A DNA stretch of 64,000 nucleotides from positions 1,116,001-1,180,000 of the forward strand of contig NZ_CP076022.1 in assembly GCF_018622995.1 (NCBI RefSeq), in the 5' to 3' direction. Of the stretch, positions 1 to 64,000 are shown one piece after another. Below the pieces are notes generated by a model. It saw nothing but the letters and a program-made list of their open reading frames with translations, was not told the origin of the DNA and made no database searches. Numbering within the stretch: position 1 is the first letter of the stretch; each line of letters starts with the position of its first letter. Both the position numbers and the translations under genes were made by a program. The DNA is from Arthrobacter jiangjiafuii. GTDB taxonomy: Bacteria > Actinomycetota > Actinomycetes > Actinomycetales > Micrococcaceae.

Positions 1-372
1 GCGAGCCTCCAGCTGGAGCTATGGCCCGGGCCGCCGCTGTGGCTGCACGGCGACCTGCATCCGGCCAATCTGGTCGGCACTGCCGAAGGCGAACTGCAGG
101 CCGTGATCGACTTTGGCGACCTGACCGCCGGTGACCCGGCTACCGACCTCGCCGCCGCGTGGCTGGTGTTCGACCAGCACGGACGCACGGAGTTCCGGGA
201 GGCGCTGGGGAACCAGTACGACGCCGATCCGGATGTGTGGGGGAGAGCGCAGGGCTGGGCGGTTTACATGGCCTCGGCCCTGCTGGCCAACTCCGACGAT
301 CATCCGGGCATGTATCTGCTGGGATCCGAAACCCTGATGGAAATCCTGACCGAGGGCCCCGGCTGGCCCTAA
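1..372 (+). CDS. Phosphotransferase family protein (APH-like), 3' part
   Basis: The C-terminal 123 residues of an aminoglycoside/choline-kinase-like phosphotransferase; the 5' part lies before the window. The visible piece holds the catalytic-loop motif HGDLHPANL (visible residues 16-24, with the base Asp at 18 and the metal-binding Asn at 23) and the second metal motif IDFGD (36-40), in the order and spacing of the APH fold. Such proteins transfer a phosphate from ATP to a small hydroxylated substrate; the substrate cannot be told from this fragment, and a resistance role should not be assumed. Stop codon TAA at 370-372. Family call firm, substrate unknown. Confidence 0.85.
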   Translation, partial: ASLQLELWPGPPLWLHGDLHPANLVGTAEGELQAVIDFGDLTAGDPATDLAAAWLVFDQHGRTEFREALGNQYDADPDVWGRAQGWAVYMASALLANSDDHPGMYLLGSETLMEILTEGPGWP

Positions 373-434
373 CGGCTGCGCACGCCGACCCTGGGCACGC
401 ACCGACCACAGACCCTGCCCGAGGAGGCACACAG

Positions 435-1529
435 ATGGAATGCGACATCCTGATCATCGGCGGCGGCATCGCCGGGCTCTCCCTGGGCTCGGCCCTTGCC
501 GGCCGGGCCGCGGTGGTTGTGGTGGAGGCCGAGGCATCCCTGGGCTTCCACACTTCCTCCCGCTCCGCCCGCCAGCTCATCCCGAGTTACGGCCCGGCGG
601 TGGTGCAGGATCTGACCGTCCGCACGCTGGCGATGATCCGGGCCCTGGAAGTTGACCTGCCCGAACCCATCCTCACCCCGCGCAGCTTCCTGCTCGTGGG
701 CAGCGAGGAATCCGTGCGGGACCGCGCCAGCGGCCACATGCATCCCGTTACGGCCGGCGAGGTGCAGGGCCTGGCTCCGGAGCTTAAGCCCGGAGCCTTT
801 GCCGCCGCCGGCCTGGACACCACGTCCGTGGCCTGCAATACCGATGCCCTGATGAAGTACCACCGGCGGCGGGTCCTGGACCATGGCGGGCAGATCCTCA
901 CCGGTCATCCGGTCCGGAGCGCGGCGTTTGAAGCCGGGGACGACGGCGGCAGCTCCGGCCTTTGGATCACGGCGGCAGGGGAGAGGAGCATCCGCTCGCG
1001 CCTGGTCGTGGATGCCGCCGGCGCCTGGGCCGATCAGCTCGCCGCCGTGTACGGAGCCCGGCCGCGCGGGCTGCAGCCCTACCGGAGGACGGCCGCCGTC
1101 GTCGACGTCCAACACCCGCTGGAAGAGGGCGCGCCCATGGTGGCGGACGCGGACGAGTCCTTCTACTACCGCCCCGAAGGCAACCAGGTGCTGATCTCCC
1201 CGTCAGAGAGCGTGCCCAGCGATCCGATGGACGCCCAGCCGCACGCCGGGGACATTGACGCGCTGGTCCGGCTGATCAATTCCGTCACCACGCTGGGCAT
1301 CACGGCGGTGTCCCGGTCCTGGACGGGGCTGCGCACTGAAGCCGGTGACGGACTTCCGGTGGTGGGGTACGACGACGTCGTTCCCGGCTTCTTTTGGCTC
1401 GCCGGCCAGGGCGGTTACGGGTTCCAAACCTCGTCCGGAATTGCGGAACTTGCGGCATCCCAGCTCATGGGTGAAAACGTGAATACGGCGGCCGCAAAGG
1501 CGCTCAATCCGGCCCGGAAGACACTGTGA
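435..1529 (+). CDS. NAD(P)/FAD-dependent oxidoreductase (DAO family)
   Basis: Predicted 364-residue flavoprotein. The N-terminus reads DILIIGGGIAGLSLGSAL (residues 4-21), a classical GxGxxG FAD-binding Rossmann motif, followed by an acidic VVVEAE strand end. The C-terminal part has GLRTEAGDGLPVVGYDD and GFFWLAGQGGYGFQTS, typical of glycine oxidase/sarcosine oxidase/D-amino acid dehydrogenase-like enzymes (DAO fold), which oxidise secondary or primary amines. The ATG at 435 is chosen because GAGGAGG lies 8 nt upstream and it begins exactly at the nucleotide-binding strand; an open frame continues upstream but lacks family features and overlaps the previous gene. It starts 62 bp after the phosphotransferase, so the two may be co-transcribed. 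Substrate not predictable. Confidence 0.85.
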   Translation: MECDILIIGGGIAGLSLGSALAGRAAVVVVEAEASLGFHTSSRSARQLIPSYGPAVVQDLTVRTLAMIRALEVDLPEPILTPRSFLLVGSEESVRDRASGHMHPVTAGEVQGLAPELKPGAFAAAGLDTTSVACNTDALMKYHRRRVLDHGGQILTGHPVRSAAFEAGDDGGSSGLWITAAGERSIRSRLVVDAAGAWADQLAAVYGARPRGLQPYRRTAAVVDVQHPLEEGAPMVADADESFYYRPEGNQVLISPSESVPSDPMDAQPHAGDIDALVRLINSVTTLGITAVSRSWTGLRTEAGDGLPVVGYDDVVPGFFWLAGQGGYGFQTSSGIAELAASQLMGENVNTAAAKALNPARKTL

Positions 1530-1679
1530 CCAAAGTCTCATACCTCCTGCATAACGAATCGGTCCAACTCAGCGCTTATGGTCTTTTTTCCCGGCCGCGA
1601 TGCCTAAAGTTGAAGGACAAAGCCACGTAGGCTTTCTCTTCTTTTAGATCCACCTTTTTTGCCTGAAAGGTCTGTCCCA

Positions 1680-2663
1680 GTGCCAGATATTTTGCCGCCA
1701 CAGCTGGTTGGCGTGCAGCAGCGTCCCCTCTATGTAAAAGTCCGAACGACCGCCACCGTGGTGGCCAGTATTTGGATGGTCCTGGCAATCACGGGGTTCG
1801 GTTTCTTTTCCGGCGGGACAACTTCTCTGGCTCTTTCACTCGTGCTGCTCTACGGAACGGGTGTCGCGCTGATCGTGGTCATTTGCGCCGTGTACCGGCT
1901 CGTAAACCGGTCCGCAGTGAAGCGTGCCGAGGTGGCTCCGGAGGACACCAAGGCGATTGTCTTCGTGGACACCGCACGTTCGGCCACGGAAGAGCTGCTG
2001 GCGGCGCTTCGCCCGGCGGCTGCCACCGGACGGCCGCAGTACGCACCTGCCAGCCCGCGCACCGTACGGCCTGCCGTCTCATCGGAAACGGCAGCCGCAG
2101 TTGCGGCCTCCGCGCCGGCGGCAAAGCAACCCGCGGCCGGCCAGGCCAAGACCACTGCGAAAGCATCCCCGAAGTCTGCGCTCAGCAAGGCGGTGCCGAA
2201 CAAGTCGGGCAAGTCGGCAGCAGCCAAGGCAGCAAAGGCAGCCAAGGCAGCCAAGGCGGCCAAGGCGGCGCCGGGCAAGTCCGCGCCCGCCAAGTCCGTC
2301 AAGGGAGCACCTGCCAAAGCGGTAGCTGCCAAGTCCGCGCCCGCCAAGGGGGCCAAGAGCCCGGCGAAGATCCCTCCGGCCAAGACCAGCCAGGCCAAGG
2401 GCCGCCCCGGAAACAACAACGGCGCCAAGTCCGCGCCCGCCAAGCGCACCGGCAGCTCCGCCGAACGGAGCCCGGGCAAGAAGCAGCCCAGCGCTGCGAA
2501 GGACTCCGGTCCCGGATCCGGCGGGCCGGCGGTCAGCGCACAGCACACCGTGCGCAGCCTCTCCGCCAAGAACGCCCGCCCCGTATTGGTGCTGGCATCG
2601 AGCAACTCCGTCCCGCAGCCTTCCCGGCAGCACATCCCGGAGAGCAGCAAGCGCGCTTCCTAG
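1680..2663 (+). CDS. Membrane protein with histone-H1-like Lys/Ala/Pro tail
   Basis: Predicted 327 residues. Two hydrophobic helices at about 25-44 and 49-72 are followed by Arg/Lys-rich sequence (VYRLVNRSAVKR), so both termini should face the cytoplasm. From about residue 155 the chain is low-complexity and strongly basic: a run of AAK triplets, then repeated KSAPAKS/KGAPAK units like the C-terminal tail of histone H1 or of actinobacterial HupB-type proteins. The DNA carries in-frame direct repeats of AAGTCCGCGCCCGCCAAG. Start GTG 1680 is chosen over TTG 1659 because GAAAGG lies 9 nt upstream. Function unknown; a cytoplasmic basic tail could bind DNA, RNA or acidic polymers at the membrane (inference). 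Confidence 0.7.
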   Translation: MPDILPPQLVGVQQRPLYVKVRTTATVVASIWMVLAITGFGFFSGGTTSLALSLVLLYGTGVALIVVICAVYRLVNRSAVKRAEVAPEDTKAIVFVDTARSATEELLAALRPAAATGRPQYAPASPRTVRPAVSSETAAAVAASAPAAKQPAAGQAKTTAKASPKSALSKAVPNKSGKSAAAKAAKAAKAAKAAKAAPGKSAPAKSVKGAPAKAVAAKSAPAKGAKSPAKIPPAKTSQAKGRPGNNNGAKSAPAKRTGSSAERSPGKKQPSAAKDSGPGSGGPAVSAQHTVRSLSAKNARPVLVLASSNSVPQPSRQHIPESSKRAS

Positions 2664-3099
2664 TCCGGGAGCCGAACGTTCAGGCAGTTGCCAGCTTACC
2701 TACAGTTCCCGCCCAGCCAGGGGGATTATCGTAGTTAATACCTCATAAGGGTGCGAGTGATGAATGGATAGCGTAGTGACCTATCCAGACGCCGGCAGAC
2801 TAGGGTTGTTCCCCCAACCAGCCCATAGTCTGCCGGCGTTTCTCTTTGTCCAAAACGCCTCCGGCGCCCCTCATCTTCAGGGCACCCTCATCCGTACCGT
2901 ACCGGCGCTGTTACTTCATGGACAGGCCCCGCAGGGGACACACCGTTCTTTCGTGGGACGGATGTGCCGCCGCCACCCATGCGGATTTTGCAGTCTAATC
3001 CCGAGATACTCGTTGACGGCCCAGCTAGACTGACCCGAAATTCACCGTCCCGGTTCCTCATTCGCTGGCAGCAACCGCGGGCAGGGGAGAGGGTCCGGA
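2664..3099. other. Gene-free interval with possible promoter at 3013-3042
   Basis: No convincing coding sequence in this 436-bp gap. Besides the stem-loop at 2789-2848 it holds a sigma70-like pair, TTGACG (3013-3018) and GAAATT (3037-3042) with an 18-nt spacer, about 60 bp before the next gene. The promoter reading is tentative. Confidence 0.4.
2789..2848 (+). terminator. Stem-loop terminator, 14-bp perfect stem
   Basis: Arms at 2789-2802 and 2826-2839 are perfectly complementary (ACGCCGGCAGACTA). The loop contains a second small stem (GGTTG 2804-2808 with CAACC 2815-2819), and TTCTCTTT follows. It lies 125 bp after the H1-like gene and about 260 bp before the next gene, so it may end that transcript or a short independent RNA. 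Confidence 0.7.
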
Positions 3100-3681
3100 A
3101 TGCTGAGCATCCATATAGAGGGGGCAGTTCGTGGCATGAGGGAATGGATCTGGCGCCACAGGGCCGTAGTGTTTCCGCTGGCCGCCCTGCTGGCAACTGC
3201 AGCAGTACTGCTGATTCTCCGCGCCAACGGAACCCCCTGGCAGATGGCCGTCTTCTTCACGCTGTTCAATTCTCTGTGGTGGTTCGGGCTGCTCTACCTG
3301 TACCTAAGGCGGGACCAAACACGCAAGAGCGCGCTGGAAAAGCAGGGCACCCTCGTCTACCTCCGTTACCCCGGTTCACAGCCGGGATCACTGCAGGACC
3401 GGTGGGCCGGAGGGATCGCCGCCAGCCGCCCCGGAAAGATCTTGTTCCAAGAGGTCATGTCCGGCACCGATGTCACGTTGGGATCGCCCACAGAGATAGA
3501 CGTCCTCGACCGTGCCGGACCTCCCCGGCCCGTCACCGGTGACGTGGCGCATCAGCTGCCACCGGGGCTGAAAGTGCTGACATTTGCGATGGTGCACGGA
3601 ACCGTGGAGATCGCCGCAGAACCTTTGGCCCTGGCCACGCTGGAACAACATGTGCTCCAAAGCGGCCCGATGGCGTCCTAG
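3100..3681 (+). CDS. Hypothetical membrane protein
   Basis: 193 residues of unknown function. Two predicted transmembrane helices (about 22-40 and 47-68) separated by a short loop are followed by LYLRRDQTRK, so the 120-residue C-terminal domain is probably cytoplasmic. That domain has alternating hydrophobic and polar stretches suggestive of a small beta-rich fold but no motif I recognise. Start ATG 3100 has GGGGAGAGGG 6 nt upstream; ATG 3136 (beginning MREWIWRH) is a possible alternative with GAGGGGG further away. Single gene, convergent with the acylphosphatase gene downstream. Confidence 0.6.
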   Translation: MLSIHIEGAVRGMREWIWRHRAVVFPLAALLATAAVLLILRANGTPWQMAVFFTLFNSLWWFGLLYLYLRRDQTRKSALEKQGTLVYLRYPGSQPGSLQDRWAGGIAASRPGKILFQEVMSGTDVTLGSPTEIDVLDRAGPPRPVTGDVAHQLPPGLKVLTFAMVHGTVEIAAEPLALATLEQHVLQSGPMAS

Positions 3682-3710
3682 CGGGCAGGTATTTACCCGT
3701 GCATGGCCTG

Positions 3711-4028
3711 CTAGTCCGTCCGGAAATCCGGAAACTCACCGGTGGCCGCGGACAGCGACTCCTCCACGCCGGTGACGGTTCCCGGTGCGGCCGGAGACCG
3801 GAGCCACTGCAACAGTCCGGCAATCTCCGCGGGTCCGCCTTCAGCCACCACGTGCACGGACCCGTCGCTGCTGTTCGAAACGACGCCGGTGAGTCCGAGC
3901 CGGTTGGCCTGTTGCAGGGTTCGGTAACGGAAGCCGACGGCCTGCACCTCGCCGGTGATGCGGGCGGTCAGGCGCCGGCCCGGCAGGGGAGGGTGAGCGG
4001 CTGGACCAGCTGAATCCGAAGGCGTCAT
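3711..4028 (-). CDS. acyP: Acylphosphatase
   Basis: 105 residues. Hydrolyses the carboxyl-phosphate bond of acyl phosphates such as acetyl phosphate and 1,3-bisphosphoglycerate (EC 3.6.1.7). The family signature is clear: GEVQAVGFRYRT (26-37) gives the phosphate-binding loop with catalytic Arg34, and GVVSNSSDGSVHV gives catalytic Asn52; the 18-residue Arg-Asn spacing matches the family. The start codon is only 4 bp after the hutH stop on the same strand, so it is probably co-transcribed with hutH, though no role in histidine catabolism is known to me. The first 18 residues are an Ala/Pro-rich extension. Confidence 0.9.
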   Translation of the reverse strand: MTPSDSAGPAAHPPLPGRRLTARITGEVQAVGFRYRTLQQANRLGLTGVVSNSSDGSVHVVAEGGPAEIAGLLQWLRSPAAPGTVTGVEESLSAATGEFPDFRTD

Positions 4029-4032
4029 GGGC

Positions 4033-5607
4033 CTAGACTAGCGGCCGGTCCAGCGCCGAGTCAGCCGCAGCCAGCAGGGAACCGTCAGCAACCAGCAGAC
4101 GCGCGGATTCAATCTCGGGGGCCAGATAGCGGTCCGGACCCGGGCCGTCGACGGCGGCGCGCATCGCCGTCCGCACCGCTGTGACAGCCGGGGCGCTGCG
4201 GGAGGTGACGACGCCGCCGTCGCGCATGTCCAGCGCACGGGCCGAGGTCAGCAGCTCGATCGCCAGCACGCGCGTCAGCCCGTCGATCGCGCGGCGCAGC
4301 TTCAGGCCTGCCGCCCAACCCATCGAGACGTGGTCCTCCTGCATGGCCGAGGACGGAATGGAATCGACCGACGCCGGCACGGCCAGCCGCTTGAGCTCGG
4401 AGACGATGCCGGCCTGGGTGTACTGGGCAATCATGTGCCCGGAGTCCACGCCCGGATCAAACGCCAGGAAGGCGTTGAGGCCGTGGCTGCGGTTGCGGTC
4501 CAGGAAGCGGTCCGTGCGCCGTTCGCTCATGGAGGCGACGTCGGCGACGGCGATGGCCAGGAAATCCAGCACGTAGCCGACCGGAGCGCCGTGGAAGTTG
4601 CCGTTGGACTCCAGCCGGCCGTCCAGGGTCACCACGGGATTGTCGATCGCCGAGGCCCGCTCACACTCCGCGACCATCTCGGCATGGGCGAGCGTGGACC
4701 GGGCAGCGCCGTGCACCTGCGGGGCGCAACGCAGCGAATATGCATCCTGTACCCGGGTGAAACCGCCGGTTTTCTGTTCTTCAATCAGGGAAGAACCGGC
4801 CAGGACCGCGCGGATGTTCGCCGCCGACTCACCCTGTCCGGGCTGCGGCCGAAGGGCCTGCAGATCGGCAGCGAAGACCGCGTCGGAACCCAGCAGCCCT
4901 TCCACGCTCATGGCGGCCGCAACGTCGGCGGTGGAGAGCAAAAGGTGCAGGTCGGCGATGGCCAGGGTCAGCATGCCCAGCATCCCGTCCGTGCCATTGA
5001 TCAGGGCCAGGCCTTCCTTCTCCTGCAGCTCCACCGGCTCCAGCCCCGCAGCAGACAGGGCCTCGCCCGCCGGCACCTTGGCGCCGTCGGCCGTACGCAC
5101 CTCGCCCTCGCCCATCAAAGCCAGCGCGCAGTGCGAAAGGGGTGCCAGATCGCCGGAGCAGCCCAGCGAACCGTACTCGCCAACCACGGGGGTGATGCCG
5201 GCGTTCAGCAGCCCGGCATAGGCCTGGGCGACGACGGGACGGACGCCGGTACGGCCGGTGGCGAGCGTGGAAAGCCGGTTCAGCATCAGGGCGCGGATCA
5301 CTTCACGGTCCACCTCGGCGCCCGATGACGCCGCGTGGCTGCGGATCAGCGAGCGCTGCAGCTGCCGGCGCTGCTGGGGAACGATCTGTTTGGTGGCCAG
5401 CGCGCCGAAGCCGGTGGAGACACCGTAGTGGGGCTTCTCGTCCGCGGCGAGTTCCTCGATGACGGCGCGGGAGGACAGCATGGCGGTGATCGAGGCGGGG
5501 GACAGCAGGACGGCCGCCCCGTGCCGTGCGACGGCGACAATGTCCCCTGCGGCCAGCGGGCCGGTCCCCAGTTCCACGGATGTGCCGGTGTTCAGTAGCG
5601 TTTTCAT
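4033..5607 (-). CDS. hutH: Histidine ammonia-lyase
   Basis: 524 residues, the usual length. Converts L-histidine to trans-urocanate and ammonia, the first step of histidine utilisation, in the cytoplasm. The MIO prosthetic group forms from a conserved tripeptide; here the site reads GSLGCSGDLAPLSH with Cys150-Ser151-Gly152 in place of the textbook Ala-Ser-Gly. Other hallmarks are GVSTGFGAL (62-70), LINGTDGMLG and the SIPSSAMQEDHVSMG segment. Start ATG 5607 is chosen because the family N-terminus begins there; the frame is open further upstream but without homology-like sequence. Divergent from an iclR-type gene across 137 bp containing palindromes, which points to local control. Confidence 0.95.
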   Translation of the reverse strand: MKTLLNTGTSVELGTGPLAAGDIVAVARHGAAVLLSPASITAMLSSRAVIEELAADEKPHYGVSTGFGALATKQIVPQQRRQLQRSLIRSHAASSGAEVDREVIRALMLNRLSTLATGRTGVRPVVAQAYAGLLNAGITPVVGEYGSLGCSGDLAPLSHCALALMGEGEVRTADGAKVPAGEALSAAGLEPVELQEKEGLALINGTDGMLGMLTLAIADLHLLLSTADVAAAMSVEGLLGSDAVFAADLQALRPQPGQGESAANIRAVLAGSSLIEEQKTGGFTRVQDAYSLRCAPQVHGAARSTLAHAEMVAECERASAIDNPVVTLDGRLESNGNFHGAPVGYVLDFLAIAVADVASMSERRTDRFLDRNRSHGLNAFLAFDPGVDSGHMIAQYTQAGIVSELKRLAVPASVDSIPSSAMQEDHVSMGWAAGLKLRRAIDGLTRVLAIELLTSARALDMRDGGVVTSRSAPAVTAVRTAMRAAVDGPGPDRYLAPEIESARLLVADGSLLAAADSALDRPLV

Positions 5608-5622
5608 CTCTCCCCATCGTTG

Positions 5623-5724
5623 CGGAGATCTGTCTCCGAAGTATCTGGCGTTGCACTCTCTATCAGAGCACCTGTTGCCTGCCGGGCCTACGAGGCCGGA
5701 TGATTCCGTTTCTGGGATCCCAGA
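5623..5724. promoter_or_regulatory. Divergent hutH/iclR operator region with palindromes
   Basis: Three inverted repeats lie in the 137-bp gap: CGGAGA-TCTG-TCTCCG at 5623-5638, GGCCT-ACG-AGGCC at 5685-5697, and a perfect 14-mer TCTGGGATCCCAGA at 5711-5724. The last ends 8 nt before the iclR -10 element TAGACT (5733-5738). It shares the form TCTG-N6-CAGA with a site in front of hutU (7019-7032), so it is the best candidate for the IclR operator. Confidence 0.55.
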
Positions 5725-5744
5725 CACTGCCCTAGACTCTGGGC

Positions 5745-6563
5745 ATGCCAGCCTCCTATTCGCGGGTGCAGGTCCCCGCCGCCGCGCAGGTCCTGTCCAT
5801 CCTGCGCTATCTCGGCACGCAGGCCGGACCGGTAGGTGCCACCGCCGTCGCCCGGGACCTGATGCTCCCGAGGTCCACCACCTATCACCTGCTGGCTGCC
5901 CTGGTCGCCGACGGCTTTGCCGTGCATCTGCCGGAGGAACGCAAATACGCGCTGGGGGCAACGGCCCACGAGCTGGGCACCGGGTACGCCCGGCAGGCGC
6001 CGCTGCAGCGGATCGGCCGGTTTCCCCTGCGCAAGCTCGTGGCCCGGACCCGGCTGACCGGGCATCTGGCCGTGCTGCAGGGAACCGACGTCATCTATGT
6101 AATCGAGGAACGCGCCCCTAATCAGCTGCCCCTGGTGACCGACGCCGGGATCCGGCTTCCGGCGCACCGCACCGCCAGCGGGCGGGCCATGCTGGCGCAA
6201 ATGACCGACGCTCAGTTGCGCGCGCTCTACCCGGAGCCCGAGACCGTGCGCTCCGTCCGCGCAGGCGGCCAGGCGTTGACCGCGCTGCTCCACCAGATCC
6301 GGGACCGCGGCTATGCCTGGGAGGAAAACGAGGTCACCGAGGGTTTCTCCTCCATTGCCGTACCGGTGCTGGACCGCACGGGACACGCCGTCGCCAGCGT
6401 CACGCTGACCGCGCCGAACGCTTCACCTGTTGATTCGGGGGGACTGCGGGGGATCGACGATCTGGCGGCGCAGTGGCTGCCAGACGTGTCCAAGTGTGCG
6501 GCGGAAATCTCCCGCCGGCTCGGGGGCCAGTCCGGGACGTGGCAGGGAGCGCAGCAGGGCTAG
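5745..6563 (+). CDS. IclR family transcriptional regulator (probable hut regulator)
   Basis: 272 residues. An N-terminal winged helix-turn-helix at about 10-65 (AAQVLSILRYLGTQAGPVGATAVARDL, then LPRSTTYHLLAALVADGFA) is followed by an IclR effector domain from about 80 to 255 (GIRLPAHRTASGRAMLA and the GFSSIAVPVLDRTGHAVASV strand pair). IclR proteins are dimeric and respond to small metabolites; in a hut locus urocanate or a later intermediate is the likely ligand (inference). It lies between divergent hutH and the hutU operon. A TAGACT -10 lies 6 nt before ATG 5745, so its mRNA is probably leaderless. The palindrome at 5711-5724 upstream would allow autoregulation. Confidence 0.9.
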   Translation: MPASYSRVQVPAAAQVLSILRYLGTQAGPVGATAVARDLMLPRSTTYHLLAALVADGFAVHLPEERKYALGATAHELGTGYARQAPLQRIGRFPLRKLVARTRLTGHLAVLQGTDVIYVIEERAPNQLPLVTDAGIRLPAHRTASGRAMLAQMTDAQLRALYPEPETVRSVRAGGQALTALLHQIRDRGYAWEENEVTEGFSSIAVPVLDRTGHAVASVTLTAPNASPVDSGGLRGIDDLAAQWLPDVSKCAAEISRRLGGQSGTWQGAQQG

Positions 6564-6610
6564 GACGGACGGTCCCCGTTCCACTCAAAGGGCTGTGCAA
6601 TTATCGATCC

Positions 6611-6964
6611 ATGTCCGAAACCGCAGATCAGCCAGTTGCAGTCCGCGCGAGGGCCCATATTGGAACCTCCAAGTGGCTGCACCGCCCGGTGCGCCTGGTT
6701 TGCTACGACGCACGCTGGGCGGATGGGCACGTGAAATTCGACGTGGACATCTACAAAGAGGGTCTCCGGGGACGGCACACAACGGATAAGGATGACATCT
6801 TCCAGAGCATGCACGCCACCTGCCCTGAGGTCGGAACCGGCCAGTGGGTGCACATATCGTATGGCGTGATCGATGAATCCTCCGGGCCTGAACCGGTCCC
6901 GCCGAAAAACCATGGGGGCAGGCCGCTGAAGTATCGGCCACCACAGAATCCGTCAGGGATGTAG
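6611..6964 (+). CDS. Small hypothetical protein
   Basis: Possible 117-residue protein of no family I recognise, with Trp/His-rich stretches (SKWLHRPVRLVCYDARWADG) and a Pro/Lys-rich C-terminus. Evidence for coding is moderate: the frame is open on the strand of its neighbours, but G/C at third positions is weaker than in hut genes and no good ribosome-binding site precedes ATG 6611. Reading frames on the opposite strand over the same interval look less plausible. It sits between iclR and the hutU promoter, with no obvious functional link. Confidence 0.45.
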   Translation: MSETADQPVAVRARAHIGTSKWLHRPVRLVCYDARWADGHVKFDVDIYKEGLRGRHTTDKDDIFQSMHATCPEVGTGQWVHISYGVIDESSGPEPVPPKNHGGRPLKYRPPQNPSGM

Positions 6965-7018
6965 CGGATCTTCCACCGGCGCATCGCCTGGGCAACACCG
7001 CGGCTCTGGGCGCATCCG

Positions 7019-7032
7019 TCTGAAATACCAGA
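7019..7032. promoter_or_regulatory. Putative IclR operator in front of hutU
   Basis: TCTG-AAATAC-CAGA, extended by one further pair to GTCTG/CAGAC (7018-7033), matches the TCTG-N6-CAGA shape of the perfect palindrome in the hutH/iclR gap. It lies 52 bp before the hutU start. A related CTGGATCCAG palindrome follows at 7047-7056. Confidence 0.5.
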
Positions 7033-7084
7033 CAACACACCTGGCCCTGGATCCAGATGGGCAGGGCGCAGTTACGGTCGAAAG

Positions 7085-8773
7085 ATGGCTACTATCTCCG
7101 ATCCCACCCGAAGCATCCGGGCCCCGCGCGGCACCGCGCTGACCGCCAAGAGCTGGCAGACCGAGGCGCCGCTGCGCATGCTGATGAACAACCTGGACCC
7201 CGAGGTCGCCGAACGCCCCGAGGACCTGGTGGTCTACGGCGGCACCGGCCGGGCCGCCCGCAGCTGGGAAGCCTACGACGCGATCATCCGGACCCTGTCC
7301 ACCCTGGCGGACGACGAGACGCTGCTCGTCCAGTCCGGAAAACCGGTGGGCGTGTTCCGTACCAATGAATGGGCGCCGCGGGTCCTGCTCGCGAACTCGA
7401 ACCTGGTGGGGGACTGGGCCACCTGGCCGGAGTTCCGGCGGCTCGAGGCCGAGGGCCTGATGATGTACGGGCAGATGACGGCCGGCTCCTGGATCTACAT
7501 CGGCACCCAGGGGATCCTGCAGGGCACCTACGAAACCTTCGGCGCCGTCGCCCGCAAGCGCTTCAAGGATGAGAACGCAACGCTGGCCGGCACGCTGACC
7601 CTGACCGGCGGCTGCGGCGGCATGGGCGGCGCGCAGCCGCTGGCCGTGACGCTGAACGGGGGAGCGGTGCTGATTGTCGACGTCGACGAGACCCGCCTGC
7701 GCCGCCGGGCCGGCAAGCGCTACCTGCACGAGGTGGAAACCGACCTGGACACTGCCGTCGCCAAGGTCGTGGCCGCCAAGGCCGAAAAGCGGGCGCTCTC
7801 GGTGGGGCTGGTGGGCAACGCCGCCGAGGTGTTTGAGGAACTGCTGCGCCGGCACAACGCCGGCGAGATCACCGTGGACGTCGTCACGGACCAGACCTCC
7901 GCCCACGATCCGCTGAGCTACCTGCCGGTGGGCATCGCGGTGGAGCAGTGGAAGGCCGAATCCGCGGCGGATCCCGAAGGCTTTACCAAGCAGGCCGGCG
8001 AATCCATGGCCCGGCAGGTCGCCGCGATGGTGGGTTTCCAGGACGCCGGCGCCGAGGTCTTCGACTACGGCAACTCGATCCGCGACGAGGCCCGGCAGGG
8101 CGGCTACGACCGCGCGTTCGAGTTCCCCGGCTTCGTCCCCGCCTACATCCGCCCGCTCTTCTGCGAGGGCATGGGCCCGTTCCGCTGGGTGGCGCTCTCC
8201 GGAGACCCGCAGGACATAGCCGTCACGGACGCCGCGATGAAGGAATTGTTTCCGGAGAACGAGCGGCTGCACCGCTGGCTCGATGCCGCCGCGGAACACG
8301 TGGAGTTCGAGGGGCTGCCGGCCCGGATCTGCTGGCTGGGCTACGGCGACCGGGCCAAGGCCGGGCTGCTGTTCAATCGGCTCGTGGCCGAGGGCAAGGT
8401 CAGCGCGCCCATCGTGATTGGCCGCGACCACCTGGACTCCGGCTCGGTGGCCTCGCCGTACCGGGAAACCGAAGCCATGGCCGACGGCTCCGACGCCGTT
8501 GCCGACTGGCCGTTGCTGAACGCCATGTTGAACACCGCTTCCGGGGCCACCTGGGTCTCCATCCACCACGGCGGCGGTGTCGGCATCGGCCGCTCCATCC
8601 ACGCCGGACAGGTCTCAGTGGCTGACGGGACCGAACTGGCGGCCCGGAAACTGGACCGGCTGCTGACCAATGATCCGGGCACCGGCGTCGTCCGCCATGC
8701 CGACGCCGGCTACCAGCGGGCGGCCGAGGTTGCCGTCGAGCGCGGCATCCGCCTGCCGATGAGCGAAGGCTAG
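7085..8773 (+). CDS. hutU: Urocanate hydratase
   Basis: 562 residues, full length for the family. Converts urocanate to 4-imidazolone-5-propionate using tightly bound NAD+ as an electrophile (EC 4.2.1.49). Diagnostic segments are [19 protein letters not shown] near residue 45, the NAD-binding glycine cluster [16 protein letters not shown] near 180, and [20 protein letters not shown] near the C-terminus. First gene of a tightly packed operon hutU-(M20)-hutF-hutI. ATG 7085 is preceded by a weak GAAAG. Transcription is probably controlled by the IclR protein through the TCTG-N6-CAGA site upstream. Confidence 0.97.
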
Positions 8774-8820
8774 GAACGGGGATGCCGGCGGCGTTCTTAG
8801 CTGGTGGGAGCATAGACAGG

Positions 8821-10113
8821 GTGAACACAACGAGCGTCGTCAGTCTCCTGTCCGCCATCGAAGATACCGGCCGCGATACCCGCCGCGGCGGCTATTCCCG
8901 CCCGGTGTACTCCAGTGCTGAACTGCAGCTGCGCGAATGGTTCACCGCCGAGGCGGCCCGCCGCGGGCTGGCTGTGGAAACCGACCGGAACGGCATTCTC
9001 TGGGCCTGGTGGGATCTGTCCGACAGCAGCGCGTCCGCCGGCCCGGCCGGCGTTCCGGACCGCCGCGGCGCCCTGGTCACCGGTTCCCATCTCGACTCGG
9101 TCCCTGGTGGCGGTGCCTTCGACGGTCCGCTCGGCGTGGCCAGCGCCCTCGCTGCCGTGGACCTGCTGCGGGCCCGCGAGCGGGACGGCAGCCTGGTCCG
9201 GAACCGGGCGCTCGCCGTCGCGGTGTTCCCGGAGGAGGAAGGGTCGCGGTTCGGCGTCGCCTGCCTCGGCTCGCGCCTGCTGGCCGGAACAATCGACCCG
9301 CGCAAGGCCCTCGCGCTGCGCGACGCCGACGGCAACACCTTCGCCGATGTCTCCCGTACCCACGGGCTGGATCCAGAGGCGATGGGCCGCGACGACGCTG
9401 TACTGCGCACCATCGGCGACTTTGTGGAACTGCACGTGGAGCAGGGACAGGGCCTGAACACCGAGGAATTCACCGACGCGGCCGGGCGCGGACCAGCGCT
9501 GGCCGTGGGCGGGTCGATCCTGGGCCACGGCCGGTGGCGGTTCAGTTTTACCGGTCAGGGCAACCACGCCGGCACCACCCTCATGACCGACCGGGCCGAC
9601 CCCATGGTGGCAGCCGCCCAGCTGATCGTGGCCGTACGCCAGACCGCGTCCGCCCAGCCCGGGGCGCGGGGCACCGTAGGGCGGCTGGAACCGGTTCCCG
9701 GCGGCACCAACGTCATTGCCTCCCGAGTGGAGCTCTGGCTGGACGTCCGGCACCCGGACGACGCCGTAACCGCTTCCCTGGTGGAAAAAATCCACGGCCA
9801 GGCACAGAAAATCGCAGCGTTTGAAGGCTGCACCGTGCACATGACTGAGGAATCCTCCTCCGGCACGGTGCACTTCGACCCCGCACTGCAGCGCTCCCTG
9901 GAGCAGTCCGTTGCGCGTACCGTTCCCGGAGCTCCGGTGCTGGCCACCGGGGCGGGGCACGACGCCGGGGTGCTGGCCGCGCGGGTGCCCACCGGCATGC
10001 TGTTTGTCCGCAACCCGTCCGGCATCAGCCACTCCCCGGAGGAATACGTGGAGAACGATGACGCCGACGCCGGTGTGACAGCGCTCGCGGACGTGCTGGA
10101 AGACCTGCTGTGA
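8821..10113 (+). CDS. M20-family amidohydrolase (allantoate amidohydrolase-like) in the hut operon
   Basis: 430 residues from GTG 8821, where the conserved family N-terminus begins; ATG 8782, with AGGA 6 nt upstream, would add 13 residues. It is a binuclear-metal amidohydrolase of the allantoate amidohydrolase/N-carbamoyl amino acid hydrolase group: metal ligands in TGSHLDSVPGGGAFDG, EEEGSRFG and ELHVEQG, and the dimerisation-domain motif GQGNHAGTTLM. Automatic annotation would name it allantoate amidohydrolase. However, it lies between hutU and hutF, 47 bp after hutU and overlapping hutF by 4 bp (GTGA), and no classical N-formylglutamate deformylase (HutG) is present here, so hydrolysis of N-formyl-L-glutamate is the contextual prediction (inference). 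Confidence 0.8.
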   Translation: MNTTSVVSLLSAIEDTGRDTRRGGYSRPVYSSAELQLREWFTAEAARRGLAVETDRNGILWAWWDLSDSSASAGPAGVPDRRGALVTGSHLDSVPGGGAFDGPLGVASALAAVDLLRARERDGSLVRNRALAVAVFPEEEGSRFGVACLGSRLLAGTIDPRKALALRDADGNTFADVSRTHGLDPEAMGRDDAVLRTIGDFVELHVEQGQGLNTEEFTDAAGRGPALAVGGSILGHGRWRFSFTGQGNHAGTTLMTDRADPMVAAAQLIVAVRQTASAQPGARGTVGRLEPVPGGTNVIASRVELWLDVRHPDDAVTASLVEKIHGQAQKIAAFEGCTVHMTEESSSGTVHFDPALQRSLEQSVARTVPGAPVLATGAGHDAGVLAARVPTGMLFVRNPSGISHSPEEYVENDDADAGVTALADVLEDLL

Positions 10114-11513
10114 CGGCACCTAAACCGGGGCAGGCCATCTGGTGTGAGCAGGGCTGGCTCAACGGCGCGGTGGAGGACGGGATCCGGCTGGAGGTCGACG
10201 ACGCCGGCACTGTCACCTTGGCCACGCCCGCAACCGCCCCGCAGCCCGGGGACCTCCAGCTGACCGGCGTCACCTTCCCCGCGGCGTCGAACGCGCACTC
10301 CCACGCCTTTCACCGGATCCTGCGCGGACGCACCCACGCCGGCGGCCGGGGCAGCTTCTGGACCTGGCGGGAGCAGATGTACGAGGCAGCCGGCACCCTG
10401 ACGCCGGAGCTGTACGAGCAGCTGGCCACCGCGGTGTTTGCCGAGATGGTGGTTGCCGGCTTTACCTCCGTGGCCGAGTTCCACTATGTCCACCATCAGC
10501 CGGACGGCACCCCGTACGGCGGAGAACACTCAGAAGAGCACGCCATGGAGCGGGCGCTGGCCCGGGCCGCCGTCGCCGCCGGCATCCGGCTGACCCTGCT
10601 GGACACCTGCTATCTGGCCGGCGGCTTTGATGCCCCGCTCAACACTGGACAGCAGCGGTTCGGCGATACCGACGCCGCGGCCTGGCTGGAACGGCTGGCC
10701 TCGCTGCGCAACGCCTTGGCCAACGAGTTCGATCCGGCCCAGGTCAGCGTCGGTGCGGCCCTGCACTCAGTGCGCGGCGTTCCGGAGGCCGATCTGGCAA
10801 TGATCGCCGCGCACCTGCCGGCCGATCTTCCGCTGCACATCCACCTCTCCGAACAGCCGGCCGAAAATGAGGCCTGCCTTCAGGCCACCGGCCTGACCCC
10901 GACCATGCTGCTGCACCGGCGCGGCTTGATCAGCCGCCGGCTCTCCGCCGTGCACGCCACCCACCTGACCGGAGAAGACATCGCGGTCCTGGGCGCCGCC
11001 GGTGCCACCGTGGTCATGTGTCCCACCACCGAGGCCGACCTGGCCGACGGCATCGGCCCCGCCGCCGCCCTCCGCGCTGCCGGGGCCCGGATCGCGCTGG
11101 GCACCGACCAGCACGCCGTCGTCGATCCCTTCCTGGAGATGCGCGCGCTGGAATACGGCGAACGGTTGGCCTCGGGGGAACGCGGCCGGTTTACTCCCGG
11201 CGACCTGCATCAGGCCGCCTCCGGTGCCGGAACACACGCCCAGGGGCGGCCGGATCCGGGGCTGGCGCCGGGAAACGTCTGTGATCTGATGAGCGTTGCC
11301 CCCCACAGCCTGCGCACGGCCGGGTCCCGTCCCGGTCAGCTGGCACTGACCGCCACCGCTGCCGATGTCCACACCGTCGTCGTCGGCGGGCGGGTCCTGG
11401 CCCGCAACGGCCGGCACAGCAGCCTGGGCGACCCGGGCGTGCTGCTCGGGGCAGCTATCGCCGCCGTCGACACCGCCGGCGCCACCACTTTCGAAGGAAT
11501 CCCGCACCCATGA
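10110..11513 (+). CDS. hutF: Formimidoylglutamate deiminase
   Basis: 467 residues. An amidohydrolase-superfamily enzyme converting N-formimino-L-glutamate to N-formyl-L-glutamate and ammonia (EC 3.5.3.13). Metal and active-site motifs occur in the expected order: [13 protein letters not shown] (HxH at about residue 60), [19 protein letters not shown] and ALGTDQHAV. The combination of the HAFHRxLRG N-terminal motif with the hut operon separates it from guanine or cytosine deaminases. GTG 10110 overlaps the M20 stop by 4 nt and its own stop overlaps hutI (ATGA), indicating translational coupling. Its presence sets the five-step branch of histidine degradation, which requires a formylglutamate hydrolase. 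Confidence 0.92.
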
Positions 11514-12739
11514 CCCCGGCCTCGACCCTCATCACCAACATCGGCGAACTCTCCACGCAGGACTATGCCCAGGGGCCGGAGGCCTCCGTGCTGCGGGATG
11601 CCGCAGTGGTGTTCGAGGGCGAGCGGATCAGCTGGATTGGTGCCGCCGCCGACGCGCCCGCTGCAGACGAGACGATGGACGCCGGAGGACGTGCGGGGCT
11701 GCCCGGCTGGGTGGACTCGCATACGCACCTGGTCTTCGCCGGGGACCGGAGTGCTGAGTTCGAGGCCCGGATGGCGGGGGAGTCCTACGCGGCAGGCGGT
11801 ATTGCCGTTACCACCGCCGCGACCCGCGCGGCGTCGGACTACGACCTGACCCGGCTGTTGCTCGCCCGCGTTGCCGAGGCGGCCGCCGGCGGCACCACCT
11901 ACCTGGAGACCAAGACCGGCTACGGGCTGAACGTTCAGGAGGAGCAGCGCAGCGCCCGGATCGCGTCCACGGTGGCGGACCAGGTCACCTTCCTGGGTGC
12001 GCATCTGGTGCCCGACGGCATGGATGCCGAGGAGTACACCGACCTGGTCTGCACCGCTATGCTCACCGCGGTGCGCCCGTACGTGCAGTGGGCGGATGTG
12101 TTCTGCGAACAGGGAGCCTTCACCGCGGAGCAGTCGAGGCGGGTGCTGGCCGCCTGCCGCAAGGCCGGCCTGGGGCTGCGGGTACATGGAAACCAGCTCG
12201 GATACGGTGCCGGGGTGGCCCTGGCCGTGGAGTTCGGGGCGGCCAGCGTGGACCATGTGAACTACCTGTCCGACGACGACGTCGCGGCGCTCGCGGGCAC
12301 CTGGACCGGGTGGGGGCCGGGGCGCTCCGGAACGCCGGGCACCGTGGCGACCTGCCTGCCGGCCTGTGACCTCTCCACCCGGGCTCCGCTGGCCGATGCG
12401 CGCCGGCTGCTGGACGCCGGGGTGCCGGTGGCCCTGGCCTCGAACTGTAATCCGGGCACCTCCTATACGAGCTCGATGACCTTCTGCGTTGCCACAGCCG
12501 TGCTGCAGATGGGCCTGACCGTCCAGGAGGCCGTCCGGGCGGCCACGTTCGGCGGTGCCCTGGCCCTGCGGGTGCACACCGGGGAGGACCGGGACGGGCA
12601 GCGGGCGGTGGGTTCGCTCGCCGTCGGGCACCGTGCCGATCTGCAGCTGCTCAACGCGCCCTCAGCCGCGCACCTGGCCTACCGGCCGGGTATGCCGCTG
12701 ACCGGCAGTGTCTGGCGGGCCGGTGTGCGGGTGCGCTGA
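11510..12739 (+). CDS. hutI: Imidazolonepropionase
   Basis: 409 residues. Hydrolyses 4-imidazolone-5-propionate to N-formimino-L-glutamate (EC 3.5.2.7); acts between HutU and HutF. Metal ligands are in [13 protein letters not shown] (about 64-76), followed by the family-specific [35 protein letters not shown] and [15 protein letters not shown]. Start ATG 11510 overlaps the hutF stop (ATGA). Last gene of the hut operon; the next gene is 60 bp further and unrelated. Confidence 0.95.
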
Positions 12740-12802
12740 TCCGGAGGACGGGTTCATCCCGGCACCCTTGCCCTCCGCTCGCGCTCCGGGTTGAGATGTG
12801 CC

Positions 12803-13369
12803 ATGGGAAAACTCCTTTACCTGATCTCCTGCACCCTGGACGGCTACATCGCCGATGAAACGGGCGACCTGTCCTGGGCAGTCCCGGATGAGGCCATGGT
12901 GGAATCGGTCACCGCGGACCTGGCCAACGTGGGCACGCACCTGTATGGACGGCGGATGTACGAATCCATGGCCGTCTGGGAAACCGATCCTTCCCTCGCC
13001 GAAGGTTCACCGGCGGCAGCAGCCTTCGCCGAGAACTGGAACCGGGCCCACAAAGTGGTCTTCTCCCGCACCCTTGGGGACATCTGGACGGAACGGACCC
13101 GGCTGGAACGGGAATTCACGGTGGAAGCCTTCGACCGGGTGGAGGCCGAGACGCCGGGCGACCTGCTGATTGAAGGTCCCACCGTGACCGCAGCCGCCTT
13201 TGAGCTGGGGCTGGTGGACGTGGTGTCCCTGATGGTCTACCCCGTGACGGTGGGCGCCGGCACCAAGGTGTTTCCCGAGGGACTCAAACTCAACCTGCGG
13301 CTGCTGAGCGAACAGCGCTTCGACAGGACCGGAATGGTCAAACTCACGTACGAAACGGTCCGCTCCTAA
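12803..13369 (+). CDS. RibD C-terminal/DHFR-fold reductase family protein
   Basis: 188 residues. The N-terminus KLLYLISCTLDGYIADETGDLSW and the later GTHLYGRRMYESMAVWE and PGDLLIEGPTVTAAAFELGLVDVVSLMVYPVTVGAGTKVF are characteristic of the dihydrofolate-reductase-fold family related to the RibD reductase domain (YwjB/YyaP-like). These bind NADPH; physiological substrates are mostly unknown. ATG 12803 is chosen since homologues begin with the KLxYxxxxSLDGYIA strand; a TTG 12 nt upstream is possible. Not obviously connected to hut genes. Confidence 0.85.
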   Translation: MGKLLYLISCTLDGYIADETGDLSWAVPDEAMVESVTADLANVGTHLYGRRMYESMAVWETDPSLAEGSPAAAAFAENWNRAHKVVFSRTLGDIWTERTRLEREFTVEAFDRVEAETPGDLLIEGPTVTAAAFELGLVDVVSLMVYPVTVGAGTKVFPEGLKLNLRLLSEQRFDRTGMVKLTYETVRS

Positions 13370-13481
13370 ACCGGACCCCAAACCCCGCCCGCTTCCCACC
13401 GCGGCAGCGGGAGCCGGCCCGGAGCGGAGCAGCCGGGACGCCGGCGGCATCCGGCACGGCGGCATCCGGCACAATGGGACC

Positions 13482-14270
13482 ATGCGCGCCGCCTTTCCCT
13501 CCGCCCCCGCCGAAGCCCTGGATCCGCGGGCGCGGAAGATGCTCGTCTTCGAAATCCTGATTGTGCTGGGACTCTCGCTGGGCAGATCCGGCGTGTACGC
13601 CGTCGTCGAACTCCTGGAAAAAGCCTCCAAGGGCCCCCTCGCCGGGCAGACCACCACGCTGAATCCGGTGCTGGACGAGAGCCCGTGGTTCGACCTGACC
13701 TATCAGCTGCTGGGGATCTTCTTCTCCCTGCTGCCGGTGGCGCTGGTGCTCTACCTGCTGACCGGGCCGGGCAAGAGCGCGTTCCGGCGGATCGGCTTCA
13801 CCTTCGCCAAGCCGCTGCGCGACTTCGGGCTGGGGGTCGCCCTGGCAGCCGTGATCGGCGTCGGCACGCTCGGCGTCTACGCGGCAGGCCGGGCACTGGG
13901 CATCACCACGGCGCTGGTCCCGGCGGCGCTGGACACCTATTGGTGGACCCTGCCGGTGCTGATCCTCTCCGCCCTGCGGCACGCCGTGCTGGAGGAGGTC
14001 ATCGTGGTGGGATACCTGTTTGTGCGGCTGCGGCAGCTGGGCTGGAGCACACCGGCGATCATCCTCACCAGCGCCCTGATCCGCGCCAGTTACCACCTTT
14101 ACCAGGGGATCGGACCGGGCATCGGCAACTTCCTGATGGGGCTGCTCTTCGGCTACGCCTACACCAAAACGAAGCGGGTGATGCCGCTGGTGATCGCGCA
14201 CGCGCTCGTGGATATTGCCGGCTTTGTCGGATTCGCACTGTTCGGTCCGGCGATCGGGATCGGCGGCTGA
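13482..14270 (+). CDS. CPBP family intramembrane metalloprotease
   Basis: 262 residues with about seven hydrophobic helices. The CAAX-protease/bacteriocin-processing (ABI) domain is recognisable at 155-255: motif 1 LEEVIVVGYLFVRL (Glu-Glu pair; the usual Arg is replaced), motif 2 IRASYHLYQG with its His, and motif 3 VIAHALVDIAGF with His and Asp. In bacteria such proteins take part in peptide maturation, immunity or membrane-protein scaffolding; the target is not predictable. A CACAAT -10 lies 6 nt before ATG 13482, consistent with a leaderless message. Confidence 0.88.
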   Translation: MRAAFPSAPAEALDPRARKMLVFEILIVLGLSLGRSGVYAVVELLEKASKGPLAGQTTTLNPVLDESPWFDLTYQLLGIFFSLLPVALVLYLLTGPGKSAFRRIGFTFAKPLRDFGLGVALAAVIGVGTLGVYAAGRALGITTALVPAALDTYWWTLPVLILSALRHAVLEEVIVVGYLFVRLRQLGWSTPAIILTSALIRASYHLYQGIGPGIGNFLMGLLFGYAYTKTKRVMPLVIAHALVDIAGFVGFALFGPAIGIGG

Positions 14271-14318
14271 GCCCTCGTTTCGGAGCCGGGGCGCCGGGTC
14301 CCACGCTAGGCTTTTCGA

Positions 14319-14360
14319 ATGAGCGACGCCGATAAGCACATGGAGAGCACCCCCTCGTGA
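14319..14360 (+). CDS. 13-codon leader ORF overlapping the GH2 start
   Basis: A tiny frame, MSDADKHMESTPS, ends in TGA at 14358-14360, which overlaps the GTG start (14357) of the glycosidase as GTGA. A TAGGCT hexamer at 14307-14312 lies exactly 6 nt before its ATG, the leaderless arrangement seen elsewhere in this window. The GGAGAG inside the frame also serves as ribosome-binding site for the GTG. It may couple translation of the main gene to the leaderless start; coding is unproven. Confidence 0.4.
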   Translation: MSDADKHMESTPS

Positions 14361-16234
14361 CACTGACGACCCCGTGGGGAGCAGACCTGGACCCCGACGC
14401 CGTGCTGCAGGAATATCCCCGGCCGCAGCTGGTCCGCGACAGCTACCTGAACCTCAACGGCTACTGGCAGTACACGATCACCTCGGCCCGCCGCGAACTG
14501 GCCCCCGCGGAGGATGAGTGGGACGGCCGCATCCTGGTGCCCTTCTCTCCTGAGGCCCCGCTCTCCGGCGTCAACCGGCAGCTCCAGCCCCAGCAGGTGC
14601 TCTGGTACCGGCGGACCCTGCGGCTGCCGGCCGGGTTCGCGGGCGAGCGCGTGCTGCTGCACTTCGGGGCCGTGGACCAAAGCTGCACCGTCACGGTCAA
14701 CGGCATCGACGTGGGCGGGCACGACGGCGGCTACCTTCCGTTTTCGCTGGACGTCACCGCTGCGCTGCGCTCCGGAGCTGGAGATGCCGCCGCGGTGGAG
14801 GGCTCCGCGGAGGAACCCGAGCAGGAAATCGTGGTCCGGGTCCGGGACATCAGCAACACCGGCTACGCAAGCCGCGGCAAGCAGACCCTGGACCGTGGCG
14901 GCATCTGGTACACCGCCCAGTCGGGCATCTGGCAGACCGTCTGGCTGGAATCAGTGCCGTGCATCAGCATTTCGCAGCTGGTCCTGGTGCCCTCGCTGGA
15001 CTCCGTGGCGGTGACCGTCCTGCTCGATGGCGAACCGGCCGGGGCCGGTGGCCCCTCCTCAGGCGGCCCTGTCACAGCGGAGCTGCAGGCGGTGATTACC
15101 GTGTCCGCCGGCGGGCGCACTGTGGCGGACGCCGTCGTCGTACCCGGAACCCCGGCACAGATTCCGGTGCCCGACCCGCAGCTGTGGACGCCGGAAGATC
15201 CGTTCCTGTACGACGTGACGGTGCAGCTGCAGGCGGCGGGCGAAACCGTCGACAGCGTCCGCAGCTACACCGGCCTGCGCACCTTCGGCACGGGACCGGA
15301 CGCCGCCGGGCATACCCGGCTGCTGCTCAACGGCCGGCCGTACTTCCACGCCGGGCTGCTGGACCAGGGGTACTGGCCGGACGGGCTGTACACCGCGCCG
15401 TCGGACGAGGCGCTGGCCTACGATATCCAGGCCGCAAAGGACCTGGGCTTCACCTTGCTGCGCAAGCACATCAAGATTGAACCGCTGCGCTGGTACTACC
15501 ACTGCGACCGCCTGGGCATGCTGGTGTGGCAGGACCTGGTCAACGGCGGCCGGCCCTACCGGCCTGCGATTGCCGACGCCCCGGCCGTGGGCGCGCGTCA
15601 TCACGACGACGGCGACTACAAGGCGTTCGGGCGCGCGGACACGCAGGGCCGGGAGGACTTCCGCACCGAGCTGCGCGGCACGGTGGACCTGCTGCGCAAC
15701 GCCGCCTCGATTGCCGTCTGGGTGCCGTTCAACGAAGGCTGGGGGCAGTTCGATGCCAACGCCGCCGCTGACCTGCTGCGCGGCCTGGACCCCACCCGCA
15801 GCATCGACCATGCCAGCGGCTGGCATGACCAGGGCGGGGGAGACCTCAAGAGCGTCCACGTGTACTTCGTGCCGTTCAAGCTGCACCGGGGCTGGCTGAA
15901 GGACGGCCGCGCCGTGGTGCTCTCCGAATACGGTGGCTACAGCCTGCGGGTGCCGGGCCACACATTCAACGACAAGGAGTTCGGCTACCGGCGGTTCAAG
16001 ACACCCGACGCCTTGCTCAAGGCCTACGTGAAGCTGCACCGCAAGCAGATCGAACCGGCGGTGGCCCGGGGCCTGGCCGCGACCGTCTATACGCAGCTGA
16101 CCGACGTCGAGGACGAGGTGAACGGGCTGCTCACCTACGACCGCCGCGTGGTGAAGATCGATGCCGGCACCGTCCGCGGGCTCAATGCCCGGCTGGTCGC
16201 GGCGGCAGCTTCGGCAGCTCCTCCGATCCGGTAA
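14357..16234 (+). CDS. Glycoside hydrolase family 2 protein
   Basis: 625 residues, cytoplasmic (no signal peptide). GH2 architecture: jelly-roll sugar-binding domain (LNLNGYWQY near 31, VDQSCTVTVNGIDVGGHDGGY near 107), immunoglobulin-like domain about 200-310, and TIM barrel from about 315. The catalytic acid/base is Glu460 in VPFNEGWGQFD and the nucleophile is Glu524 in VLSEYGGYS. The short AFxLxxx-poor C-terminus and overall layout are of the uncharacterised beta-galactosidase/glucuronidase-like GH2 group; the sugar specificity cannot be read from the sequence. GTG 14357 has GGAGAG 9 nt upstream and overlaps a 13-codon leader frame. Confidence 0.9.
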   Translation: MTLTTPWGADLDPDAVLQEYPRPQLVRDSYLNLNGYWQYTITSARRELAPAEDEWDGRILVPFSPEAPLSGVNRQLQPQQVLWYRRTLRLPAGFAGERVLLHFGAVDQSCTVTVNGIDVGGHDGGYLPFSLDVTAALRSGAGDAAAVEGSAEEPEQEIVVRVRDISNTGYASRGKQTLDRGGIWYTAQSGIWQTVWLESVPCISISQLVLVPSLDSVAVTVLLDGEPAGAGGPSSGGPVTAELQAVITVSAGGRTVADAVVVPGTPAQIPVPDPQLWTPEDPFLYDVTVQLQAAGETVDSVRSYTGLRTFGTGPDAAGHTRLLLNGRPYFHAGLLDQGYWPDGLYTAPSDEALAYDIQAAKDLGFTLLRKHIKIEPLRWYYHCDRLGMLVWQDLVNGGRPYRPAIADAPAVGARHHDDGDYKAFGRADTQGREDFRTELRGTVDLLRNAASIAVWVPFNEGWGQFDANAAADLLRGLDPTRSIDHASGWHDQGGGDLKSVHVYFVPFKLHRGWLKDGRAVVLSEYGGYSLRVPGHTFNDKEFGYRRFKTPDALLKAYVKLHRKQIEPAVARGLAATVYTQLTDVEDEVNGLLTYDRRVVKIDAGTVRGLNARLVAAAASAAPPIR

Positions 16235-16260
16235 GGGCAGAGCCGGGGCGGTTCGGTAAT

Positions 16261-16320
16261 CCCTCCGCTTTGTGGCAATCCCTCCGCGGCGCAGCGGAGG
16301 GATTGCCACAAAGCGGAGGG
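16261..16320. repeat. Perfect 27-bp inverted repeat (60-bp palindromic element)
   Basis: Arms 16261-16287 and 16294-16320 are perfectly complementary around the 6-nt loop GGCGCA. Each arm is made of a 19-bp unit GCGGAGGGATTGCCACAAA plus the first 8 bases of another. It sits 26 bp after the GH2 stop and 3 bp from the stop of the convergent nuclease-like gene, so it can act as a bidirectional terminator, but the lack of a T-tract and the matching repeats at 17359-17450 suggest a repeat-family element. Confidence 0.85.
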
Positions 16321-16323
16321 GAA

Positions 16324-17265
16324 TCAGCGGTGGCGGGATTGGGACAGCCCCGCCCGGACCAGACGCTGCACCAAAGCCTCCGGGTGTTGCGGTGGCCTGG
16401 TGATGTCATTCCAGGACCAGCGGACAAATCCAACTCCGGTGGCCCGAATGGCGTCTTCCCGGCGTTTCTCCCGCAGGAGGGTGTCCCACGACGGTGCAAT
16501 GCCGGCTTTGCCGCGTCCGTATTTCACCGAACCGTCGAACTCCCCGGCGAGCTTGTGCCCGGGCCAGTAAAAGTCAGTACGGAACCGGCCTGCCGTGGTC
16601 GCGAATTCGTGCTGGAGCTCCGGGTCTGGAAAACCATGCCGGTACAGCACGGCCCGGGAGTAGGACTCCCCGGCTGACTCGGAGAGCACCTGCGCGAAGT
16701 CGATAACCCGCAGGGCCCGGAGTCGTTTGGCGCTGTCAGGCAGGTGCTCGGCTAACTCCCGGAGCTGCTCTTTCCGCAGAGCGGGAAGACCGCGATCGGG
16801 GTCCGGACGAAGGACGTGATCCATGGCCGGGACCGCGCGCTCAAAGTTCAGATAGGCAGCCATGTCCAGGACGGTATGCGCACGGGAAGTCACAGGGACT
16901 CCGTCCCGCATGGTGACCGGTTCCAGCAGCCGGCGCTCAGTCCAGCGGAGATTCCCGCGGCGCCTGCCATGGGTCGGGTGGATGGCCAGCAGCAGTACTT
17001 CGGGCGAATCCCCTATCACTGGGAGTCCCCAGATGACAGCGGCGGATTGTTGGATCAGGACGCGCTGCCCCGGCACCTGTTCCACAGCGGCCCGGATTCG
17101 TGCCCGCTGCCGTTCCCAGGGCGGCAGCTTCTGCCAGTCGTCCGCCTGCATGTAGACACCAGGGCGGAGGCGGACGAGTTTGCCCGATCGGCAGCTCAGC
17201 GCCAGGGAACGCCGGTCCGTACCGCTGGCTTCGGCATCTGCCGAGAAAATGAGTGCGGGGTCCAT
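16324..17265 (-). CDS. AbiEi-type/DUF559 (Vsr-like) nuclease-fold protein
   Basis: 313 residues. The N-terminal 60 residues (CRSGKLVRLRPGVYM) resemble the winged-helix AbiEi antitoxin-like domain common in actinobacteria. The C-terminal region 205-310 has a PD-(D/E)xK layout: SAGESYSR, RFRTDFYWPGHKLAGEFDGSVKYG, then LREKRREDAIRATGVGFVRWSW, as in DUF559/Vsr endonucleases. Function of this combined family is not established; DNA cleavage or repair is inferred from the fold. It is bracketed by the same 19-bp repeat family on both sides (16261-16320 and 17359-17450), which no other gene here shows. Start ATG 17265. Confidence 0.8.
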   Translation of the reverse strand: MDPALIFSADAEASGTDRRSLALSCRSGKLVRLRPGVYMQADDWQKLPPWERQRARIRAAVEQVPGQRVLIQQSAAVIWGLPVIGDSPEVLLLAIHPTHGRRRGNLRWTERRLLEPVTMRDGVPVTSRAHTVLDMAAYLNFERAVPAMDHVLRPDPDRGLPALRKEQLRELAEHLPDSAKRLRALRVIDFAQVLSESAGESYSRAVLYRHGFPDPELQHEFATTAGRFRTDFYWPGHKLAGEFDGSVKYGRGKAGIAPSWDTLLREKRREDAIRATGVGFVRWSWNDITRPPQHPEALVQRLVRAGLSQSRHR

Positions 17266-17358
17266 GCCTCAAGGCTGGACGTGCGGCCGCGGGCCTGCGA
17301 GGGCAGCAGTCCCAGGTGTGGAAAACCCTCCGGTTTGGGAAATTCCTGCCACTGCGCA

Positions 17359-17450
17359 GCGGAGGGATCCGGGCAAAGCGGAGGGATCCGGACAAACCGG
17401 AGCGGACCCCGGACGCACCGGAGGGATCCGGACAAACGGGAGGGGACCCC
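17359..17450 (+). repeat. Tandem 19-bp repeat array (same family as 16261-16320)
   Basis: Units GCGGAGGGATCCGGGCAAA (17359-17377), GCGGAGGGATCCGGACAAA (17378-17396), a degenerate 21-bp unit (17397-17417), CCGGAGGGATCCGGACAAA (17418-17436) and a partial (17437-17450). An inverted partial unit, CCCTCCGGTTTG, lies just upstream. Consensus with the palindrome at 16261-16320 is GCGGAGGGAT-N5-RCAAA at the same 19-bp length. It fills the gap between two genes and contains no ORF. Confidence 0.8.
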
Positions 17451-17460
17451 GGCGGCAGAG

Positions 17461-18111
17461 CTAGATTTCGACGGACCCGTTGGCCGTATCGAAGGTGACG
17501 GACATGATGCCCGGGGTTCCCTTGGGGGAAATCCAGGTGACGCCCACGTTTTCCAGCGGCTCCTCGATGGGGGTGCCAAGCCACTGCGCGACGCGGTCCG
17601 CTGAACCTGCAATGGTCAGCGAGGCCAGCTTCACCGCACCGGGCATGCCGGGCAGGGCAGCGGACGGGTGGAGCGCTTCAGTGCCGTCGTCCCAGCGCAG
17701 CATGTAGGGCACCTGGGGATCGGCGATTAGGCCGTTGATCCCGATCTGCTGCCAGGTGAGCTCCTGGCCGTCGGGGAATTTCCGGTTGCCGGGAACGGCC
17801 GCCCGGCCCAGCCGCTCTTCAAACGGTGCGAGGTTGTCCACCGCTACGCACCAGCCCATCCAGCCGCCTCCGCATTCGGAGCGCTGGCGCACGGCCTGGC
17901 CGAAGGGCGCCTTGTCCGACGCCGGGTGGTTCAGCGCCTCGACGACCTCAATGTACTGGTGGTTGGCCAGGGGGAGAATCATGTTGCGGGTTCCGAAACG
18001 CGGGTGCACACCGCCCTTGACGAAGTCAGCTCCCAGAGCAGAGGCGATCCTCTCGGTCGTGGCCAAAAGACCGTCGGATTCGCAGGCATAAGATACATGG
18101 TCCAAACGCAT
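17461..18111 (-). CDS. VOC family/glyoxalase-like domain protein
   Basis: 216 residues. The opening MRLDHVSYACESDGL and the strand NHQYIEVVEALNHPA belong to the glyoxalase-like domain of the vicinal oxygen chelate superfamily; a second half-domain begins near GGWMGWCVAVDNLAPFEERL. The fold supports metal-dependent lyase, dioxygenase or resistance activities, so the reaction is unknown. Start 18111 is preferred because CATTAT precedes it by 7 nt on this strand; ATG 18120 would add three residues. It is transcribed away from the SAM-riboswitch/metYX unit. Confidence 0.75.
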   Translation of the reverse strand: MRLDHVSYACESDGLLATTERIASALGADFVKGGVHPRFGTRNMILPLANHQYIEVVEALNHPASDKAPFGQAVRQRSECGGGWMGWCVAVDNLAPFEERLGRAAVPGNRKFPDGQELTWQQIGINGLIADPQVPYMLRWDDGTEALHPSAALPGMPGAVKLASLTIAGSADRVAQWLGTPIEEPLENVGVTWISPKGTPGIMSVTFDTANGSVEI

Positions 18112-18290
18112 GCGGCCCATAATGGCACGTTGTGACGCACCTCTCGACCAAGGCTTGCCTAAGTAGGAAAAAGGATCCCTGAACACCGCGAACTTTGATG
18201 TTTGCCCGGCCGCCGAGCCGCCGCGCACTACCCGGAAACGAACCGTCACAGAGGTTGCGGGCGCAGGGGTTATCCGTTTTCATAGGGGGA

Positions 18291-18445
18291 ATAGGTCATG
18301 AGTGCCAGCAGATAGCCCCGGCTTGCTGGCCGGCAACCCTCCAACCGCGGTGGGGTGCCCCGGGTGAAGACCTGGCTGCACGTCAATCCGGCGTGCGGCA
18401 AGCGCGGGTCACACGTGGCTGCCGGCTCTTTTCCGGCGAGAAGTC
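18291..18445 (+). ncRNA. SAM-IV riboswitch (metYX leader)
   Basis: The sequence follows the SAM-IV pattern: GGTCATGAGTGCCAGC, then GCCCCGGCTTGCTGGCCGGC, AACCCTCC, GGTGGGGTGCCCCGGGTGA and GACCTGG. P1 pairs AGGTC 18293-18297 with GACCT 18369-18373; P2 pairs GCCAGCA 18304-18310 with TGCTGGC 18324-18330; and a downstream P5-type stem pairs GCACG 18378-18382 with CGTGC 18392-18396, the outside stem that separates SAM-IV from SAM-I. A further hairpin (18421-18437) lies before the ribosome-binding site AAAGGGAG (18464-18471). SAM binding is expected to shut down expression of metY-metX. Confidence 0.88.
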
Positions 18446-18477
18446 TCGGTGCGGCCCCTGGTTAAAGGGAGCACAAC

Positions 18478-19794
18478 ATGTCAGGAAACTGGTCATTCGA
18501 AACCCGGCAGATCCACGTAGGACAGGAGCCAGACGCCGTCACCGGCGCCCGGGCGCTGCCGATCTACCAGAGCACCTCCTTCGTCTTTCCCAGCGCCGAA
18601 GCAGCAGCCAACCGGTTTGCGCTGGCCGAGCTGGAGCCGATTTACACCCGGATCGGCAACCCCACCCAGGAAGCGGTGGAAAAGCGGATCGCCTCGCTGG
18701 AGGGCGGGATCGGCGCATTGCTGCTGGCCTCCGGGCAGGCCGCGGAAACCCTGTCGATCCTGAACCTGGCCCAGTCCGGTGACCACATTGTGGCCAGCCC
18801 CAGCCTTTACGGGGGCACCTACAACCTGTTCAAGCACACCTTGAAGCGGTTCGGCATTGACGTCACTTTCGTCGCAGACCCGGACAACCTGGACCAGTGG
18901 CGCGAGGCAGTGCAGCCCAACACCAAGGCGTTCTTCGGCGAGGTGGTTTCCAACCCGCGCCAGGACGTCCTGGACATCGAGGGCATCAGCTCCATCGCCC
19001 ACGACGCCGGCGTGCCGCTGATCGTGGACAACACGCTCTCCACGCCGTACCTGATCCGGCCGATCGAATGGGGCGCGGACATCGTGGTGCATTCGGCCAC
19101 GAAGTACCTGGGCGGACACGGCACCTCCATTGCCGGCGTGATCGTGGACTCGGGCAACTTTGACTTCGGCGCCGATCCGGAGAAGTTCCCCGGCTTCAAC
19201 ACCCCGGATGAGAGCTACAACGGGCTGGTCTATGCCCGCGACCTCGGCGCCAACGGGCTGCTGGGCGCCAACCTGGCCTTTGTCCTCAAGGCGCGGGTCC
19301 AGTTGCTGCGCGACCTTGGGCCGGCGGTGTCGCCGTTCAACGCGTTCCTTATCGCACAGGGGCTGGAAACGCTGAGCCTGCGGATGGAGCGGCACGTGGC
19401 CAACGCCGCCGTCGTCGCGAACTGGCTGGAAAACCACGACGACGTCCTGTCGGTCGCCTATGCGGGCCTGGAATCGAGTCCGTGGTTCGAGCGCGGCCGC
19501 AAGTACGGGCCGCGCGGTACCGGAGCCATTGTCTCCTTCGACATCGCCGGCGGTATCGAGGCCGGCAAGCGCTTCGTGGACGCCTTGGAACTGCACTCCC
19601 ACGTGGCCAACGTTGGTGACGTGCGCTCCCTGGTGATCCATCCGGCGTCGACCACGCACAGCCAGCTCGGCGCGGAGGCACAGGCGTCGGCCGGAGTGAG
19701 TCCGGGCCTGGTGCGTCTCTCGGTGGGCCTGGAACATGTCGATGACATCATTGCGGACCTCGACGCCGGTTTCCGGGCAGCCAAGGGAGCGTAG
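18478..19794 (+). CDS. metY: O-acetylhomoserine aminocarboxypropyltransferase (sulfhydrylase)
   Basis: 438 residues. PLP-dependent enzyme forming homocysteine from O-acetyl-L-homoserine and sulfide (EC 2.5.1.49). The Cys/Met metabolism PLP signature is present: YTRIGNPTQEAVEKRIASLEGG (57-78), DNTLSTPYL (184-192), and Schiff-base Lys209 in VVHSATKYLGGHG. The length (about 430, longer than the 380-400 of cystathionine gamma-synthases) supports MetY. Ribosome-binding site AAAGGGAG 6 nt before ATG 18478. Controlled by the SAM-IV riboswitch in its leader and followed 8 bp later by metX. Confidence 0.95.
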   Translation: MSGNWSFETRQIHVGQEPDAVTGARALPIYQSTSFVFPSAEAAANRFALAELEPIYTRIGNPTQEAVEKRIASLEGGIGALLLASGQAAETLSILNLAQSGDHIVASPSLYGGTYNLFKHTLKRFGIDVTFVADPDNLDQWREAVQPNTKAFFGEVVSNPRQDVLDIEGISSIAHDAGVPLIVDNTLSTPYLIRPIEWGADIVVHSATKYLGGHGTSIAGVIVDSGNFDFGADPEKFPGFNTPDESYNGLVYARDLGANGLLGANLAFVLKARVQLLRDLGPAVSPFNAFLIAQGLETLSLRMERHVANAAVVANWLENHDDVLSVAYAGLESSPWFERGRKYGPRGTGAIVSFDIAGGIEAGKRFVDALELHSHVANVGDVRSLVIHPASTTHSQLGAEAQASAGVSPGLVRLSVGLEHVDDIIADLDAGFRAAKGA

Positions 19795-19802
19795 CGGTTC
19801 GC

Positions 19803-20945
19803 GTGACACTGCCTTCGAACACCACTGTGACACCGGCGCCGCCGCGGCACCCCGCACCTCTTCGGGACGGGGTGCTGCGGTACGCCGGGATCGGCAGCTT
19901 CGACCTGGAAACCGGCGGGCACCTGCCGCAGGTGACCCTCGCCTATGAGACCTGGGGGAGCCTGAATGCGGACCACTCCAACGCCGTCCTGGTGGCCCAC
20001 GCCCTGACCGGAAGCACCCATGTGGCGCGGGGCAGCAGCGGGGAAGACGGCTGGTGGGACGCCCTGGTGGGTCCGGGAAAAGCCGTGGACACCGACCGCT
20101 TTTTCGTGGTTGCCATCAATATGCTCGGCGGTTGCTACGGCTCCACCGGCCCGTCCTCCACCGATCCGCAGGGCCTGCCCTGGGGCTCCCGCTTTCCGTT
20201 TGTTACCGTCCGGGACTCGGTCCGTGCCGAGGCCCGGCTGGCGGACCTGCTGGGTATCGCCTCCTGGCACACGGTGCTGGGCGGTTCGCTGGGCGGGGCC
20301 CGGGCGCTGGAATGGGCGGTTACCGAGCCGGACCGGGTGCGGCACTGCGCGGTCATCGCCTGTACGGCTGCCAGCACTGCCGAACAAATTGCGTTTGGCC
20401 AGGCGCAGCTGGCGGCCATCCGGCTGGACCCGGATTTCAACGGCGGCGACTACTACAACGGCGCGACGCCGGCGGCCGGGCTGGGTCTGGCCCGCCGGAT
20501 CGCGCACATCACCTACCGGTCCGAAGCGGAACTGGAATACCGGTTCGGCCGCAGCCCGCAGGAGCCCGAGAATCCGCTGGGATCGGCTGTTCCGGCGGCG
20601 CGCGGGCGCTACGCCGTGGAGAGCTACCTGGATCACCAGGCCCGCAAACTCACGGCCCGGTTCGATGCGAACAGCTACCTGGTGCTGACCGAGGCGCTGA
20701 TGAGCCACGACGTAACCCGTGGTCGGGGCACCCTGCAGCAGGCCCTGGCCGGAACCACCGCGGAGTTCCTCATCGCAGCGGTGGATTCGGACCGGCTGTA
20801 TTTCCCGCAGCAGTCCCATGACCTGGCCGCTGCCCTGCCCCGGGAGACGGCGGTGCACATGATCAGCGCTCCGATCGGGCACGACGGGTTCCTCACCGAC
20901 GCCGAGAAGATCGGTGCGCCGCTGCGGGAGCGGTTCTTCGCCTGA
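19803..20945 (+). CDS. metX: Homoserine O-acetyltransferase
   Basis: 380 residues, alpha/beta-hydrolase fold. Acetylates L-homoserine with acetyl-CoA, giving the MetY substrate (EC 2.3.1.31). Nucleophile Ser162 in LGGSLGGARALEW; the other triad members lie in AVDSDRLYFPQQS (Asp) and APIGHDGFL (His). The family-specific VAINMLGGCYGSTGPSS (103-119) is intact. In some lineages MetX enzymes use succinyl-CoA; actinobacterial ones are generally acetyltransferases. Starts at GTG 19803, 8 bp after metY; the pair makes homocysteine by direct sulfhydrylation under riboswitch control. Confidence 0.95.
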   Translation: MTLPSNTTVTPAPPRHPAPLRDGVLRYAGIGSFDLETGGHLPQVTLAYETWGSLNADHSNAVLVAHALTGSTHVARGSSGEDGWWDALVGPGKAVDTDRFFVVAINMLGGCYGSTGPSSTDPQGLPWGSRFPFVTVRDSVRAEARLADLLGIASWHTVLGGSLGGARALEWAVTEPDRVRHCAVIACTAASTAEQIAFGQAQLAAIRLDPDFNGGDYYNGATPAAGLGLARRIAHITYRSEAELEYRFGRSPQEPENPLGSAVPAARGRYAVESYLDHQARKLTARFDANSYLVLTEALMSHDVTRGRGTLQQALAGTTAEFLIAAVDSDRLYFPQQSHDLAAALPRETAVHMISAPIGHDGFLTDAEKIGAPLRERFFA

Positions 20946-21012
20946 GCCGCGCCCGCATCCATCCGCCGCCGCTGCTCTTGCCATCCCGGACCGGGCATGG
21001 CAGAACAAGAGC

Positions 21013-21504
21013 ATGCCTGATCAAATTCGCGTCACGGCGCAGGCCAGATGCTCGCCGGCCCAGCTCTGGCACACACTGGTGGACAACCGGGCGGCGTGGT
21101 GGCCGGAGCTGGATTTCACGGCCAGCCCGGGTGCCCCGCTGACGGAACGGGCGGCCGACGGCGGTGCGCAGCAGGCCACGGGAACGGTCCTGGCGGTGGC
21201 GCGGGGACGGCTGCTGTCCTTCCGCTGGACCAAGCCGGGCTGGAGCGGCCACACGGTGGTGAGCTTCCAGCTGGACGCCGCGCCCGGGCCCGATGATGAC
21301 GATGCCCTGGACCGCGCGGAGGCTCCGGGCAGCAGCGCCGGCTGGCAGGGGAGCACCGGGATGGATTATACCGACGTCGTCGTTACCGAAAGCGGCTTGG
21401 GTACCATCGCCGCGGGCGGGGACGTGGTGGCCGCCCACACGGGGGACTGGGCGGACCATCTGGCGGACCTCATCAAACTCGCTGAGGATGCCTCCGGGAC
21501 GTGA
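21013..21504 (+). CDS. SRPBCC/START-like domain protein
   Basis: 163 residues. The pattern IRVTAQARCSPAQLWHTLVDNRAAWWPELDF, then TGTVLAVARGRLLSFRWTKPGWSGHTVVSFQLD and a long C-terminal helix (GDWADHLADLIKLAED) matches AHSA1-like SRPBCC proteins, which bind hydrophobic ligands or assist chaperones. Ligand unknown. ATG 21013 is chosen because the beta1 strand follows directly; the frame is open further upstream. Central Asp/Ala-rich insertion at about 95-110 is unusual. Confidence 0.65.
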   Translation: MPDQIRVTAQARCSPAQLWHTLVDNRAAWWPELDFTASPGAPLTERAADGGAQQATGTVLAVARGRLLSFRWTKPGWSGHTVVSFQLDAAPGPDDDDALDRAEAPGSSAGWQGSTGMDYTDVVVTESGLGTIAAGGDVVAAHTGDWADHLADLIKLAEDASGT

Positions 21505-21547
21505 CCGGATCCGGGCACCCCGGCGCTTGCGGCCCCCACCGGACCTG

Positions 21548-22426
21548 TCAGTCGCCCGACCCCGGCGGCATGCCCTGGCCGCCAAAGAGCGGCCCGGCCA
21601 CGGGGCGCTTCGCGGCAATTCCGTCCCCGGAGGAACGGTGGCGCACGCGGCGCACCACCCACGGGACAAAGTAGTCGCGGGCCCAGGTAAGGTCCTCGGT
21701 CCGCGCCGTCCGCCAGTTCTTGGCCGGCAGGGGCTTGGGCTCCAGCGGTTCCAGGGTGTGCTCGACGCCGAGGGTCTCCAGCACCATCGCTGCAATGGTG
21801 TGATGGCCCAGAGGCGAGAAGTGCAGCCTGTCCGGCGCCCACATCTCCCTGTTGCTGAGCTCACGCAGGGCCCACATGTCCGCCATGACGATGTCGTGGC
21901 GGGCCGCAATGGTCCGCAGGTTCTCGTTGTAAATGGCCACCCGGCCACGGACGCTGCCCAGCACCGGTGTGGTGCCAAGGTCCGGGCCGGTGAAGAGCAC
22001 CACCGTGGCGCCGCTTTCAGCGAGGCGGGCGACGGCGCCATCCATCTTTTCGGCCAGCCTGTCAGGGTCTCCGCCGGGGCGGATGACATCGTTGCCGCCA
22101 GCGCAGATCGTCACCAGGTCGGGCCTAAGCTCGATGGCCGGCTCCAGTTGCTCCTCGAGGATCTGGTTCAGCAGGCGGCCGCGGATGGCAAGGTTGGCGT
22201 ACGCGAAGTCGTCCCGGTCCCGGGCCAGTTCCTCCGCCACCCGGTCAGCCCAGCCGCGGTGCCCGCCGGGGCTTTCCGGACTCGGGTCGCCGATCCCTTC
22301 CGTAAAGGAATCACCAAGGGCAACGTACCGGTGCCAGGGGTGTTCCGGAGGGGCCTCCGGAACGGCCTCCGGAGAGGCGTCCGGGAAAAGTGAAGAGTCT
22401 GTCGGGGGATTGGAAGGAGAAGTCAC
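21548..22426 (-). CDS. SGNH/GDSL hydrolase family protein
   Basis: 292 residues. All four SGNH blocks are visible: Ser40 in VALGDSFTEG, Gly83 in NLAIRGRLL, Asn112 in CAGGND, and Asp199/His202 in DRLHFSPLGHH, so the enzyme should be an active esterase, lipase or deacetylase. No signal peptide; the first 30 residues are Pro/Glu-rich and probably disordered. Start GTG 22426. Its promoter region is shared with the divergent alpha/beta hydrolase gene. Confidence 0.9.
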   Translation of the reverse strand: MTSPSNPPTDSSLFPDASPEAVPEAPPEHPWHRYVALGDSFTEGIGDPSPESPGGHRGWADRVAEELARDRDDFAYANLAIRGRLLNQILEEQLEPAIELRPDLVTICAGGNDVIRPGGDPDRLAEKMDGAVARLAESGATVVLFTGPDLGTTPVLGSVRGRVAIYNENLRTIAARHDIVMADMWALRELSNREMWAPDRLHFSPLGHHTIAAMVLETLGVEHTLEPLEPKPLPAKNWRTARTEDLTWARDYFVPWVVRRVRHRSSGDGIAAKRPVAGPLFGGQGMPPGSGD

Positions 22427-22500
22427 CGACCCATCCTGTCAACCGGGAGGCCCCCTACGCGACCGTAGGTTGGGGATCCGGCCGTGCCAGAATAATAGTC

Positions 22501-23157
22501 ATGCCCCAAACAGCTCCCTGGAACCCCACTGTCCTTTGGTCCAAGCCTGAAGCCGAACGTGCCGGAACGCCGCTGCTGGTCCTTTTCCACGGCTATCTCG
22601 CGAACGAGGAAGACCTGATGGGTCTGGCGGATTACCTGCCCTCGGAGTTCACCATCGCCTCCATCCGGGCGCCGCAGGCCCTGGGCCCCGGCTATACCTG
22701 GTTCCCGCTGATGAACGAGCCGGAGTTCTCCGTCCAGCGCGTCGTGGACGCCGTGGCCGACGTCGCCGAATGGCTGGACGGGGTTAAGGGCGTCCACAGC
22801 AGCGTGTCGCTGCTGGGCTTCTCGATGGGCATGGCCGTGGCCAGCACCCTGCTGCGGCACCGACCCGCTGACTTTGCCGCCGTCGTCGGGCTTTCAGGTT
22901 TTGTGGTTCCCGCCGAGGGCAACCCGTTCTTCCACGACGAGGAGCTGACGGCCGGCCGCGTGCCGTTCTTCTGGGGACGGGACCAGGCCGATCCGGTGAT
23001 CGACGCGCCGCGGATCGAATTCACCCACGCGTGGCTCAATGAGCACACCGCGCTGACCAAGATCCTCTACTCGAACATGGGCCACGGAATCAATATGCAG
23101 GAGCTGGGCCATGTGAAGGAATTCCTGACCCAGCTGGTGCTCAAGGCCCAGGGCTAA
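22501..23157 (+). CDS. Alpha/beta hydrolase (carboxylesterase/phospholipase-like)
   Basis: 218 residues. The oxyanion-hole strand VLFHGYLANEEDL (28-40), nucleophile Ser108 in SLLGFSMGMA, the Asp region GRDQADPVID and catalytic His in NMGHGI mark a small carboxylesterase/phospholipase of the dienelactone-hydrolase-like group. Natural substrate unknown. ATG 22501 is supported by CAGAAT 7 nt upstream and by the start of homology-like sequence. Divergent from the SGNH hydrolase gene, convergent with the S4 gene. Confidence 0.85.
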   Translation: MPQTAPWNPTVLWSKPEAERAGTPLLVLFHGYLANEEDLMGLADYLPSEFTIASIRAPQALGPGYTWFPLMNEPEFSVQRVVDAVADVAEWLDGVKGVHSSVSLLGFSMGMAVASTLLRHRPADFAAVVGLSGFVVPAEGNPFFHDEELTAGRVPFFWGRDQADPVIDAPRIEFTHAWLNEHTALTKILYSNMGHGINMQELGHVKEFLTQLVLKAQG

Positions 23158-23166
23158 CCGAGGGGT

Positions 23167-23191
23167 CGGCCCGGGACGATTGCCCGGGCCG
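23167..23191. terminator. Bidirectional hairpin between convergent genes
   Basis: CGGCCCGGG (23167-23175) and CCCGGGCCG (23183-23191) form a 9-bp perfect G/C stem with a 7-nt loop in the 41-bp gap between the convergent hydrolase and S4 genes. No long T-tract. Confidence 0.55.
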
Positions 23192-23198
23192 GCGAGGG

Positions 23199-23429
23199 TT
23201 AGTCCTCTGTGACGATCCGGATGGTTTCGCCGTTGACGGAGACGGTGTCGCCGGGGTGCAGCTGGCGGCCGCGGCGTTCCTCGATCTCGCCGTTGACTTT
23301 CACCAGGCCGTCTTCGATCAGCTGCTTGGCCTGGATGCCGTCTTCGGCCAGGCTGGCAAGCTTGAGCAGCTGGCCCAGGCGGATCATTTCGTCGCGGATG
23401 GGAAGGTCTTGGGAATCAGTAGAACTCAT
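23199..23429 (-). CDS. S4-domain RNA-binding protein
   Basis: 76 residues, essentially one S4 domain: IRLGQLLKLASLAEDGIQAKQLIEDGLVKVNGEIEERRGRQL followed by GDTVSVNGETIRI. Stand-alone S4 proteins of this size (YaaA/YbcJ-like or RqcP-like) bind structured RNA such as rRNA or tRNA on the ribosome; the exact role is not assigned. Start ATG 23429. Monocistronic, convergent with the preceding hydrolase. Confidence 0.88.
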   Translation of the reverse strand: MSSTDSQDLPIRDEMIRLGQLLKLASLAEDGIQAKQLIEDGLVKVNGEIEERRGRQLHPGDTVSVNGETIRIVTED

Positions 23430-23501
23430 GTGTCCATTCTGCCCTGTCTTTGCAGGCCAGCGGATTCCAGAGCAGCGCCGCGCCTGTCGTAGGGTTGGTC
23501 C

Positions 23502-24473
23502 GTGCCACATGCTGTGCGGATCAATCCGCTGATAGGTCTTCCCCTCGCCGTCCTCGCCGGAACCGCCATTCCCGCCCAGGCCCGGGTCAACGGTGCCCTC
23601 GGGCAACGGCTCGACGACGGACTGGCCGCGGCGCTGGTCAGCTTCACAGTCGGCCTGGTGGTCATGATCCTGATTTCCGCCCTGCTGCCGCGGGGCCGGG
23701 CCGGTGCCGCCCAGCTGCTGCCCGCGCTGCGCGAACGCCGTTTCCCCCGCTATTACGTGCTGGCCGGCGCCATCGGCGGATACTTCGTGCTCTCCCAGAC
23801 CCTGACCATCGGCCTCCTGGGCGTTGCCGTGTTCACGGTGGCCGCCGTCGCCGGCCAGACACTGACCGGGCTGGTGGTGGACCGGCTGGGGATCGGCCCC
23901 GCCGGTAAGAAAGCCCTGACGGTGATGCGCGTGGTGGGAGCCGTGCTGACCATCGCGGCGGTCGCCTGGGCGGTCAGCCCCAAGCTCAGCGGGACCTCGG
24001 ATGTTTCCGAACTGCTGCTGCCCGTGCTGCTGCCGCTGACCGCCGGAATGCTGATGAGTTTCCAACAGGCCATGAACGGCACCACCGGCATGCACTACGG
24101 CACGCCGATCACCTCCACCCTGGTCAACTTCATCGCCGGCACCGTGGTGCTGGCACTGGTGTGGGGGGTGAAGCTGGCCGTCTCCGGTTTCGGGCAGCCG
24201 CTGCCGGGGGAGTGGTACCTCTACCTGGGTGGGCCGCTGGGCTGCATCTTCATTGGGGTGGGCGCGCTGCTGGTGCGCAGCCTGGGCGTGCTGCTCACCA
24301 GCCTGGGCATGATCGCCGGCCAGCTCATCGGGTCCCTGGTGCTGGACATCGTCCTTCCGGCGCCCGGGTCCGTGGTGGTCGCCGCGACCGTTCTCGGCAC
24401 CGGGCTGACCCTGGTCGCCATTGTGGTGGCCACCCTGCCGTGGAACATGCCGGGGCTCTTGCGCCGCCGATAA
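23502..24473 (+). CDS. DMT-superfamily transporter (tandem YdcZ/DUF606 domains)
   Basis: 323 residues with about ten hydrophobic helices arranged as two homologous halves. Each half begins with the YdcZ/DUF606 pattern (PLAVLAGTAIPAQARVNGAL at 13-32; PLTAGMLMSFQQAMNGTTG at about 180), where the helix-breaking QxxxNG motif is conserved. Inner-membrane permease of unknown substrate. GTG 23502 lies 6 nt after TAGGGT, consistent with a leaderless mRNA. Confidence 0.85.
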   Translation: MPHAVRINPLIGLPLAVLAGTAIPAQARVNGALGQRLDDGLAAALVSFTVGLVVMILISALLPRGRAGAAQLLPALRERRFPRYYVLAGAIGGYFVLSQTLTIGLLGVAVFTVAAVAGQTLTGLVVDRLGIGPAGKKALTVMRVVGAVLTIAAVAWAVSPKLSGTSDVSELLLPVLLPLTAGMLMSFQQAMNGTTGMHYGTPITSTLVNFIAGTVVLALVWGVKLAVSGFGQPLPGEWYLYLGGPLGCIFIGVGALLVRSLGVLLTSLGMIAGQLIGSLVLDIVLPAPGSVVVAATVLGTGLTLVAIVVATLPWNMPGLLRRR

Positions 24474-24627
24474 CCGCCTTTCGCTGCCGGGACCTTAAGC
24501 TGGTAGTTGTAGCTTTTGCCCTCCACAGCCCCTGACCGTGCAACCTGCCGGTGCATACTGCGGACGGGACCATGAGCGGACCGCACCCAGCGGCCCTGTA
24601 AACACGAAAGAACGGCGGTACCATTCC

Positions 24628-26016
24628 ATGGCTTCGACCAAATCCAAACTGGATCCGATCATCTCCCTCGCCAAGCGCCGGGGGTTCGTCTTCCAGTCGG
24701 GTGAGATTTACGGCGGGTCCCGCTCCGCATGGGACTACGGACCCCTCGGCGTCGAGCTCAAGGAAAACATCAAGAAGCAGTGGTGGCAGCACATGGTCCG
24801 GGGGCGCGACGACGTCGTCGGCCTGGATTCCGCCGTCATCCTGCCGCGCCAGGTGTGGGAGGCTTCGGGCCACGTTGAGGTCTTCTCCGACCCGCTGGTC
24901 GAGTGCCTGAGCTGCCACAAGCGCTACCGTGCAGACCACCTCGAAGAGGCCTACGAGGAAAAGAAGGGCCACGCGCCCGAGAACGGCCTGGCGGACATTG
25001 CCTGCGCCAACTGCGGGACCAAGGGCCAGTGGACCGAGCCGCAGGAATTCTCCGGCCTGCTCAGGACCTTCCTCGGCCCGGTCGCCAATGAAGAGGGCAT
25101 GCACTACCTGCGTCCGGAAACCGCGCAGGGCATCTTCGTGAACTTCAACAACGTGCTGACCACCTCGCGCAAGAAGCCGCCGTTCGGCATCGGCCAGATC
25201 GGCAAGAGCTTCCGCAACGAAATCACGCCGGGCAACTTCATTTTCCGCACCCGTGAATTCGAGCAGATGGAAATGGAGTTCTTCGTCGAACCGGGCACGG
25301 ACGAGGAATGGCACAAGTACTGGATCGAAAACCGCTTCAACTGGTACACCCAGCTGGGCATCAATCCGGATAACCTGCGCCTGTTCGAACACCCGCTGGA
25401 AAAGCTCAGCCACTACTCCAAGGGCACCACCGACGTCGAATACCGCTTCGGCTTCGCCGGCTCCGAGTGGGGCGAGCTCGAAGGCATCGCCAACCGCACC
25501 GACTTTGACCTGGGCACGCACTCCAAGCACTCCGGCACCGACCTGAGCTACTTCAACCAGGCCACCAACGAGCGCTTCACGCCGTACGTGATTGAGCCCG
25601 CCGCCGGCCTGACCCGTTCCTTCATGGCGTTCCTGGTGGACTCCTACACCGAGGACGAGGCACCCAACGCCAAGGGCGGCGTCGACAAGCGCACCGTCCT
25701 CAAGCTGGATCCCCGCCTGGCCCCGGTCAAGGCCGCCGTGCTGCCCCTGAGCCGCAACGAGGACCTGTCCCCGAAGGCCAAGGACCTTGCCGCCCAGCTG
25801 CGCCGCAGCTGGAACATCGACTTCGACGACGCCGGTGCCATTGGCCGCCGCTACCGCCGACAGGACGAAATCGGCACCCCGTTCTGCATCACCGTGGACT
25901 TCGACACCCTTGAAGACCAGGCCGTGACCGTGCGCGAGCGCGACTCCATGGCGCAGGAGCGGGTGAGCCTGGACAAGGTCGAGGGCTACCTCGCCGAACG
26001 GCTGATCGGCGCGTAA
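24628..26016 (+). CDS. glyQS: Glycine--tRNA ligase (alpha2 type)
   Basis: 462 residues, single-chain homodimeric class II GlyRS as in actinobacteria and eukaryotes. Motif 1 region [20 protein letters not shown] (about 30-49); zinc-ribbon-like CLSCHKRY ... CANCG insertion at 92-130; motif 2 [20 protein letters not shown]; motif 3 and anticodon-binding domain beyond [17 protein letters not shown]. Start ATG 24628 begins with [20 protein letters not shown], the family N-terminus; the upstream in-frame extension has no homology-like features. The stop overlaps the start of the GNAT gene (TAATG). Confidence 0.96.
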
Positions 26017-26924
26017 TGGCATTGACGTTCCGCCCCTGGCGTGAAGATGACGACCTGGCCCTGAACCAGCTCTGGGGCGACCCGGAAACGGTGCAGGCCG
26101 GGCAGTTCCGTGCCGTGCTCCGCCCGTCCTCGGACGAGCCGTGGAGCCGGTGCATCGTGGCCGAAGACGACGGCATTCCGGTAGCCGCCGGCGTCGTCTA
26201 CGAAACCTCGCTGCACCCGGACCGGCTCTGGGTCTATGTGGAGGTGGCCCGGGAGAACCGGCGTGCCGGCCTCGGCTCCACCCTCCTGGCGATGCTGCGC
26301 CGCGAAGCCGAGCAGGCGCCGTCGGGCGTTACCGCCATGCGCGCCAAGGTGGAGCCCGGCACCGCCGGTGCCGCCTTCGCCGAGGCGGCGGGATTCTCGC
26401 GGATCCAGCGGTCCCGCGTGGTCGTGGTCGAGCCCGGACGGATCACCCTGCCGGTCTTCCAGGACGACGCCGGACCCCAGCTGGACGAGGCAGCCACCGG
26501 CTCCGTGGAACTGACCCAGGCCGTGGTGGCGTTCTACAACGCCGTGCACGGCTGGGACCGGTCGGAGATGACGCTGGGCCGCGCCCAGCAGATGCTGCTG
26601 AACGACGCCACCGGTGCTGCCGGCGCCGTCGTGCTGCGGGATGCACCCAAGGCGCAGGGCGGCAAGATCGCCGCCTTCGCCGTGAGCTACACGCACAACC
26701 GCACGGATGAGCCCGCGGATGTTTTCCTCGGTTACGACACCACGCTGGAACAGTCGGAGCAGGAGGCAGCGCTGGAATCGCTGCTGGCCATGCTGACCTA
26801 CCAGTACCCGGTGCAGCTGGAGGTTGACGAGTCGATGGCTCCCGTGGCGCGGATCGTGCAGGCGCTGCTGGACAAGGGTGCCGCCCGCGAAATCGGTGCG
26901 GCCACCGAGGTTGTCAGCACGTAG
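26016..26924 (+). CDS. GNAT family N-acetyltransferase
   Basis: 302 residues. An N-terminal GNAT domain is clear: RPWREDDDLALNQLWG, the V-bulge strand WVYVEVARENRRAGLGSTLLAML (acetyl-CoA pyrophosphate loop near residue 85) and EAAGFSRI. The second half (about 145-300) has a weaker GNAT-like pattern, as in two-domain acetyltransferases. Acceptor unknown. ATG overlaps the glyQS stop as TAATG, so the protein is translationally coupled to GlyRS. Confidence 0.82.
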   Translation: MALTFRPWREDDDLALNQLWGDPETVQAGQFRAVLRPSSDEPWSRCIVAEDDGIPVAAGVVYETSLHPDRLWVYVEVARENRRAGLGSTLLAMLRREAEQAPSGVTAMRAKVEPGTAGAAFAEAAGFSRIQRSRVVVVEPGRITLPVFQDDAGPQLDEAATGSVELTQAVVAFYNAVHGWDRSEMTLGRAQQMLLNDATGAAGAVVLRDAPKAQGGKIAAFAVSYTHNRTDEPADVFLGYDTTLEQSEQEAALESLLAMLTYQYPVQLEVDESMAPVARIVQALLDKGAAREIGAATEVVST

Positions 26925-26980
26925 GCGGGTTTTGCTGCGGCAGCGCGTTAGCGTGCCGGCGCAGTAACACGACGACGGCG

Positions 26981-27016
26981 GCGGGTGCCGGTTCCTTCGG
27001 GATCCGGCACCCGCCG
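26981..27016 (+). terminator. Rho-independent-type hairpin with TTCG tetraloop
   Basis: GCGGGTGCCGGTTCC (26981-26995) pairs with 27000-27014, with one T/T mismatch, around a CTTCGG tetraloop; additional ACGACG/CGTCGT pairs extend the stem with a bulge. Ends the glyQS-GNAT operon. The following run is mixed rather than pure T. Confidence 0.65.
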
Positions 27017-27196
27017 TCGTTGTACCTGCTTTCGTGACCCGCCGCCGTTGTACCGCAGTTCCCGGCCGTTCATTTCCTGCGGCCCGCATCGCGATTCGCC
27101 GTCTGCCCGTGCACTTGGGACAATGATGCCGACCGTGTTTCCTGCGTCCGTTTCACCGGGCTGCAGCTCGCTGCCAACCCCGAAGGACCGACCCTC

Positions 27197-28642
27197 ATGG
27201 GACACAGCCATTCCCCGCACTCCGATGCGCCGCCGTCGCCGGCTGCCCTGGCCGCCCGGCGCCGGGCCAACCGGCTGCTGACCGCGATCCTGGTTCCGCT
27301 GGGCCTGCTGGCCTTGGCTGCCATGGTCCTGATGTGGCCAACGGGGGACCGCGGCGGGATCACCGTCGCCGATCCCTATGCCACCGCCGACGGCGTCACC
27401 TTCGACACCGGGGAGGTGCAGCGCGTGAGTCGGGAGGACTGCCCGTCGTCGCAGGCACTCGTCGACGCCGGCGGCACCGCTCAGCAGTGCCTGGTCGCCT
27501 ACACCGTCCCGTCCGCCGGCGGGAAGACCATCCAGATCGAGGTGCCGCCCGAGGTCGCCGCGAGCGAGGCCATCGAGGCCGGCGACACCGTGAAGTACCT
27601 GAACCTGGAAGCCGTGATGGGCAGCAGCGGGGGAGCTCCGCCGTATGTCTTCGTGGACTTTGTCCGCTCCATTCCGATGGCGGCGCTGACCCTGCTGTAC
27701 GCGGGAGTGGTGATCGCCGTCGCGCGCTGGCGTGGGCTGCGCGCGCTGCTGGGGCTTGGCGGCGCCTACGCGGTGCTGGCCGGCTTCATCCTGCCCGGGC
27801 TGGTGGAGGGCCAGCCGCCCCTGCTGCTGGGACTGGTCGGATCGAGCGTGATTATGTTCGGGGTGCTCTACTTTGCGCACGGCTTCACGGCCCGGACCTC
27901 CACCGCTCTGCTGGGGACGCTGTTCGGGCTGCTGATAACCGCCGGACTGGCGGCCTGGGCCACCGATGCCGCGCATCTGGTGGGCGTGGACGACGAGAAC
28001 GCGTACACGCTGATCAACGCCTCGGACAGCCTCTCCGTCTCCGGCATTATCCTATGTGGGCTGATTATTTCCGGGCTGGGCGTGCTCAATGACGTGACCA
28101 TCACCCAGTCCTCGGCCGTGTGGGAGATGTACGAGCTGGCTCCCGGGGCCAGCGCCAAGCGGCTCTTCAGTGGCGCGATGCGTGTGGGCCGGGATCATAT
28201 CGCCTCCACCGTGTACACCATCGCCTTTGCCTACGCCGGTGCCGCGCTGCCCGTGCTTATCCTCGTTTCGCTCTACGACCGGTCCTTCCTGGACAGCATC
28301 ACCAGCGGGGAACTGGCCGAGGAGGTCATCCGCACCCTCGTAGGGTCCATCGGGCTGGTGCTGGCGATTCCGGTGACTACGGCGCTGGCCGTGCTGGTGG
28401 TCAAGGCGGTGGGGATCAAGGGTGTGCCGCATGGTGCCGGCGCCGGGGCCGGGGGTGCCGGTGGTGCCGGTGCCGGTGTCGGGCAGCGGAGCGTCGACGA
28501 GGGGAACGACGGCGACGGGCACGAGGACGACAGCGACCGCGTGGCCGGCGTGCCGGCTCCGGCCGCCCATGGTGACGCCCAGTCCCACGCTGCCGTTCCG
28601 GGTGCAATGCCAACGCGTCGGTCGTTGCGAAATCAGCCCTAG
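27197..28642 (+). CDS. YibE/F family membrane protein
   Basis: 481 residues. One helix at about 28-47 precedes a 100-residue extracytoplasmic domain (TFDTGEVQRVSREDCPSS to YLNLEAV), then about seven helices from 150 to 410, including GLLITAGLAAWATDAAHLVGVDDENAYTLIN and the conserved GVLNDVTITQSSAVWEM. This is the YibE/F layout; in lactic acid bacteria relatives are linked to bacteriocin or multi-component export, but function is undefined. The C-terminal 80 residues are Gly/Ala/Asp-rich and disordered. ATG 27197 has GAAGGA about 10 nt upstream. Confidence 0.88.
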   Translation: MGHSHSPHSDAPPSPAALAARRRANRLLTAILVPLGLLALAAMVLMWPTGDRGGITVADPYATADGVTFDTGEVQRVSREDCPSSQALVDAGGTAQQCLVAYTVPSAGGKTIQIEVPPEVAASEAIEAGDTVKYLNLEAVMGSSGGAPPYVFVDFVRSIPMAALTLLYAGVVIAVARWRGLRALLGLGGAYAVLAGFILPGLVEGQPPLLLGLVGSSVIMFGVLYFAHGFTARTSTALLGTLFGLLITAGLAAWATDAAHLVGVDDENAYTLINASDSLSVSGIILCGLIISGLGVLNDVTITQSSAVWEMYELAPGASAKRLFSGAMRVGRDHIASTVYTIAFAYAGAALPVLILVSLYDRSFLDSITSGELAEEVIRTLVGSIGLVLAIPVTTALAVLVVKAVGIKGVPHGAGAGAGGAGGAGAGVGQRSVDEGNDGDGHEDDSDRVAGVPAPAAHGDAQSHAAVPGAMPTRRSLRNQP

Positions 28643-28710
28643 CTGGACCTGTCTCGCTGGATCTCCATCGCAGACTCTGGGTTCGGCTGCCCTTCGCCCC
28701 GCTCTGAATC

Positions 28711-28917
28711 GAGAGTGCACTTCTGGTGGCTTTGCCCGGGAACCAGCCCGTCGAGAGTGCACTTCTGGTGCCTTTGCCCGGGAACCAGCCCGTCGAGAGT
28801 GCACTTCTGGTGGCTTTGCCCGGCAACCGGCCGCTGAGAGTGCACCTATGGTGGCTTTGCCCGGCAACTGGCCGCTGAGAGTGCACTTCTGGTGGCTTTG
28901 CCCGGCTTGAGGCCGCC
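28711..28917 (+). repeat. Five tandem 41-42-bp intergenic repeats
   Basis: Units start at 28711, 28753, 28795, 28836 and 28877. Each begins GAGAGTGCACTTCTGGTGGC and continues TTTGCCCGGSAACCRGCC. The third to fifth units differ from the first two in the last 15 bases. Units abut without unique spacers, so this is not a CRISPR array. Frames through it encode only repeat-derived peptides (KCTLDGLVPGQ). Part of a 716-bp gene-free block. Confidence 0.9.
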
Positions 28918-28918
28918 G

Positions 28919-29165
28919 TATCTGCACTATGGATTCGGGATACTCGCCATATCTGCACTATCGCCGTTCAATGCCCGGTCTAGGGGTCACCAGGCTAAGC
29001 CGCGGGGGTCCATAGTGCAGATAACGGGGCCTGTGGAATCCATAGTGCAGATCAGGGGCTTTCAGAGCCTGAAAAACGCCCTTAGATCCCCTTATCTGCA
29101 CTATGGGCGCTGGGATAGCCCGGCAACTGCACTATGGACGCAGGGATAGCCCGGCTACTGCATGG
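28919..29165. repeat. Dispersed direct and inverted copies of TATCTGCACTATGG
   Basis: Copies on + at 28919, 28950, 29093 and 29124 (CAACTGCACTATGG) with a truncated one at 29156; copies on - (CCATAGTGCAGATA) at 29010 and 29040. The inverted pairs could form hairpins. The core TGCACT is shared with the adjoining 41-bp array (AGTGCAC). No ORF or promoter stands out; dusB follows. Confidence 0.8.
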
Positions 29166-29358
29166 ATGCGTTGCAATCCCCGAAGCGACCGGTTCCGGAC
29201 CCAGAACGCAGCTCCGACGAATTCTCCCCGAAGTGACCCGCTCCGGGCCGCCGAGAACGCCCCTCCGGCAACTGCTGCGCGCAGACCGGGAACCCCACCC
29301 GCAAACTCCAATCCACACCACCCGAGCAGGATTTGCACCGACTTGCGAGAATGGGGGT

Positions 29359-30531
29359 GTGACTGTTTCATCCCCAGAACTCAAGCTCGAGCTGCCCCCG
29401 CTGCAGCTGGGTCCCATCACCGTTGACACCCCGGTGATCCTGGCCCCCATGGCCGGCATCACCAATAAGGCCTTCCGCCGCCTCTGCCGCGAATACGGCG
29501 GCGGCCTCTACGTATCGGAAATGGTCACCTCGCGCGCCCTCGTTGAGCGCTCGCCGGAGTCGATGCGCATCATCGAGCACGACGACGACGAAAAGGTCCG
29601 CTCCGTCCAGCTCTACGGCGTGGACCCCGTGACCGTCGGTGCCGCCATCCGCATCCTCGTGGAGGAGGACCGCGCCGACCACATCGACCTGAACTTCGGC
29701 TGCCCCGTCCCTAAGGTCACCCGCAAGGGCGGCGGCTCGGCCCTGCCCTGGAAGCTGGACCTGTTCAAGGCCATCGTCCAGACCGCGGTGAAGGAAGCCT
29801 CCAAGGGCAACATCCCGCTGACGATCAAGATGCGCAAGGGCATTGACGAGGACCACCTGACCTTCCTCGACGCCGGCCGGATCGCCCGCGACTCCGGTGT
29901 TGCCGCCGTCGCGCTCCACGGCCGCACCGCCTCGCAGTTCTACTCCGGCAAAGCCGACTGGTCCGCCATCGCCGAACTCCGCGAAGCCCTGCCGGACATC
30001 CCGGTGCTGGGCAACGGCGACATCTGGTCCGCCGAGGACGCCATCGCCATGGTGCGCGAAACCGGCGTCGACGGCGTCGTCATCGGCCGCGGCTGCCAGG
30101 GCCGGCCGTGGCTCTTCGGGGATCTGCAGGCTGCCTTCGAAGGCAGCGACGTGCGGCACCGTCCGGGGCTGAAGGAAGTCTCCGAGAGCGTCTACCGGCA
30201 CGCCGAACTGCTGGTGGAAACCTTCGGCGGGGAAATGATGGCCCTGCGCGACATCCGCAAGCATATGGCCTGGTACTTCAAGGGCTACGTGGTGGGCGGG
30301 GACCTGCGCGCCCAGCTGGCCACCGTGCCCACGCTGGAAGTTCTCCGCGAACTGCTGGACCAGCTGGATCCCGAGGCGCCGTACCCGGGTGCCGACGCCG
30401 AAGGCCCCCGTGGGCGCGCCGGTTCACCCAAGAAGACAGCACTGCCGGAAAACTGGTTGGAATCGCGGGAGCTCAACGCCGCGCAGAAGTCCATCATTTC
30501 GGCAGCCGAACTCAACATTTCAGGTGGCTAA
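29359..30531 (+). CDS. dusB: tRNA-dihydrouridine synthase (DusB type)
   Basis: 390 residues. FMN/NADPH-dependent reduction of uridines in the tRNA D-loop. The Dus fold is clear: PVILAPMAGITNKAFRRLCREYGG (26-49), catalytic Cys in DLNFGCPVPKVTRKGGGSAL, IKMRKGIDEDHL, ALHGRTASQFYSG, GNGDIWS and VVIGRGCQGRPWLF. The C-terminal helical domain ends with an Arg/Lys-rich tail. GTG 29359 is chosen because GAGAAT lies 6 nt upstream and GGGGG precedes it; the upstream extension contains no family sequence. Followed 6 bp later by dgt. Confidence 0.93.
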   Translation: MTVSSPELKLELPPLQLGPITVDTPVILAPMAGITNKAFRRLCREYGGGLYVSEMVTSRALVERSPESMRIIEHDDDEKVRSVQLYGVDPVTVGAAIRILVEEDRADHIDLNFGCPVPKVTRKGGGSALPWKLDLFKAIVQTAVKEASKGNIPLTIKMRKGIDEDHLTFLDAGRIARDSGVAAVALHGRTASQFYSGKADWSAIAELREALPDIPVLGNGDIWSAEDAIAMVRETGVDGVVIGRGCQGRPWLFGDLQAAFEGSDVRHRPGLKEVSESVYRHAELLVETFGGEMMALRDIRKHMAWYFKGYVVGGDLRAQLATVPTLEVLRELLDQLDPEAPYPGADAEGPRGRAGSPKKTALPENWLESRELNAAQKSIISAAELNISGG

Positions 30532-30537
30532 ACACCC

Positions 30538-31821
30538 ATGACCTTTCCGCAGGCTTTCCAAACCGCAGGCTATACCGACGTTGACCTTGCACGCTGGGTC
30601 ACCGAGCCTGCCAAAAACACCAACCGCACCCAGTTCGGCCGCGACCGCGCCCGGGTGCTGCACTCCTCGGCGCTGCGCCGGCTGGGTGCCAAGACCCAGG
30701 TCGTGGCACCGGACACCGACGACTTTGTCCGCACCCGGCTGACCCACTCCCTGGAGGTCGCCCAGGTGGGCCGCGAACTGGGCAACGCGCTGGGCTGCGA
30801 TCCCGACGTCGTCGACGCAGCCTGCCTCTCGCACGACCTAGGGCACCCGCCGTTCGGCCACAACGGCGAGACCGCGCTGAACGACATTGCCCACGCCATC
30901 GGCGGCTTCGAAGGCAACGCCCAGACCCTGCGGCTGCTGACCCGGCTGGAGCCCAAGATCATTGCGCCCGACGGCGGTCCGGCCGGCTTGAACCTGACCC
31001 GTGCCTCCCTCGACGCCGCCACGAAGTACCCCTGGTCCATCGCCGACGCCCCGCTGGTCAACGGCCACCGCACCACGAAATTCGGCGTCTACGAGGACGA
31101 CCTGCCGGTCTTTAACTGGCTGCGCGACGGCGCCCCCGCCGGCCGTTCCTGCCTCGAGGCCCAGGTCATGGACCTGGCCGACGACATTTCCTACTCCGTG
31201 CACGACGTCGAAGACGCCATCGTCGCCGGGCACGTGCAGCTCAAGTGGCTGGACAACCCCGACCAGCGGGCCCGCGTGGTCGGCTACACCCAGCAGTGGT
31301 ACCTGCCCGGCACCGACGGCGCCGCCATTGAGGACGCGCTGAAGCGTCTCGAGGCGGATCCGGTCTGGGTCCGGGAATCCGACGGCAGCCGCAAATCCAT
31401 GGCCGCCCTGAAGGACATGACCAGCCAATTGATCGGCCGCTTCTGCAACAGCGCCCTGGAAGCCACTCGCGGCATCTACGGCACCGAACCGCTGACCCGC
31501 TACCACGCCGAAATGGTCATCCCCGAGGAGACCCAGCTCGAGATCGCCGTCATGAAGGGCCTGGCCACCACCTTCGTGATGACCACCGACCAACGCCAGC
31601 CGCTCTACGAACGCCAGCGCGAAATCCTCACCGCCCTCGTGGCTCAGCTCGCGGCCACCGGCGACCGGCACCTGGAGCCGATGTTTGCCGCCGACTGGCG
31701 GGAAGCGGCCGACGACGGCGCCCGGCTGCGCGTCGTCGTCGACCAGGTGGCGTCGCTCACGGACGGTTCGGCACTGGCACTGCACGAACGGCTGGTGGGC
31801 CCGGTACCGGCGCTCTGGTAG
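30538..31821 (+). CDS. dgt: Deoxyguanosinetriphosphate triphosphohydrolase
   Basis: 427 residues. HD-domain dNTPase releasing tripolyphosphate from dGTP (and often other dNTPs), shaping nucleotide pools for replication. N-terminal GRDRARVLHSSALRRLGAKTQV (39-60), the first metal His in RTRLTHSLEVAQVGRELG and the HD doublet in ACLSHDLGHPPFGHNGE are intact; further metal Asp in MDLADDISYSVHDVEDA. Belongs with dusB and dnaG in a conserved order. The last codons (PALW-stop) and the following bases recur at 34519-34545 between the two surface-protein genes, marking a duplication. Confidence 0.94.
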   Translation: MTFPQAFQTAGYTDVDLARWVTEPAKNTNRTQFGRDRARVLHSSALRRLGAKTQVVAPDTDDFVRTRLTHSLEVAQVGRELGNALGCDPDVVDAACLSHDLGHPPFGHNGETALNDIAHAIGGFEGNAQTLRLLTRLEPKIIAPDGGPAGLNLTRASLDAATKYPWSIADAPLVNGHRTTKFGVYEDDLPVFNWLRDGAPAGRSCLEAQVMDLADDISYSVHDVEDAIVAGHVQLKWLDNPDQRARVVGYTQQWYLPGTDGAAIEDALKRLEADPVWVRESDGSRKSMAALKDMTSQLIGRFCNSALEATRGIYGTEPLTRYHAEMVIPEETQLEIAVMKGLATTFVMTTDQRQPLYERQREILTALVAQLAATGDRHLEPMFAADWREAADDGARLRVVVDQVASLTDGSALALHERLVGPVPALW

Positions 31822-31827
31822 CCCCGG
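31801..31827 (+). repeat. Duplication scar, original copy (dgt 3' end)
   Basis: 27 bp covering the last six dgt codons, its TAG and six following bases match 34519-34545 at 26 of 27 positions. This is the left boundary of the sequence duplicated with the first surface-protein gene. Confidence 0.8.
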
Positions 31828-31985
31828 GCCTCCGGTTTGGGCACGGCACCCGCAAAAAGGCCGAGCCCCCTAGCTGACCTGCAGGGACCCTAAATAGGGT
31901 GAAGGATCTGAGGTGCAACATCCACCCCTTCGGTTACCACTGGCCGCAGGGGTACCTCTACCAGGACCAGTCTTGAGGACCCTTC

Positions 31986-34448
31986 ATGCGCCCCCTGTCT
32001 CCTGTCTTTCGCCGCCGTCAACTCGTCAGATACTCCCGCAGACCGGCCCGGATCCGGAACCTCGCGGGGATGGTGCTGGCTCTGCTGCTGATCGCGTCGC
32101 CCCTGGCGGCGCCGGCCCAGGCCGCCATCGAACCCGAGCCTGTTCGGGGCAGTGTTTCTGAGAGAAACGCCAACACCGACATCGTGATCACCTCCCTCGG
32201 CAGCGGACGCGCGGTGTCCGGCGCGCTGCCGCCCCTTGGCAGCACCTGGCCGGTTGCCACCTATCCAACAACCATCCCCGGGGACTATGAGCGTGAAAAT
32301 GTCTCGTTTGCCGGCATCATCAACACCGAGGATGCCTACGGCACCACGGCAGAGATGTACTGCATTGACCTCCGCACCAGCACGCGGGTCAATGTCGGTT
32401 ACGGCGGCGGAACCTGGGATGAGTCCAACGTGCCGAACATCGGCTACGTCAACCGGATCCTGAACACGTATTACCCGAGCTCGGATCTCCCCGCCGGCTT
32501 GGACAACAACACCCGGGCGGCCGCAGTGCAGGCAGCCATCTGGTTCTTTACCGACGGGTACATCGTTGATCCCGACAGCTCGCTTTACCCGATAGTGGCC
32601 GGCATCGTGAACGACACCATTGAGGCAGGAATACTGGAAGAGCCGGATCCGCCGGCTATTGCGATCACGCCCCCCGCCACGGGAGCCCCGGTGACCGGTG
32701 TTGCCGGGCCGCACACGGTGACGTCGGAAGCGGACGAAATCGAGGTCACAACGGACGAAGGGTTCAGCCTTTACGCCGACGCCGCGGGGACGATACCGCT
32801 GAACAGTCCCGTGCCCAGCGGAACGCAGGTCTGGGTGCGAAGCGATACCGGAGCTACGGGGCCAGCGAATATCTCTGCCCGGGCCGCGGTCAGCGTACCG
32901 ACGGGCAACGTGTATCTGTACGACGGCGGGACCACGGGGCTGGACAACGCACAGAAGCTGATCCTCGCGGTCACACGCGAGCTGAGTTCCAATGCGACGG
33001 CGTCCGTTACCTTCACTGAAGTGGGATCGCTGGCCGTCACCAAGTCCATCGAGGGCCCCGCAGCCGGCAGCCAGGATGCCTTGGTGATCAGTATCGACTG
33101 TGGACCCGGATACCAGTTCACCTTCAACATCGATGCCAAAACCACCGGGACGCTGTCGGAGACCTTCAACGACATTCCGGCAGGCACGGCCTGCAGCATT
33201 ACCGAGCCCACCAACGGAGGCAACGACAGCGTCCAGGTCAGCACCATCCTGCCCGGCGACGTCACCATCGTGTCCGGAACCACGGTGACGGCGACGGTCA
33301 CTGACACCTACACGTTCGCCCCCGGGACGCTGGTGGTGCGCAAAGACATCACAGGCGATGGGGCCGGCCGTCAGGGCGTGGTGACCCTGCAGGTAACCTG
33401 CAGCTCGGGCTTGAACCAAACCATCACCATCGCGGCCGGGACCGTGGAACCCACCACCGAGGAATTCACGGGCCTTCCCGCCGGGACCACCTGCACGGTG
33501 ACGGAGACCGCCGACGGTGCCACAACCCAGGTCAGCGTAGAAGCCGTGGTCGATCCTGCCGGCGGAACGGTGACGATTCCGGCGGGCAACGGCGTGGAAG
33601 TGGTGGTAACTGATACGTACACGGTGAACCCCGGTGCCTTGATCGTCGACAAGGTGATCACCGGACCGGCGGCCCGTGAGCAGGGTCCCATCACGGTCAC
33701 AGTCATCTGCACCATGGGCAGAGAAGAAGTAATCCGGCAGGACCTCACCATTGAAGCCGGAGCCGGAGGCACCGTTCCCGGCACCGTCAGCGGAATTCCG
33801 GAGGGCGCCGTCTGCTCGGTCACCGAGCCGGTCACCGGGGAGAACGACGTCGTCACCGTGGTCACGGATTTGCCCGGCGACATCGAAATCATCGCCGGTG
33901 AAACCATCAACACCACGGTGACGAACACCTACAGCTTCGCCCAGGGTGAACTCGCCGTGACCAAGGTGATTGCCGGTGAAGCTGCCGGGCGGCAAAGCGA
34001 GGTGGTGCTCCAGGTTTCCTGCGGCCCGGATGGTTCGGTGCTGGACGAAACTGTGACTATTCCCGCCGGAACCACGGAAGCGGTCACCACCACTTTCGCG
34101 GACCTTCCCGCCGGGACCGAATGCGCCGTTACCGAAACAACGGGCGGGGAAACCAGTACCGTAAATGTGATGGCTGACCTGCCGGACCCGGTAATTATTC
34201 CTGCCCGCGGCGGGGTGGAAATCTTCGTCACCAACACCTATAGCCCGGTAATCGCTCCGACACCGAAACCGCAGCCAACCCCGGCTCCGGAGAAGCAGTT
34301 CCGCACGCAGCTTGCCTCCACGGGAGCGGCGGGAATCACCGGCTTGCTGGCAGCCGGAGCGAGTCTTCTGCTGGTGGGCGGACTCGCGCTGAAGGCCAAC
34401 CGCCGCAGGGCCAACATTGCGGAGGACAGTGGTTCAGACCAGCAGTAG
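31986..34448 (+). CDS. Thioester-domain surface adhesin, LAXTG-anchored, four Ig-like repeats
   Basis: 820 residues. A long Arg-rich n-region and hydrophobic core end in APAQA at about residue 46 (Sec signal). The segment 60-225 has the thioester-domain hallmarks: Cys126 in MYCIDL and Gln182 in AVQAAIWFF, able to form an internal Cys-Gln thioester that reacts with host or surface amines. After a beta-rich linker domain (about 230-345) come four DUF5979-type repeats (347-446, 447-549, 550-654, 655-753), each with a Cys pair. A Pro-rich stretch and LASTG (776-780), a hydrophobic helix and RRR tail form the sorting signal; the LAXTG form suits class E sortase. No sortase gene lies in the window. 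Start ATG 31986. Confidence 0.85.
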   Translation: MRPLSPVFRRRQLVRYSRRPARIRNLAGMVLALLLIASPLAAPAQAAIEPEPVRGSVSERNANTDIVITSLGSGRAVSGALPPLGSTWPVATYPTTIPGDYERENVSFAGIINTEDAYGTTAEMYCIDLRTSTRVNVGYGGGTWDESNVPNIGYVNRILNTYYPSSDLPAGLDNNTRAAAVQAAIWFFTDGYIVDPDSSLYPIVAGIVNDTIEAGILEEPDPPAIAITPPATGAPVTGVAGPHTVTSEADEIEVTTDEGFSLYADAAGTIPLNSPVPSGTQVWVRSDTGATGPANISARAAVSVPTGNVYLYDGGTTGLDNAQKLILAVTRELSSNATASVTFTEVGSLAVTKSIEGPAAGSQDALVISIDCGPGYQFTFNIDAKTTGTLSETFNDIPAGTACSITEPTNGGNDSVQVSTILPGDVTIVSGTTVTATVTDTYTFAPGTLVVRKDITGDGAGRQGVVTLQVTCSSGLNQTITIAAGTVEPTTEEFTGLPAGTTCTVTETADGATTQVSVEAVVDPAGGTVTIPAGNGVEVVVTDTYTVNPGALIVDKVITGPAAREQGPITVTVICTMGREEVIRQDLTIEAGAGGTVPGTVSGIPEGAVCSVTEPVTGENDVVTVVTDLPGDIEIIAGETINTTVTNTYSFAQGELAVTKVIAGEAAGRQSEVVLQVSCGPDGSVLDETVTIPAGTTEAVTTTFADLPAGTECAVTETTGGETSTVNVMADLPDPVIIPARGGVEIFVTNTYSPVIAPTPKPQPTPAPEKQFRTQLASTGAAGITGLLAAGASLLLVGGLALKANRRRANIAEDSGSDQQ

Positions 34449-34483
34449 GCCGCAGTAAACCCGAATCCGGGCAGGCCTGGAGG

Positions 34484-34516
34484 GGATCCCGCGTAGCTGC
34501 CGGCTACGCGGGATCC
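34484..34516 (+). terminator. Hairpin after the first adhesin gene
   Basis: GGATCCCGCGTAGC (34484-34497) pairs perfectly with 34503-34516 around TGCCG. No T-tract. The same GGATCCCGC arm recurs in the terminator behind the second adhesin, as expected if gene and terminator were duplicated together. Confidence 0.65.
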
Positions 34517-34518
34517 TC

Positions 34519-34545
34519 CCGGTTCCGGCGCTCTGGTAGCCCCGG
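34519..34545 (+). repeat. Duplication scar: ectopic copy of the dgt 3' end
   Basis: Twenty-six of 27 bases equal 31801-31827, including codons for PALW and the stop of dgt, although no dgt frame precedes them here. It sits directly before the leader of the second adhesin gene, so a unit starting inside dgt and running through the first adhesin was duplicated in tandem. Confidence 0.8.
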
Positions 34546-34679
34546 CCCCCGGGTCGAAGGAAGGGATTTTCCGGCTGCTCTCTAGCCGTGGGAGCCACCG
34601 GCCGTTACCGTTTGGCGTTCAGAGTCTCCCGAGCCACTGTCGGGAGATGCCGGACGAACTAGCGCACCCGAGGATCCTG

Positions 34680-37600
34680 ATGAGCCGTCTGCAATCCCGT
34701 GTATTCCGTCCCCGCATTCGTTTCGGATTCCCGGCAGGGAATCGCAAGACCCGTTTGCGACGTTTCCTGGTGTTCCTGACAGGCCTGTTGCTGATGGCGG
34801 TTCCCCTGGCGGTGCCGGTCCAGGCTGCGGTCGATCCGGGGCCGCCTCCCAACGAGGCTCCCGCCTCGGACGCCGGCACTGACATTGTGATCACGTCCCT
34901 GGGCGAAGGACGACGGAACGTCCCCGGGGCGCTGCCGCCGCTCGGGACCACCTGGCCCATCGACGCGTATCCCACCACCATTCCGGCCGGTTACGAGCGA
35001 GAGACCGTGGGTTTCGCAGGGGTCATCAATACTCAGGAAGTGGACGGGACCACTACGGCCCAGATGTACTGCATCGATCTGCGCACCTCCACACGGGTGG
35101 GCATCGGGTATGAAAACGGCACCTGGGATGAATCCAACGTTCCCAATATCGGATATGTGAACCGGATCCTGAACACCTACTTTCCGAGTACGAATCTCCC
35201 TGCCGGTCCCGACAACAATAGGAAGGCCGCGGCCGTGCAGGCCGCCATCTGGTTCTTCACGGACGGCTACGTGGTCAATCCCACCAACGACCTCTATGCC
35301 CCGGTTGCACAGATCGTGAACGACACCATCGAGGCCGGGCCGCTGGAGGAACCGGACGCTCCCGATATCTCGATAACGCCTGCCAGTGCGGAAGCGCCGG
35401 TGACCGGGGTGGCCGGACCGTACACCGTGACGTCCGAGGCGGATGAAATCACCTTGACGGCCAGCGCCGGCTTCGGCCTCTTCGCCGACGCCGCAGGCAC
35501 CGTGCCAATCACCAACCCCGTGGCCAGCGGCACCCAGGTCTGGGTGCGGAGCGAGGGTGGAGGCACCGGGCCCGCCACCTTCAGTGCCCGGGCAACGGTG
35601 ACAGTTCCCACCGGCAATGTGTACCTCTACGACGGGGCGACACCCGGGCTGGACGCTGCCCAGAAACTGATCCTCGCGGACACCCGGGAACTGAGCTCCG
35701 CAGCCAGTGCCACGGCGACCTTCTACGAGGTCGGGTCCCTGACGGTTACCAAGTCAATAGAGGGTCCGGCCGCCGGCAGCCAGGGCGCAGTGGTCATCAG
35801 TATCGATTGCGGACCGGGATACCAGTTCACCTTCAACATCGACGCTGAATCCACCGGGGCGTCGTCGGAGACCTTCACCGACATTCCGGCGGGAACCGCC
35901 TGCACCATCACCGAGCCTACCAACGGCACCACTGCCAGTGTGCAGGTCAGCACTACCATTGTGCCCACCGTTGTCACCATCCCCTCGGGTTCAACGGCAA
36001 CGGCAACCGTTACGGACACGTACACCTTCACGCCGGGAACGCTGGTGGTCACCAAGACCAACATCGGCGAGGCCGCCGGCGCCCAGGGCGACGTGACAAT
36101 TTCCGTGGTCTGCACTCTGGGCGGTGCCACCGTACTGGACACCACTGTCACCATTCCGGCGGGAACCCTCATTCCGGAGGCAGCCGAATTCCCCGGCCTC
36201 GACGCCGGCACCAGCTGCACCGTGACGGAAACCGCCACGGGGGAGACCACGGCTGTGTCAGTCGAGGTGACAGGGGGAGGGACCGTGACGGTTCCGGCCG
36301 CAGGAAGTGTCACGGCGGCGCTGATCAATACCTACACCTTCAACGCCGGGACACTGGCGGTCCGCAAGGACATCGCCGGCACCGGTGCGGGGCGGCAGGG
36401 CGTCGTCACTTTGCAGGTGACCTGCTCCTCCGGCCTGAACCAAACCATTACCATCCCGGCCGGAACCGTTGACCCCACCACTGAAGAATTTACGGGCCTT
36501 CCCGCCGGGACCACCTGCACGGTCACAGAGACAGCGGACGGTGCGACCACCGCGGTGTCCGTCGTTACCGTGACTGACCCGGCGGGCGGGGCGGTAACCA
36601 TTCCCGCCGGTGACGGCGTCGAGGTCACGGTCACGGACACGTACACGGTCAACCCCGGAGCACTGGTCGTGAACAAGTCCATTGCGGGGGCGGCTGCGGG
36701 CCGGCAGGGCGATGTCACCCTGCAGGTCACCTGCACTCTGGAGAGCGCAGTTGTCGCAGAGGGTGAATTCACCGTCACTGCCGGTGCAACCGGAACCGTT
36801 CCGGCGGGCACCCTGACCGGCATTCCGGAAGGCGCGAGCTGCGCCGTCACCGAACCCGTCACGGGCGAGAGCACCGAAATAGGCGTGGTGGTGGATCTGC
36901 CTGATTCCGTAACCATCGCCGCAGGCATCACTGCCACGGCCACCGTGACGGACACGTACACGGAAAACCCTGGCTCCCTCATCGTCACCAAGGTGATTAC
37001 CGGTGAGGCCGCCGGAAACCAGGATGCGGTGGAAGTGGACGTCCTCTGCACCCTGGCCGGGCAAACGGTATTCTTCGAGACGTCGCAGATCCCAGCGGGA
37101 CAGACCGGAGAGGTGGGTGCGGAGTTCCTGAACATTCCCTCGGGCGCCTCCTGTGCCATTACTGAACCGGTCACCGGGGCTACCGAGTTTGTCCAGGTTG
37201 TCCCCGAGCTCCCGGCGGCGGTCACCATCACCCCCGGTAGCAGGGACACCGCCACGGTGACCAACACATACACCTTTACCCCCGGCACGCTGGCGGTTAC
37301 CAAGGAATTTGCCGGTGACGCGGCAGGAGCACAGGGCGAGGTAGTGCTGCAGGTGACCTGCGGACCGGACGGATCGGTCCTGAATGAAACCGTGACCATC
37401 CCCGCCGGGACCGCCGAAACGGTGACCACCAACTTCGAGGACCTGCCCGCCGGCACGGAATGCACGGTCACTGAAACCGAAAGCGGAGCCACCGCCACGG
37501 TCTCGGTGGACACCGTGATCAGCGATCCGGTCACTATCCCGGCTGCGGGCGGCGCGGAACTGACGGTCACCAACACGTACGGGTTCAACCCCGGCGCGCT

Positions 37601-38090
37601 GGTGGTCAGCAAGGTCATCACGGGGGCGGCAGCGGGTAACCAGGGAGAAGTTGTCCTGGAAGTCCGGTGCGGCACGGACGGGTCCGCTTTGGATGAAACG
37701 GTCACCATCCCGGCGGGCACCACGGGGGAGGTGACCACCGAATACGAAGGCCTGACGGCGGGCACTGAATGCACGGTGACGGAGTCCAGTACCGGCGCCA
37801 CCTCCACCGTGCTGGTGGAATCGGAGGTCCCGGAGCCGGTCATCGTGCCGGCCAGCGACACCGTTACGGCTGTTGTGACCAACACCTACAGCCCGGTGGT
37901 CGCTCCGACGCCGAAACCCACCCCGGCACCGGTCAAGCCGACCCGTGCGTATCTGCCCTCCACCGGTGCCAACGGAACCGTCGGCTTCCTCGCCGCCGGA
38001 GCCGGACTGCTCCTGGCCGGTGGCCTCGCAATGGCGGCCAGCCGCCGCAGGGCCAACATTGCGGAGGATGACAGCAGCCATCAGCAGTAA
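34680..38090 (+). CDS. Thioester-domain surface adhesin, LPXTG-anchored, seven Ig-like repeats
   Basis: 1136 residues, paralogue of the preceding gene. Signal peptide to about residue 49 (VPVQA), thioester domain with Cys131 (MYCIDL) and Gln187 (AVQAAIWFF), spaced 56 residues exactly as in the paralogue. The beta-rich linker domain is followed by seven DUF5979-type repeats of about 100 residues (each opening G-x-L-x-V-x-K and closing V-T-[DN]-T-Y), a Pro/Lys-rich wall-spanning segment, LPSTG (1092-1096), hydrophobic helix and SRRR tail. ATG 34680 has GAGGA 5 nt upstream; ATG 34647, 33 bp earlier, has no properly spaced site. The differing repeat number and anchor motif (LPSTG against LASTG) show divergence after duplication. 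Confidence 0.85.
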   Translation: MSRLQSRVFRPRIRFGFPAGNRKTRLRRFLVFLTGLLLMAVPLAVPVQAAVDPGPPPNEAPASDAGTDIVITSLGEGRRNVPGALPPLGTTWPIDAYPTTIPAGYERETVGFAGVINTQEVDGTTTAQMYCIDLRTSTRVGIGYENGTWDESNVPNIGYVNRILNTYFPSTNLPAGPDNNRKAAAVQAAIWFFTDGYVVNPTNDLYAPVAQIVNDTIEAGPLEEPDAPDISITPASAEAPVTGVAGPYTVTSEADEITLTASAGFGLFADAAGTVPITNPVASGTQVWVRSEGGGTGPATFSARATVTVPTGNVYLYDGATPGLDAAQKLILADTRELSSAASATATFYEVGSLTVTKSIEGPAAGSQGAVVISIDCGPGYQFTFNIDAESTGASSETFTDIPAGTACTITEPTNGTTASVQVSTTIVPTVVTIPSGSTATATVTDTYTFTPGTLVVTKTNIGEAAGAQGDVTISVVCTLGGATVLDTTVTIPAGTLIPEAAEFPGLDAGTSCTVTETATGETTAVSVEVTGGGTVTVPAAGSVTAALINTYTFNAGTLAVRKDIAGTGAGRQGVVTLQVTCSSGLNQTITIPAGTVDPTTEEFTGLPAGTTCTVTETADGATTAVSVVTVTDPAGGAVTIPAGDGVEVTVTDTYTVNPGALVVNKSIAGAAAGRQGDVTLQVTCTLESAVVAEGEFTVTAGATGTVPAGTLTGIPEGASCAVTEPVTGESTEIGVVVDLPDSVTIAAGITATATVTDTYTENPGSLIVTKVITGEAAGNQDAVEVDVLCTLAGQTVFFETSQIPAGQTGEVGAEFLNIPSGASCAITEPVTGATEFVQVVPELPAAVTITPGSRDTATVTNTYTFTPGTLAVTKEFAGDAAGAQGEVVLQVTCGPDGSVLNETVTIPAGTAETVTTNFEDLPAGTECTVTETESGATATVSVDTVISDPVTIPAAGGAELTVTNTYGFNPGALVVSKVITGAAAGNQGEVVLEVRCGTDGSALDETVTIPAGTTGEVTTEYEGLTAGTECTVTESSTGATSTVLVESEVPEPVIVPASDTVTAVVTNTYSPVVAPTPKPTPAPVKPTRAYLPSTGANGTVGFLAAGAGLLLAGGLAMAASRRRANIAEDDSSHQQ

Positions 38091-38107
38091 TCCGCAGTAG
38101 CAGTCAG

Positions 38108-38150
38108 AGAGGATCCCGCGCGGCCGGTGGCTGTGCGGGATCCTCTTTGT
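38108..38150 (+). terminator. Terminator after the second adhesin gene
   Basis: AGAGGATCCCGC (38108-38119) pairs with GCGGGATCCTCT (38135-38146), extended inward by wobble pairs, and is followed by TTGT. Shares the GGATCCCGC arm with the hairpin at 34484-34516. Confidence 0.7.
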
Positions 38151-38234
38151 GCGGGACCTTTCTGCACCGGACCCCCTGGGCGAGCCGCGCGTCACCCGCC
38201 GCGGCGTTAGGACAGGAAGAATAGACTGGGATGC

Positions 38235-40277
38235 ATGGCCGGTCTGATTAAACGCGAAGATATTGACGAAGTACGCTCCCGCACCGACATCAAGGCCGTT
38301 ATTGACGGCTACGTGACGCTGAAGTCCGCCGGCATCGGCTCCTACAAGGGTCTGTGCCCGTTCCACGACGAGCGCTCCCCGTCCTTCCACGTCCGTCCGC
38401 AGGTGGGGTCCTACCATTGCTTCGGCTGTGGGGAGAGCGGCGACGTCATCTCCTTCGTGCAGAAGATGGACCACGGCACCTTCTCCGAAACGGTGGAGAA
38501 GCTCGCCGCCCGGCTCGGCTACGAGCTGCACTATGAAGACGGCGGCACCGGCCCGCGGCGCGAAGACGTGGGCAAGCGCCAGCGCCTGCTGGACGCCCAC
38601 AAGATCGCCGCCGAGTTCTTCGCCACCCAGCTGCGCACTCCCGGAGCCCAGGCCGGCCGCGACTTCCTGCAGGAGCGCGGCTTCGACCCGGCAGCGGCAG
38701 CGCACTTCGGCGTCGGCTACGCCCCGCAGGGCTGGGACTCGCTGCTCAAGCACCTCACCGACAAGGGCTTCACCCGTGATGAGCTCGCCGGCACCGGCAT
38801 GTTCTCCACCGGCTCCGACGCCTCGCGGTTCTATGACCGCTTCCGCGGCCGCCTGATCTGGCCCATCCGCGACCTCACCGGCGCCGTCATCGGCTTCGGT
38901 GCCCGCAAGCTCTACGAAGACGACCAGGGCCCCAAATACCTGAACACCCCCGAGACCCAGCTCTACAAGAAGTCCCAGGTGCTCTACGGCATCGACCTGG
39001 CCAAACGGTCCATCGCCAAGGAGCGGCAGATCGTCGTCGTCGAGGGCTACACCGACGTCATGGCCTGCCACCTCGCCGGGATCACCACCGCCGTCGCGAC
39101 CTGCGGCACCGCCTTCGGCGAGGACCACGTCAAGATCGCCCGCCGGCTGCTTTCCGACGACGGCAGCGGGGGAGAGGTCATCTTCACCTTCGACGGCGAC
39201 GCCGCCGGGCAGAAGGCAGCACTGCGCGCCTTCGAGGATGACCAGCGCTTCACCGCGCAGACCTACGTCGCCGTGGACCCCGAGGGCATGGACCCCTGCG
39301 ACATCCGGCAGAAGCACGGCGACGCCGCCGTCGCCGAACTGGTCCGCTCCCGCCGTCCGCTGTTCGAGTTCGCCATCCGCTCCACGCTGCGCAAGTTCGA
39401 CCTGAACACCGTTGAAGGCCGGGTGCAGGCACTGCGCGCGGCCGCTCCGGTGGTCGCCGAGATCCGCGATCCGGCGATGCGCCCGGCTTACGCCCGCGAG
39501 CTCGCCGGCTGGCTGGGCATCGACGTCGACGAGGCGGCCCGCGCCGTCGCCTCGGCCGGCAAGCGGCTGCGCGAGGGTGCCGGGCACGGCAAGCCGCAGG
39601 GCAAGGCTTCGCACGGCATGGTCTCTTCCCACGGCGTTGCAGGGCACGACGGCGCCCGCGGCTCCCAGCGCGAGTCCCGTGACGGGCGGGGGCAGCAGAA
39701 CCACCAGCCGCAGGGACAGCAGCATGGCCAATCCGGTGGCTTCGCGCAGCAGGGTGGCTTTGCACAGCAGGTCCCGGAGCCGGTCCTGGAGCAGCCCGCG
39801 TTCCTGCGGCCCGACCCGCGGGACCCGGCCGCGCGGATGGAACGCCAGGCACTGGAGGTTGCCCTGCAGCAGCCGGGAATGCTGGACGAGGGGCAGTGGG
39901 AGCGGTTCAAGGCGGCCCGCTTCTCCGTACCGGCCTATCTGGCGGTGCACAACGCCATCATTGCCGCCGGCCACGCAGGAACGGCTCCGGCCCAGTGGGT
40001 GGAACAGGTCCGCGAGGAACTGCCCGACACACTGCGCGACTTCGTCAGCGAACTGGCGGTCACCCCGCTGCACGCCCGCGACAATGACGGCCTGGCGCGC
40101 TACTGCCGCGACATCCTCAACCGGCTCTTCGAACTGCAGGTCACGCATCTGAAGGCCGAGAAGCTGGGCCAGCTGCAGCGGCTGGATCCGTCCGCGGACC
40201 CGGCCCTGTTCCAGCAGCTGAACCGTGAACTTATGGAGCTGGAAATGCAGCGCCGCGCACTGCGCGAAGACCAGTAG
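38235..40277 (+). CDS. dnaG: DNA primase
   Basis: 680 residues. Synthesises RNA primers at the replication fork with DnaB. N-terminal CHC2 zinc domain: Cys41, His44, Cys62 and Cys65 in GLCPFHDERSPSF ... YHCFGCGESGD. RNA-polymerase/TOPRIM core: Glu270 in VVVEGYTDVMACH and Asp320/Asp322 in FTFDGDAAGQ. A His/Gln/Gly-rich linker (about 448-515) joins the C-terminal DnaB-binding helical domain (525-680). ATG 38235 lies 7 nt after TAGACT (38222-38227), a leaderless-type start. Normally next to dgt; here separated from it by the adhesin pair. Confidence 0.96.
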   Translation: MAGLIKREDIDEVRSRTDIKAVIDGYVTLKSAGIGSYKGLCPFHDERSPSFHVRPQVGSYHCFGCGESGDVISFVQKMDHGTFSETVEKLAARLGYELHYEDGGTGPRREDVGKRQRLLDAHKIAAEFFATQLRTPGAQAGRDFLQERGFDPAAAAHFGVGYAPQGWDSLLKHLTDKGFTRDELAGTGMFSTGSDASRFYDRFRGRLIWPIRDLTGAVIGFGARKLYEDDQGPKYLNTPETQLYKKSQVLYGIDLAKRSIAKERQIVVVEGYTDVMACHLAGITTAVATCGTAFGEDHVKIARRLLSDDGSGGEVIFTFDGDAAGQKAALRAFEDDQRFTAQTYVAVDPEGMDPCDIRQKHGDAAVAELVRSRRPLFEFAIRSTLRKFDLNTVEGRVQALRAAAPVVAEIRDPAMRPAYARELAGWLGIDVDEAARAVASAGKRLREGAGHGKPQGKASHGMVSSHGVAGHDGARGSQRESRDGRGQQNHQPQGQQHGQSGGFAQQGGFAQQVPEPVLEQPAFLRPDPRDPAARMERQALEVALQQPGMLDEGQWERFKAARFSVPAYLAVHNAIIAAGHAGTAPAQWVEQVREELPDTLRDFVSELAVTPLHARDNDGLARYCRDILNRLFELQVTHLKAEKLGQLQRLDPSADPALFQQLNRELMELEMQRRALREDQ

Positions 40278-40363
40278 GACGGACGGCGGGGAGGCGCCAA
40301 AATCCGCGCAACCGCACCGATTTCGCTTCCCCGCAAAACCTCTGTAGAGTAGGACACGCGCTT

Positions 40364-40436
40364 TCCTCCGTAGCTCAATTGGCAGAGCATTCGACTGTTA
40401 ATCGAAGGGTTACTGGTTCAAGTCCAGTCGGAGGAG
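40364..40436 (+). tRNA. tRNA-Asn (anticodon GTT)
   Basis: Full cloverleaf of 73 nt: acceptor TCCTCCG/CGGAGGA, D-arm GCTCAATTGGCAGAGC, anticodon stem TTCGA/TCGAA with loop CTGTTAA (GTT at 40397-40399), T-arm ACTGG-TTCAAGT-CCAGT. CCA is not encoded. TAGAGT at 40345-40350 is a plausible -10. Confidence 0.95.
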
Positions 40437-40442
40437 CAAAAA

Positions 40443-40490
40443 GGAAGGACCCGCGTCCGGCAGCTTGCCGGACGCGGGTCCTTCCCTTTT
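40443..40490 (+). terminator. Strong terminator after first tRNA-Asn
   Basis: A perfect 19-bp stem (40443-40461 with 40467-40485), 5-nt loop AGCTT, followed by CTTTT. Confidence 0.9.
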
Positions 40491-40577
40491 AACCGTGAGT
40501 GGGGACCGGTTGAGATCCAGAACACGTTCCCCCGTGCACTGGCATCCCAAAAAGCCTGTATAGTAGAACTCGCGCTT

Positions 40578-40650
40578 TCCTCCGTAGCTCAATTGGCAGA
40601 GCATTCGACTGTTAATCGAAGGGTTACTGGTTCAAGTCCAGTCGGAGGAG
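40578..40650 (+). tRNA. tRNA-Asn (anticodon GTT), second copy
   Basis: Identical over all 73 nt to the copy at 40364-40436; GTT at 40611-40613. The 10 bases before it (CGCGCTTTCC region) and the -10 (TATAGT 40559-40564, against TAGAGT) are also similar, so the transcription unit was duplicated with its promoter. Confidence 0.95.
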
Positions 40651-40658
40651 CAAACAGG

Positions 40659-40699
40659 CTCCCCGGCCAGCTGAAATGCTGGCCGGGGAGTCTTTTTTT
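40659..40699 (+). terminator. Terminator after second tRNA-Asn
   Basis: CTCCCCGGCCAGC (40659-40671) pairs perfectly with 40678-40690 around TGAAAT, followed by TCTTTTTTT. Textbook intrinsic terminator, unrelated in sequence to the one behind the first copy. Confidence 0.92.
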
Positions 40700-41052
40700 G
40701 ACCCGTTTTCTGGCGGATTCCGCGCCGGCACCAGGGCAAAATTCCGCCGCTTCCTCTCGCCGTTTCCTCCCGGCGCAGCACCGGAAACCGCAGCTGACGT
40801 GGGCGGGGGGCCGCACCGACATGTAATGCCTGCTGGAAAACGTGATTCCGGTTACACTGGCACCGTAGTCCGCCGCTGACGGCAGCTCTGGATATTCCCC
40901 GGAGCCCGCCCCCGGCCTGCTGCAGGCAAACCATCCTGTTGCCTCGAATCCGTGGCCCCGCCCTCGGATTCCGCCGCGCCTTTCCCGACACCGGTCCGAC
41001 CCGGCCCTCGGAGCGCGGCCCTTCCCGGCACCGTTGAACAGGAGCTTGAGCC
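40700..41052. other. Gene-free interval before malic enzyme, with CRP-like site
   Basis: No ORF with coding character in 353 bp. CGTGATTCCGGTTACA at 40841-40856 matches eight of ten fixed positions of TGTGA-N6-TCACA and could be a CRP/GlxR-type site in the malic enzyme promoter region. AGGAG just before the gene is its ribosome-binding site. Confidence 0.4.
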
Positions 41053-42219
41053 ATGACCGCACGCGTGAACACCCAACAGCCCATCAGTACCGAAGACATC
41101 TTCGCCTCGCACGAGGGAGGAAAGCTCTCGGTCGAGCCGCGGCTGCCACTGGATTCCAGCCGCGCCCTCTCCATCGCCTACACGCCCGGCGTCGCCCAGG
41201 TCAGCCGCGCCATCGCCGCTGATCCGGGCCTCGCCGCCAGCCACACCTGGGCCTCCCGGCTGGTGGTGGTGGTCAGCGACGGCACCGCCGTCCTAGGCCT
41301 GGGAGACATCGGGCCGGCCGCATCGCTTCCGGTCATGGAAGGGAAATCGGCGCTCTTCAAGGCCTTCGGCGGATTGAATTCCATTCCGCTGGTCCTGGAC
41401 ACCACGGATGTGGACGAGATCATCGAGACCCTGGTCCGGCTGCGCCCCAGCTTCGGCGCAGTGAACCTCGAGGACATCTCCGCTCCACGCTGCTTCGAAC
41501 TGGAACAGCGGCTGATCGAAGCCCTGGACTGCCCGGTGATGCATGACGACCAGCACGGCACGGCGATCATGGTGCTGGCGGCCCTGCGGAACGCCGCGCG
41601 GGTCACCGGGCGCACACCGGAAAACATGCGGGTGGTGATCTCCGGAGCAGGAGCAGCCGGCGTCGCCTGCGCCAACATCCTCCTGGAAGCCGGCATTGCG
41701 GATGTGGTGGTGCTGGATTCCCGCGGCATCCTCTCCGCCGCCCGCGATGACCTGACGCCCGTCAAGACGGATCTGGCGGCACGGACGAATCCCCGTGCCG
41801 TGCACGGCACAGCCGCCGAGGCGCTGGCCGGCGCCGATGTGTTCATCGGCGTCTCCTCCGGCACCGTGGATGAAGCCATCCTCTCGACCATGGCCCCGGA
41901 AGGCATCATCTTTGCCCTGTCCAACCCCGACCCTGAGGTGCACCCTGTCGTGGCGGCCCGGTATGCCGCAGTCGTTGCCACAGGACGCAGCGATTTCCCG
42001 AACCAGATCAACAACGTGCTGGCCTTTCCCGGGGTTTTCCGCGGCGCCCTGGACAGTGGCGCACGCCGGATCACCGCTGCCATGAAGGTGGCCGCAGCCA
42101 CGGCAATTGCCGACCTCGTCGGCGACGACCTCGCCCCCGACTGCATCATCCCCAGTCCGCTGGACCCGCGCGTCGCACCGGCCGTCGCCGCAGCGGTGGC
42201 CGCCGCCGTCGTCCGCTAG
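41053..42219 (+). CDS. NAD(P)-dependent malic enzyme
   Basis: 388 residues, short bacterial form. Oxidatively decarboxylates L-malate to pyruvate, linking the TCA cycle with pyruvate and NAD(P)H supply. Key segments: SIAYTPGVAQVSRAIAADP (41-59) with the catalytic Tyr, VVSDGTAVLGLGDIGPAASLPVMEGKSALFK with the catalytic Lys, VNLEDISAPRCFELE and MHDDQHGTAI metal ligands, and Rossmann GAGAAGVACANILL. Cofactor preference is not certain from sequence. ATG 41053 follows AGGAG. A weak CRP-like site lies about 200 bp upstream. Confidence 0.93.
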   Translation: MTARVNTQQPISTEDIFASHEGGKLSVEPRLPLDSSRALSIAYTPGVAQVSRAIAADPGLAASHTWASRLVVVVSDGTAVLGLGDIGPAASLPVMEGKSALFKAFGGLNSIPLVLDTTDVDEIIETLVRLRPSFGAVNLEDISAPRCFELEQRLIEALDCPVMHDDQHGTAIMVLAALRNAARVTGRTPENMRVVISGAGAAGVACANILLEAGIADVVVLDSRGILSAARDDLTPVKTDLAARTNPRAVHGTAAEALAGADVFIGVSSGTVDEAILSTMAPEGIIFALSNPDPEVHPVVAARYAAVVATGRSDFPNQINNVLAFPGVFRGALDSGARRITAAMKVAAATAIADLVGDDLAPDCIIPSPLDPRVAPAVAAAVAAAVVR

Positions 42220-42260
42220 CCCGGCCCGCGCCGTCGCGCCCTGAGCGCCACACACATTCC

Positions 42261-42304
42261 GCCGGCAGGCCCCGCAGTTCAAAAGCGGGCCTGCCGGTTC
42301 TTGT
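42261..42304 (+). terminator. Terminator after malic enzyme
   Basis: CCGGCAGGCCCCGC pairs with GCGGGCCTGCCGG (one bulged C) around AGTTCAAAA, followed by TTCTTG. Confidence 0.75.
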
Positions 42305-42459
42305 GCGGGCGGGGGAGTCCGGGCTGTCGCCCTACTGACGTGGCGGAATGCCGCCCTACGGGTTCCCACTGCCGCCCGCCGTGCCTAGGGTTATGCGTAG
42401 GATTAGTGGGTTTGGGTGGAATATTTCGATTACGACGACGAGAGACAGAGGGACCTTCC

Positions 42460-43896
42460 ATGGGCGCGAGCCAGCCAAGGCCTAATCCGGGCGAATCAGA
42501 GAAGGTGGCCCATCCGTTCAAGGTGATTGCCGTCACTGTTGCGGCGGCCGTGGGCGGCCTGTTGTTCGGCTTCGATACTGCGGTCATCAACGGTGCGGTC
42601 GACGCCATTGGCGAGGAATTCACGCTCAGTCCCGGCGTGCTGGGCTTCACCGTTGCCATTACGCTCCTGGGCTGCGCCGTCGGCGCCTGGTTTGCCGGGC
42701 AGCTCGCCGACCGCCTGGGCCGCAAGAAAGTCATGGTGGCTGCGGCCATCCTGTTTGCGCTCAACTCGGTCGGTTCCGCCTACGCGTTCAGCGAATGGGA
42801 CCTGATGTGGTGGCGCCTGATCGGCGGCCTCGCCATCGGCACCGCTTCCGTGATCGCACCGGGCTACATCGCCGAAGTTGCACCAAGCAAGTGGCGCGGC
42901 GCGCTGGGATCCGTCCAGCAGCTGGCCATTACGCTGGGTATTTTCGCCGCGCTGCTCTCCGACGCCTTCCTGGCGAATTCCGCCGGCAGCGCCCTGGGAG
43001 AGCTGTGGTGGGGCCTGCCCGCCTGGCGCTGGATGCTGCTGGTGGGCGTGATTCCGGCGATCGTGTACGGCGCCCTGGCGCTCACCATTCCCGAATCCCC
43101 GCAGTACCTGGTCCGGCAGAACCGCGACAAAGACGCAGCCAAGGTGCTCCGCGACGTCTCGGGCGTAGTGGATACCGACCTGAAGATCAGCCAGATCAGG
43201 GACAGCTTCAAGAGCAAAAAGCCCACCTTCAGGGACCTCCGCGGTCCGAAGTTCGGCCTGCAGCCCATCCTGTGGGTGGGCATGGCGATCGCCGCGTTCC
43301 AGCAGCTGGTCGGTATCAACGCCATTTTCTACTACTCCACCACGCTGTGGCAGTCTGTGGGCTTCAGTGAAAGCGATTCCTTTACGACGTCGGTCATCAC
43401 CTCGGTCATCAACGTGCTGATGACCATCGTGGCAATTGCGTTTGTCGACAGGATCGGCCGGCGGCTGCTGCTGATGATCGGCTCAGCGGGCATGTTCGTG
43501 GGCCTGCTGATGGCCACCCTTTCCTTCTCCCAGGCCGAGGGCATGGGCGACGATGTGTCGCTTCCCGGCATCTGGGGGCCCGTTGCCCTGGTGGGCGCCA
43601 ACCTGTTCGTCATCTTCTTCGCCGCGACCTGGGGTCCGGTCATGTGGGTCACCCTCGGCGAGGTCTTCCCGAACAACATCCGCTCCCTCGCACTGGGCCT
43701 GGGCGCGATGGTCAACTGGATCTTCAACTTCATCGTCACCCTCGCGTTCCCGTGGGTGAGCGACAACTTCGGGGTCTGGATCATGTACGCCCTGTTCACG
43801 ATCTTCTCCGTCCTGTCCTTCTGGTTCGTCAAAACGAAGCTGCCCGAATTCTCCGGCCGGGAGCTTGAGGACCGCGAGGGGCTGGAAGCCTCCTAG
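42460..43896 (+). CDS. Sugar porter family MFS transporter
   Basis: 478 residues with 12 predicted helices. Sugar-porter signatures: GLLFGFDTAVINGAVDAI (helix 1), DRLGRKKVMV, the PESPQYLVRQNR motif after helix 6, QQLVGINAIFYYSTTLW (helix 7) and DRIGRRLLLMIG. A proton-coupled monosaccharide or polyol importer related to XylE/GalP/IolT; substrate not resolved. ATG 42460 follows AGAGGGA by 6 nt. TAGGAT lies about 65 bp upstream as a possible -10. Confidence 0.92.
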   Translation: MGASQPRPNPGESEKVAHPFKVIAVTVAAAVGGLLFGFDTAVINGAVDAIGEEFTLSPGVLGFTVAITLLGCAVGAWFAGQLADRLGRKKVMVAAAILFALNSVGSAYAFSEWDLMWWRLIGGLAIGTASVIAPGYIAEVAPSKWRGALGSVQQLAITLGIFAALLSDAFLANSAGSALGELWWGLPAWRWMLLVGVIPAIVYGALALTIPESPQYLVRQNRDKDAAKVLRDVSGVVDTDLKISQIRDSFKSKKPTFRDLRGPKFGLQPILWVGMAIAAFQQLVGINAIFYYSTTLWQSVGFSESDSFTTSVITSVINVLMTIVAIAFVDRIGRRLLLMIGSAGMFVGLLMATLSFSQAEGMGDDVSLPGIWGPVALVGANLFVIFFAATWGPVMWVTLGEVFPNNIRSLALGLGAMVNWIFNFIVTLAFPWVSDNFGVWIMYALFTIFSVLSFWFVKTKLPEFSGRELEDREGLEAS

Positions 43897-43900
43897 AGGG

Positions 43901-43912
43901 CAGGTATACCTG
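43901..43912. promoter_or_regulatory. Perfect 12-bp palindrome CAGGTATACCTG
   Basis: A perfect palindrome 4 bp after the sugar-porter stop and about 80 bp before the holin-X gene; the size and symmetry suit a dimeric regulator, but no cognate regulator is nearby. Confidence 0.3.
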
Positions 43913-43994
43913 TTCACGATGTGAAACCTGAGGAGAATGGTAATTTTGGGTAATGGCAACGGCGAAGATTAATCAGGGGACGGAGGCAGGGCGC

Positions 43995-44786
43995 ATGAAT
44001 CGCTCCGCTAGCACACGCAGGACCGCAGGGAATTCCTCATTGGTCGGCCTGGCGAAGGTGATGGCCCGGCTGACCCCCCGCCAGCTCAATGACGAATTCG
44101 GTCTGGCAACAGCCGAAATGAAGCAGAAGGGCATCAAGGCCGGTGTCGCAGCCGCATTCATGGTTGTGGCACTGCTCTTCATCGCCGGCCTGGCCATCGC
44201 GCTGATTGTTGCCGCGATCCTGGGCCTGGCCACCATCATGCCCGGCTGGCTCGCCGCCCTGCTGGTTGCCCTGCTCTTCCTGGTCATCGCCGCCGTGGGC
44301 GGACTGATTGGCTACAACCGGTTCAAGAAGACCCTCCCGCTGCTGCCCGAGGAGGCCCTTTACGGGCTGCGCTACGACCTCGGCGTCCTCAAGGAAGGCC
44401 GCAGCTTCGATCCGGCCAGCCTGGAAAAGAAGCCGAAGGAACCCAAGGACAAGGCCAAGGAAAAAGAGCAGAAGAAGGCCCAGCAGGAGGAAGCCCCCCA
44501 GCAGGCCACTCCCGAAGAGCTGCGTACGCGGACCCGTCAGCGCCGCGAGCACATGGCCGCTGTCCGCGACGGGCTTGGCGAGAAGGTTGACGTCAAGGCC
44601 CAGATCCGCGAGCTGAAGTCGCGGCGCTCCGCCGGAGGGTCAGCAGCCGCGGATTCCCCGGGCACCGGCCCCTCCACCTCTGATGACATCATGGCCCTTG
44701 TCCGGGAACGCTGGCAGCCGCTGTCCGTCCTGGCGGCATCGCTGCTGGCCATGGCCATCATGGTGCGCAGGCTTACGCGCAAGTAG
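43995..44786 (+). CDS. Phage holin family protein (holin-X/DUF1469-like)
   Basis: 263 residues. An amphipathic N-terminal segment (LAKVMARLTPRQLNDEFGLATAEMKQKG) precedes two tight hydrophobic helices with a short turn (about 63-90 and 92-113), the holin-X pattern. A long Lys/Glu/Gln-rich charged region (about 150-185) and a C-terminal helix before RRLTRK follow. Despite the name these are host membrane proteins of unknown function; there is no phage context. ATG 43995 has GGAGG 8 nt upstream; ATG 43953 would add 14 residues but lacks a well-placed site. Confidence 0.8.
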   Translation: MNRSASTRRTAGNSSLVGLAKVMARLTPRQLNDEFGLATAEMKQKGIKAGVAAAFMVVALLFIAGLAIALIVAAILGLATIMPGWLAALLVALLFLVIAAVGGLIGYNRFKKTLPLLPEEALYGLRYDLGVLKEGRSFDPASLEKKPKEPKDKAKEKEQKKAQQEEAPQQATPEELRTRTRQRREHMAAVRDGLGEKVDVKAQIRELKSRRSAGGSAAADSPGTGPSTSDDIMALVRERWQPLSVLAASLLAMAIMVRRLTRK

Positions 44787-44818
44787 GCTCCGACCATCAG
44801 CGACAAGGGGACCGGACC

Positions 44819-45439
44819 GTGATCAGGTTGATCGGTGCAGGATCTCGCCCGGGCCGCGGCGAAACGGTACGGGAGACTTTCTGGACCATTCCCAACCTGG
44901 TCACGGTTCTCCGTTTCCTGGGCGTTCCGCTCTTTGTCCTCTTCATCGTCCGCGAAGAGTACGGACCGGCTTTTATTACCCTCGTGGCCGTGGGGTCCAC
45001 CGACTGGGTGGACGGCTACCTGGCCCGCCGCCTGGACCAGGTCTCCCGAGTAGGCCAGTGGCTGGATCCAGTGGCGGACCGGCTGGCCCTGATCGTCGTC
45101 GCCGTGACGTTCGTGGTGCAGGGCATCGCCCCGTCATGGCTGGTCCTGGCCATCGTCATTCCCGACGCCATCCAGATCCTCAATGCCCTGGTCCTGTTCC
45201 GCGGAAGTCCAAACCTGCCGGTGAGCAACCTCGGCAAGATCCGCATGGCGCTTCTCCTGCTCGGCGCCCCCGTGCTGCTACTGCACCGGGTCCCGGGCTT
45301 TGACTACGACTGGCTGTACAACACCGGGTACATCCTGCTCCTGCTGGGATGCATAGGCCACGTTGTTGCCGCGCTCGGGTACCTGCGCGCTTCCTGGCGC
45401 AAGCATGCACGGGAACGCAGTGCGGCCGGGACCAGCTAA
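44819..45439 (+). CDS. CDP-alcohol phosphatidyltransferase family protein
   Basis: 206 residues, about five to six helices. The class-defining motif D-x2-DG-x2-AR-x8-G-x3-D-x3-D is intact: STDWVDGYLARRLDQVSRVGQWLDPVAD (about 60-87). Transfers a phosphatidyl group from CDP-diacylglycerol to an alcohol; whether glycerol-3-phosphate (PgsA), inositol phosphate or another acceptor is used cannot be told. GTG 44819 has AAGGGG 8 nt upstream. Its stop overlaps the next start (TAATG), linking it to a transporter and a glycosyltransferase. Confidence 0.88.
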   Translation: MIRLIGAGSRPGRGETVRETFWTIPNLVTVLRFLGVPLFVLFIVREEYGPAFITLVAVGSTDWVDGYLARRLDQVSRVGQWLDPVADRLALIVVAVTFVVQGIAPSWLVLAIVIPDAIQILNALVLFRGSPNLPVSNLGKIRMALLLLGAPVLLLHRVPGFDYDWLYNTGYILLLLGCIGHVVAALGYLRASWRKHARERSAAGTS

Positions 45440-46380
45440 TGATCGCCATAGCCATTATCTGCGCGCTGGCCAGTGCGGTTTTCCTGGCCTTCGGCGCCCA
45501 GCGGCAGGGCAGCGCCGTCAGTGCCGACACCGGCGGACTGGAACTGAACTCCTCGCAGCTGGTGCGGCTGCTGCGCAACCCGCGCTGGCTGCTGGGGCTG
45601 TGCCTGCTCGGGATCGGCATGGCGCTGAACGTCACCGCCCTCTCGCTGGCTCCGCTGACCGTGGTCCAGCCAATCGGCTCCATCGCCTTGGTGATCACCA
45701 CTGTGGTGAACTCCCGCGAGCAGGGGCTGCGGATGAACCGCATCACCGTGGTCTCGATCGTGGCATGCGTGCTGGGCAGCGTTCTTTTCGTGTCGCTGGC
45801 CATTGGTGCGACCCGCGCCGAGCAGGAAATACTCCCCGCCCAGGAGGTGGCCATTGTCCTCATCCTCGCGGTGGTCGTGGTGGTATTCGGCACATTGAAC
45901 ACCCTTTTCGGCCGCAGGATCGGGGCCATTGGCTTCATTATCGGGGCCGGGGTGCTCTACGGTTTCGTGGCCGTGCTGACCAAGGTCATCACCGCTGACC
46001 TGTTCAATCCCAACGGCCGGTTCCTGCTCAATGTCCCCTGGTACACACTCATCGGCATTATTGTGGCGGCCGGGCTGGGAGCCTGGTTTGTCCAAAGCGC
46101 CTACTCCAGCGGCCCGCCGGACCTGGTGATCGCCGGGCTGACCGTGATCGACCCGATGGTCGGCATCGCGATCGGGATCGGCGTGCTCCACGAACTCCGC
46201 CCCGACGTGCCCGCCGTGACGCTCGTTGCCATGGGAGTGGCTGCTTTGATTGCTATCGTGGGGGTCGTTGCGCTCTCCCGCTACCATCCGGATGTGATCC
46301 AGCGGAGGGCCGAGGAACGGCGCCGGCAAAAGCAGGCCGCCACCAAATCTCCGAAAGACCAGAAGAGGAACTCTCTGTGA
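45439..46380 (+). CDS. DMT-superfamily (EamA/NIPA-like) membrane transporter
   Basis: 313 residues with nine or ten hydrophobic helices, beginning directly at IAIICALASAVFLAFGAQRQG. Two-half organisation and the motif ALNVTALSLAPLTVVQPIGSIALVITT are typical of EamA/NIPA-like DMT proteins. Basic C-terminal tail (about 285-313). Substrate unknown. Start ATG 45439 overlaps the phosphatidyltransferase stop and its own stop overlaps the glycosyltransferase start (GTGA); the coupling suggests a role in moving a lipid or its precursor (inference). Confidence 0.82.
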   Translation: MIAIAIICALASAVFLAFGAQRQGSAVSADTGGLELNSSQLVRLLRNPRWLLGLCLLGIGMALNVTALSLAPLTVVQPIGSIALVITTVVNSREQGLRMNRITVVSIVACVLGSVLFVSLAIGATRAEQEILPAQEVAIVLILAVVVVVFGTLNTLFGRRIGAIGFIIGAGVLYGFVAVLTKVITADLFNPNGRFLLNVPWYTLIGIIVAAGLGAWFVQSAYSSGPPDLVIAGLTVIDPMVGIAIGIGVLHELRPDVPAVTLVAMGVAALIAIVGVVALSRYHPDVIQRRAEERRRQKQAATKSPKDQKRNSL

Positions 46381-47573
46381 CGCACGCCCCGGCCGACGAG
46401 CCGCTGACAATCCTGATTGCCTGCGATACCTATCCGCCGCACCTGAACGGCGCCGCCCAGTTCGGTTACCGGCTGGCCCGCGGGCTGCACGGCAAAGGGC
46501 ACGATGTGCATGTGCTGGCACCCAACGATGTTGACGGCGGCAGCCGCTCCGACCTGGACGGGGAGTGGCCGGTCCACCGCCTCCGTTCGCATGGCGTTCC
46601 CACCCACGACTACTGGCGGATCTGCCTGCCCTGGGAGATCAAGAAGGAAATCAGCCTGCTTTTTGACCGGGTGCAGCCCGACGTCGTGCACATTCAGTGC
46701 CACTACATGGTGGGGGAGTACACCCTCTACGAGGCGGAGAAGCGCGGGATCCGCGTGATTGCCACCAACCACTTCATGCCGGCGAACCTGGATCCCTTCC
46801 TTCCGTTCCCGCGCTGGTTCAAGAACATCGTGGCCAGGAATTCGTGGAAGGACATGGGCAAGGTCATGGGCCGCGCGGCGATGGTCACCACGCCCACCCC
46901 GCTGGCTGCCAAGGCGATGCACGAGCATGCCTTCCTGCCCGATGTGCTGCCCCTCTCCAACGGCATTGACGCCTCGGTATACGAGCTCCAGCCGGGTGAG
47001 CAGGTTACGCCGCACGAGCATCCCACGGTCCTTTTTGTCGGTCGCCTTGCCGAGGAAAAGCATGTGGATGTGTTGATTGATGCACTGGCCAAGACACCGG
47101 AGCACCTGAGGGTCCATGCCGAGATCATCGGCGGCGGCGAGGTCAAAGCCGGCCTGCAGGAACAGGTCAAGCGGCTTGGCCTGCAGGACCGGGTGGTCTT
47201 CCGCGGCCTGGTGTCCGACGACGAGCTGCGGCTGGCCTACCTGCGCGCCGACGTGTTTGTGATGCCAGGAACCGCCGAACTGCAGTCACTGGTGACCCTC
47301 GAGGCCATGTCCGCCTCCACCCCGGTGGTGCTGGCAGATGCGATGGCCTTGCCGCACCTGGTTGAACCGGGCCGCAACGGCTATCTGTTTACGCCCGGCA
47401 ACAGCGACCAGCTCAGCGAGCAGCTCACTTCCATCCTGGAACTCACTTCCGAGGAACGGGCCAAGATGGGTGCAGAGAGCCGGGCCTTGGTGGACCGCCA
47501 CAGCCTGGAAGCCACCCTGTCAACGTTCGAGGACCTCTACTACGGGCGGCCCGTCCAGCAGCAGGCGTTCTAG
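46377..47573 (+). CDS. Glycosyltransferase family 4 protein
   Basis: 398 residues, GT-B fold, no signal peptide. N-terminal ILIACDTYPPHLNGAAQFGYRLARGLHGKGHDVHVLAP (12-49), linker VLPLSNGIDASVYE, C-terminal VLFVGRLAEEKHVDVLIDAL and the retaining GT4 E-x7-E motif in GTAELQSLVTLEAMS. It resembles lipid-glycosylating enzymes such as diacylglycerol or phosphatidylinositol glycosyltransferases, and its coupling to a CDP-alcohol phosphatidyltransferase supports a membrane glycolipid product. Sugar donor unknown. Confidence 0.88.
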   Translation: MTHAPADEPLTILIACDTYPPHLNGAAQFGYRLARGLHGKGHDVHVLAPNDVDGGSRSDLDGEWPVHRLRSHGVPTHDYWRICLPWEIKKEISLLFDRVQPDVVHIQCHYMVGEYTLYEAEKRGIRVIATNHFMPANLDPFLPFPRWFKNIVARNSWKDMGKVMGRAAMVTTPTPLAAKAMHEHAFLPDVLPLSNGIDASVYELQPGEQVTPHEHPTVLFVGRLAEEKHVDVLIDALAKTPEHLRVHAEIIGGGEVKAGLQEQVKRLGLQDRVVFRGLVSDDELRLAYLRADVFVMPGTAELQSLVTLEAMSASTPVVLADAMALPHLVEPGRNGYLFTPGNSDQLSEQLTSILELTSEERAKMGAESRALVDRHSLEATLSTFEDLYYGRPVQQQAF

Positions 47574-47687
47574 CCAGACCCGGCCTGGCCGCCAAGGTTG
47601 CCGTGCGGAATTGGTGGGACGGGTCAGGCAGCCACTAGGATGTCCATAATGCCCTCATCGGCAGCAGCGTCCTTCACTGGCGCTCCG

Positions 47688-47761
47688 GGGGCTGTAGCTC
47701 AGCTGGTCAGAGCAGCGGACTCATAATCCGTGGGTCGTGGGTTCAAGCCCCACCAGCCCTA
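47688..47761 (+). tRNA. tRNA with CAT anticodon (elongator Met, or Ile2)
   Basis: 74-nt cloverleaf: acceptor GGGGCTG/CAGCCCT (terminal G-T pair), D-arm GCTCAGCTGGTCAGAGC, anticodon stem GCGGA/TCCGT with loop CTCATAA (CAT 47722-47724), T-arm GTGGG-TTCAAGC-CCCAC. CCA not encoded. The lack of three G-C pairs in the anticodon stem argues against initiator tRNA; elongator Met is the default, but a lysidine-modified Ile2 cannot be excluded. Confidence 0.85.
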
Positions 47762-47769
47762 CCTTGTGT

Positions 47770-47807
47770 GATGAGTCGAGACATCGTTCACGGATGAGTC
47801 GCGACAT
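47770..47807. repeat. Two 15-bp repeats, possible IS481-type end remnant
   Basis: GATGAGTCGAGACAT (47770-47784) and GATGAGTCGCGACAT (47793-47807) lie 9 bp after the tRNA. The internal TCG-GA near-palindromes resemble ends of IS481-family elements as I remember them, but no transposase or opposite end is present. Confidence 0.35.
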
Positions 47808-47811
47808 AGGT

Positions 47812-47845
47812 AACACCCCGGTCTTCGGACCGGGGTGTTTTCTTG
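47812..47845 (+). terminator. Terminator with TTCG tetraloop after the tRNA
   Basis: AACACCCCGGTC (47812-47823) pairs perfectly with 47828-47839 around TTCG and is followed by TTCTTG. Confidence 0.9.
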
Positions 47846-47956
47846 TTGTGGCGGCCTTCCAGCTGGTGTTGTGCATGATGTTACTCGTGGGTAACATAGG
47901 TGAGACCGGCTTCACAGCCCCGGATCACCGATGATCAGCAGCGAAGGACATTTTCC

Positions 47957-49141
47957 ATGGCAACTATCGACGTCGACAATCTCCCGTACGCGGACGGCGA
48001 CTTCTACGCATTCGAGGATCTGCTCTCCGACAAGGAGCGGGACCGCCTCCACGAAGTCCGTGCCTGGTTGAAGGCGGAGGTGACGCCGCACGCGACCGGT
48101 TGGTGGAACGCCGGGGAATTCCCGCACCACATGATCCCCAAGATCGCCGAACTGGACGCCATGAGCCCGGTCTACCGCCAGGGCCACTCGAACCTCTTCG
48201 CAGGGCTGTGCCACGCCGAGTTCACCCGCGCCGACACCTCGTTTGCCACCTTCCTGGGCGTGCATGACGGCCTGTTCACCGGCTCTATCGAAGCCTTGGC
48301 CTCCGAGGAGCAGAAGGCAGCCTGGCTGCCGGACATCTACTCGATGAAGAAGATCGGCGCCTTCGGCCTGACCGAACCGCTCGGCGGCTCCGATGTGGCC
48401 GGCGGCACCCGCACCACTGCCCGCCGCGAGGGTGACAACTGGATCCTCAATGGCGAAAAGCGCTGGATCGGCAACGCCACCTTCTCCGACTGGGTGGTCA
48501 TTTACGCCCGCGACGTGGCCGACAACCAGGTCAAGGGCTTCATGGTCGACACCAAGACCAAGGGATACAGCGCCACCAAGATCGAAAACAAGATCGCCCT
48601 GCGCACCGTTCAGAATGCGGACATCGTCCTGGACAACGTGGTGGTCAGCGATGACTTCCACCTCAAGGGCGCCAACAGCTTCAAGGACACCAATAAGGTC
48701 CTGAAGGTCACCCGCCTGTCTGTGGCGTGGCAGGCAGTCGGCCAGCAGATGGCGGCCTTCGACGTGGCCCGGAAATACGCGGTGGAGCGCCATCAGTTCG
48801 GCAAGCCGCTGGCCTCCTTCCAGCTGGTGCAGGATCAGCTCGTCCAGATCCTGGGCAATACCGTTGCCTCCATGGGCATGATGGTGCGCCTGGCGCAGCT
48901 CGAAGACCTCGGCCAGGCCAAGGATGAGCAGTCCGCACTGGCCAAGGCCTTCACTACGGCCCGCATGCGCGAATCCGTGGCTCTGGGCCGCAGCATCCTC
49001 GGCGGCAACGGCATCGTTACCGACTACGGGATGGCCAAGATCTTCTCCGACGCCGAGGCGATTTACTCCTACGAGGGAACCTACGAAATCAACACCCTGG
49101 TCACGGGCCGCGCCATCACCGGCGTTGCCGCGTTCGTCTAG
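47957..49141 (+). CDS. Acyl-CoA dehydrogenase (glutaryl-CoA dehydrogenase-like)
   Basis: 394 residues. FAD-dependent alpha,beta-dehydrogenation of an acyl-CoA. FAD/substrate segments: GAFGLTEPLGGSDVAGG (134-150), NGEKRWIGNATFSDW, VERHQFGKPLASFQLVQ (276-292), ILGGNGIVTDYGMAK and catalytic Glu373 in YSYEGTYEINTLVTGRAITG. The catalytic Glu near the C-terminus in YEGT and the RAITG ending resemble glutaryl-CoA dehydrogenase, but the substrate-specific arginine was not verified. ATG 47957 has GAAGGA 8 nt upstream. Monocistronic with its own terminator. Confidence 0.9.
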   Translation: MATIDVDNLPYADGDFYAFEDLLSDKERDRLHEVRAWLKAEVTPHATGWWNAGEFPHHMIPKIAELDAMSPVYRQGHSNLFAGLCHAEFTRADTSFATFLGVHDGLFTGSIEALASEEQKAAWLPDIYSMKKIGAFGLTEPLGGSDVAGGTRTTARREGDNWILNGEKRWIGNATFSDWVVIYARDVADNQVKGFMVDTKTKGYSATKIENKIALRTVQNADIVLDNVVVSDDFHLKGANSFKDTNKVLKVTRLSVAWQAVGQQMAAFDVARKYAVERHQFGKPLASFQLVQDQLVQILGNTVASMGMMVRLAQLEDLGQAKDEQSALAKAFTTARMRESVALGRSILGGNGIVTDYGMAKIFSDAEAIYSYEGTYEINTLVTGRAITGVAAFV

Positions 49142-49175
49142 GACGTTGTTGCGGGTGAAGCCCGCTTGTGTAACT

Positions 49176-49218
49176 GTTTGGCCGGCCCCGGCATCTGCCG
49201 GGCCGGCCAAACGTGTTT
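49176..49218 (+). terminator. Terminator after acyl-CoA dehydrogenase
   Basis: An almost perfect 17-bp stem (49176-49193 with 49196-49212, one bulged C) beginning GTTTGGCCGGCC, followed by GTGTTTCC. Confidence 0.75.
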
Positions 49219-49273
49219 CCGCCGCCTGTTTCATCGTTGTCCCTACGGCCGGCCTCCTGCTGCAGCCGCAGGG

Positions 49274-49879
49274 CTATTCGAGCGGCAGCAGAATGGACGG
49301 ACGCCGGTCGGTGACGTAGTTGAGCGGGTTGACGTAGTTGCCGTGGACCCTGACTCCCCAATGAAGGCACGACGCCGGGCAATGCCCGGGTTCCGCGGGG
49401 GCGCCGACATGGCCAATCACCTCACCTTCTGACACCTTCGTCCCGTCCGCTTTCACTGCCTGCACCGGTTCGAAGCTCGCCAGCACACCCGAGCCCAGAT
49501 CCACCGTCAGTACCGGCCGGTTCACCACCCAGCCCGCAAACACCACGGTTCCGGCCTCCGGGCTGAGCACGGCGGTGCCCGGCTCTGCCGGCAGATCCAC
49601 GCCCCGGTGCCCCGGCAGCCAGCGTTGCGCGGGCGGCTGGAAGAACCGCTGTACGGTCGGTGCGGGGGAGAGGGGCCAGCTCCACTCAGGCTCGAACCGG
49701 CTGCTGCCCGGCCCCGAAGCCGCTTTTGCCTCCGGTCCCGGCCCTGCGAGCGAGGGTGACACTGCCACGGCCGCGAGCAGCGCAACCGCAGCCCATCGCC
49801 CGGTCCGGTAACCCACCCTGACCGGAAGCCGCAGAGCCGCCCCGAACCCCGCCAGCCGCCGTCGTCGTATCCTGTTCAT
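49274..49879 (-). CDS. M23 (LytM-type) peptidase domain protein
   Basis: 201 residues. Arg-rich N-terminus and a hydrophobic stretch (about 27-45, AVALLAAVAVSPSLAG) act as signal peptide or anchor. The LytM domain at about 75-200 shows the metal motif HRGVDLPA, the GTVVFAGWVVNRPVLTVDLGSG core and the catalytic-His motif CPASCLHWGVRVHGNYVNPLNY. Acts outside the membrane on peptidoglycan cross-links if catalytically competent; the final motif reads LHWG rather than the common LHFE-type, so activity is probable but unproven. Start ATG 49879; divergent from rpsB across 429 bp. Confidence 0.85.
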   Translation of the reverse strand: MNRIRRRRLAGFGAALRLPVRVGYRTGRWAAVALLAAVAVSPSLAGPGPEAKAASGPGSSRFEPEWSWPLSPAPTVQRFFQPPAQRWLPGHRGVDLPAEPGTAVLSPEAGTVVFAGWVVNRPVLTVDLGSGVLASFEPVQAVKADGTKVSEGEVIGHVGAPAEPGHCPASCLHWGVRVHGNYVNPLNYVTDRRPSILLPLE

Positions 49880-50308
49880 CGCCCCAGCATCCTGCTTCCG
49901 CAGGCCGGCAGATGCGGTTGCGGCGGAGCTGGGGGAAACCTCGGGGCCTGGCGGGCCGAAGCCCGGCCGGGGAGGACAAAAGCCCCACTGTGCTGGTGTA
50001 TAGTTGACGAAGCAGTTTGCTGTGCCATGTTCCCTGCCCGCAGGGAGGATGCCGCCCATGGTTTCACCGAAAAACGAGCGGCTTCCGGCACGGAATCCTG
50101 ACTACGCGTGCCCCAATTATCCGCGGCCCTCCTTCGGGGGAGCAGCGGGTGCCTCTCCATCGGTCCGGTAAGCCGGCAGGGGAGACATGCTGGTTTCAGC
50201 TGATGGGCACCAGGAGCTTCGCCCGCCCGGGCGTACAGCTATAACCGTCAATTGGCAGCAGGTCGACCGCGCTTAGGTGCGCCCACTGCTGCCGGAAGGA
50301 GTGACGAC
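49880..50308 (+). promoter_or_regulatory. rpsB promoter and long structured leader
   Basis: TATAGT at 49999-50004 is the best -10 for rpsB, giving an untranslated leader of nearly 300 nt without a credible ORF. At its end GGCAGCAG (50254-50261) pairs with CTGCTGCC (50286-50293), which directly abuts the ribosome-binding site GGAAGGAG (50294-50301), a position suited to autogenous control by S2 or the ribosome (inference). Confidence 0.5.
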
Positions 50309-51178
50309 ATGCCCGTCGTTACAATGCGCCAGCTGCTCGACAGCGGCGTCCACTTTGGACACCAGACCCGTCGCTGGAACCCGAAGATGAAGCGTTTCAT
50401 CTTCACCGAGCGCAACGGCATCTACATCATCGACCTGCAGCAGTCGCTGTCCTACATCGACCGTGCATACGAGTTCGTCAAGGCCACCGTTGCCCACGGC
50501 GGAACCGTACTGTTCGTCGGTACCAAGAAGCAGGCTCAGGAAGCCATCGCCGAGCAGGCCACCCGTGTTGGCCAGCCGTACGTGAACCAGCGTTGGCTCG
50601 GCGGTATGCTCACCAACTTCCAGACCGTTGCCAAGCGCATCCAGCGTCTGAAGGAACTCGAAGAGATCGACTTCGACGATGTTGCCGGTTCCGGCCACAC
50701 CAAGAAGGAACTGCTGCTGCTGAAGCGCGAGCTCACCAAGCTGCAGACCAACCTCGGCGGCATCCGCAACCTGACCAAGGCTCCGTCCGTGGTCTGGATC
50801 GTTGATACCCAGAAGGAACACCTCGCCATTGACGAGGCCAAGAAGCTGAACATCCCCGTTGTGGCCATCCTGGACAGCAACTGCGATCCCGATGACGTCG
50901 ACTTCCCGATCCCGGGCAACGACGACGCCATCCGCTCCGTCAACCTGCTGACCCGCGTTATCGCCGACGCCGTTGCTGAGGGCCTGATCGTCCGCCACAA
51001 CAAGTCCGGCAACACGGAAGCACCGGCCGAGCCGCTTGCTGAGTGGGAGCGCGAACTCCTCGAAGGCGCAGCTGCCCCCGCCGCTGAAGAGGCTCCGGCC
51101 GCTGAAGCTGCTCCGGCTGCCGAGGCTCCGGCCGAAGCCGCTGCCGAGGCACCCGCCGCGGACGCAACAGAGAAGTAA
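50309..51178 (+). CDS. rpsB: 30S ribosomal protein S2
   Basis: 289 residues. Small-subunit protein needed for S1 recruitment and subunit assembly. [30 protein letters not shown] (3-32), [13 protein letters not shown] and [14 protein letters not shown] are family-diagnostic. The C-terminal 50 residues form an Ala/Glu/Pro-rich acidic extension, common in actinobacteria. ATG 50309 follows GGAAGGAG by 7 nt. Followed by two hairpins and tsf. Confidence 0.97.
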
Positions 51179-51187
51179 ATAGAAGTT

Positions 51188-51273
51188 CCCGAATCACCGC
51201 GGCCTGAGGCTGCGGTGATTTCGGGGTAACTGCCAGTGCGGCTGGCCGGAATTTTCCGGCCAGCCGCACTGGC
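51188..51273 (+). terminator. Two consecutive hairpins between rpsB and tsf
   Basis: First: CCCGAATCACCGC (51188-51200) with GCGGTGATTTCGGG (51212-51225), one bulge. Second: a perfect 20-bp stem, 51232-51251 with 51254-51273, and a 2-nt TT loop. Neither has a T-tract, so partial termination or transcript processing between the genes is as likely as full termination. Confidence 0.7.
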
Positions 51274-51314
51274 GGAAGCTCACCAAAACTTACAACGGGA
51301 GGACTGGAGTCCAA

Positions 51315-52154
51315 ATGGCGAACTACACCGCTGCTGATATCAAGGCTCTGCGCGAGCGCACCGGCGCCGGCATGATGGATGTGAAGAAGGCTCTCGACGA
51401 GGCCAACGGCGACGCCGACAAGGCCATGGAGCTTATTCGCATCAAGGGCCTGAAGGGCGCCACCAAGCGCGAAGGCCGTTCCACCGCCGAGGGCCTGGTT
51501 GCTGCCAAGGTCATCGACGGCACTGCCGGCGTCATGATCGAGCTCAACTGCGAAACCGACTTCGTTGCCAAGTCGCCCAAGTTCATTGAACTGGCCGCCA
51601 AGGTTCTGGATGCTGCTGTGGAGTCCGCTGCTGCTGACGCCGAGACGCTCCTGGCCTACAACGTAGACGGCAAGCCGCTCTCCGAGGTCATCGTCGAAGA
51701 AGGCGCCATCCTGGGCGAGAAGATTGTTGTCCGCCGGGTTGCACGCCTCGAAGGCAAGACCGTCGACGCGTACCTGCACAAGACCTCCAAGGACCTTCCG
51801 GCCCAGGTCGGCGTGCTGTTCGCTGTGGATGGTGACAGCGACGAGGCAAAGACCGCTGCGCACGACATCGCCGTGCACACCGCTGCCTACGCTCCTACCT
51901 ACCTGACGCGCGAAGAAGTTCCCGCCGAGACCGTGGAGAACGAACGCCGCATCGCTGACGAGACGGCACGCGCCGAGGGCAAGCCCGAAGCCGCGCTGAC
52001 CAAGATCGTCGAAGGCCGCATGACCGGTTTCTACAAGGAAATCGTTCTGGTGGACCAGCCGTTCGCGAAGGACGCCAAGAAGACTGTTGCGAAGGTACTC
52101 GAAGAAGCCGGCACAACGCCCTCCGGCTTCGCCCGTTTCCGCGTAGGCGCCTAG
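51315..52154 (+). CDS. tsf: Elongation factor Ts
   Basis: 279 residues. Guanine-nucleotide exchange factor for EF-Tu. N-terminal UBA-like domain ALRERTGAGMMDVKKALDEANGD (11-33) and the core signature ELNCETDFVAKSPKF (76-90) are typical. ATG 51315 has GGGAGGA about 11 nt upstream. Second gene of the rpsB-tsf-pyrH-frr core cluster; its own terminator follows at 52199. Confidence 0.97.
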   Translation: MANYTAADIKALRERTGAGMMDVKKALDEANGDADKAMELIRIKGLKGATKREGRSTAEGLVAAKVIDGTAGVMIELNCETDFVAKSPKFIELAAKVLDAAVESAAADAETLLAYNVDGKPLSEVIVEEGAILGEKIVVRRVARLEGKTVDAYLHKTSKDLPAQVGVLFAVDGDSDEAKTAAHDIAVHTAAYAPTYLTREEVPAETVENERRIADETARAEGKPEAALTKIVEGRMTGFYKEIVLVDQPFAKDAKKTVAKVLEEAGTTPSGFARFRVGA

Positions 52155-52198
52155 CCCTTAAGGCACTGGACCTGACGGACACGTCATCATGAACAGAG

Positions 52199-52228
52199 GG
52201 GGTGGTCACCGAGGTGGCCACCCCTTTT
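52199..52228 (+). terminator. Terminator after tsf
   Basis: GGGGTGGTCACC (52199-52210) pairs with GGTGGCCACCCC (52213-52224) through one wobble, loop GA, followed by TTTT. Confidence 0.85.
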
Positions 52229-52287
52229 GTCTGCCCAAAACAGCTCACTAGTCTATAAAGCAAGCACCCTATGCCCCGGGAGGCACC

Positions 52288-53019
52288 ATGGCCCACGTCC
52301 TGAATGAAACCGAACATACGCGACGCCGCGTCCTGCTGAAGCTATCCGGCGAGGTATTCGGCGGCGGAAAGCTCGGCGTTGACCCCGATACTGTGCGTGC
52401 CGTGGCCAAGCAGATTGCTGCCACCGTCGGTGAAGTGGAAGTGGCCATCGTCGTCGGCGGCGGTAACTTCTTCCGCGGCGCCGAGCTCTCCCAGAGCGGC
52501 ATGGACCGGTCCCGGGCGGATTACATGGGCATGCTTGGCACCGTTATGAACTGCCTGGCGCTGCAGGACTTCCTGGAGCAGGCGGGCGTGGAAACCCGCG
52601 TCCAGAGCGCCATCACCATGGGACAGGTCGCTGAGGCCTATATTCCGCGGCGCGCGATCCGCCACCTTGAAAAGGGACGCGTCGTCATTTTCGGTGCCGG
52701 TGCCGGACTGCCCTACTTCTCCACCGACACGGTTGCAGCCCAGCGGGCCCTGGAGGTGCACGCCGACGAGGTGCTGATGGCCAAGAGCGGCGTGGACGGC
52801 GTTTACACCGCGGATCCGCATAAGGACCCGACCGCCAAGCGTCTCGAGACGCTGACGTACGACGACGCCCTGCGCCAGGACATCCGCGTGATGGACCAGA
52901 CGGCCATGACCATGTGCAAGGACAATGACCTGAACATGGTGGTCTTCGGCATGGAAGGCGAAGGCAACGTCACCCGCGCCATCCGCGGCGAGAAGATCGG
53001 CACCATCGTCTCGAACTAG
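52288..53019 (+). CDS. pyrH: UMP kinase
   Basis: 243 residues, amino-acid-kinase fold. Phosphorylates UMP to UDP; hexameric, GTP-activated and UTP-inhibited in most bacteria. [15 protein letters not shown] (12-26), [27 protein letters not shown] and [20 protein letters not shown] are intact, as is the late [19 protein letters not shown] 52288 follows GGGAGG. Confidence 0.96.
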
Positions 53020-53109
53020 TGCATGCTGCACGGTCCTGAGGTAGGTGCGCTGGGGTCTGGTGCCTGCGGGACCTGGAACTCCGGCAACCCTGTGCCACTA
53101 TGGGCACTG

Positions 53110-53571
53110 ATGCGTCCCACGGTGGAAGGTGCAGTTTCCATGGCGATTACTTTAGGTTCAGACCGGGTGCAGGCATGGTTGGGAGCAGCGGGATTCGCCG
53201 CGCTCTTTGTCATCCTTCGGGCCAGCGGAGTGTTCACACCCGAAAAGGTCTTCCCCGGTCCGGGTGCGGATATAGCCGTCGCACTTCTGTATTCGGCGGT
53301 CCTCGCGGGCTTCGGGGCCTGCCTGCTGGTTCTCAGCCACCGGATCGGGCAGCGCTGGGCAGCGACGCGCGGTCTGGCCGGCTACTGGGCGGCCATGGGG
53401 CTCGGTATCCATGTGATCGCCTGGTGCGGTGCCGGCGTCGTCGTCGGGTCTGCATCCGCCTCAGGCAACCTTCACCAGGCTGCCTGGACGACGACGTTGC
53501 TCGTGCTGCTGGCTTCAGCTTCCGTATTTTTCACCGCTGCCTGTGCACTCCTCCGACTGCGGCAGTCCTGA
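53110..53571 (+). CDS. Hypothetical four-helix membrane protein
   Basis: 153 residues from ATG 53110, with about four hydrophobic helices (near 20-37, 53-72, 91-112 and 120-145) connected by short loops; a His/Arg-containing cytoplasmic loop (SHRIGQRWAATRG). No family recognised. Three in-frame starts compete: ATG 53023, ATG 53110 (CACTAT 8 nt upstream) and ATG 53140 (GGAAGG 10 nt upstream). It interrupts the usual pyrH-frr adjacency. Confidence 0.6.
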   Translation: MRPTVEGAVSMAITLGSDRVQAWLGAAGFAALFVILRASGVFTPEKVFPGPGADIAVALLYSAVLAGFGACLLVLSHRIGQRWAATRGLAGYWAAMGLGIHVIAWCGAGVVVGSASASGNLHQAAWTTTLLVLLASASVFFTAACALLRLRQS

Positions 53572-53646
53572 GGAAGGCGGCTTTATTATTCGGGAGGCCG
53601 TCCGCGGCCGAGGGAATATCGTTGCCGCTGATCCAGGTCCCGAAGA

Positions 53647-53740
53647 CCCCTGCACCTCGCAAGCTCGGTGCAGGGAACCGGCGACCCTTTTGCGCCAAGA
53701 GGGTTTCCCCTCCACCTCGCAAGCTCGGTGCAGGGAACCC
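53647..53740 (+). repeat. Tandem copies of a palindromic intergenic element, 60-bp period
   Basis: CACCTCGCAAGCTCGGTG followed by CAGGGAACC occurs at 53653 and again exactly 60 bp later at 53713; flanks CCCC and ACCCTTTTG also repeat. In the first copy CCTGCACC and GGTGCAGG can pair, forming a hairpin. Lies in front of frr; no ORF. Confidence 0.8.
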
Positions 53741-53816
53741 TGACCCTTTTGGCTTAGGATGAATAAGAGAGTCCAACCACCACCGCGTGGACGTTTTTTG
53801 CACGTTAGGAGACACC

Positions 53817-54374
53817 ATGATCGACGAAACCCTGGCCGAGGCCACCGACAAAATGAACAAGGCGGTGGAGGTAGCCAAGGAAGACTTCTCGACCATCCGC
53901 ACCGGCCGCGCCACGCCCGCCCTGTTCTCCAAGGTTCTGGTGGACTACTACGGTTCACCCACGCAGCTCCAGCAGCTGGCTTCCTTCGGCACGCCGGATG
54001 CACGCACCCTGCTGATCACGCCCTACGATGTTTCGGCCCTTCGCGCCATTGAGCGCGCGCTGAGCGACTCCGAGGTGGGCGCCAACCCGTCCAACGACGG
54101 CAAGGTCATCCGGGTTGTCATGCCTGAGCTGACGCAGGACCGCCGCAAGGAATACGTCAAGATTGTCAAGACCAAGGGTGAGGACGCCAAGGTCTCGGTC
54201 CGCAACATCCGCCGCAAGGCGAAGGATGCCCTGGACCGCCTGGTCAAGGACGGCGAGGTCGGCGAGGACGACGGCGCCCGTGCCGAAAAGGACCTTGACG
54301 CGCTGACCAAGGCGCACACGGACGCCATTGACGATCTGCTCAAGCGCAAGGAAGCCGAGCTCCTCGAGGTCTGA
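53817..54374 (+). CDS. frr: Ribosome recycling factor
   Basis: 185 residues, the canonical length. With EF-G it splits post-termination ribosomes. [33 protein letters not shown] and the C-terminal [27 protein letters not shown] helix are diagnostic. ATG 53817 has AGGAGA 4 nt upstream; GTG 53787 would add ten atypical residues. Its stop overlaps cdsA (ATGATGA region). Confidence 0.97.
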
Positions 54375-55378
54375 TGACGAACGACCAGCCTCCCAGCAAG
54401 GCTGGCGGTGCGTCCCTTGAGACTGACCCGGCAGCAAAGGCCACGGATATGAGTGCTACTGACGGAGCCGGAGTTTCCGGGACGGACGGTGCCCGGCGGG
54501 CAAGAAAGACGCCGAAACCCCTCAGGACGCCGAAACCCCTCAAGGCGCCGAAGGCACCCGCCAAAGTCTCCAAGGCTGGCCGGAACCTCCCGGCCGCCAT
54601 CGTCGTGGGTGTCATCCTCGTGGCCGCGCTTCTTGCTGCCCTGTTGTTCTTCCCCTTCGGAATCGTTGCCATCGCCACGGTCTTCGCCGCCGTCGGGGTC
54701 TGGGAAGTCAGCCGCGCCCTAGAGGTCCGCGGCATCAAGGTGCCCATGGTGCCGGTACTTGTCGGTACCGTCGCCCTGCCCTTTGCCGCCTACTTCGGCG
54801 GCAGCGAATCGTTGGCCTTTGCACTGGTGGCCACTGTGGTGGCGATCCTGCTCTGGCGGACCATCGACACCGCCGAAGACGCCGTCCGCAGTGTCTTGGC
54901 CGGCATCTTCGTGGTGCTGTGGGTGCCGTTCCTGCTCAGTTTCGCCATGCTCCTGCTGGGTGAACCCGGCGGCCAGGTCAGGGTGGCGATCCTGCTGCTG
55001 CTGGTGGTCTCCAATGACACGTTCGGCTACCTCGTCGGTGCGCTCTTTGGAAAGCACCCCATGGCACCGAAAATCAGTCCCAAGAAATCCTGGGAAGGTT
55101 TCGCCGGATCAGCTGCCGGCGCCACCGTCGTCGGCATCGTGGCGGCCCTGTTCTTCCTTGATCAGCCCTGGTGGTTTGGCCTGGTCCTTGCTGTGGCCAC
55201 GGTTGCCGCGGCAACTGCCGGAGACTTCTCGGAGTCCATGATCAAGCGCGAGCTCGGTGTGAAGGACATGTCCAACCTGCTGCCCGGACACGGCGGGATC
55301 ATGGACCGGCTTGATTCGATTGTCTTCGCCTCGCCGGTGGTTTTCCTGATCTCAGCTCTGCTGATTCCCGGCGCCTGA
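54374..55378 (+). CDS. cdsA: Phosphatidate cytidylyltransferase
   Basis: 334 residues. Makes CDP-diacylglycerol from phosphatidate and CTP, the precursor for anionic phospholipids. The CDS signature is exact: SMIKRELGVKDMSNLLPG, then HGGIMDRLDS near the C-terminus. About eight helices from residue 75 on. The first 75 residues form an unusual Lys/Pro/Ala-rich cytoplasmic extension (KTPKPLRTPKPLKAPKAPAK). ATG overlaps the frr stop, giving translational coupling. Confidence 0.94.
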   Translation: MTNDQPPSKAGGASLETDPAAKATDMSATDGAGVSGTDGARRARKTPKPLRTPKPLKAPKAPAKVSKAGRNLPAAIVVGVILVAALLAALLFFPFGIVAIATVFAAVGVWEVSRALEVRGIKVPMVPVLVGTVALPFAAYFGGSESLAFALVATVVAILLWRTIDTAEDAVRSVLAGIFVVLWVPFLLSFAMLLLGEPGGQVRVAILLLLVVSNDTFGYLVGALFGKHPMAPKISPKKSWEGFAGSAAGATVVGIVAALFFLDQPWWFGLVLAVATVAAATAGDFSESMIKRELGVKDMSNLLPGHGGIMDRLDSIVFASPVVFLISALLIPGA

Positions 55379-55497
55379 CACGGTTTCAGGGCCCAGTTAG
55401 CTCCTGACCCGGAGCTGACTGGGCGCAACGTAAGATATTCAGAGGTTAACCAACAGTCTCGGTACAAGCGGCACGACCACAGAGGAACAGTTTAGAT

Positions 55498-56076
55498 ATG
55501 GACGAAGCGCGGCAGAACAGCGCCCCTTTTGAGCGTGTGGGGCGTCGGGAATACGGGTACAACACGCGCCAAGTCGATGAATTCCTGCTCAAGGCCCGGA
55601 GCTACTACACCTCCGAAACCCCTGGGGCGAAACCCATTACCAGCGCCAGCGTCCGGTCGATGGCCTTTGACCCCGCCAAGGCAGGCTACGAGCCGCAGGC
55701 CGTTGACGCGGCGCTGGACCGCCTGGAAGACGTATTTGCACAGCGTGAAAGAGATCAGTTGATTCAGGACAAGGGCGAGGAAGCCTGGCTGCTGCAGATC
55801 GGCCGCACGTCGGCCGTCCTGCGCGCGCGCCTGCACCGCAAGCCCGGGGAGCGGTTCCGCCGCCCCAGCAAGCGCAAGGTGCCCAGTTACAACATCAAGG
55901 ACGTCGACGCCCTCTGCAACGAGCTCCTCGGCTACTTCGAAAACGATAAGCCGCTCAGCGTCGACGTCGTCCGGCGGGCGGTTTTCCGCGAGGCCAAGGG
56001 CGCCGAGGGCTATGAAGAGACCCAAGTGGATGCCTTCCTGGACCGCGTCGTTGAGCTGATGGCTTCGATCGATTAA
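55498..56076 (+). CDS. DivIVA domain-containing protein
   Basis: 192 residues with three DivI1A-type membrane-targeting motifs: FERVGRREYGYNTRQVDEFL (10-29), a middle one around AFDPAKAGYEPQAVDAALDRL, and a C-terminal FREAKGAEGYEETQVDAFLDRV. Unlike Wag31/DivIVA it lacks a long coiled coil, so it is a paralogue, possibly adapting other proteins to curved or septal membrane (inference). Basic loop RLHRKPGERFRRPSKRK in the middle. Convergent with the symporter gene, 9 bp away. Confidence 0.82.
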   Translation: MDEARQNSAPFERVGRREYGYNTRQVDEFLLKARSYYTSETPGAKPITSASVRSMAFDPAKAGYEPQAVDAALDRLEDVFAQRERDQLIQDKGEEAWLLQIGRTSAVLRARLHRKPGERFRRPSKRKVPSYNIKDVDALCNELLGYFENDKPLSVDVVRRAVFREAKGAEGYEETQVDAFLDRVVELMASID

Positions 56077-56085
56077 CAGCCCCGG

Positions 56086-57552
56086 CTAGCGCCGCGGCTC
56101 CGGCGTATGCAGGCGGGCCAGAATCTTGGCGGCGCCCGACGGTGCCAGATCCGGGCGCAGCCGGGACACCGCCACGGTCACGGCAAACGCCGCCGGCACG
56201 GTCCACGCGGCCGGCTGTTCCAGCCATACGGGGGAGACCCTGTCCATGGTGGAGAGCAGGCCGCCGGACACCATGGCGCCCCCGCACAGTGCAGCCCCGG
56301 TCACCATCCCGGCCACCGCGCCGGGGGCCGTGAGCCCACGCCACCAGATGCCCAGCACCAGGAGCGGGCACAGCGTCGAGGCCGTGAAGGCAAAGACCAT
56401 GCCCACGCTGCCGGCCAGCGCCTGCGAGCTGGTCAGGGCGGCCAGGCCCAGCGGCACAGCCGCGGCCAACACGGCAGAGAGCCGGAATCCGCTGACACTG
56501 CCGCGGAAGAACTCCTGGCTCACCACCCCTGCCAAGGACACCACCAGTCCGCTGGTGGTGGAGAGGAACGCCGCAAAGGCCCCGGCTGTCACCAGTGCGG
56601 AGAGCAGGTCTCCCAGGGCGCCGTCGAACACCCGGCCCGGCAGCAGCAGAACGGTCGAATCGGCGCCGCCTGCCGCCAGCTCCGGGGTGTAGATGCGGCC
56701 CAGCACCCCGTAGATGATCGGGAAAACATAAAACAGGGACAGCAGCCCGAGCACAATCAGTGTGGTCCGTCGCGCCGAGACCCCGTCAGGGTTGGTGTAA
56801 AAACGCACCAACACGTGTGGCAGGCCGAGCGTGCCGCAGAGCAGGGCGATGCTCAGTGAAATGTTCCGGTACAGCGAAGCATGGGTTTCCGGGTTCAGCG
56901 CGGCTTCGAAGGCAGCGCCGCCGTTGGTCCAGGGGAGGCCTTCGCTGGAGAGCCGGAACAGCACAAACAGGACCGGCACGGCAATGGCGGCAAGCTTGAG
57001 CCAGTACTGGAACGCCTGCACGAAGGTAATGGAGCGCATGCCGCCGGTGACCACGCTCAGGCAGACAATGACGGCGACTGCCACGGAGCCCACCCATCCC
57101 GGCAGCCCTGTGGTGATGCGGATAGTCAGCGCCGCACCGTGCAGTTGCGGGACGATGTACAGCCAGCCGACGGCGATTACCAGCAGGCTCGTGATCCGGC
57201 GGACCGCTATCGATTCCAGCCTGGCCTGGGCAAAATCGGGAACGGTATAGGCGCCGGAGCGGCGCAGCGGGGCAGCCACGAACAGCAGCAGCATCAGGTA
57301 GCCGGCGGTGTAGCCGATCGGGAACCACAGGGCATCGACCCCGGACACCAGGATCAGCCCGGCCACGCCAAGGAAGCTGGCTGCAGACAGATACTCCCCA
57401 CCGATGGCCGAGGCATTCCACCACGGCCGCACCGTCCGGGAGGCAACGTAAAAGTCGCCGGTGGTGCGGGAAATCCGCAGCCCGTACACCCCGATCAGCA
57501 ACGTGACGGCGGTGACCGCTGCCAGCGCGGCGTAGCCTGTCGCGGGGTTCAC
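56086..57552 (-). CDS. Sodium:solute symporter (SSS family), monocarboxylate type
   Basis: 488 residues, about 13 helices. Shares with the ActP-type protein at 60664-62292 the sequence GEYLSAASFLGVAGLILVSG (Na+ site region), GGMRSITFVQAFQYWLKL and GTLGLPHVLVRFYTNPDG. Family members import acetate, pyruvate or related acids. Starts at GTG 57552, 18 bp after a DUF485 gene and at the end of a four-gene - strand operon with the sensor kinase and LytTR regulator. Convergent with the DivIVA-domain gene. Confidence 0.88.
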   Translation of the reverse strand: MNPATGYAALAAVTAVTLLIGVYGLRISRTTGDFYVASRTVRPWWNASAIGGEYLSAASFLGVAGLILVSGVDALWFPIGYTAGYLMLLLFVAAPLRRSGAYTVPDFAQARLESIAVRRITSLLVIAVGWLYIVPQLHGAALTIRITTGLPGWVGSVAVAVIVCLSVVTGGMRSITFVQAFQYWLKLAAIAVPVLFVLFRLSSEGLPWTNGGAAFEAALNPETHASLYRNISLSIALLCGTLGLPHVLVRFYTNPDGVSARRTTLIVLGLLSLFYVFPIIYGVLGRIYTPELAAGGADSTVLLLPGRVFDGALGDLLSALVTAGAFAAFLSTTSGLVVSLAGVVSQEFFRGSVSGFRLSAVLAAAVPLGLAALTSSQALAGSVGMVFAFTASTLCPLLVLGIWWRGLTAPGAVAGMVTGAALCGGAMVSGGLLSTMDRVSPVWLEQPAAWTVPAAFAVTVAVSRLRPDLAPSGAAKILARLHTPEPRR

Positions 57553-57570
57553 GCCGGGCCTCCGGCGGGC

Positions 57571-58050
57571 CTAGGCATCATCGACCAGGTCCAGGAAGCG
57601 GCGTTCATTGCGGGTGGCGCTGCGGACGTACAGCGCGCCGCAGACAATGACGAGCGGATACACCCCGGCCCCCAGCAGGATCCAGGGAGCCGGCACGGTG
57701 AACAGGGTCAGGTCGGCGATCACCGGCAGGAAGGCCAGCAGCACCGGCACGCCCAAGAGGATCAGCAGGAAGCCCGCCGCCACCACCAGGGCAAGCCGCA
57801 GCTGGGACCGGATGAGCGATCCAATGAACAGCTCGCCCACCTCAGTCTGCTCATCCAGTTCGCGCGACACGGTGTACGGGACCGCCGCAGCCGGTGCGCT
57901 GCGCGGCGCCGTGACCCGGATGCGCTGCGGACGGCCTGCCGGGCCGCGCGTCGTGGCTGGCGCCTGGCCGGCCAGCTGCCCGGGATCCGAGGCTGCCTTC
58001 GCAGCGGCCGACGGCGTCGGCGGCGGCGATGCTGCCGGCTCCCGGCTCAC
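57571..58050 (-). CDS. DUF485 membrane protein (symporter partner)
   Basis: 159 residues. A Pro/Ala-rich N-terminal half is followed by the DUF485-type region EVGELFIGSLIRSQLRLALVVAAGFLLILLG and a second helix PAPWILLGAGVYPLVIVCGALYV, ending RSATRNERRFLDL. DUF485 proteins such as YjcH typically precede ActP symporters. GTG 58050 overlaps the stop of the LytTR regulator (GTGA), which fixes the start; the frame continues upstream only as overlap of that gene. Confidence 0.78.
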   Translation of the reverse strand: MSREPAASPPPTPSAAAKAASDPGQLAGQAPATTRGPAGRPQRIRVTAPRSAPAAAVPYTVSRELDEQTEVGELFIGSLIRSQLRLALVVAAGFLLILLGVPVLLAFLPVIADLTLFTVPAPWILLGAGVYPLVIVCGALYVRSATRNERRFLDLVDDA

Positions 58051-58796
58051 GAACTCGGCCGGATCCGGCCGGCGGCAAGCGTGGTGCGGACACCGGGCAA
58101 ATGGCGCCGGCTGACTGGCAGTTCCGTGGATCCCACAGTGATGCTCGCCCGGCCGCCGGCCACCCGCACCGCACGGATAAAGGAGCGGGCCACCAGATAC
58201 GAGCGGTGCGTCCGCACGAAGCTGCCGGCCCATTGCTCCTCGAGATCCGCCAGCGGCACCCGGATCAGGTAGGAGGCGCCGTCGGTGTGGAGCCGGGCGT
58301 AGTCACCCTGCGCCTGGACATACCGGATGTCCTCACGGCGGATCACCCGGGTGGTGCCGCCCTGCACCACGGTGACGACGTCGGTATCCGTCACTGCCGG
58401 TTCCGTGCCCGACTCGCAGATCCGCCGGACGGATTCCGCCAGCCGTTCGGGCCGCACCGGCTTGAGCAGGTAGTCGACGGCGGCCAGGTCAAAGGCCGTG
58501 AGGGCCTGCTCCTCGTCAGCGGTGACGAACACGATGGCGGGTGGGCGCTCCTGCGCTGCCAGCACCCGGGCAATGTCGAGGCCGGAGAGGGCAGGCATGT
58601 GGATATCCAGGAAGACGGCATCCACCGCATGGGCTTCAATGGCCCGCAGCGCTTGGGCGCCGCTGGAGGCGCGATGGATCTCGCCGACCCGGGAATCCCG
58701 GCCCAGCAGGAAGGCCAGCTCATTCACGGCGGGCAGCTCATCATCGGCGACAACCACAGTGATAGGCCGGGCGGCGGTCTTTCCGGGTGCGGGCAT
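58047..58796 (-). CDS. LytTR-family response regulator
   Basis: 249 residues. Receiver domain 10-125 with acidic pair Asp18/Asp19, phosphoacceptor Asp64 in VFLDIHMP and Lys112 in YLLKPV; LytTR DNA-binding domain 140-240 (EDIRYVQAQGDYARLHT, FVRTHRSYLVA). Relatives such as BtsR and YpdB regulate carboxylate transporters. Located 19 bp after its kinase gene and coupled to the DUF485 and symporter genes. Likely target promoters are its own operon and the divergent actP operon (inference). Confidence 0.92.
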   Translation of the reverse strand: MPAPGKTAARPITVVVADDELPAVNELAFLLGRDSRVGEIHRASSGAQALRAIEAHAVDAVFLDIHMPALSGLDIARVLAAQERPPAIVFVTADEEQALTAFDLAAVDYLLKPVRPERLAESVRRICESGTEPAVTDTDVVTVVQGGTTRVIRREDIRYVQAQGDYARLHTDGASYLIRVPLADLEEQWAGSFVRTHRSYLVARSFIRAVRVAGGRASITVGSTELPVSRRHLPGVRTTLAAGRIRPSS

Positions 58797-58815
58797 GTGG
58801 AACAGGCTACAAGAC

Positions 58816-60054
58816 TCAGGTGCGGTGGCCGGGTTGCGACTTGGGGATACGCATGGTTATCAGGGTTCCGGCGCCGGGAGCGGTATCGATGACCAAGCCG
58901 TGGTCCTCGCCGTACACCTGGCGCAGCCGCACGTCCACATTCCGCAGGCCCACGTGGTCGCCGTCGGCATGGCCGGCGAGGATGGAGCGCAGGTACTCCG
59001 GGTCCATGCCCACCCCGTTGTCTTCGACGGTGATCACGGCCAGGGACCCGGCGTCGGACGCGGTGATGGTGATGTGCCCGTTGCCGTCGCTGGCCTCCAA
59101 TCCGTGGCGTACGGAGTTCTCGACCAGCGGCTGGAGCGACAGGAACGGGATGGCTGTGCCCAGGACCTCGGGGCCGATCTGCAGGCTGATTTTCAGGCGG
59201 TCACCAAAGCGGGCGCGTTCGAGCAGAAGGTACCGGTCGATCGCCTGCAGCTCCTCGGCCACGGTGGTGAAGTTGCCGCTGCGCCGGAAGGTGTAGCGGG
59301 TGAAGTCGGCAAATTCGACGACAAGTTCCCGGGCCCGCGCCGGATCGGTGGTGATGTACGAAGCGATGGCGTTGAGGGAGTTGTAGATGAAGTGCGGGCT
59401 GATCTGCGCCCGCAGGGCCCGCACCTCGGCCTCCATCAGCAGGGTGCGCGAGGTGTCCAGTTCGGCCAGCTCCACCTGCGCGGCCACCCAACCGGCGACG
59501 TCGTTCGCAGCGCGGACCAGTCCGGCGCTCACCGTCGGGGCAAACACCGCGAGCGTGCCCACCGTCTGCCGGTTGACCTGCAACGGACAGATCAGCAGCT
59601 GCCGGGCGCCACCGTCCTGCCCGGCGCTGCTGTCCCGGCCCGGGCTGAGGTCCAGCCCCAGGGACCGCAGCCCCGCGCCGCGGAAAACCTTGGTCCGGCC
59701 GCTCTCCAGCACCGTGCGGGAGGCTTCCAGCAGCCGGACCCGGGACCGGGGGGTGTCCGGCAGTGACCCTTCCCAGGCCAGGACGGCGGCGGCATCGGTG
59801 ATGACCAGCGTGTCGCAGCCCAGCAGGGCGCGCAGGTGCCGTCCGGCCTTGGACGCACCGCCGGGGGTGAGCCCGGCTCGCAGATGCTGCGAGGCCAGGG
59901 TTGCCGTGTGGAGGGTTGAATAGACCGCCCGTTCGGTATCCGAGCCCAGGTCCCCCTGGGACCGGATCAGCCTGTGGCCCAGGGCCGCCACCGCCACCAC
60001 GGTGAGCACGGCGACGGCGCAGACCAGGGCGATGTCGACGGCGGGGCTGAGCAT
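58816..60054 (-). CDS. LytS-type sensor histidine kinase
   Basis: 412 residues. One N-terminal helix (about 6-25), a GAF-like sensor region (about 60-190), then a His_kinase domain with His221 in AQISPHFIYNSLN and an ATPase domain with LQPLVENSVRHGLE (N box), VEDNGVGM and GVGL-like HVGLRNVDVRLR. With only one helix and an internal GAF-like domain it probably senses a cytosolic metabolite, unlike the multi-helix LytS proteins. First gene of the - strand symporter operon; divergent from DUF485-actP. Confidence 0.9.
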   Translation of the reverse strand: MLSPAVDIALVCAVAVLTVVAVAALGHRLIRSQGDLGSDTERAVYSTLHTATLASQHLRAGLTPGGASKAGRHLRALLGCDTLVITDAAAVLAWEGSLPDTPRSRVRLLEASRTVLESGRTKVFRGAGLRSLGLDLSPGRDSSAGQDGGARQLLICPLQVNRQTVGTLAVFAPTVSAGLVRAANDVAGWVAAQVELAELDTSRTLLMEAEVRALRAQISPHFIYNSLNAIASYITTDPARARELVVEFADFTRYTFRRSGNFTTVAEELQAIDRYLLLERARFGDRLKISLQIGPEVLGTAIPFLSLQPLVENSVRHGLEASDGNGHITITASDAGSLAVITVEDNGVGMDPEYLRSILAGHADGDHVGLRNVDVRLRQVYGEDHGLVIDTAPGAGTLITMRIPKSQPGHRT

Positions 60055-60193
60055 GTCCCCACCCTAGCCGCAGCCGAACGCGAACCTTCGCCGGGTGCAG
60101 GGGCAGGTGTCCGCAGACCGTTCACCGCAGGGGAATGACCGCTTGGCGAGGCATGGACGGTGAAACTTGGTGCATCACGACAGGGCATAGGAC

Positions 60194-60209
60194 AGTGATG
60201 GGGATCACA
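60194..60209. promoter_or_regulatory. CRP/GlxR-type site in the actP divergent promoter
   Basis: AGTGATGGGGATCACA matches TGTGA-N6-TCACA at nine of ten fixed positions. It lies 84 bp before the DUF485-actP start and 140 bp before the kinase start. A single LytTR-like half-site, ACAGTTTGT (60207-60215), overlaps its right end. Confidence 0.6.
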
Positions 60210-60292
60210 GTTTGTGCGTGCGCAGTGCCCGGGGACCGGCGTGGCCGGTGGGAGCGCGCCCGTGCGGACGAGCCCCAACTCAAGGAGGAGCG

Positions 60293-60667
60293 ATGGCAAC
60301 ACAAGAGCCGCAAGGAACCGGTGCGCATGCTGCGCCGCCGGTCGACTTCACCGAAGTCCAAAAATCACCCGAGCTGCAGGAGCTGCGCAAGCGGCAGCGC
60401 AGCTTCATTTTCCCGATGGCCGTGGTGTTCCTGCTGTGGTACTTCGCCTATGTTCTCCTGGCCGACTACGCCCACGACTTCATGTCCACCCAGGTCTGGG
60501 GCAACATCAACATCGGGCTGATCCTGGGACTGCTGCAGTTCGTCAGCACCTTCGGAATCACCATGTGGTACGTCAGCTACGCCAACCGTCGAATGGATCC
60601 CATCGCTGCGGGCCTGCGCGAGAAACTTGAGGCCAAGGGCGTCCGGCGTCCGGAGGAGAGCAAATGA
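60293..60667 (+). CDS. DUF485 membrane protein (YjcH-like)
   Basis: 124 residues. DUF485 domain: SPELQELRKRQRSFIFPMAVVFLLWYFAYVLLADYAHDFMST, a second helix (NIGLILGLLQFVSTFGITMWYVSYA) and NRRMDPIAAGLREKLE. Small partner encoded ahead of ActP-type acetate symporters. ATG 60293 follows AAGGAGGAG. Overlaps actP by 4 bp (ATGA). Confidence 0.9.
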   Translation: MATQEPQGTGAHAAPPVDFTEVQKSPELQELRKRQRSFIFPMAVVFLLWYFAYVLLADYAHDFMSTQVWGNINIGLILGLLQFVSTFGITMWYVSYANRRMDPIAAGLREKLEAKGVRRPEESK

Positions 60668-62292
60668 GCACGATGAACATTGTCGCCGCGGAGGAGGTGA
60701 CCGCTGAACTCGTCAAGGAAACCGGATGGCTGAACATGCTCATCTTCGGGCTCTTCGTGGCGGTCACCCTGGTGGTGGTGCTGCGGGCCAGCCGCAACAA
60801 CAAGACCGCTGCCGACTACTATGCCGCCGGCCGGTCCTTCACCGGGCCGCAGAACGGCACTGCCATTGCCGGTGACTACCTCTCGGCGGCGTCCTTCCTG
60901 GGCATCGTCGGAGCCATCGCCATCAACGGCTACGACGGCTTCCTCTACTCCATCGGCTTCCTGGTCGCCTGGCTGGTGGCCCTGCTGCTCGTGGCGGAAA
61001 TGCTGCGCAACACCGGCAAGTTCACCATGGCCGATGTGCTCTCCTTCCGGCTGAAGCAGCGCCCGGTCCGCATTGCCGCGGCAATCACCACCCTTGCTGT
61101 CTGCTTCTTCTACCTGCTGGCCCAGATGGCCGGCGCCGGCGGACTGGTCTCCCTGCTGATGGGTATCGACGGCAAGATCGGCCAGTCCCTGGTCATCACC
61201 GTCGTCGGCGCCCTCATGATCATCTATGTACTGATCGGCGGCATGAAGGGCACCACCTGGGTGCAGATCATCAAGGCCTGCCTGCTCATCGCCGGCGCAG
61301 CCATCATGACGATCTGGGTCCTGGCCCTGCACGGCTTCAACCTTTCCGAACTTCTGGGCAGCGCCGTCGAAATGTCGGGCAACCCGGAACTGCTGAACCC
61401 GGGACTGCAGTACGGCAAGACCGAAACGTCCCGCCTGGACTTCGTGTCCCTGGGCATGGCACTGGTGCTCGGTACCGCGGCCCTGCCGCACGTGCTGATG
61501 CGCTTCTACACCGTGCCGACCGCCAAGGAAGCCCGCCGCTCGGTGGTCTGGGCCATCTGGCTGATCGGCCTGTTCTACCTGTTCACCCTGGTCCTGGGCT
61601 ACGGCGCTGCTGCGCTGATCCCCCAGGAGACGATTACTTCGGCTCCGGGCGGCGTGAACTCGGCGGCTCCGCTGCTGGCCTTCGCCCTGGGCGGCCCGGT
61701 CCTGCTGGGGCTGATCTCCGCGGTGGCGTTTGCGACCATCCTGGCGGTTGTCGCCGGCCTGACCATCACCGCTGCAGCCTCCTTTGCGCACGATATTTAC
61801 GCCAATGTCATCCGCAAGGGCAAGGTCGACGCCGACGGCGAGGTCAAGGTGGCCCGCCGCACGGTGATCGTGATCGGCGTGGTCTCCATCCTCGGCGGTA
61901 TCGGAGCGCAGGGGCAGAACGTTGCCTTCCTGGTGGCTCTGGCCTTCGCCGTGGCGGCCAGTGCCAACCTGCCGACCATCCTGTACTCGCTGTACTGGCG
62001 CCGCTTCAACACCCAGGGCGCCATCTGGAGCATGTACGGCGGCCTCGGCTCAGCCATCCTGCTGATCCTCCTCTCGCCGGTCTTCTCCGGGTCCGAGACG
62101 TCGATGGTTTCGGGCATCGACATCTCGATCTTCCCGCTGAGCAACCCGGGCCTGGTCTCCATTCCGCTGGCCTTCTTCCTGGGCTGGCTCGGAACCGTGG
62201 TGGGCAAGGACAACGAATCGCCGCAGAAGCAGGCGGAGATGGAAGTCCGTTCGCTCACCGGCGTCGGTGCCGAGAAGGCCGTTGACCACTAA
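60664..62292 (+). CDS. actP: Cation:acetate symporter (ActP/MctC-like)
   Basis: 542 residues, 13-14 helices. SSS-family carboxylate importer: NKTAADYYAAGRSFTGPQNGTAIAGDYLSAASFLGIVG (50-87), GGMKGTTWVQIIKACLL and GTAALPHVLMRFYTVPTAKEARRS are the ActP/MctC-type motifs. Imports acetate and possibly pyruvate or propionate. Start ATG 60664 overlaps the DUF485 gene. Predicted to be controlled by a CRP/GlxR-type site and perhaps by the adjacent LytTR system. Confidence 0.92.
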   Translation: MSTMNIVAAEEVTAELVKETGWLNMLIFGLFVAVTLVVVLRASRNNKTAADYYAAGRSFTGPQNGTAIAGDYLSAASFLGIVGAIAINGYDGFLYSIGFLVAWLVALLLVAEMLRNTGKFTMADVLSFRLKQRPVRIAAAITTLAVCFFYLLAQMAGAGGLVSLLMGIDGKIGQSLVITVVGALMIIYVLIGGMKGTTWVQIIKACLLIAGAAIMTIWVLALHGFNLSELLGSAVEMSGNPELLNPGLQYGKTETSRLDFVSLGMALVLGTAALPHVLMRFYTVPTAKEARRSVVWAIWLIGLFYLFTLVLGYGAAALIPQETITSAPGGVNSAAPLLAFALGGPVLLGLISAVAFATILAVVAGLTITAAASFAHDIYANVIRKGKVDADGEVKVARRTVIVIGVVSILGGIGAQGQNVAFLVALAFAVAASANLPTILYSLYWRRFNTQGAIWSMYGGLGSAILLILLSPVFSGSETSMVSGIDISIFPLSNPGLVSIPLAFFLGWLGTVVGKDNESPQKQAEMEVRSLTGVGAEKAVDH

Positions 62293-62329
62293 GGGCTACA
62301 CCGTCCGGCGCTGATTCCAGGCCGGAAAC

Positions 62330-62365
62330 AAGGGGTCCCGCACTTTTTGTGCGGGGCCCCTTGTG
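62330..62365 (+). terminator. Terminator after actP
   Basis: AAGGGGTCCCGCAC (62330-62343) pairs with 62349-62362 (one wobble) around TTTTT; GTG follows. It also faces the convergent Lrp gene. Confidence 0.8.
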
Positions 62366-62394
62366 TGTTCCGGCGGCACCTGCGTCCGGGCAGG

Positions 62395-62868
62395 TCAGCC
62401 GTTGGCGCCGGCCCGCTCGAGCAGCGGGGTGACCCGGAACGGGATGAGTTCGCCCATGGCCAGATTGGTGTCGCACCGTTCGACGCCGGGAATCTCCAGG
62501 ATGGCCTTGGTGACCCGGAACAGATCCTCGGCGTCGGCGGCGACCACCCGCAGCAGGATGTCGGCATCGCCGGTGAGTCCGTGGGCCTCCACCACTTCGG
62601 GGACCAGTGCGAGCTGTTCGGTGATCGCGGCCAATTGCCGCTGCCGGACATGGACATGGACAAACGCCATCAACGGGTAGCCGAGGGCGGTGGTGCTGAT
62701 CCTGCGCTCGAAGGGCAGGAACACCGCCTTCTTCTCCAGCTGGGCCAGCCTGGCCTGAATGGTGTTGCGCGAGATGCCCAGGATGGCGGCCAGGGCCACG
62801 ACGGTGCGCCGCGGATCCTTCGCCAGGGCAAGCAGCAGGCGGGTGTCGGTACCGTCCAAGAGGGGCAT
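62395..62868 (-). CDS. Lrp/AsnC family transcriptional regulator
   Basis: 157 residues. Helix-turn-helix near the N-terminus (DTRLLLALAKDPRRTVVALAAILGISRNTIQARLAQLEK, about 7-45) and an RAM effector domain (PLMAFVHVHV, VVEAHGLTGDADILLRVVAAD). Start ATG 62868 (MPLLDGTD) is chosen; the frame is open upstream. It is divergent from a 2-oxoacid dehydrogenase E1-alpha gene, the arrangement of BkdR regulators that respond to branched-chain amino acids. Confidence 0.92.
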   Translation of the reverse strand: MPLLDGTDTRLLLALAKDPRRTVVALAAILGISRNTIQARLAQLEKKAVFLPFERRISTTALGYPLMAFVHVHVRQRQLAAITEQLALVPEVVEAHGLTGDADILLRVVAADAEDLFRVTKAILEIPGVERCDTNLAMGELIPFRVTPLLERAGANG

Positions 62869-62952
62869 AGTGCGAAACGTTAGCACGGGCATTGGGCGGT
62901 GAACGGGGCACAATGCTCAATGAATGAGCCCATGGTTGTGCCACCTGATGAG

Positions 62953-62968
62953 TGTGAGTAGGGTCACA
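62953..62968. promoter_or_regulatory. Perfect CRP/GlxR-type site upstream of the E1-alpha gene
   Basis: TGTGA-GTAGGG-TCACA matches the consensus TGTGA-N6-TCACA at every fixed position, 78 bp before GTG 63047 and 84 bp upstream of the divergent Lrp start. Confidence 0.7.
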
Positions 62969-63046
62969 GGTATCCGGGCAATGGCGCCCGGGCATCGGTT
63001 CGGTCCCGCCACCCCTGGGGCCCAACACGGAAGGATGCGTACCGAC

Positions 63047-64000
63047 GTGTCTCTGCATACTCCTGTCCGCACGCCCCATGATGCCGGCGCCACCGCTGCC
63101 GGCCCCTACGTCCAGCTGGTCCGTCCGGATGGTTCGCGCGTCCCGTCCTCGTACGAGCACTGGGTCGACGACGTAGACGCCGCGCAGCTGCGCAGTCTCT
63201 ACCAGGACATGGTGGTGATCCGCCGGATCGACACCGAAGCCACCGCCCTGCAGCGCCAGGGAGAACTGGGCCTGTGGCCGCCCCTGCTGGGCCAGGAAGC
63301 AGCCCAGATCGGTTCCGCCCGAACGCTGCGGCCCACTGATTTTGTCTTCGGCAGCTACCGCGAGAACGGTGTGGCCTGGTGCCGGGGCGTGGACCCGGAA
63401 TCCCTGATGCGGGTCTGGCGGGGCAATGCCGCCGCCGGCTGGGATCCGTTCACCGTCAATATGGCCCCCACTCAGGTGATCATCGGCGCGCAGGCGCTGC
63501 ACGCCGCTGGCTACGGGATGGGCGTGGTTGCAGACGGAACCGACGACGCCGTCATCACCTACTTCGGCGACGGCGCCACCAGTCAGGGCGACGTCAATGA
63601 GGCGATGGTCTTCGCTGCCAGCTTCCACACGCCAGTCGTCTTCTTCTGCTCCAACAACCACTGGGCCATCTCGGAACCTGTCGGGCTGCAGGCCCAGGTG
63701 CCCATCGCCAACCGTGCCCCCGGTTTCGGGATCCCCTCCGTCCGGGTGGACGGCAACGACGTCCTGGCCGTGATGGCCGTGACCCGCGAGGCCCTGGAAC
63801 GGGCGCGCAGCGGCGGAGGACCAAGCTTCATCGAGGCGGTCACCTACCGGATGGGCCCGCACACCACCGCCGATGACCCCACCCGGTACCGCGACGCAGC
63901 GGAGCTGGAGGAATGGCGGGCCAAGGATCCGATCACCCGGATCGAAGCGCTGCTGCGTGCCGGCGGCCTGTTCACCGAGGACTTTGCCGCCTCCGTCGCC
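63047..64000 (+). CDS. Thiamine-dependent 2-oxoacid dehydrogenase E1 alpha subunit, 5' part
   Basis: The first 318 residues; the gene runs off the window. ThDP-binding motif GDGATSQGDVNEAMVFAASFHTP to SNNHWAIS (about 180-215), LWPPLLGQEAAQIGSA and FGSYRENGVAWCRG fit the alpha subunit of a branched-chain 2-oxoacid (or acetoin/pyruvate) dehydrogenase. Divergent Lrp regulator supports the branched-chain assignment (bkdA-like). GTG 63047 lies 12 nt after GGAAGGA; ATG 63035 would touch that site and add four residues. No stop codon inside the window. Confidence 0.88.
   Translation, partial: MSLHTPVRTPHDAGATAAGPYVQLVRPDGSRVPSSYEHWVDDVDAAQLRSLYQDMVVIRRIDTEATALQRQGELGLWPPLLGQEAAQIGSARTLRPTDFVFGSYRENGVAWCRGVDPESLMRVWRGNAAAGWDPFTVNMAPTQVIIGAQALHAAGYGMGVVADGTDDAVITYFGDGATSQGDVNEAMVFAASFHTPVVFFCSNNHWAISEPVGLQAQVPIANRAPGFGIPSVRVDGNDVLAVMAVTREALERARSGGGPSFIEAVTYRMGPHTTADDPTRYRDAAELEEWRAKDPITRIEALLRAGGLFTEDFAASVA

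What the first reader, a model, noticed from the sequence alone, without database searches (positions are those of the whole stretch)
31986..38090. Tandem thioester-domain surface adhesins inserted between dgt and dnaG
Both proteins carry a Sec signal, a domain with Cys (126/131) and Gln (182/187) exactly 56 residues apart in the contexts YCIDL and VQAAIWF, Ig-like repeats, and a sortase signal. This is the layout of Gram-positive thioester adhesins, which bind host or surface amines covalently. Finding two of them in a presumably environmental actinobacterium, breaking a conserved replication-gene neighbourhood, suggests covalent attachment to an unknown surface.
Basis: partly seen in the sequence, partly recalled or inferred. 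Interest (0 to 1): 0.8.

Follow-up and report, generated by a model that had tools for sequence, protein, structure and literature searches.

The report
Paired thioester-domain adhesin genes in Arthrobacter
An Arthrobacter carries two neighbouring genes for predicted cell-surface stalks tipped with a reactive, glue-like domain of a known family, and the second gene appears to have been added beside the first by recombination at a chromosomal spot where related species keep one such gene or none.

Summary
Both ORFs are real and encode thioester-domain (TED) adhesins: Pfam TED above its cut-off in both, 4 and 7 DUF5979 stalk domains, Sec-type N-termini and LASTG/LPSTG ends by eye. Gln182 (VQAAIWF, 56 residues after Cys126) is the central-helix TQxxxW motif, reported not essential for thioester formation. 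The likely partner is invariant Gln323 (AQKLILA), 197 residues after Cys126, as in class II TEDs (BaTIE 195, EfmTIE86 204). A confident model of A's TED (pLDDT 92.7) aligns best with solved TEDs, whose thioester Gln falls on Gln323, give or take one residue, if the last aligned stretch is ungapped. The stalk's isopeptide residues and two Cys are each kept in at least 97% of 233 domains. So these are class II TIE proteins, a known kind. In this genus 18 of 29 genomes have a TED gene between dgt and dnaG and 11 have none there; only this one has two. A relic of the dgt 3' end lies between A and B (34520-34539), so the pair most likely arose by recombination at this site. The target is unknown.

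The parts
   Evidence: ORF; match in 58 of 59 genomes searched, own included; 20-mer
31986..34448 (+). Protein A, 820 aa: Sec-type N-terminus, class II TED, 4 DUF5979 domains, Pro-rich linker, LASTG sorting signal
32175..33020 (+). A: class II thioester domain (residues ~64-345)
   Evidence: Pfam TED 39.2 bits; AF2 model pLDDT 92.7; solved TEDs fill ranks 1-13 of VIA-align
32361..32363 (+). A Cys126, predicted thioester cysteine (YCID); the only Cys of A outside the stalk pairs
32529..32531 (+).
   Evidence: model helix 127-143; motif role in passages of PMC4450167 and PMC6194298
32649..32921 (+). A: Ig-like beta-sandwich insert that defines class II, roughly residues 222-312
   Evidence: model residues ~175-265; rows 14-50 match from about model residue 175 on
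32952..32954 (+). A Gln323, predicted thioester-forming glutamine (AQKLILA), 197 residues after Cys126
   Evidence: invariant in the 45-row alignment A2; spacing; end-pairing with 5a0g, 5a0l, 5a0n
33024..34268 (+). A: stalk of 4 DUF5979 (CnaB-like, predicted isopeptide + disulfide) domains
   Evidence: Pfam; residue conservation
34311..34325 (+). A: LASTG sortase motif followed by hydrophobic and basic tail
   Evidence: below cut-off of the anchor models
34484..34516 (.). Inverted repeat (terminator-like hairpin) after A
   Evidence: self inverse match; sequence
34520..34539 (+). Relic of the dgt 3' end (frame PVPALW-stop) between A and B
   Evidence: identical to the dgt end of several relatives; only this place and dgt itself match within 1 mismatch in the 3.59-Mb genome
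34647..38090 (+). Protein B, 1147 aa from this ATG (1136 aa from the likelier ATG at 34680): Sec-type N-terminus, class II TED, 7 DUF5979 domains, LPSTG signal
34884..35729 (+). B: thioester domain, class II by identity and spacing (not modelled itself)
   Evidence: Pfam TED 36.7 bits; 74% identical to A's TED
35070..35072 (+). B Cys142 (131 from ATG 34680), predicted thioester cysteine
35238..35240 (+). B Gln198 (187 from ATG 34680), TQxxxW helix glutamine, not the predicted thioester residue
35661..35663 (+). B Gln339 (328 from ATG 34680), predicted thioester glutamine
35733..37901 (+). B: stalk of 7 DUF5979 domains
   Evidence: Pfam; Cys count 15 = 1 + 2x7
37953..37967 (+). B: LPSTG sortase motif
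   Evidence: TIGR01167 23.6 bits over a cut-off of 15.9; Gram_pos_anchor 26.5 over 20
38109..38146 (.). Inverted repeat (terminator-like hairpin) after B
   Evidence: match in 58 of 59 genomes searched, own included

Best explanation
A and B are class II TIE proteins (thioester head, isopeptide-bonded stalk, sortase anchor). Inferred mechanism: after Sec export the head forms an internal Cys-Gln thioester (Cys126-Gln323 in A, Cys142-Gln339 in B, numbering from ATG 34647). Each DUF5979 stalk domain closes with a Lys-Asn/Asp isopeptide bond helped by a Glu, plus a disulfide, giving a stiff arm of 4 or 7 units fixed to peptidoglycan by sortase. A lysine amine (or other nucleophile) on a target surface attacks the thioester, and the cell becomes covalently attached through the Gln side chain. 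The similar heads and similar first loops suggest the same kind of target at two reaches. Shown here: architecture, residue conservation, predicted fold of A's head, the site comparison, and the dgt relic pointing to arrival of the second gene by recombination at this site. Inferred: bond formation, reactivity, anchoring, target.
Against: No bond has been observed; AF2 does not model thioesters or isopeptides, and no coordinates were available here to measure distances. Class II alignments have rmsd 10.6-12.1 A (perhaps a lobe hinge), so the placing of Gln323 rests on class I range ends read as ungapped and on conservation. One such row disagrees by one residue: 5a0d, the Cys138Ala form of 5a0g, pairs 285 with 275 and would put its Gln on model 277. 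Gln182 is equally invariant, so conservation alone does not choose between the two. A's anchor matches and both TQXA matches are below cut-off. The sequence-profile search of PDB gave only weak hits (best E 0.035). 3 of 9 in-site relatives have one Cys more than 1 + 2n. B's head was not modelled. No target, expression or phenotype data.
Confidence: 0.88

Rival explanations
1. The thioester forms between Cys126 and Gln182.
For: Gln182 is as invariant as Gln323 across relatives, and in solved TEDs this Gln hydrogen-bonds the Cys backbone (PMC4450167).
Against: Passages of PMC4450167 and PMC6194298 report that the Gln/Trp of this helix motif are not essential for thioester formation and that the bond uses a beta-strand PhiQzPhiPhi Gln. 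Here Gln182 lies in helix 127-143, while Gln323 sits where the thioester Gln of 5a0g, 5a0l and 5a0n sits if the range ends are read as ungapped.
Confidence: 0.03
2. TED fold kept but the thioester is absent or unreactive; the proteins work as ordinary non-covalent adhesins.
For: Reactivity is untested; class II thioesters are described as reached only through a deep pore (PMC6194298).
Against: The TED Cys is the only cysteine outside the stalk pairs, and Cys and Gln323 are kept in 58 of 59 rows, which a decayed site would not be expected to show.
Confidence: 0.08
3. Same chemistry, but the target is another bacterial cell (aggregation, mating) rather than a host or a material surface.
For: The class II TED protein TIEpLS20 of B. 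subtilis is required for efficient conjugation and has the same YCID motif (PMC8092201).
Against: A and B sit on the chromosome between dgt and dnaG, and tblastn of A's head found no match in the 72,556-record plasmid collection at E 1e-5. Neither excludes cell-cell binding. The wider neighbourhood was not searched for conjugation genes.
Confidence: 0.35
4. The tandem pair is an ancestral duplication, with single-copy relatives having lost one gene each.
For: A-type and B-type heads each occur singly at this site in other species. The DNA upstream of B resembles that of both a B-type species (G013, 80% over 169 bp) and an A-type species (G015, 79% over 169 bp), so upstream DNA does not track head type.
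Against: The dgt 3'-end relic directly upstream of B indicates that B's block once lay next to a dgt gene and was joined behind A. None of the other 28 genomes of the genus has two TED matches in the gap. A duplication that carried the dgt end along would also leave such a relic, so only the age of the event is at issue.
Confidence: 0.15

Closest known systems
BaTIE, SaTIE, EfmTIE86 (class II TIE proteins; 6FWV, 6FX6, 6FWY)
   Same: N-terminal class II TED with Cys-Gln spacing 171-204, CnaB-type isopeptide domains, sortase-type surface proteins (PMC6194298, outline and passages); the model of A's TED aligns over both lobes
   Different: 12-13% identity over the aligned TED; stalk family is DUF5979 with a conserved Cys pair; 4-13 repeats in the 11 in-site proteins counted; dgt-dnaG locus of Arthrobacter
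TIEpLS20 (B. subtilis plasmid pLS20 gene 34)
   Same: Class II TED with YCID and a predicted Cys-Gln pair 188 apart, CnaB-like stalk (PMC8092201, outline and passages)
   Different: Plasmid conjugation operon and no sortase signal, whereas A and B are chromosomal with LASTG/LPSTG
SfbI, PnTIE, CpTIE (class I TED proteins)
   Same: Head lobe fold and thioester chemistry; SfbI bonds covalently to a fibrinogen lysine (PMC4450167, passages)
   Different: No beta-sandwich insert; Cys-Gln 129-153 apart
DUF5979 (PF19407) isopeptide domains
   Same: Listed as a CnaB-like isopeptide family (PMC12617251, passages); Lys/Glu/Asn-Asp positions kept here
   Different: Paired cysteines are conserved here. The passages seen report disulfides beside isopeptides for other named families and for 41.3% of Actinomycetota domains; whether DUF5979 is in its disulfide table was not seen

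Membership tests
Pfam TED (PF08341) | Score above curated cut-off (22 bits) | tested here: met
   39.2 and 36.7 bits
Thioester domain, general | Cys in [YFL]C-hydrophobic-hydrophilic motif | tested here: met
   YCID in A and B
Thioester domain, general | Thioester Gln in PhiQzPhiPhi strand motif | tested here: met
   AQKLI, Gln323/Gln339; Gln invariant in 45 rows; place agrees with 5a0g, 5a0l, 5a0n and is one residue off with 5a0d
Thioester domain, general | TQxxPhiW helix motif | tested here: met
   VQAAIW (V in place of T) in helix 127-143
Class II TED | Beta-sandwich inserted between helical core and thioester Gln | tested here: met
   A only: model strands 178-257 between helices and Gln; class II entries align over 216-243 residues, Ig-like chains match from about 175 on
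TED | Internal thioester bond and amine reactivity | not testable with these tools
   Needs mass spectrometry
TIE protein | Sec signal, TED at N-terminus, isopeptide/ester stalk, sortase anchor | tested here: met
   signals by eye; A's anchor by motif only (models below cut-off)
DUF5979 isopeptide domain | Pfam score and Lys/Glu/Asn-Asp set | tested here: met
   174 and 305.8 bits; Lys 228, Glu 228, Asn/Asp 232 of 233; bond itself not observed
NCBIfam TQXA_dom (TIGR03934) | Score above curated cut-off (30.4) | tested here: not met
   25.7 and 20.6 bits

The most novel reading that the evidence does not exclude
The dgt-dnaG gap is an exchange locus for covalent adhesins in Arthrobacter. Interchangeable TED genes with stalks of 4 to 13 double-locked (isopeptide plus disulfide) units are gained, lost, swapped between head types and occasionally stacked through homologous recombination anchored in the housekeeping flanks, so that a non-pathogen tunes covalent attachment by reach and target.
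Probability: 0.35. Interest if true: 0.5.

Novelty: new member of a known kind. Interest (0 to 1): 0.33.

Why it matters
It extends class II TIE adhesins, best studied in pathogens, to a genus-wide set in Arthrobacter; the open-access library searched holds no paper with both 'Arthrobacter' and 'thioester domain'. It corrects which glutamine should be mutated or looked for by mass spectrometry. The natural A/B pair, with similar heads and different stalk lengths at one site, and the site's empty, single and double states make questions about reach, target and adhesin turnover testable in a genus that is mostly environmental (recalled).

Tried and rejected
Cys126-Gln182 as thioester pair: rejected (helix TQ motif), although it is as invariant as Gln323. 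Tandem as an old duplication: disfavoured, not excluded. Plasmid link: tblastn of A's TED found no match in 72,556 plasmid records at E 1e-5. Sequence-profile search of PDB: only weak matches, best E 0.035, so I relied on the fold. NCBIfam TQXA (both) and A's anchor models stayed below cut-off. A structure for the Ignavibacteria-type TED (alignment A3) could not be run. Foldseek 'pdb' was never obtained, only VIA-align's second look at 989 of the 1000 chains that Foldseek ranks highest. Direct-repeat search found A-B stretches 69-77% alike, as expected of paralogs; it gave no further clue.

The dgt-dnaG tallies were read by eye from the tables and are distances between matches, not between annotated genes. 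Rows dropped: L004 (no motif match) from the TED extraction (31 of 32 loci kept), and L016 (truncated) from the tree (30 rows). Alignment A1 took 15 of those TEDs. Alignment A2 used the window's two and 43 of the 62 loci (near-duplicates L035, L039, L041 and the distant L079-L094 left out). A3 took 8 of the 16 distant loci. The domain profile was built from 11 of the 13 DUF5979 domains of the own genome's three proteins; A's fourth and B's seventh were missed by the extraction pattern.
Full report
Observation. Pfam finds TED in A and B above its cut-off (39.2 and 36.7 bits against 22) and DUF5979 4 and 7 times; DUF7601 also passes narrowly in A (27.4 against 27) and in B (36.9) on the same repeats. 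Sec-type N-termini and LASTG/LPSTG C-termini are visible by eye. B's anchor passes TIGR01167 and Gram_pos_anchor; A's anchor matches stay below cut-off. The own genome (one 3.59-Mb contig) holds a third TED protein far away, at C1:492386, ending in LPKTG, and two sortase matches.

Who it is.

The wrong glutamine. In the passages read of PMC4450167 and PMC6194298 this is the central-helix TQxxxW motif, whose Gln and Trp are reported not essential for thioester formation. The bond uses a beta-strand Gln 129-153 residues after Cys in class I (SfbI 109-261, PnTIE 94-247, CpTIE 138-267) and 171-204 after it in class II (BaTIE 71-266, SaTIE 296-467, EfmTIE86 88-292). A Gln in AQKLILA, residue 323 of A and 339 of B, is invariant in a 45-row alignment; so is Gln182, so conservation alone does not decide. 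One search gave 73 rows. Of the 59 from L033-L078, the in-site loci and the window, 58 have the Cys and both Gln, with Cys-to-second-Gln spacing 196-207; the exception, L058, lacks the Cys region. Some of these rows are the same gene fetched twice. Of the 14 other rows (distant loci L079-L094 and one short fragment), 9 have all three residues (spacing 189-221), 3 end before the second Gln and 2 are fragments.

Stalk. DUF5979 is listed among CnaB-like isopeptide families in PMC12617251 (passages). In 233 domain hits from 52 proteins, gathered with a profile of 11 own-genome domains, the expected Lys is kept in 228, Glu in 228, Asn/Asp in 232 (154 Asn, 78 Asp) and each of two Cys in 227; the hits were selected by that profile, so they lean towards it. 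A has 9 Cys and B has 15, exactly one TED Cys plus two per stalk domain. Of 9 relatives at the same site, 6 follow this rule and 3 have one extra Cys. Stalk length at the site, over A, B and those 9 relatives, ranges from 4 to 13 domains.

Site. Comparing dgt, dnaG and TED match positions, 18 of 29 genomes of the genus (own included) have a TED match in the gap; 11 of 29 have 39-96 bp between the two matches and carry TED genes elsewhere. Of 8 genomes from other genera of the family none has a TED match; 4 have dgt and dnaG matches within 130 bp, 3 have 1.7-2.7 kb between them (contents not examined), and one lacks a dgt match. Only the window's genome has two TED matches in the gap. In the TED tree A groups with single-copy in-site genes of G012, G015, G016, G026 and G028 (100/100), and B with those of G001, G002, G003, G013 and G019 (89/93, below the starred level). 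Of the 9 in-site proteins compared by BLAST, G004, G008, G009, G020 and G027 are nearer to A, G001, G003 and G021 nearer to B, and G014 is about equal.

How the pair arose. Just after A's terminator-like hairpin (34484-34516) lies 34520-34539, an exact copy of the dgt 3' end of several relatives and one mismatch from the window's own dgt end (31802-31821), readable as PVPALW-stop. In the whole genome only these two places match within one mismatch; four more match at three. The 169 bp that begin with the relic are 80% identical to the dgt-TED region of G013 (B-type head) and 79% to that of G015 (A-type head), while the DNA upstream of A is nearest to G001, G003, G014 and G021, so upstream DNA and head type do not go together. 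The simplest reading is that a block beginning in the dgt tail and carrying B was joined behind A by recombination between chromosomes that each had a TED gene at this site. The 198-bp gap between A and B has no room for an integrase or transposase gene.

Function. By homology the head should form a thioester and bond covalently to an amine. SfbI does so with fibrinogen (PMC4450167, passages), and in B. [quoted passage not shown] The target is unknown: host tissue, plant surface, material or another bacterium are all open. No plasmid relative was found in one collection.

Verdict. A well-supported class II TIE adhesin pair: a new member of a known kind. The informative additions are the corrected thioester Gln, the double cross-link signature of the stalk, and the recombination scar that explains the tandem. 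Literature statements rest on searches of an open-access library and on passages or outlines of five papers; no paper there held both 'Arthrobacter' and 'thioester domain', which does not cover subscription journals.

Noticed in passing
L081, L084, L085, L087, L088, L089, L091, L092 (proteins at the matches): Class-II-like TEDs in MAGs labelled Ignavibacteria/Ignavibacteriales/Melioribacteraceae/Stygiobacter: YC[IV]D, QxAIW and QKLV[LI]ATP in all 8 aligned, Cys-Gln spacing 189-199. Of 4 proteins scanned, 4 pass Pfam TED, 3 end in a type IX secretion tail (Por_Secre_tail) and carry an ice-binding-like adhesive domain; the fourth, L081, runs off its stretch. PMC4450167 describes its TED hits as exclusively Gram-positive; this points to covalent adhesins displayed by Gram-negatives. 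MAGs only; a structure job could not be run.
   Followed up: partly
L004 (G038:C1:218845-220266): A same-order genome has two TED matches listed with the same open frame of 1414 codons, so probably a tandem TED in a single protein.
   Followed up: no
G014 (Arthrobacter sp. ATA002), C1:2905007-2911575: Both dgt and dnaG match in two overlapping pieces in different frames, perhaps assembly frameshifts rather than lost genes.
   Followed up: no
L083: A Polyangiaceae MAG protein matches the TED profile (E 5.5e-18) with Cys and helix Gln, but the alignment stops before the second Gln.
   Followed up: no
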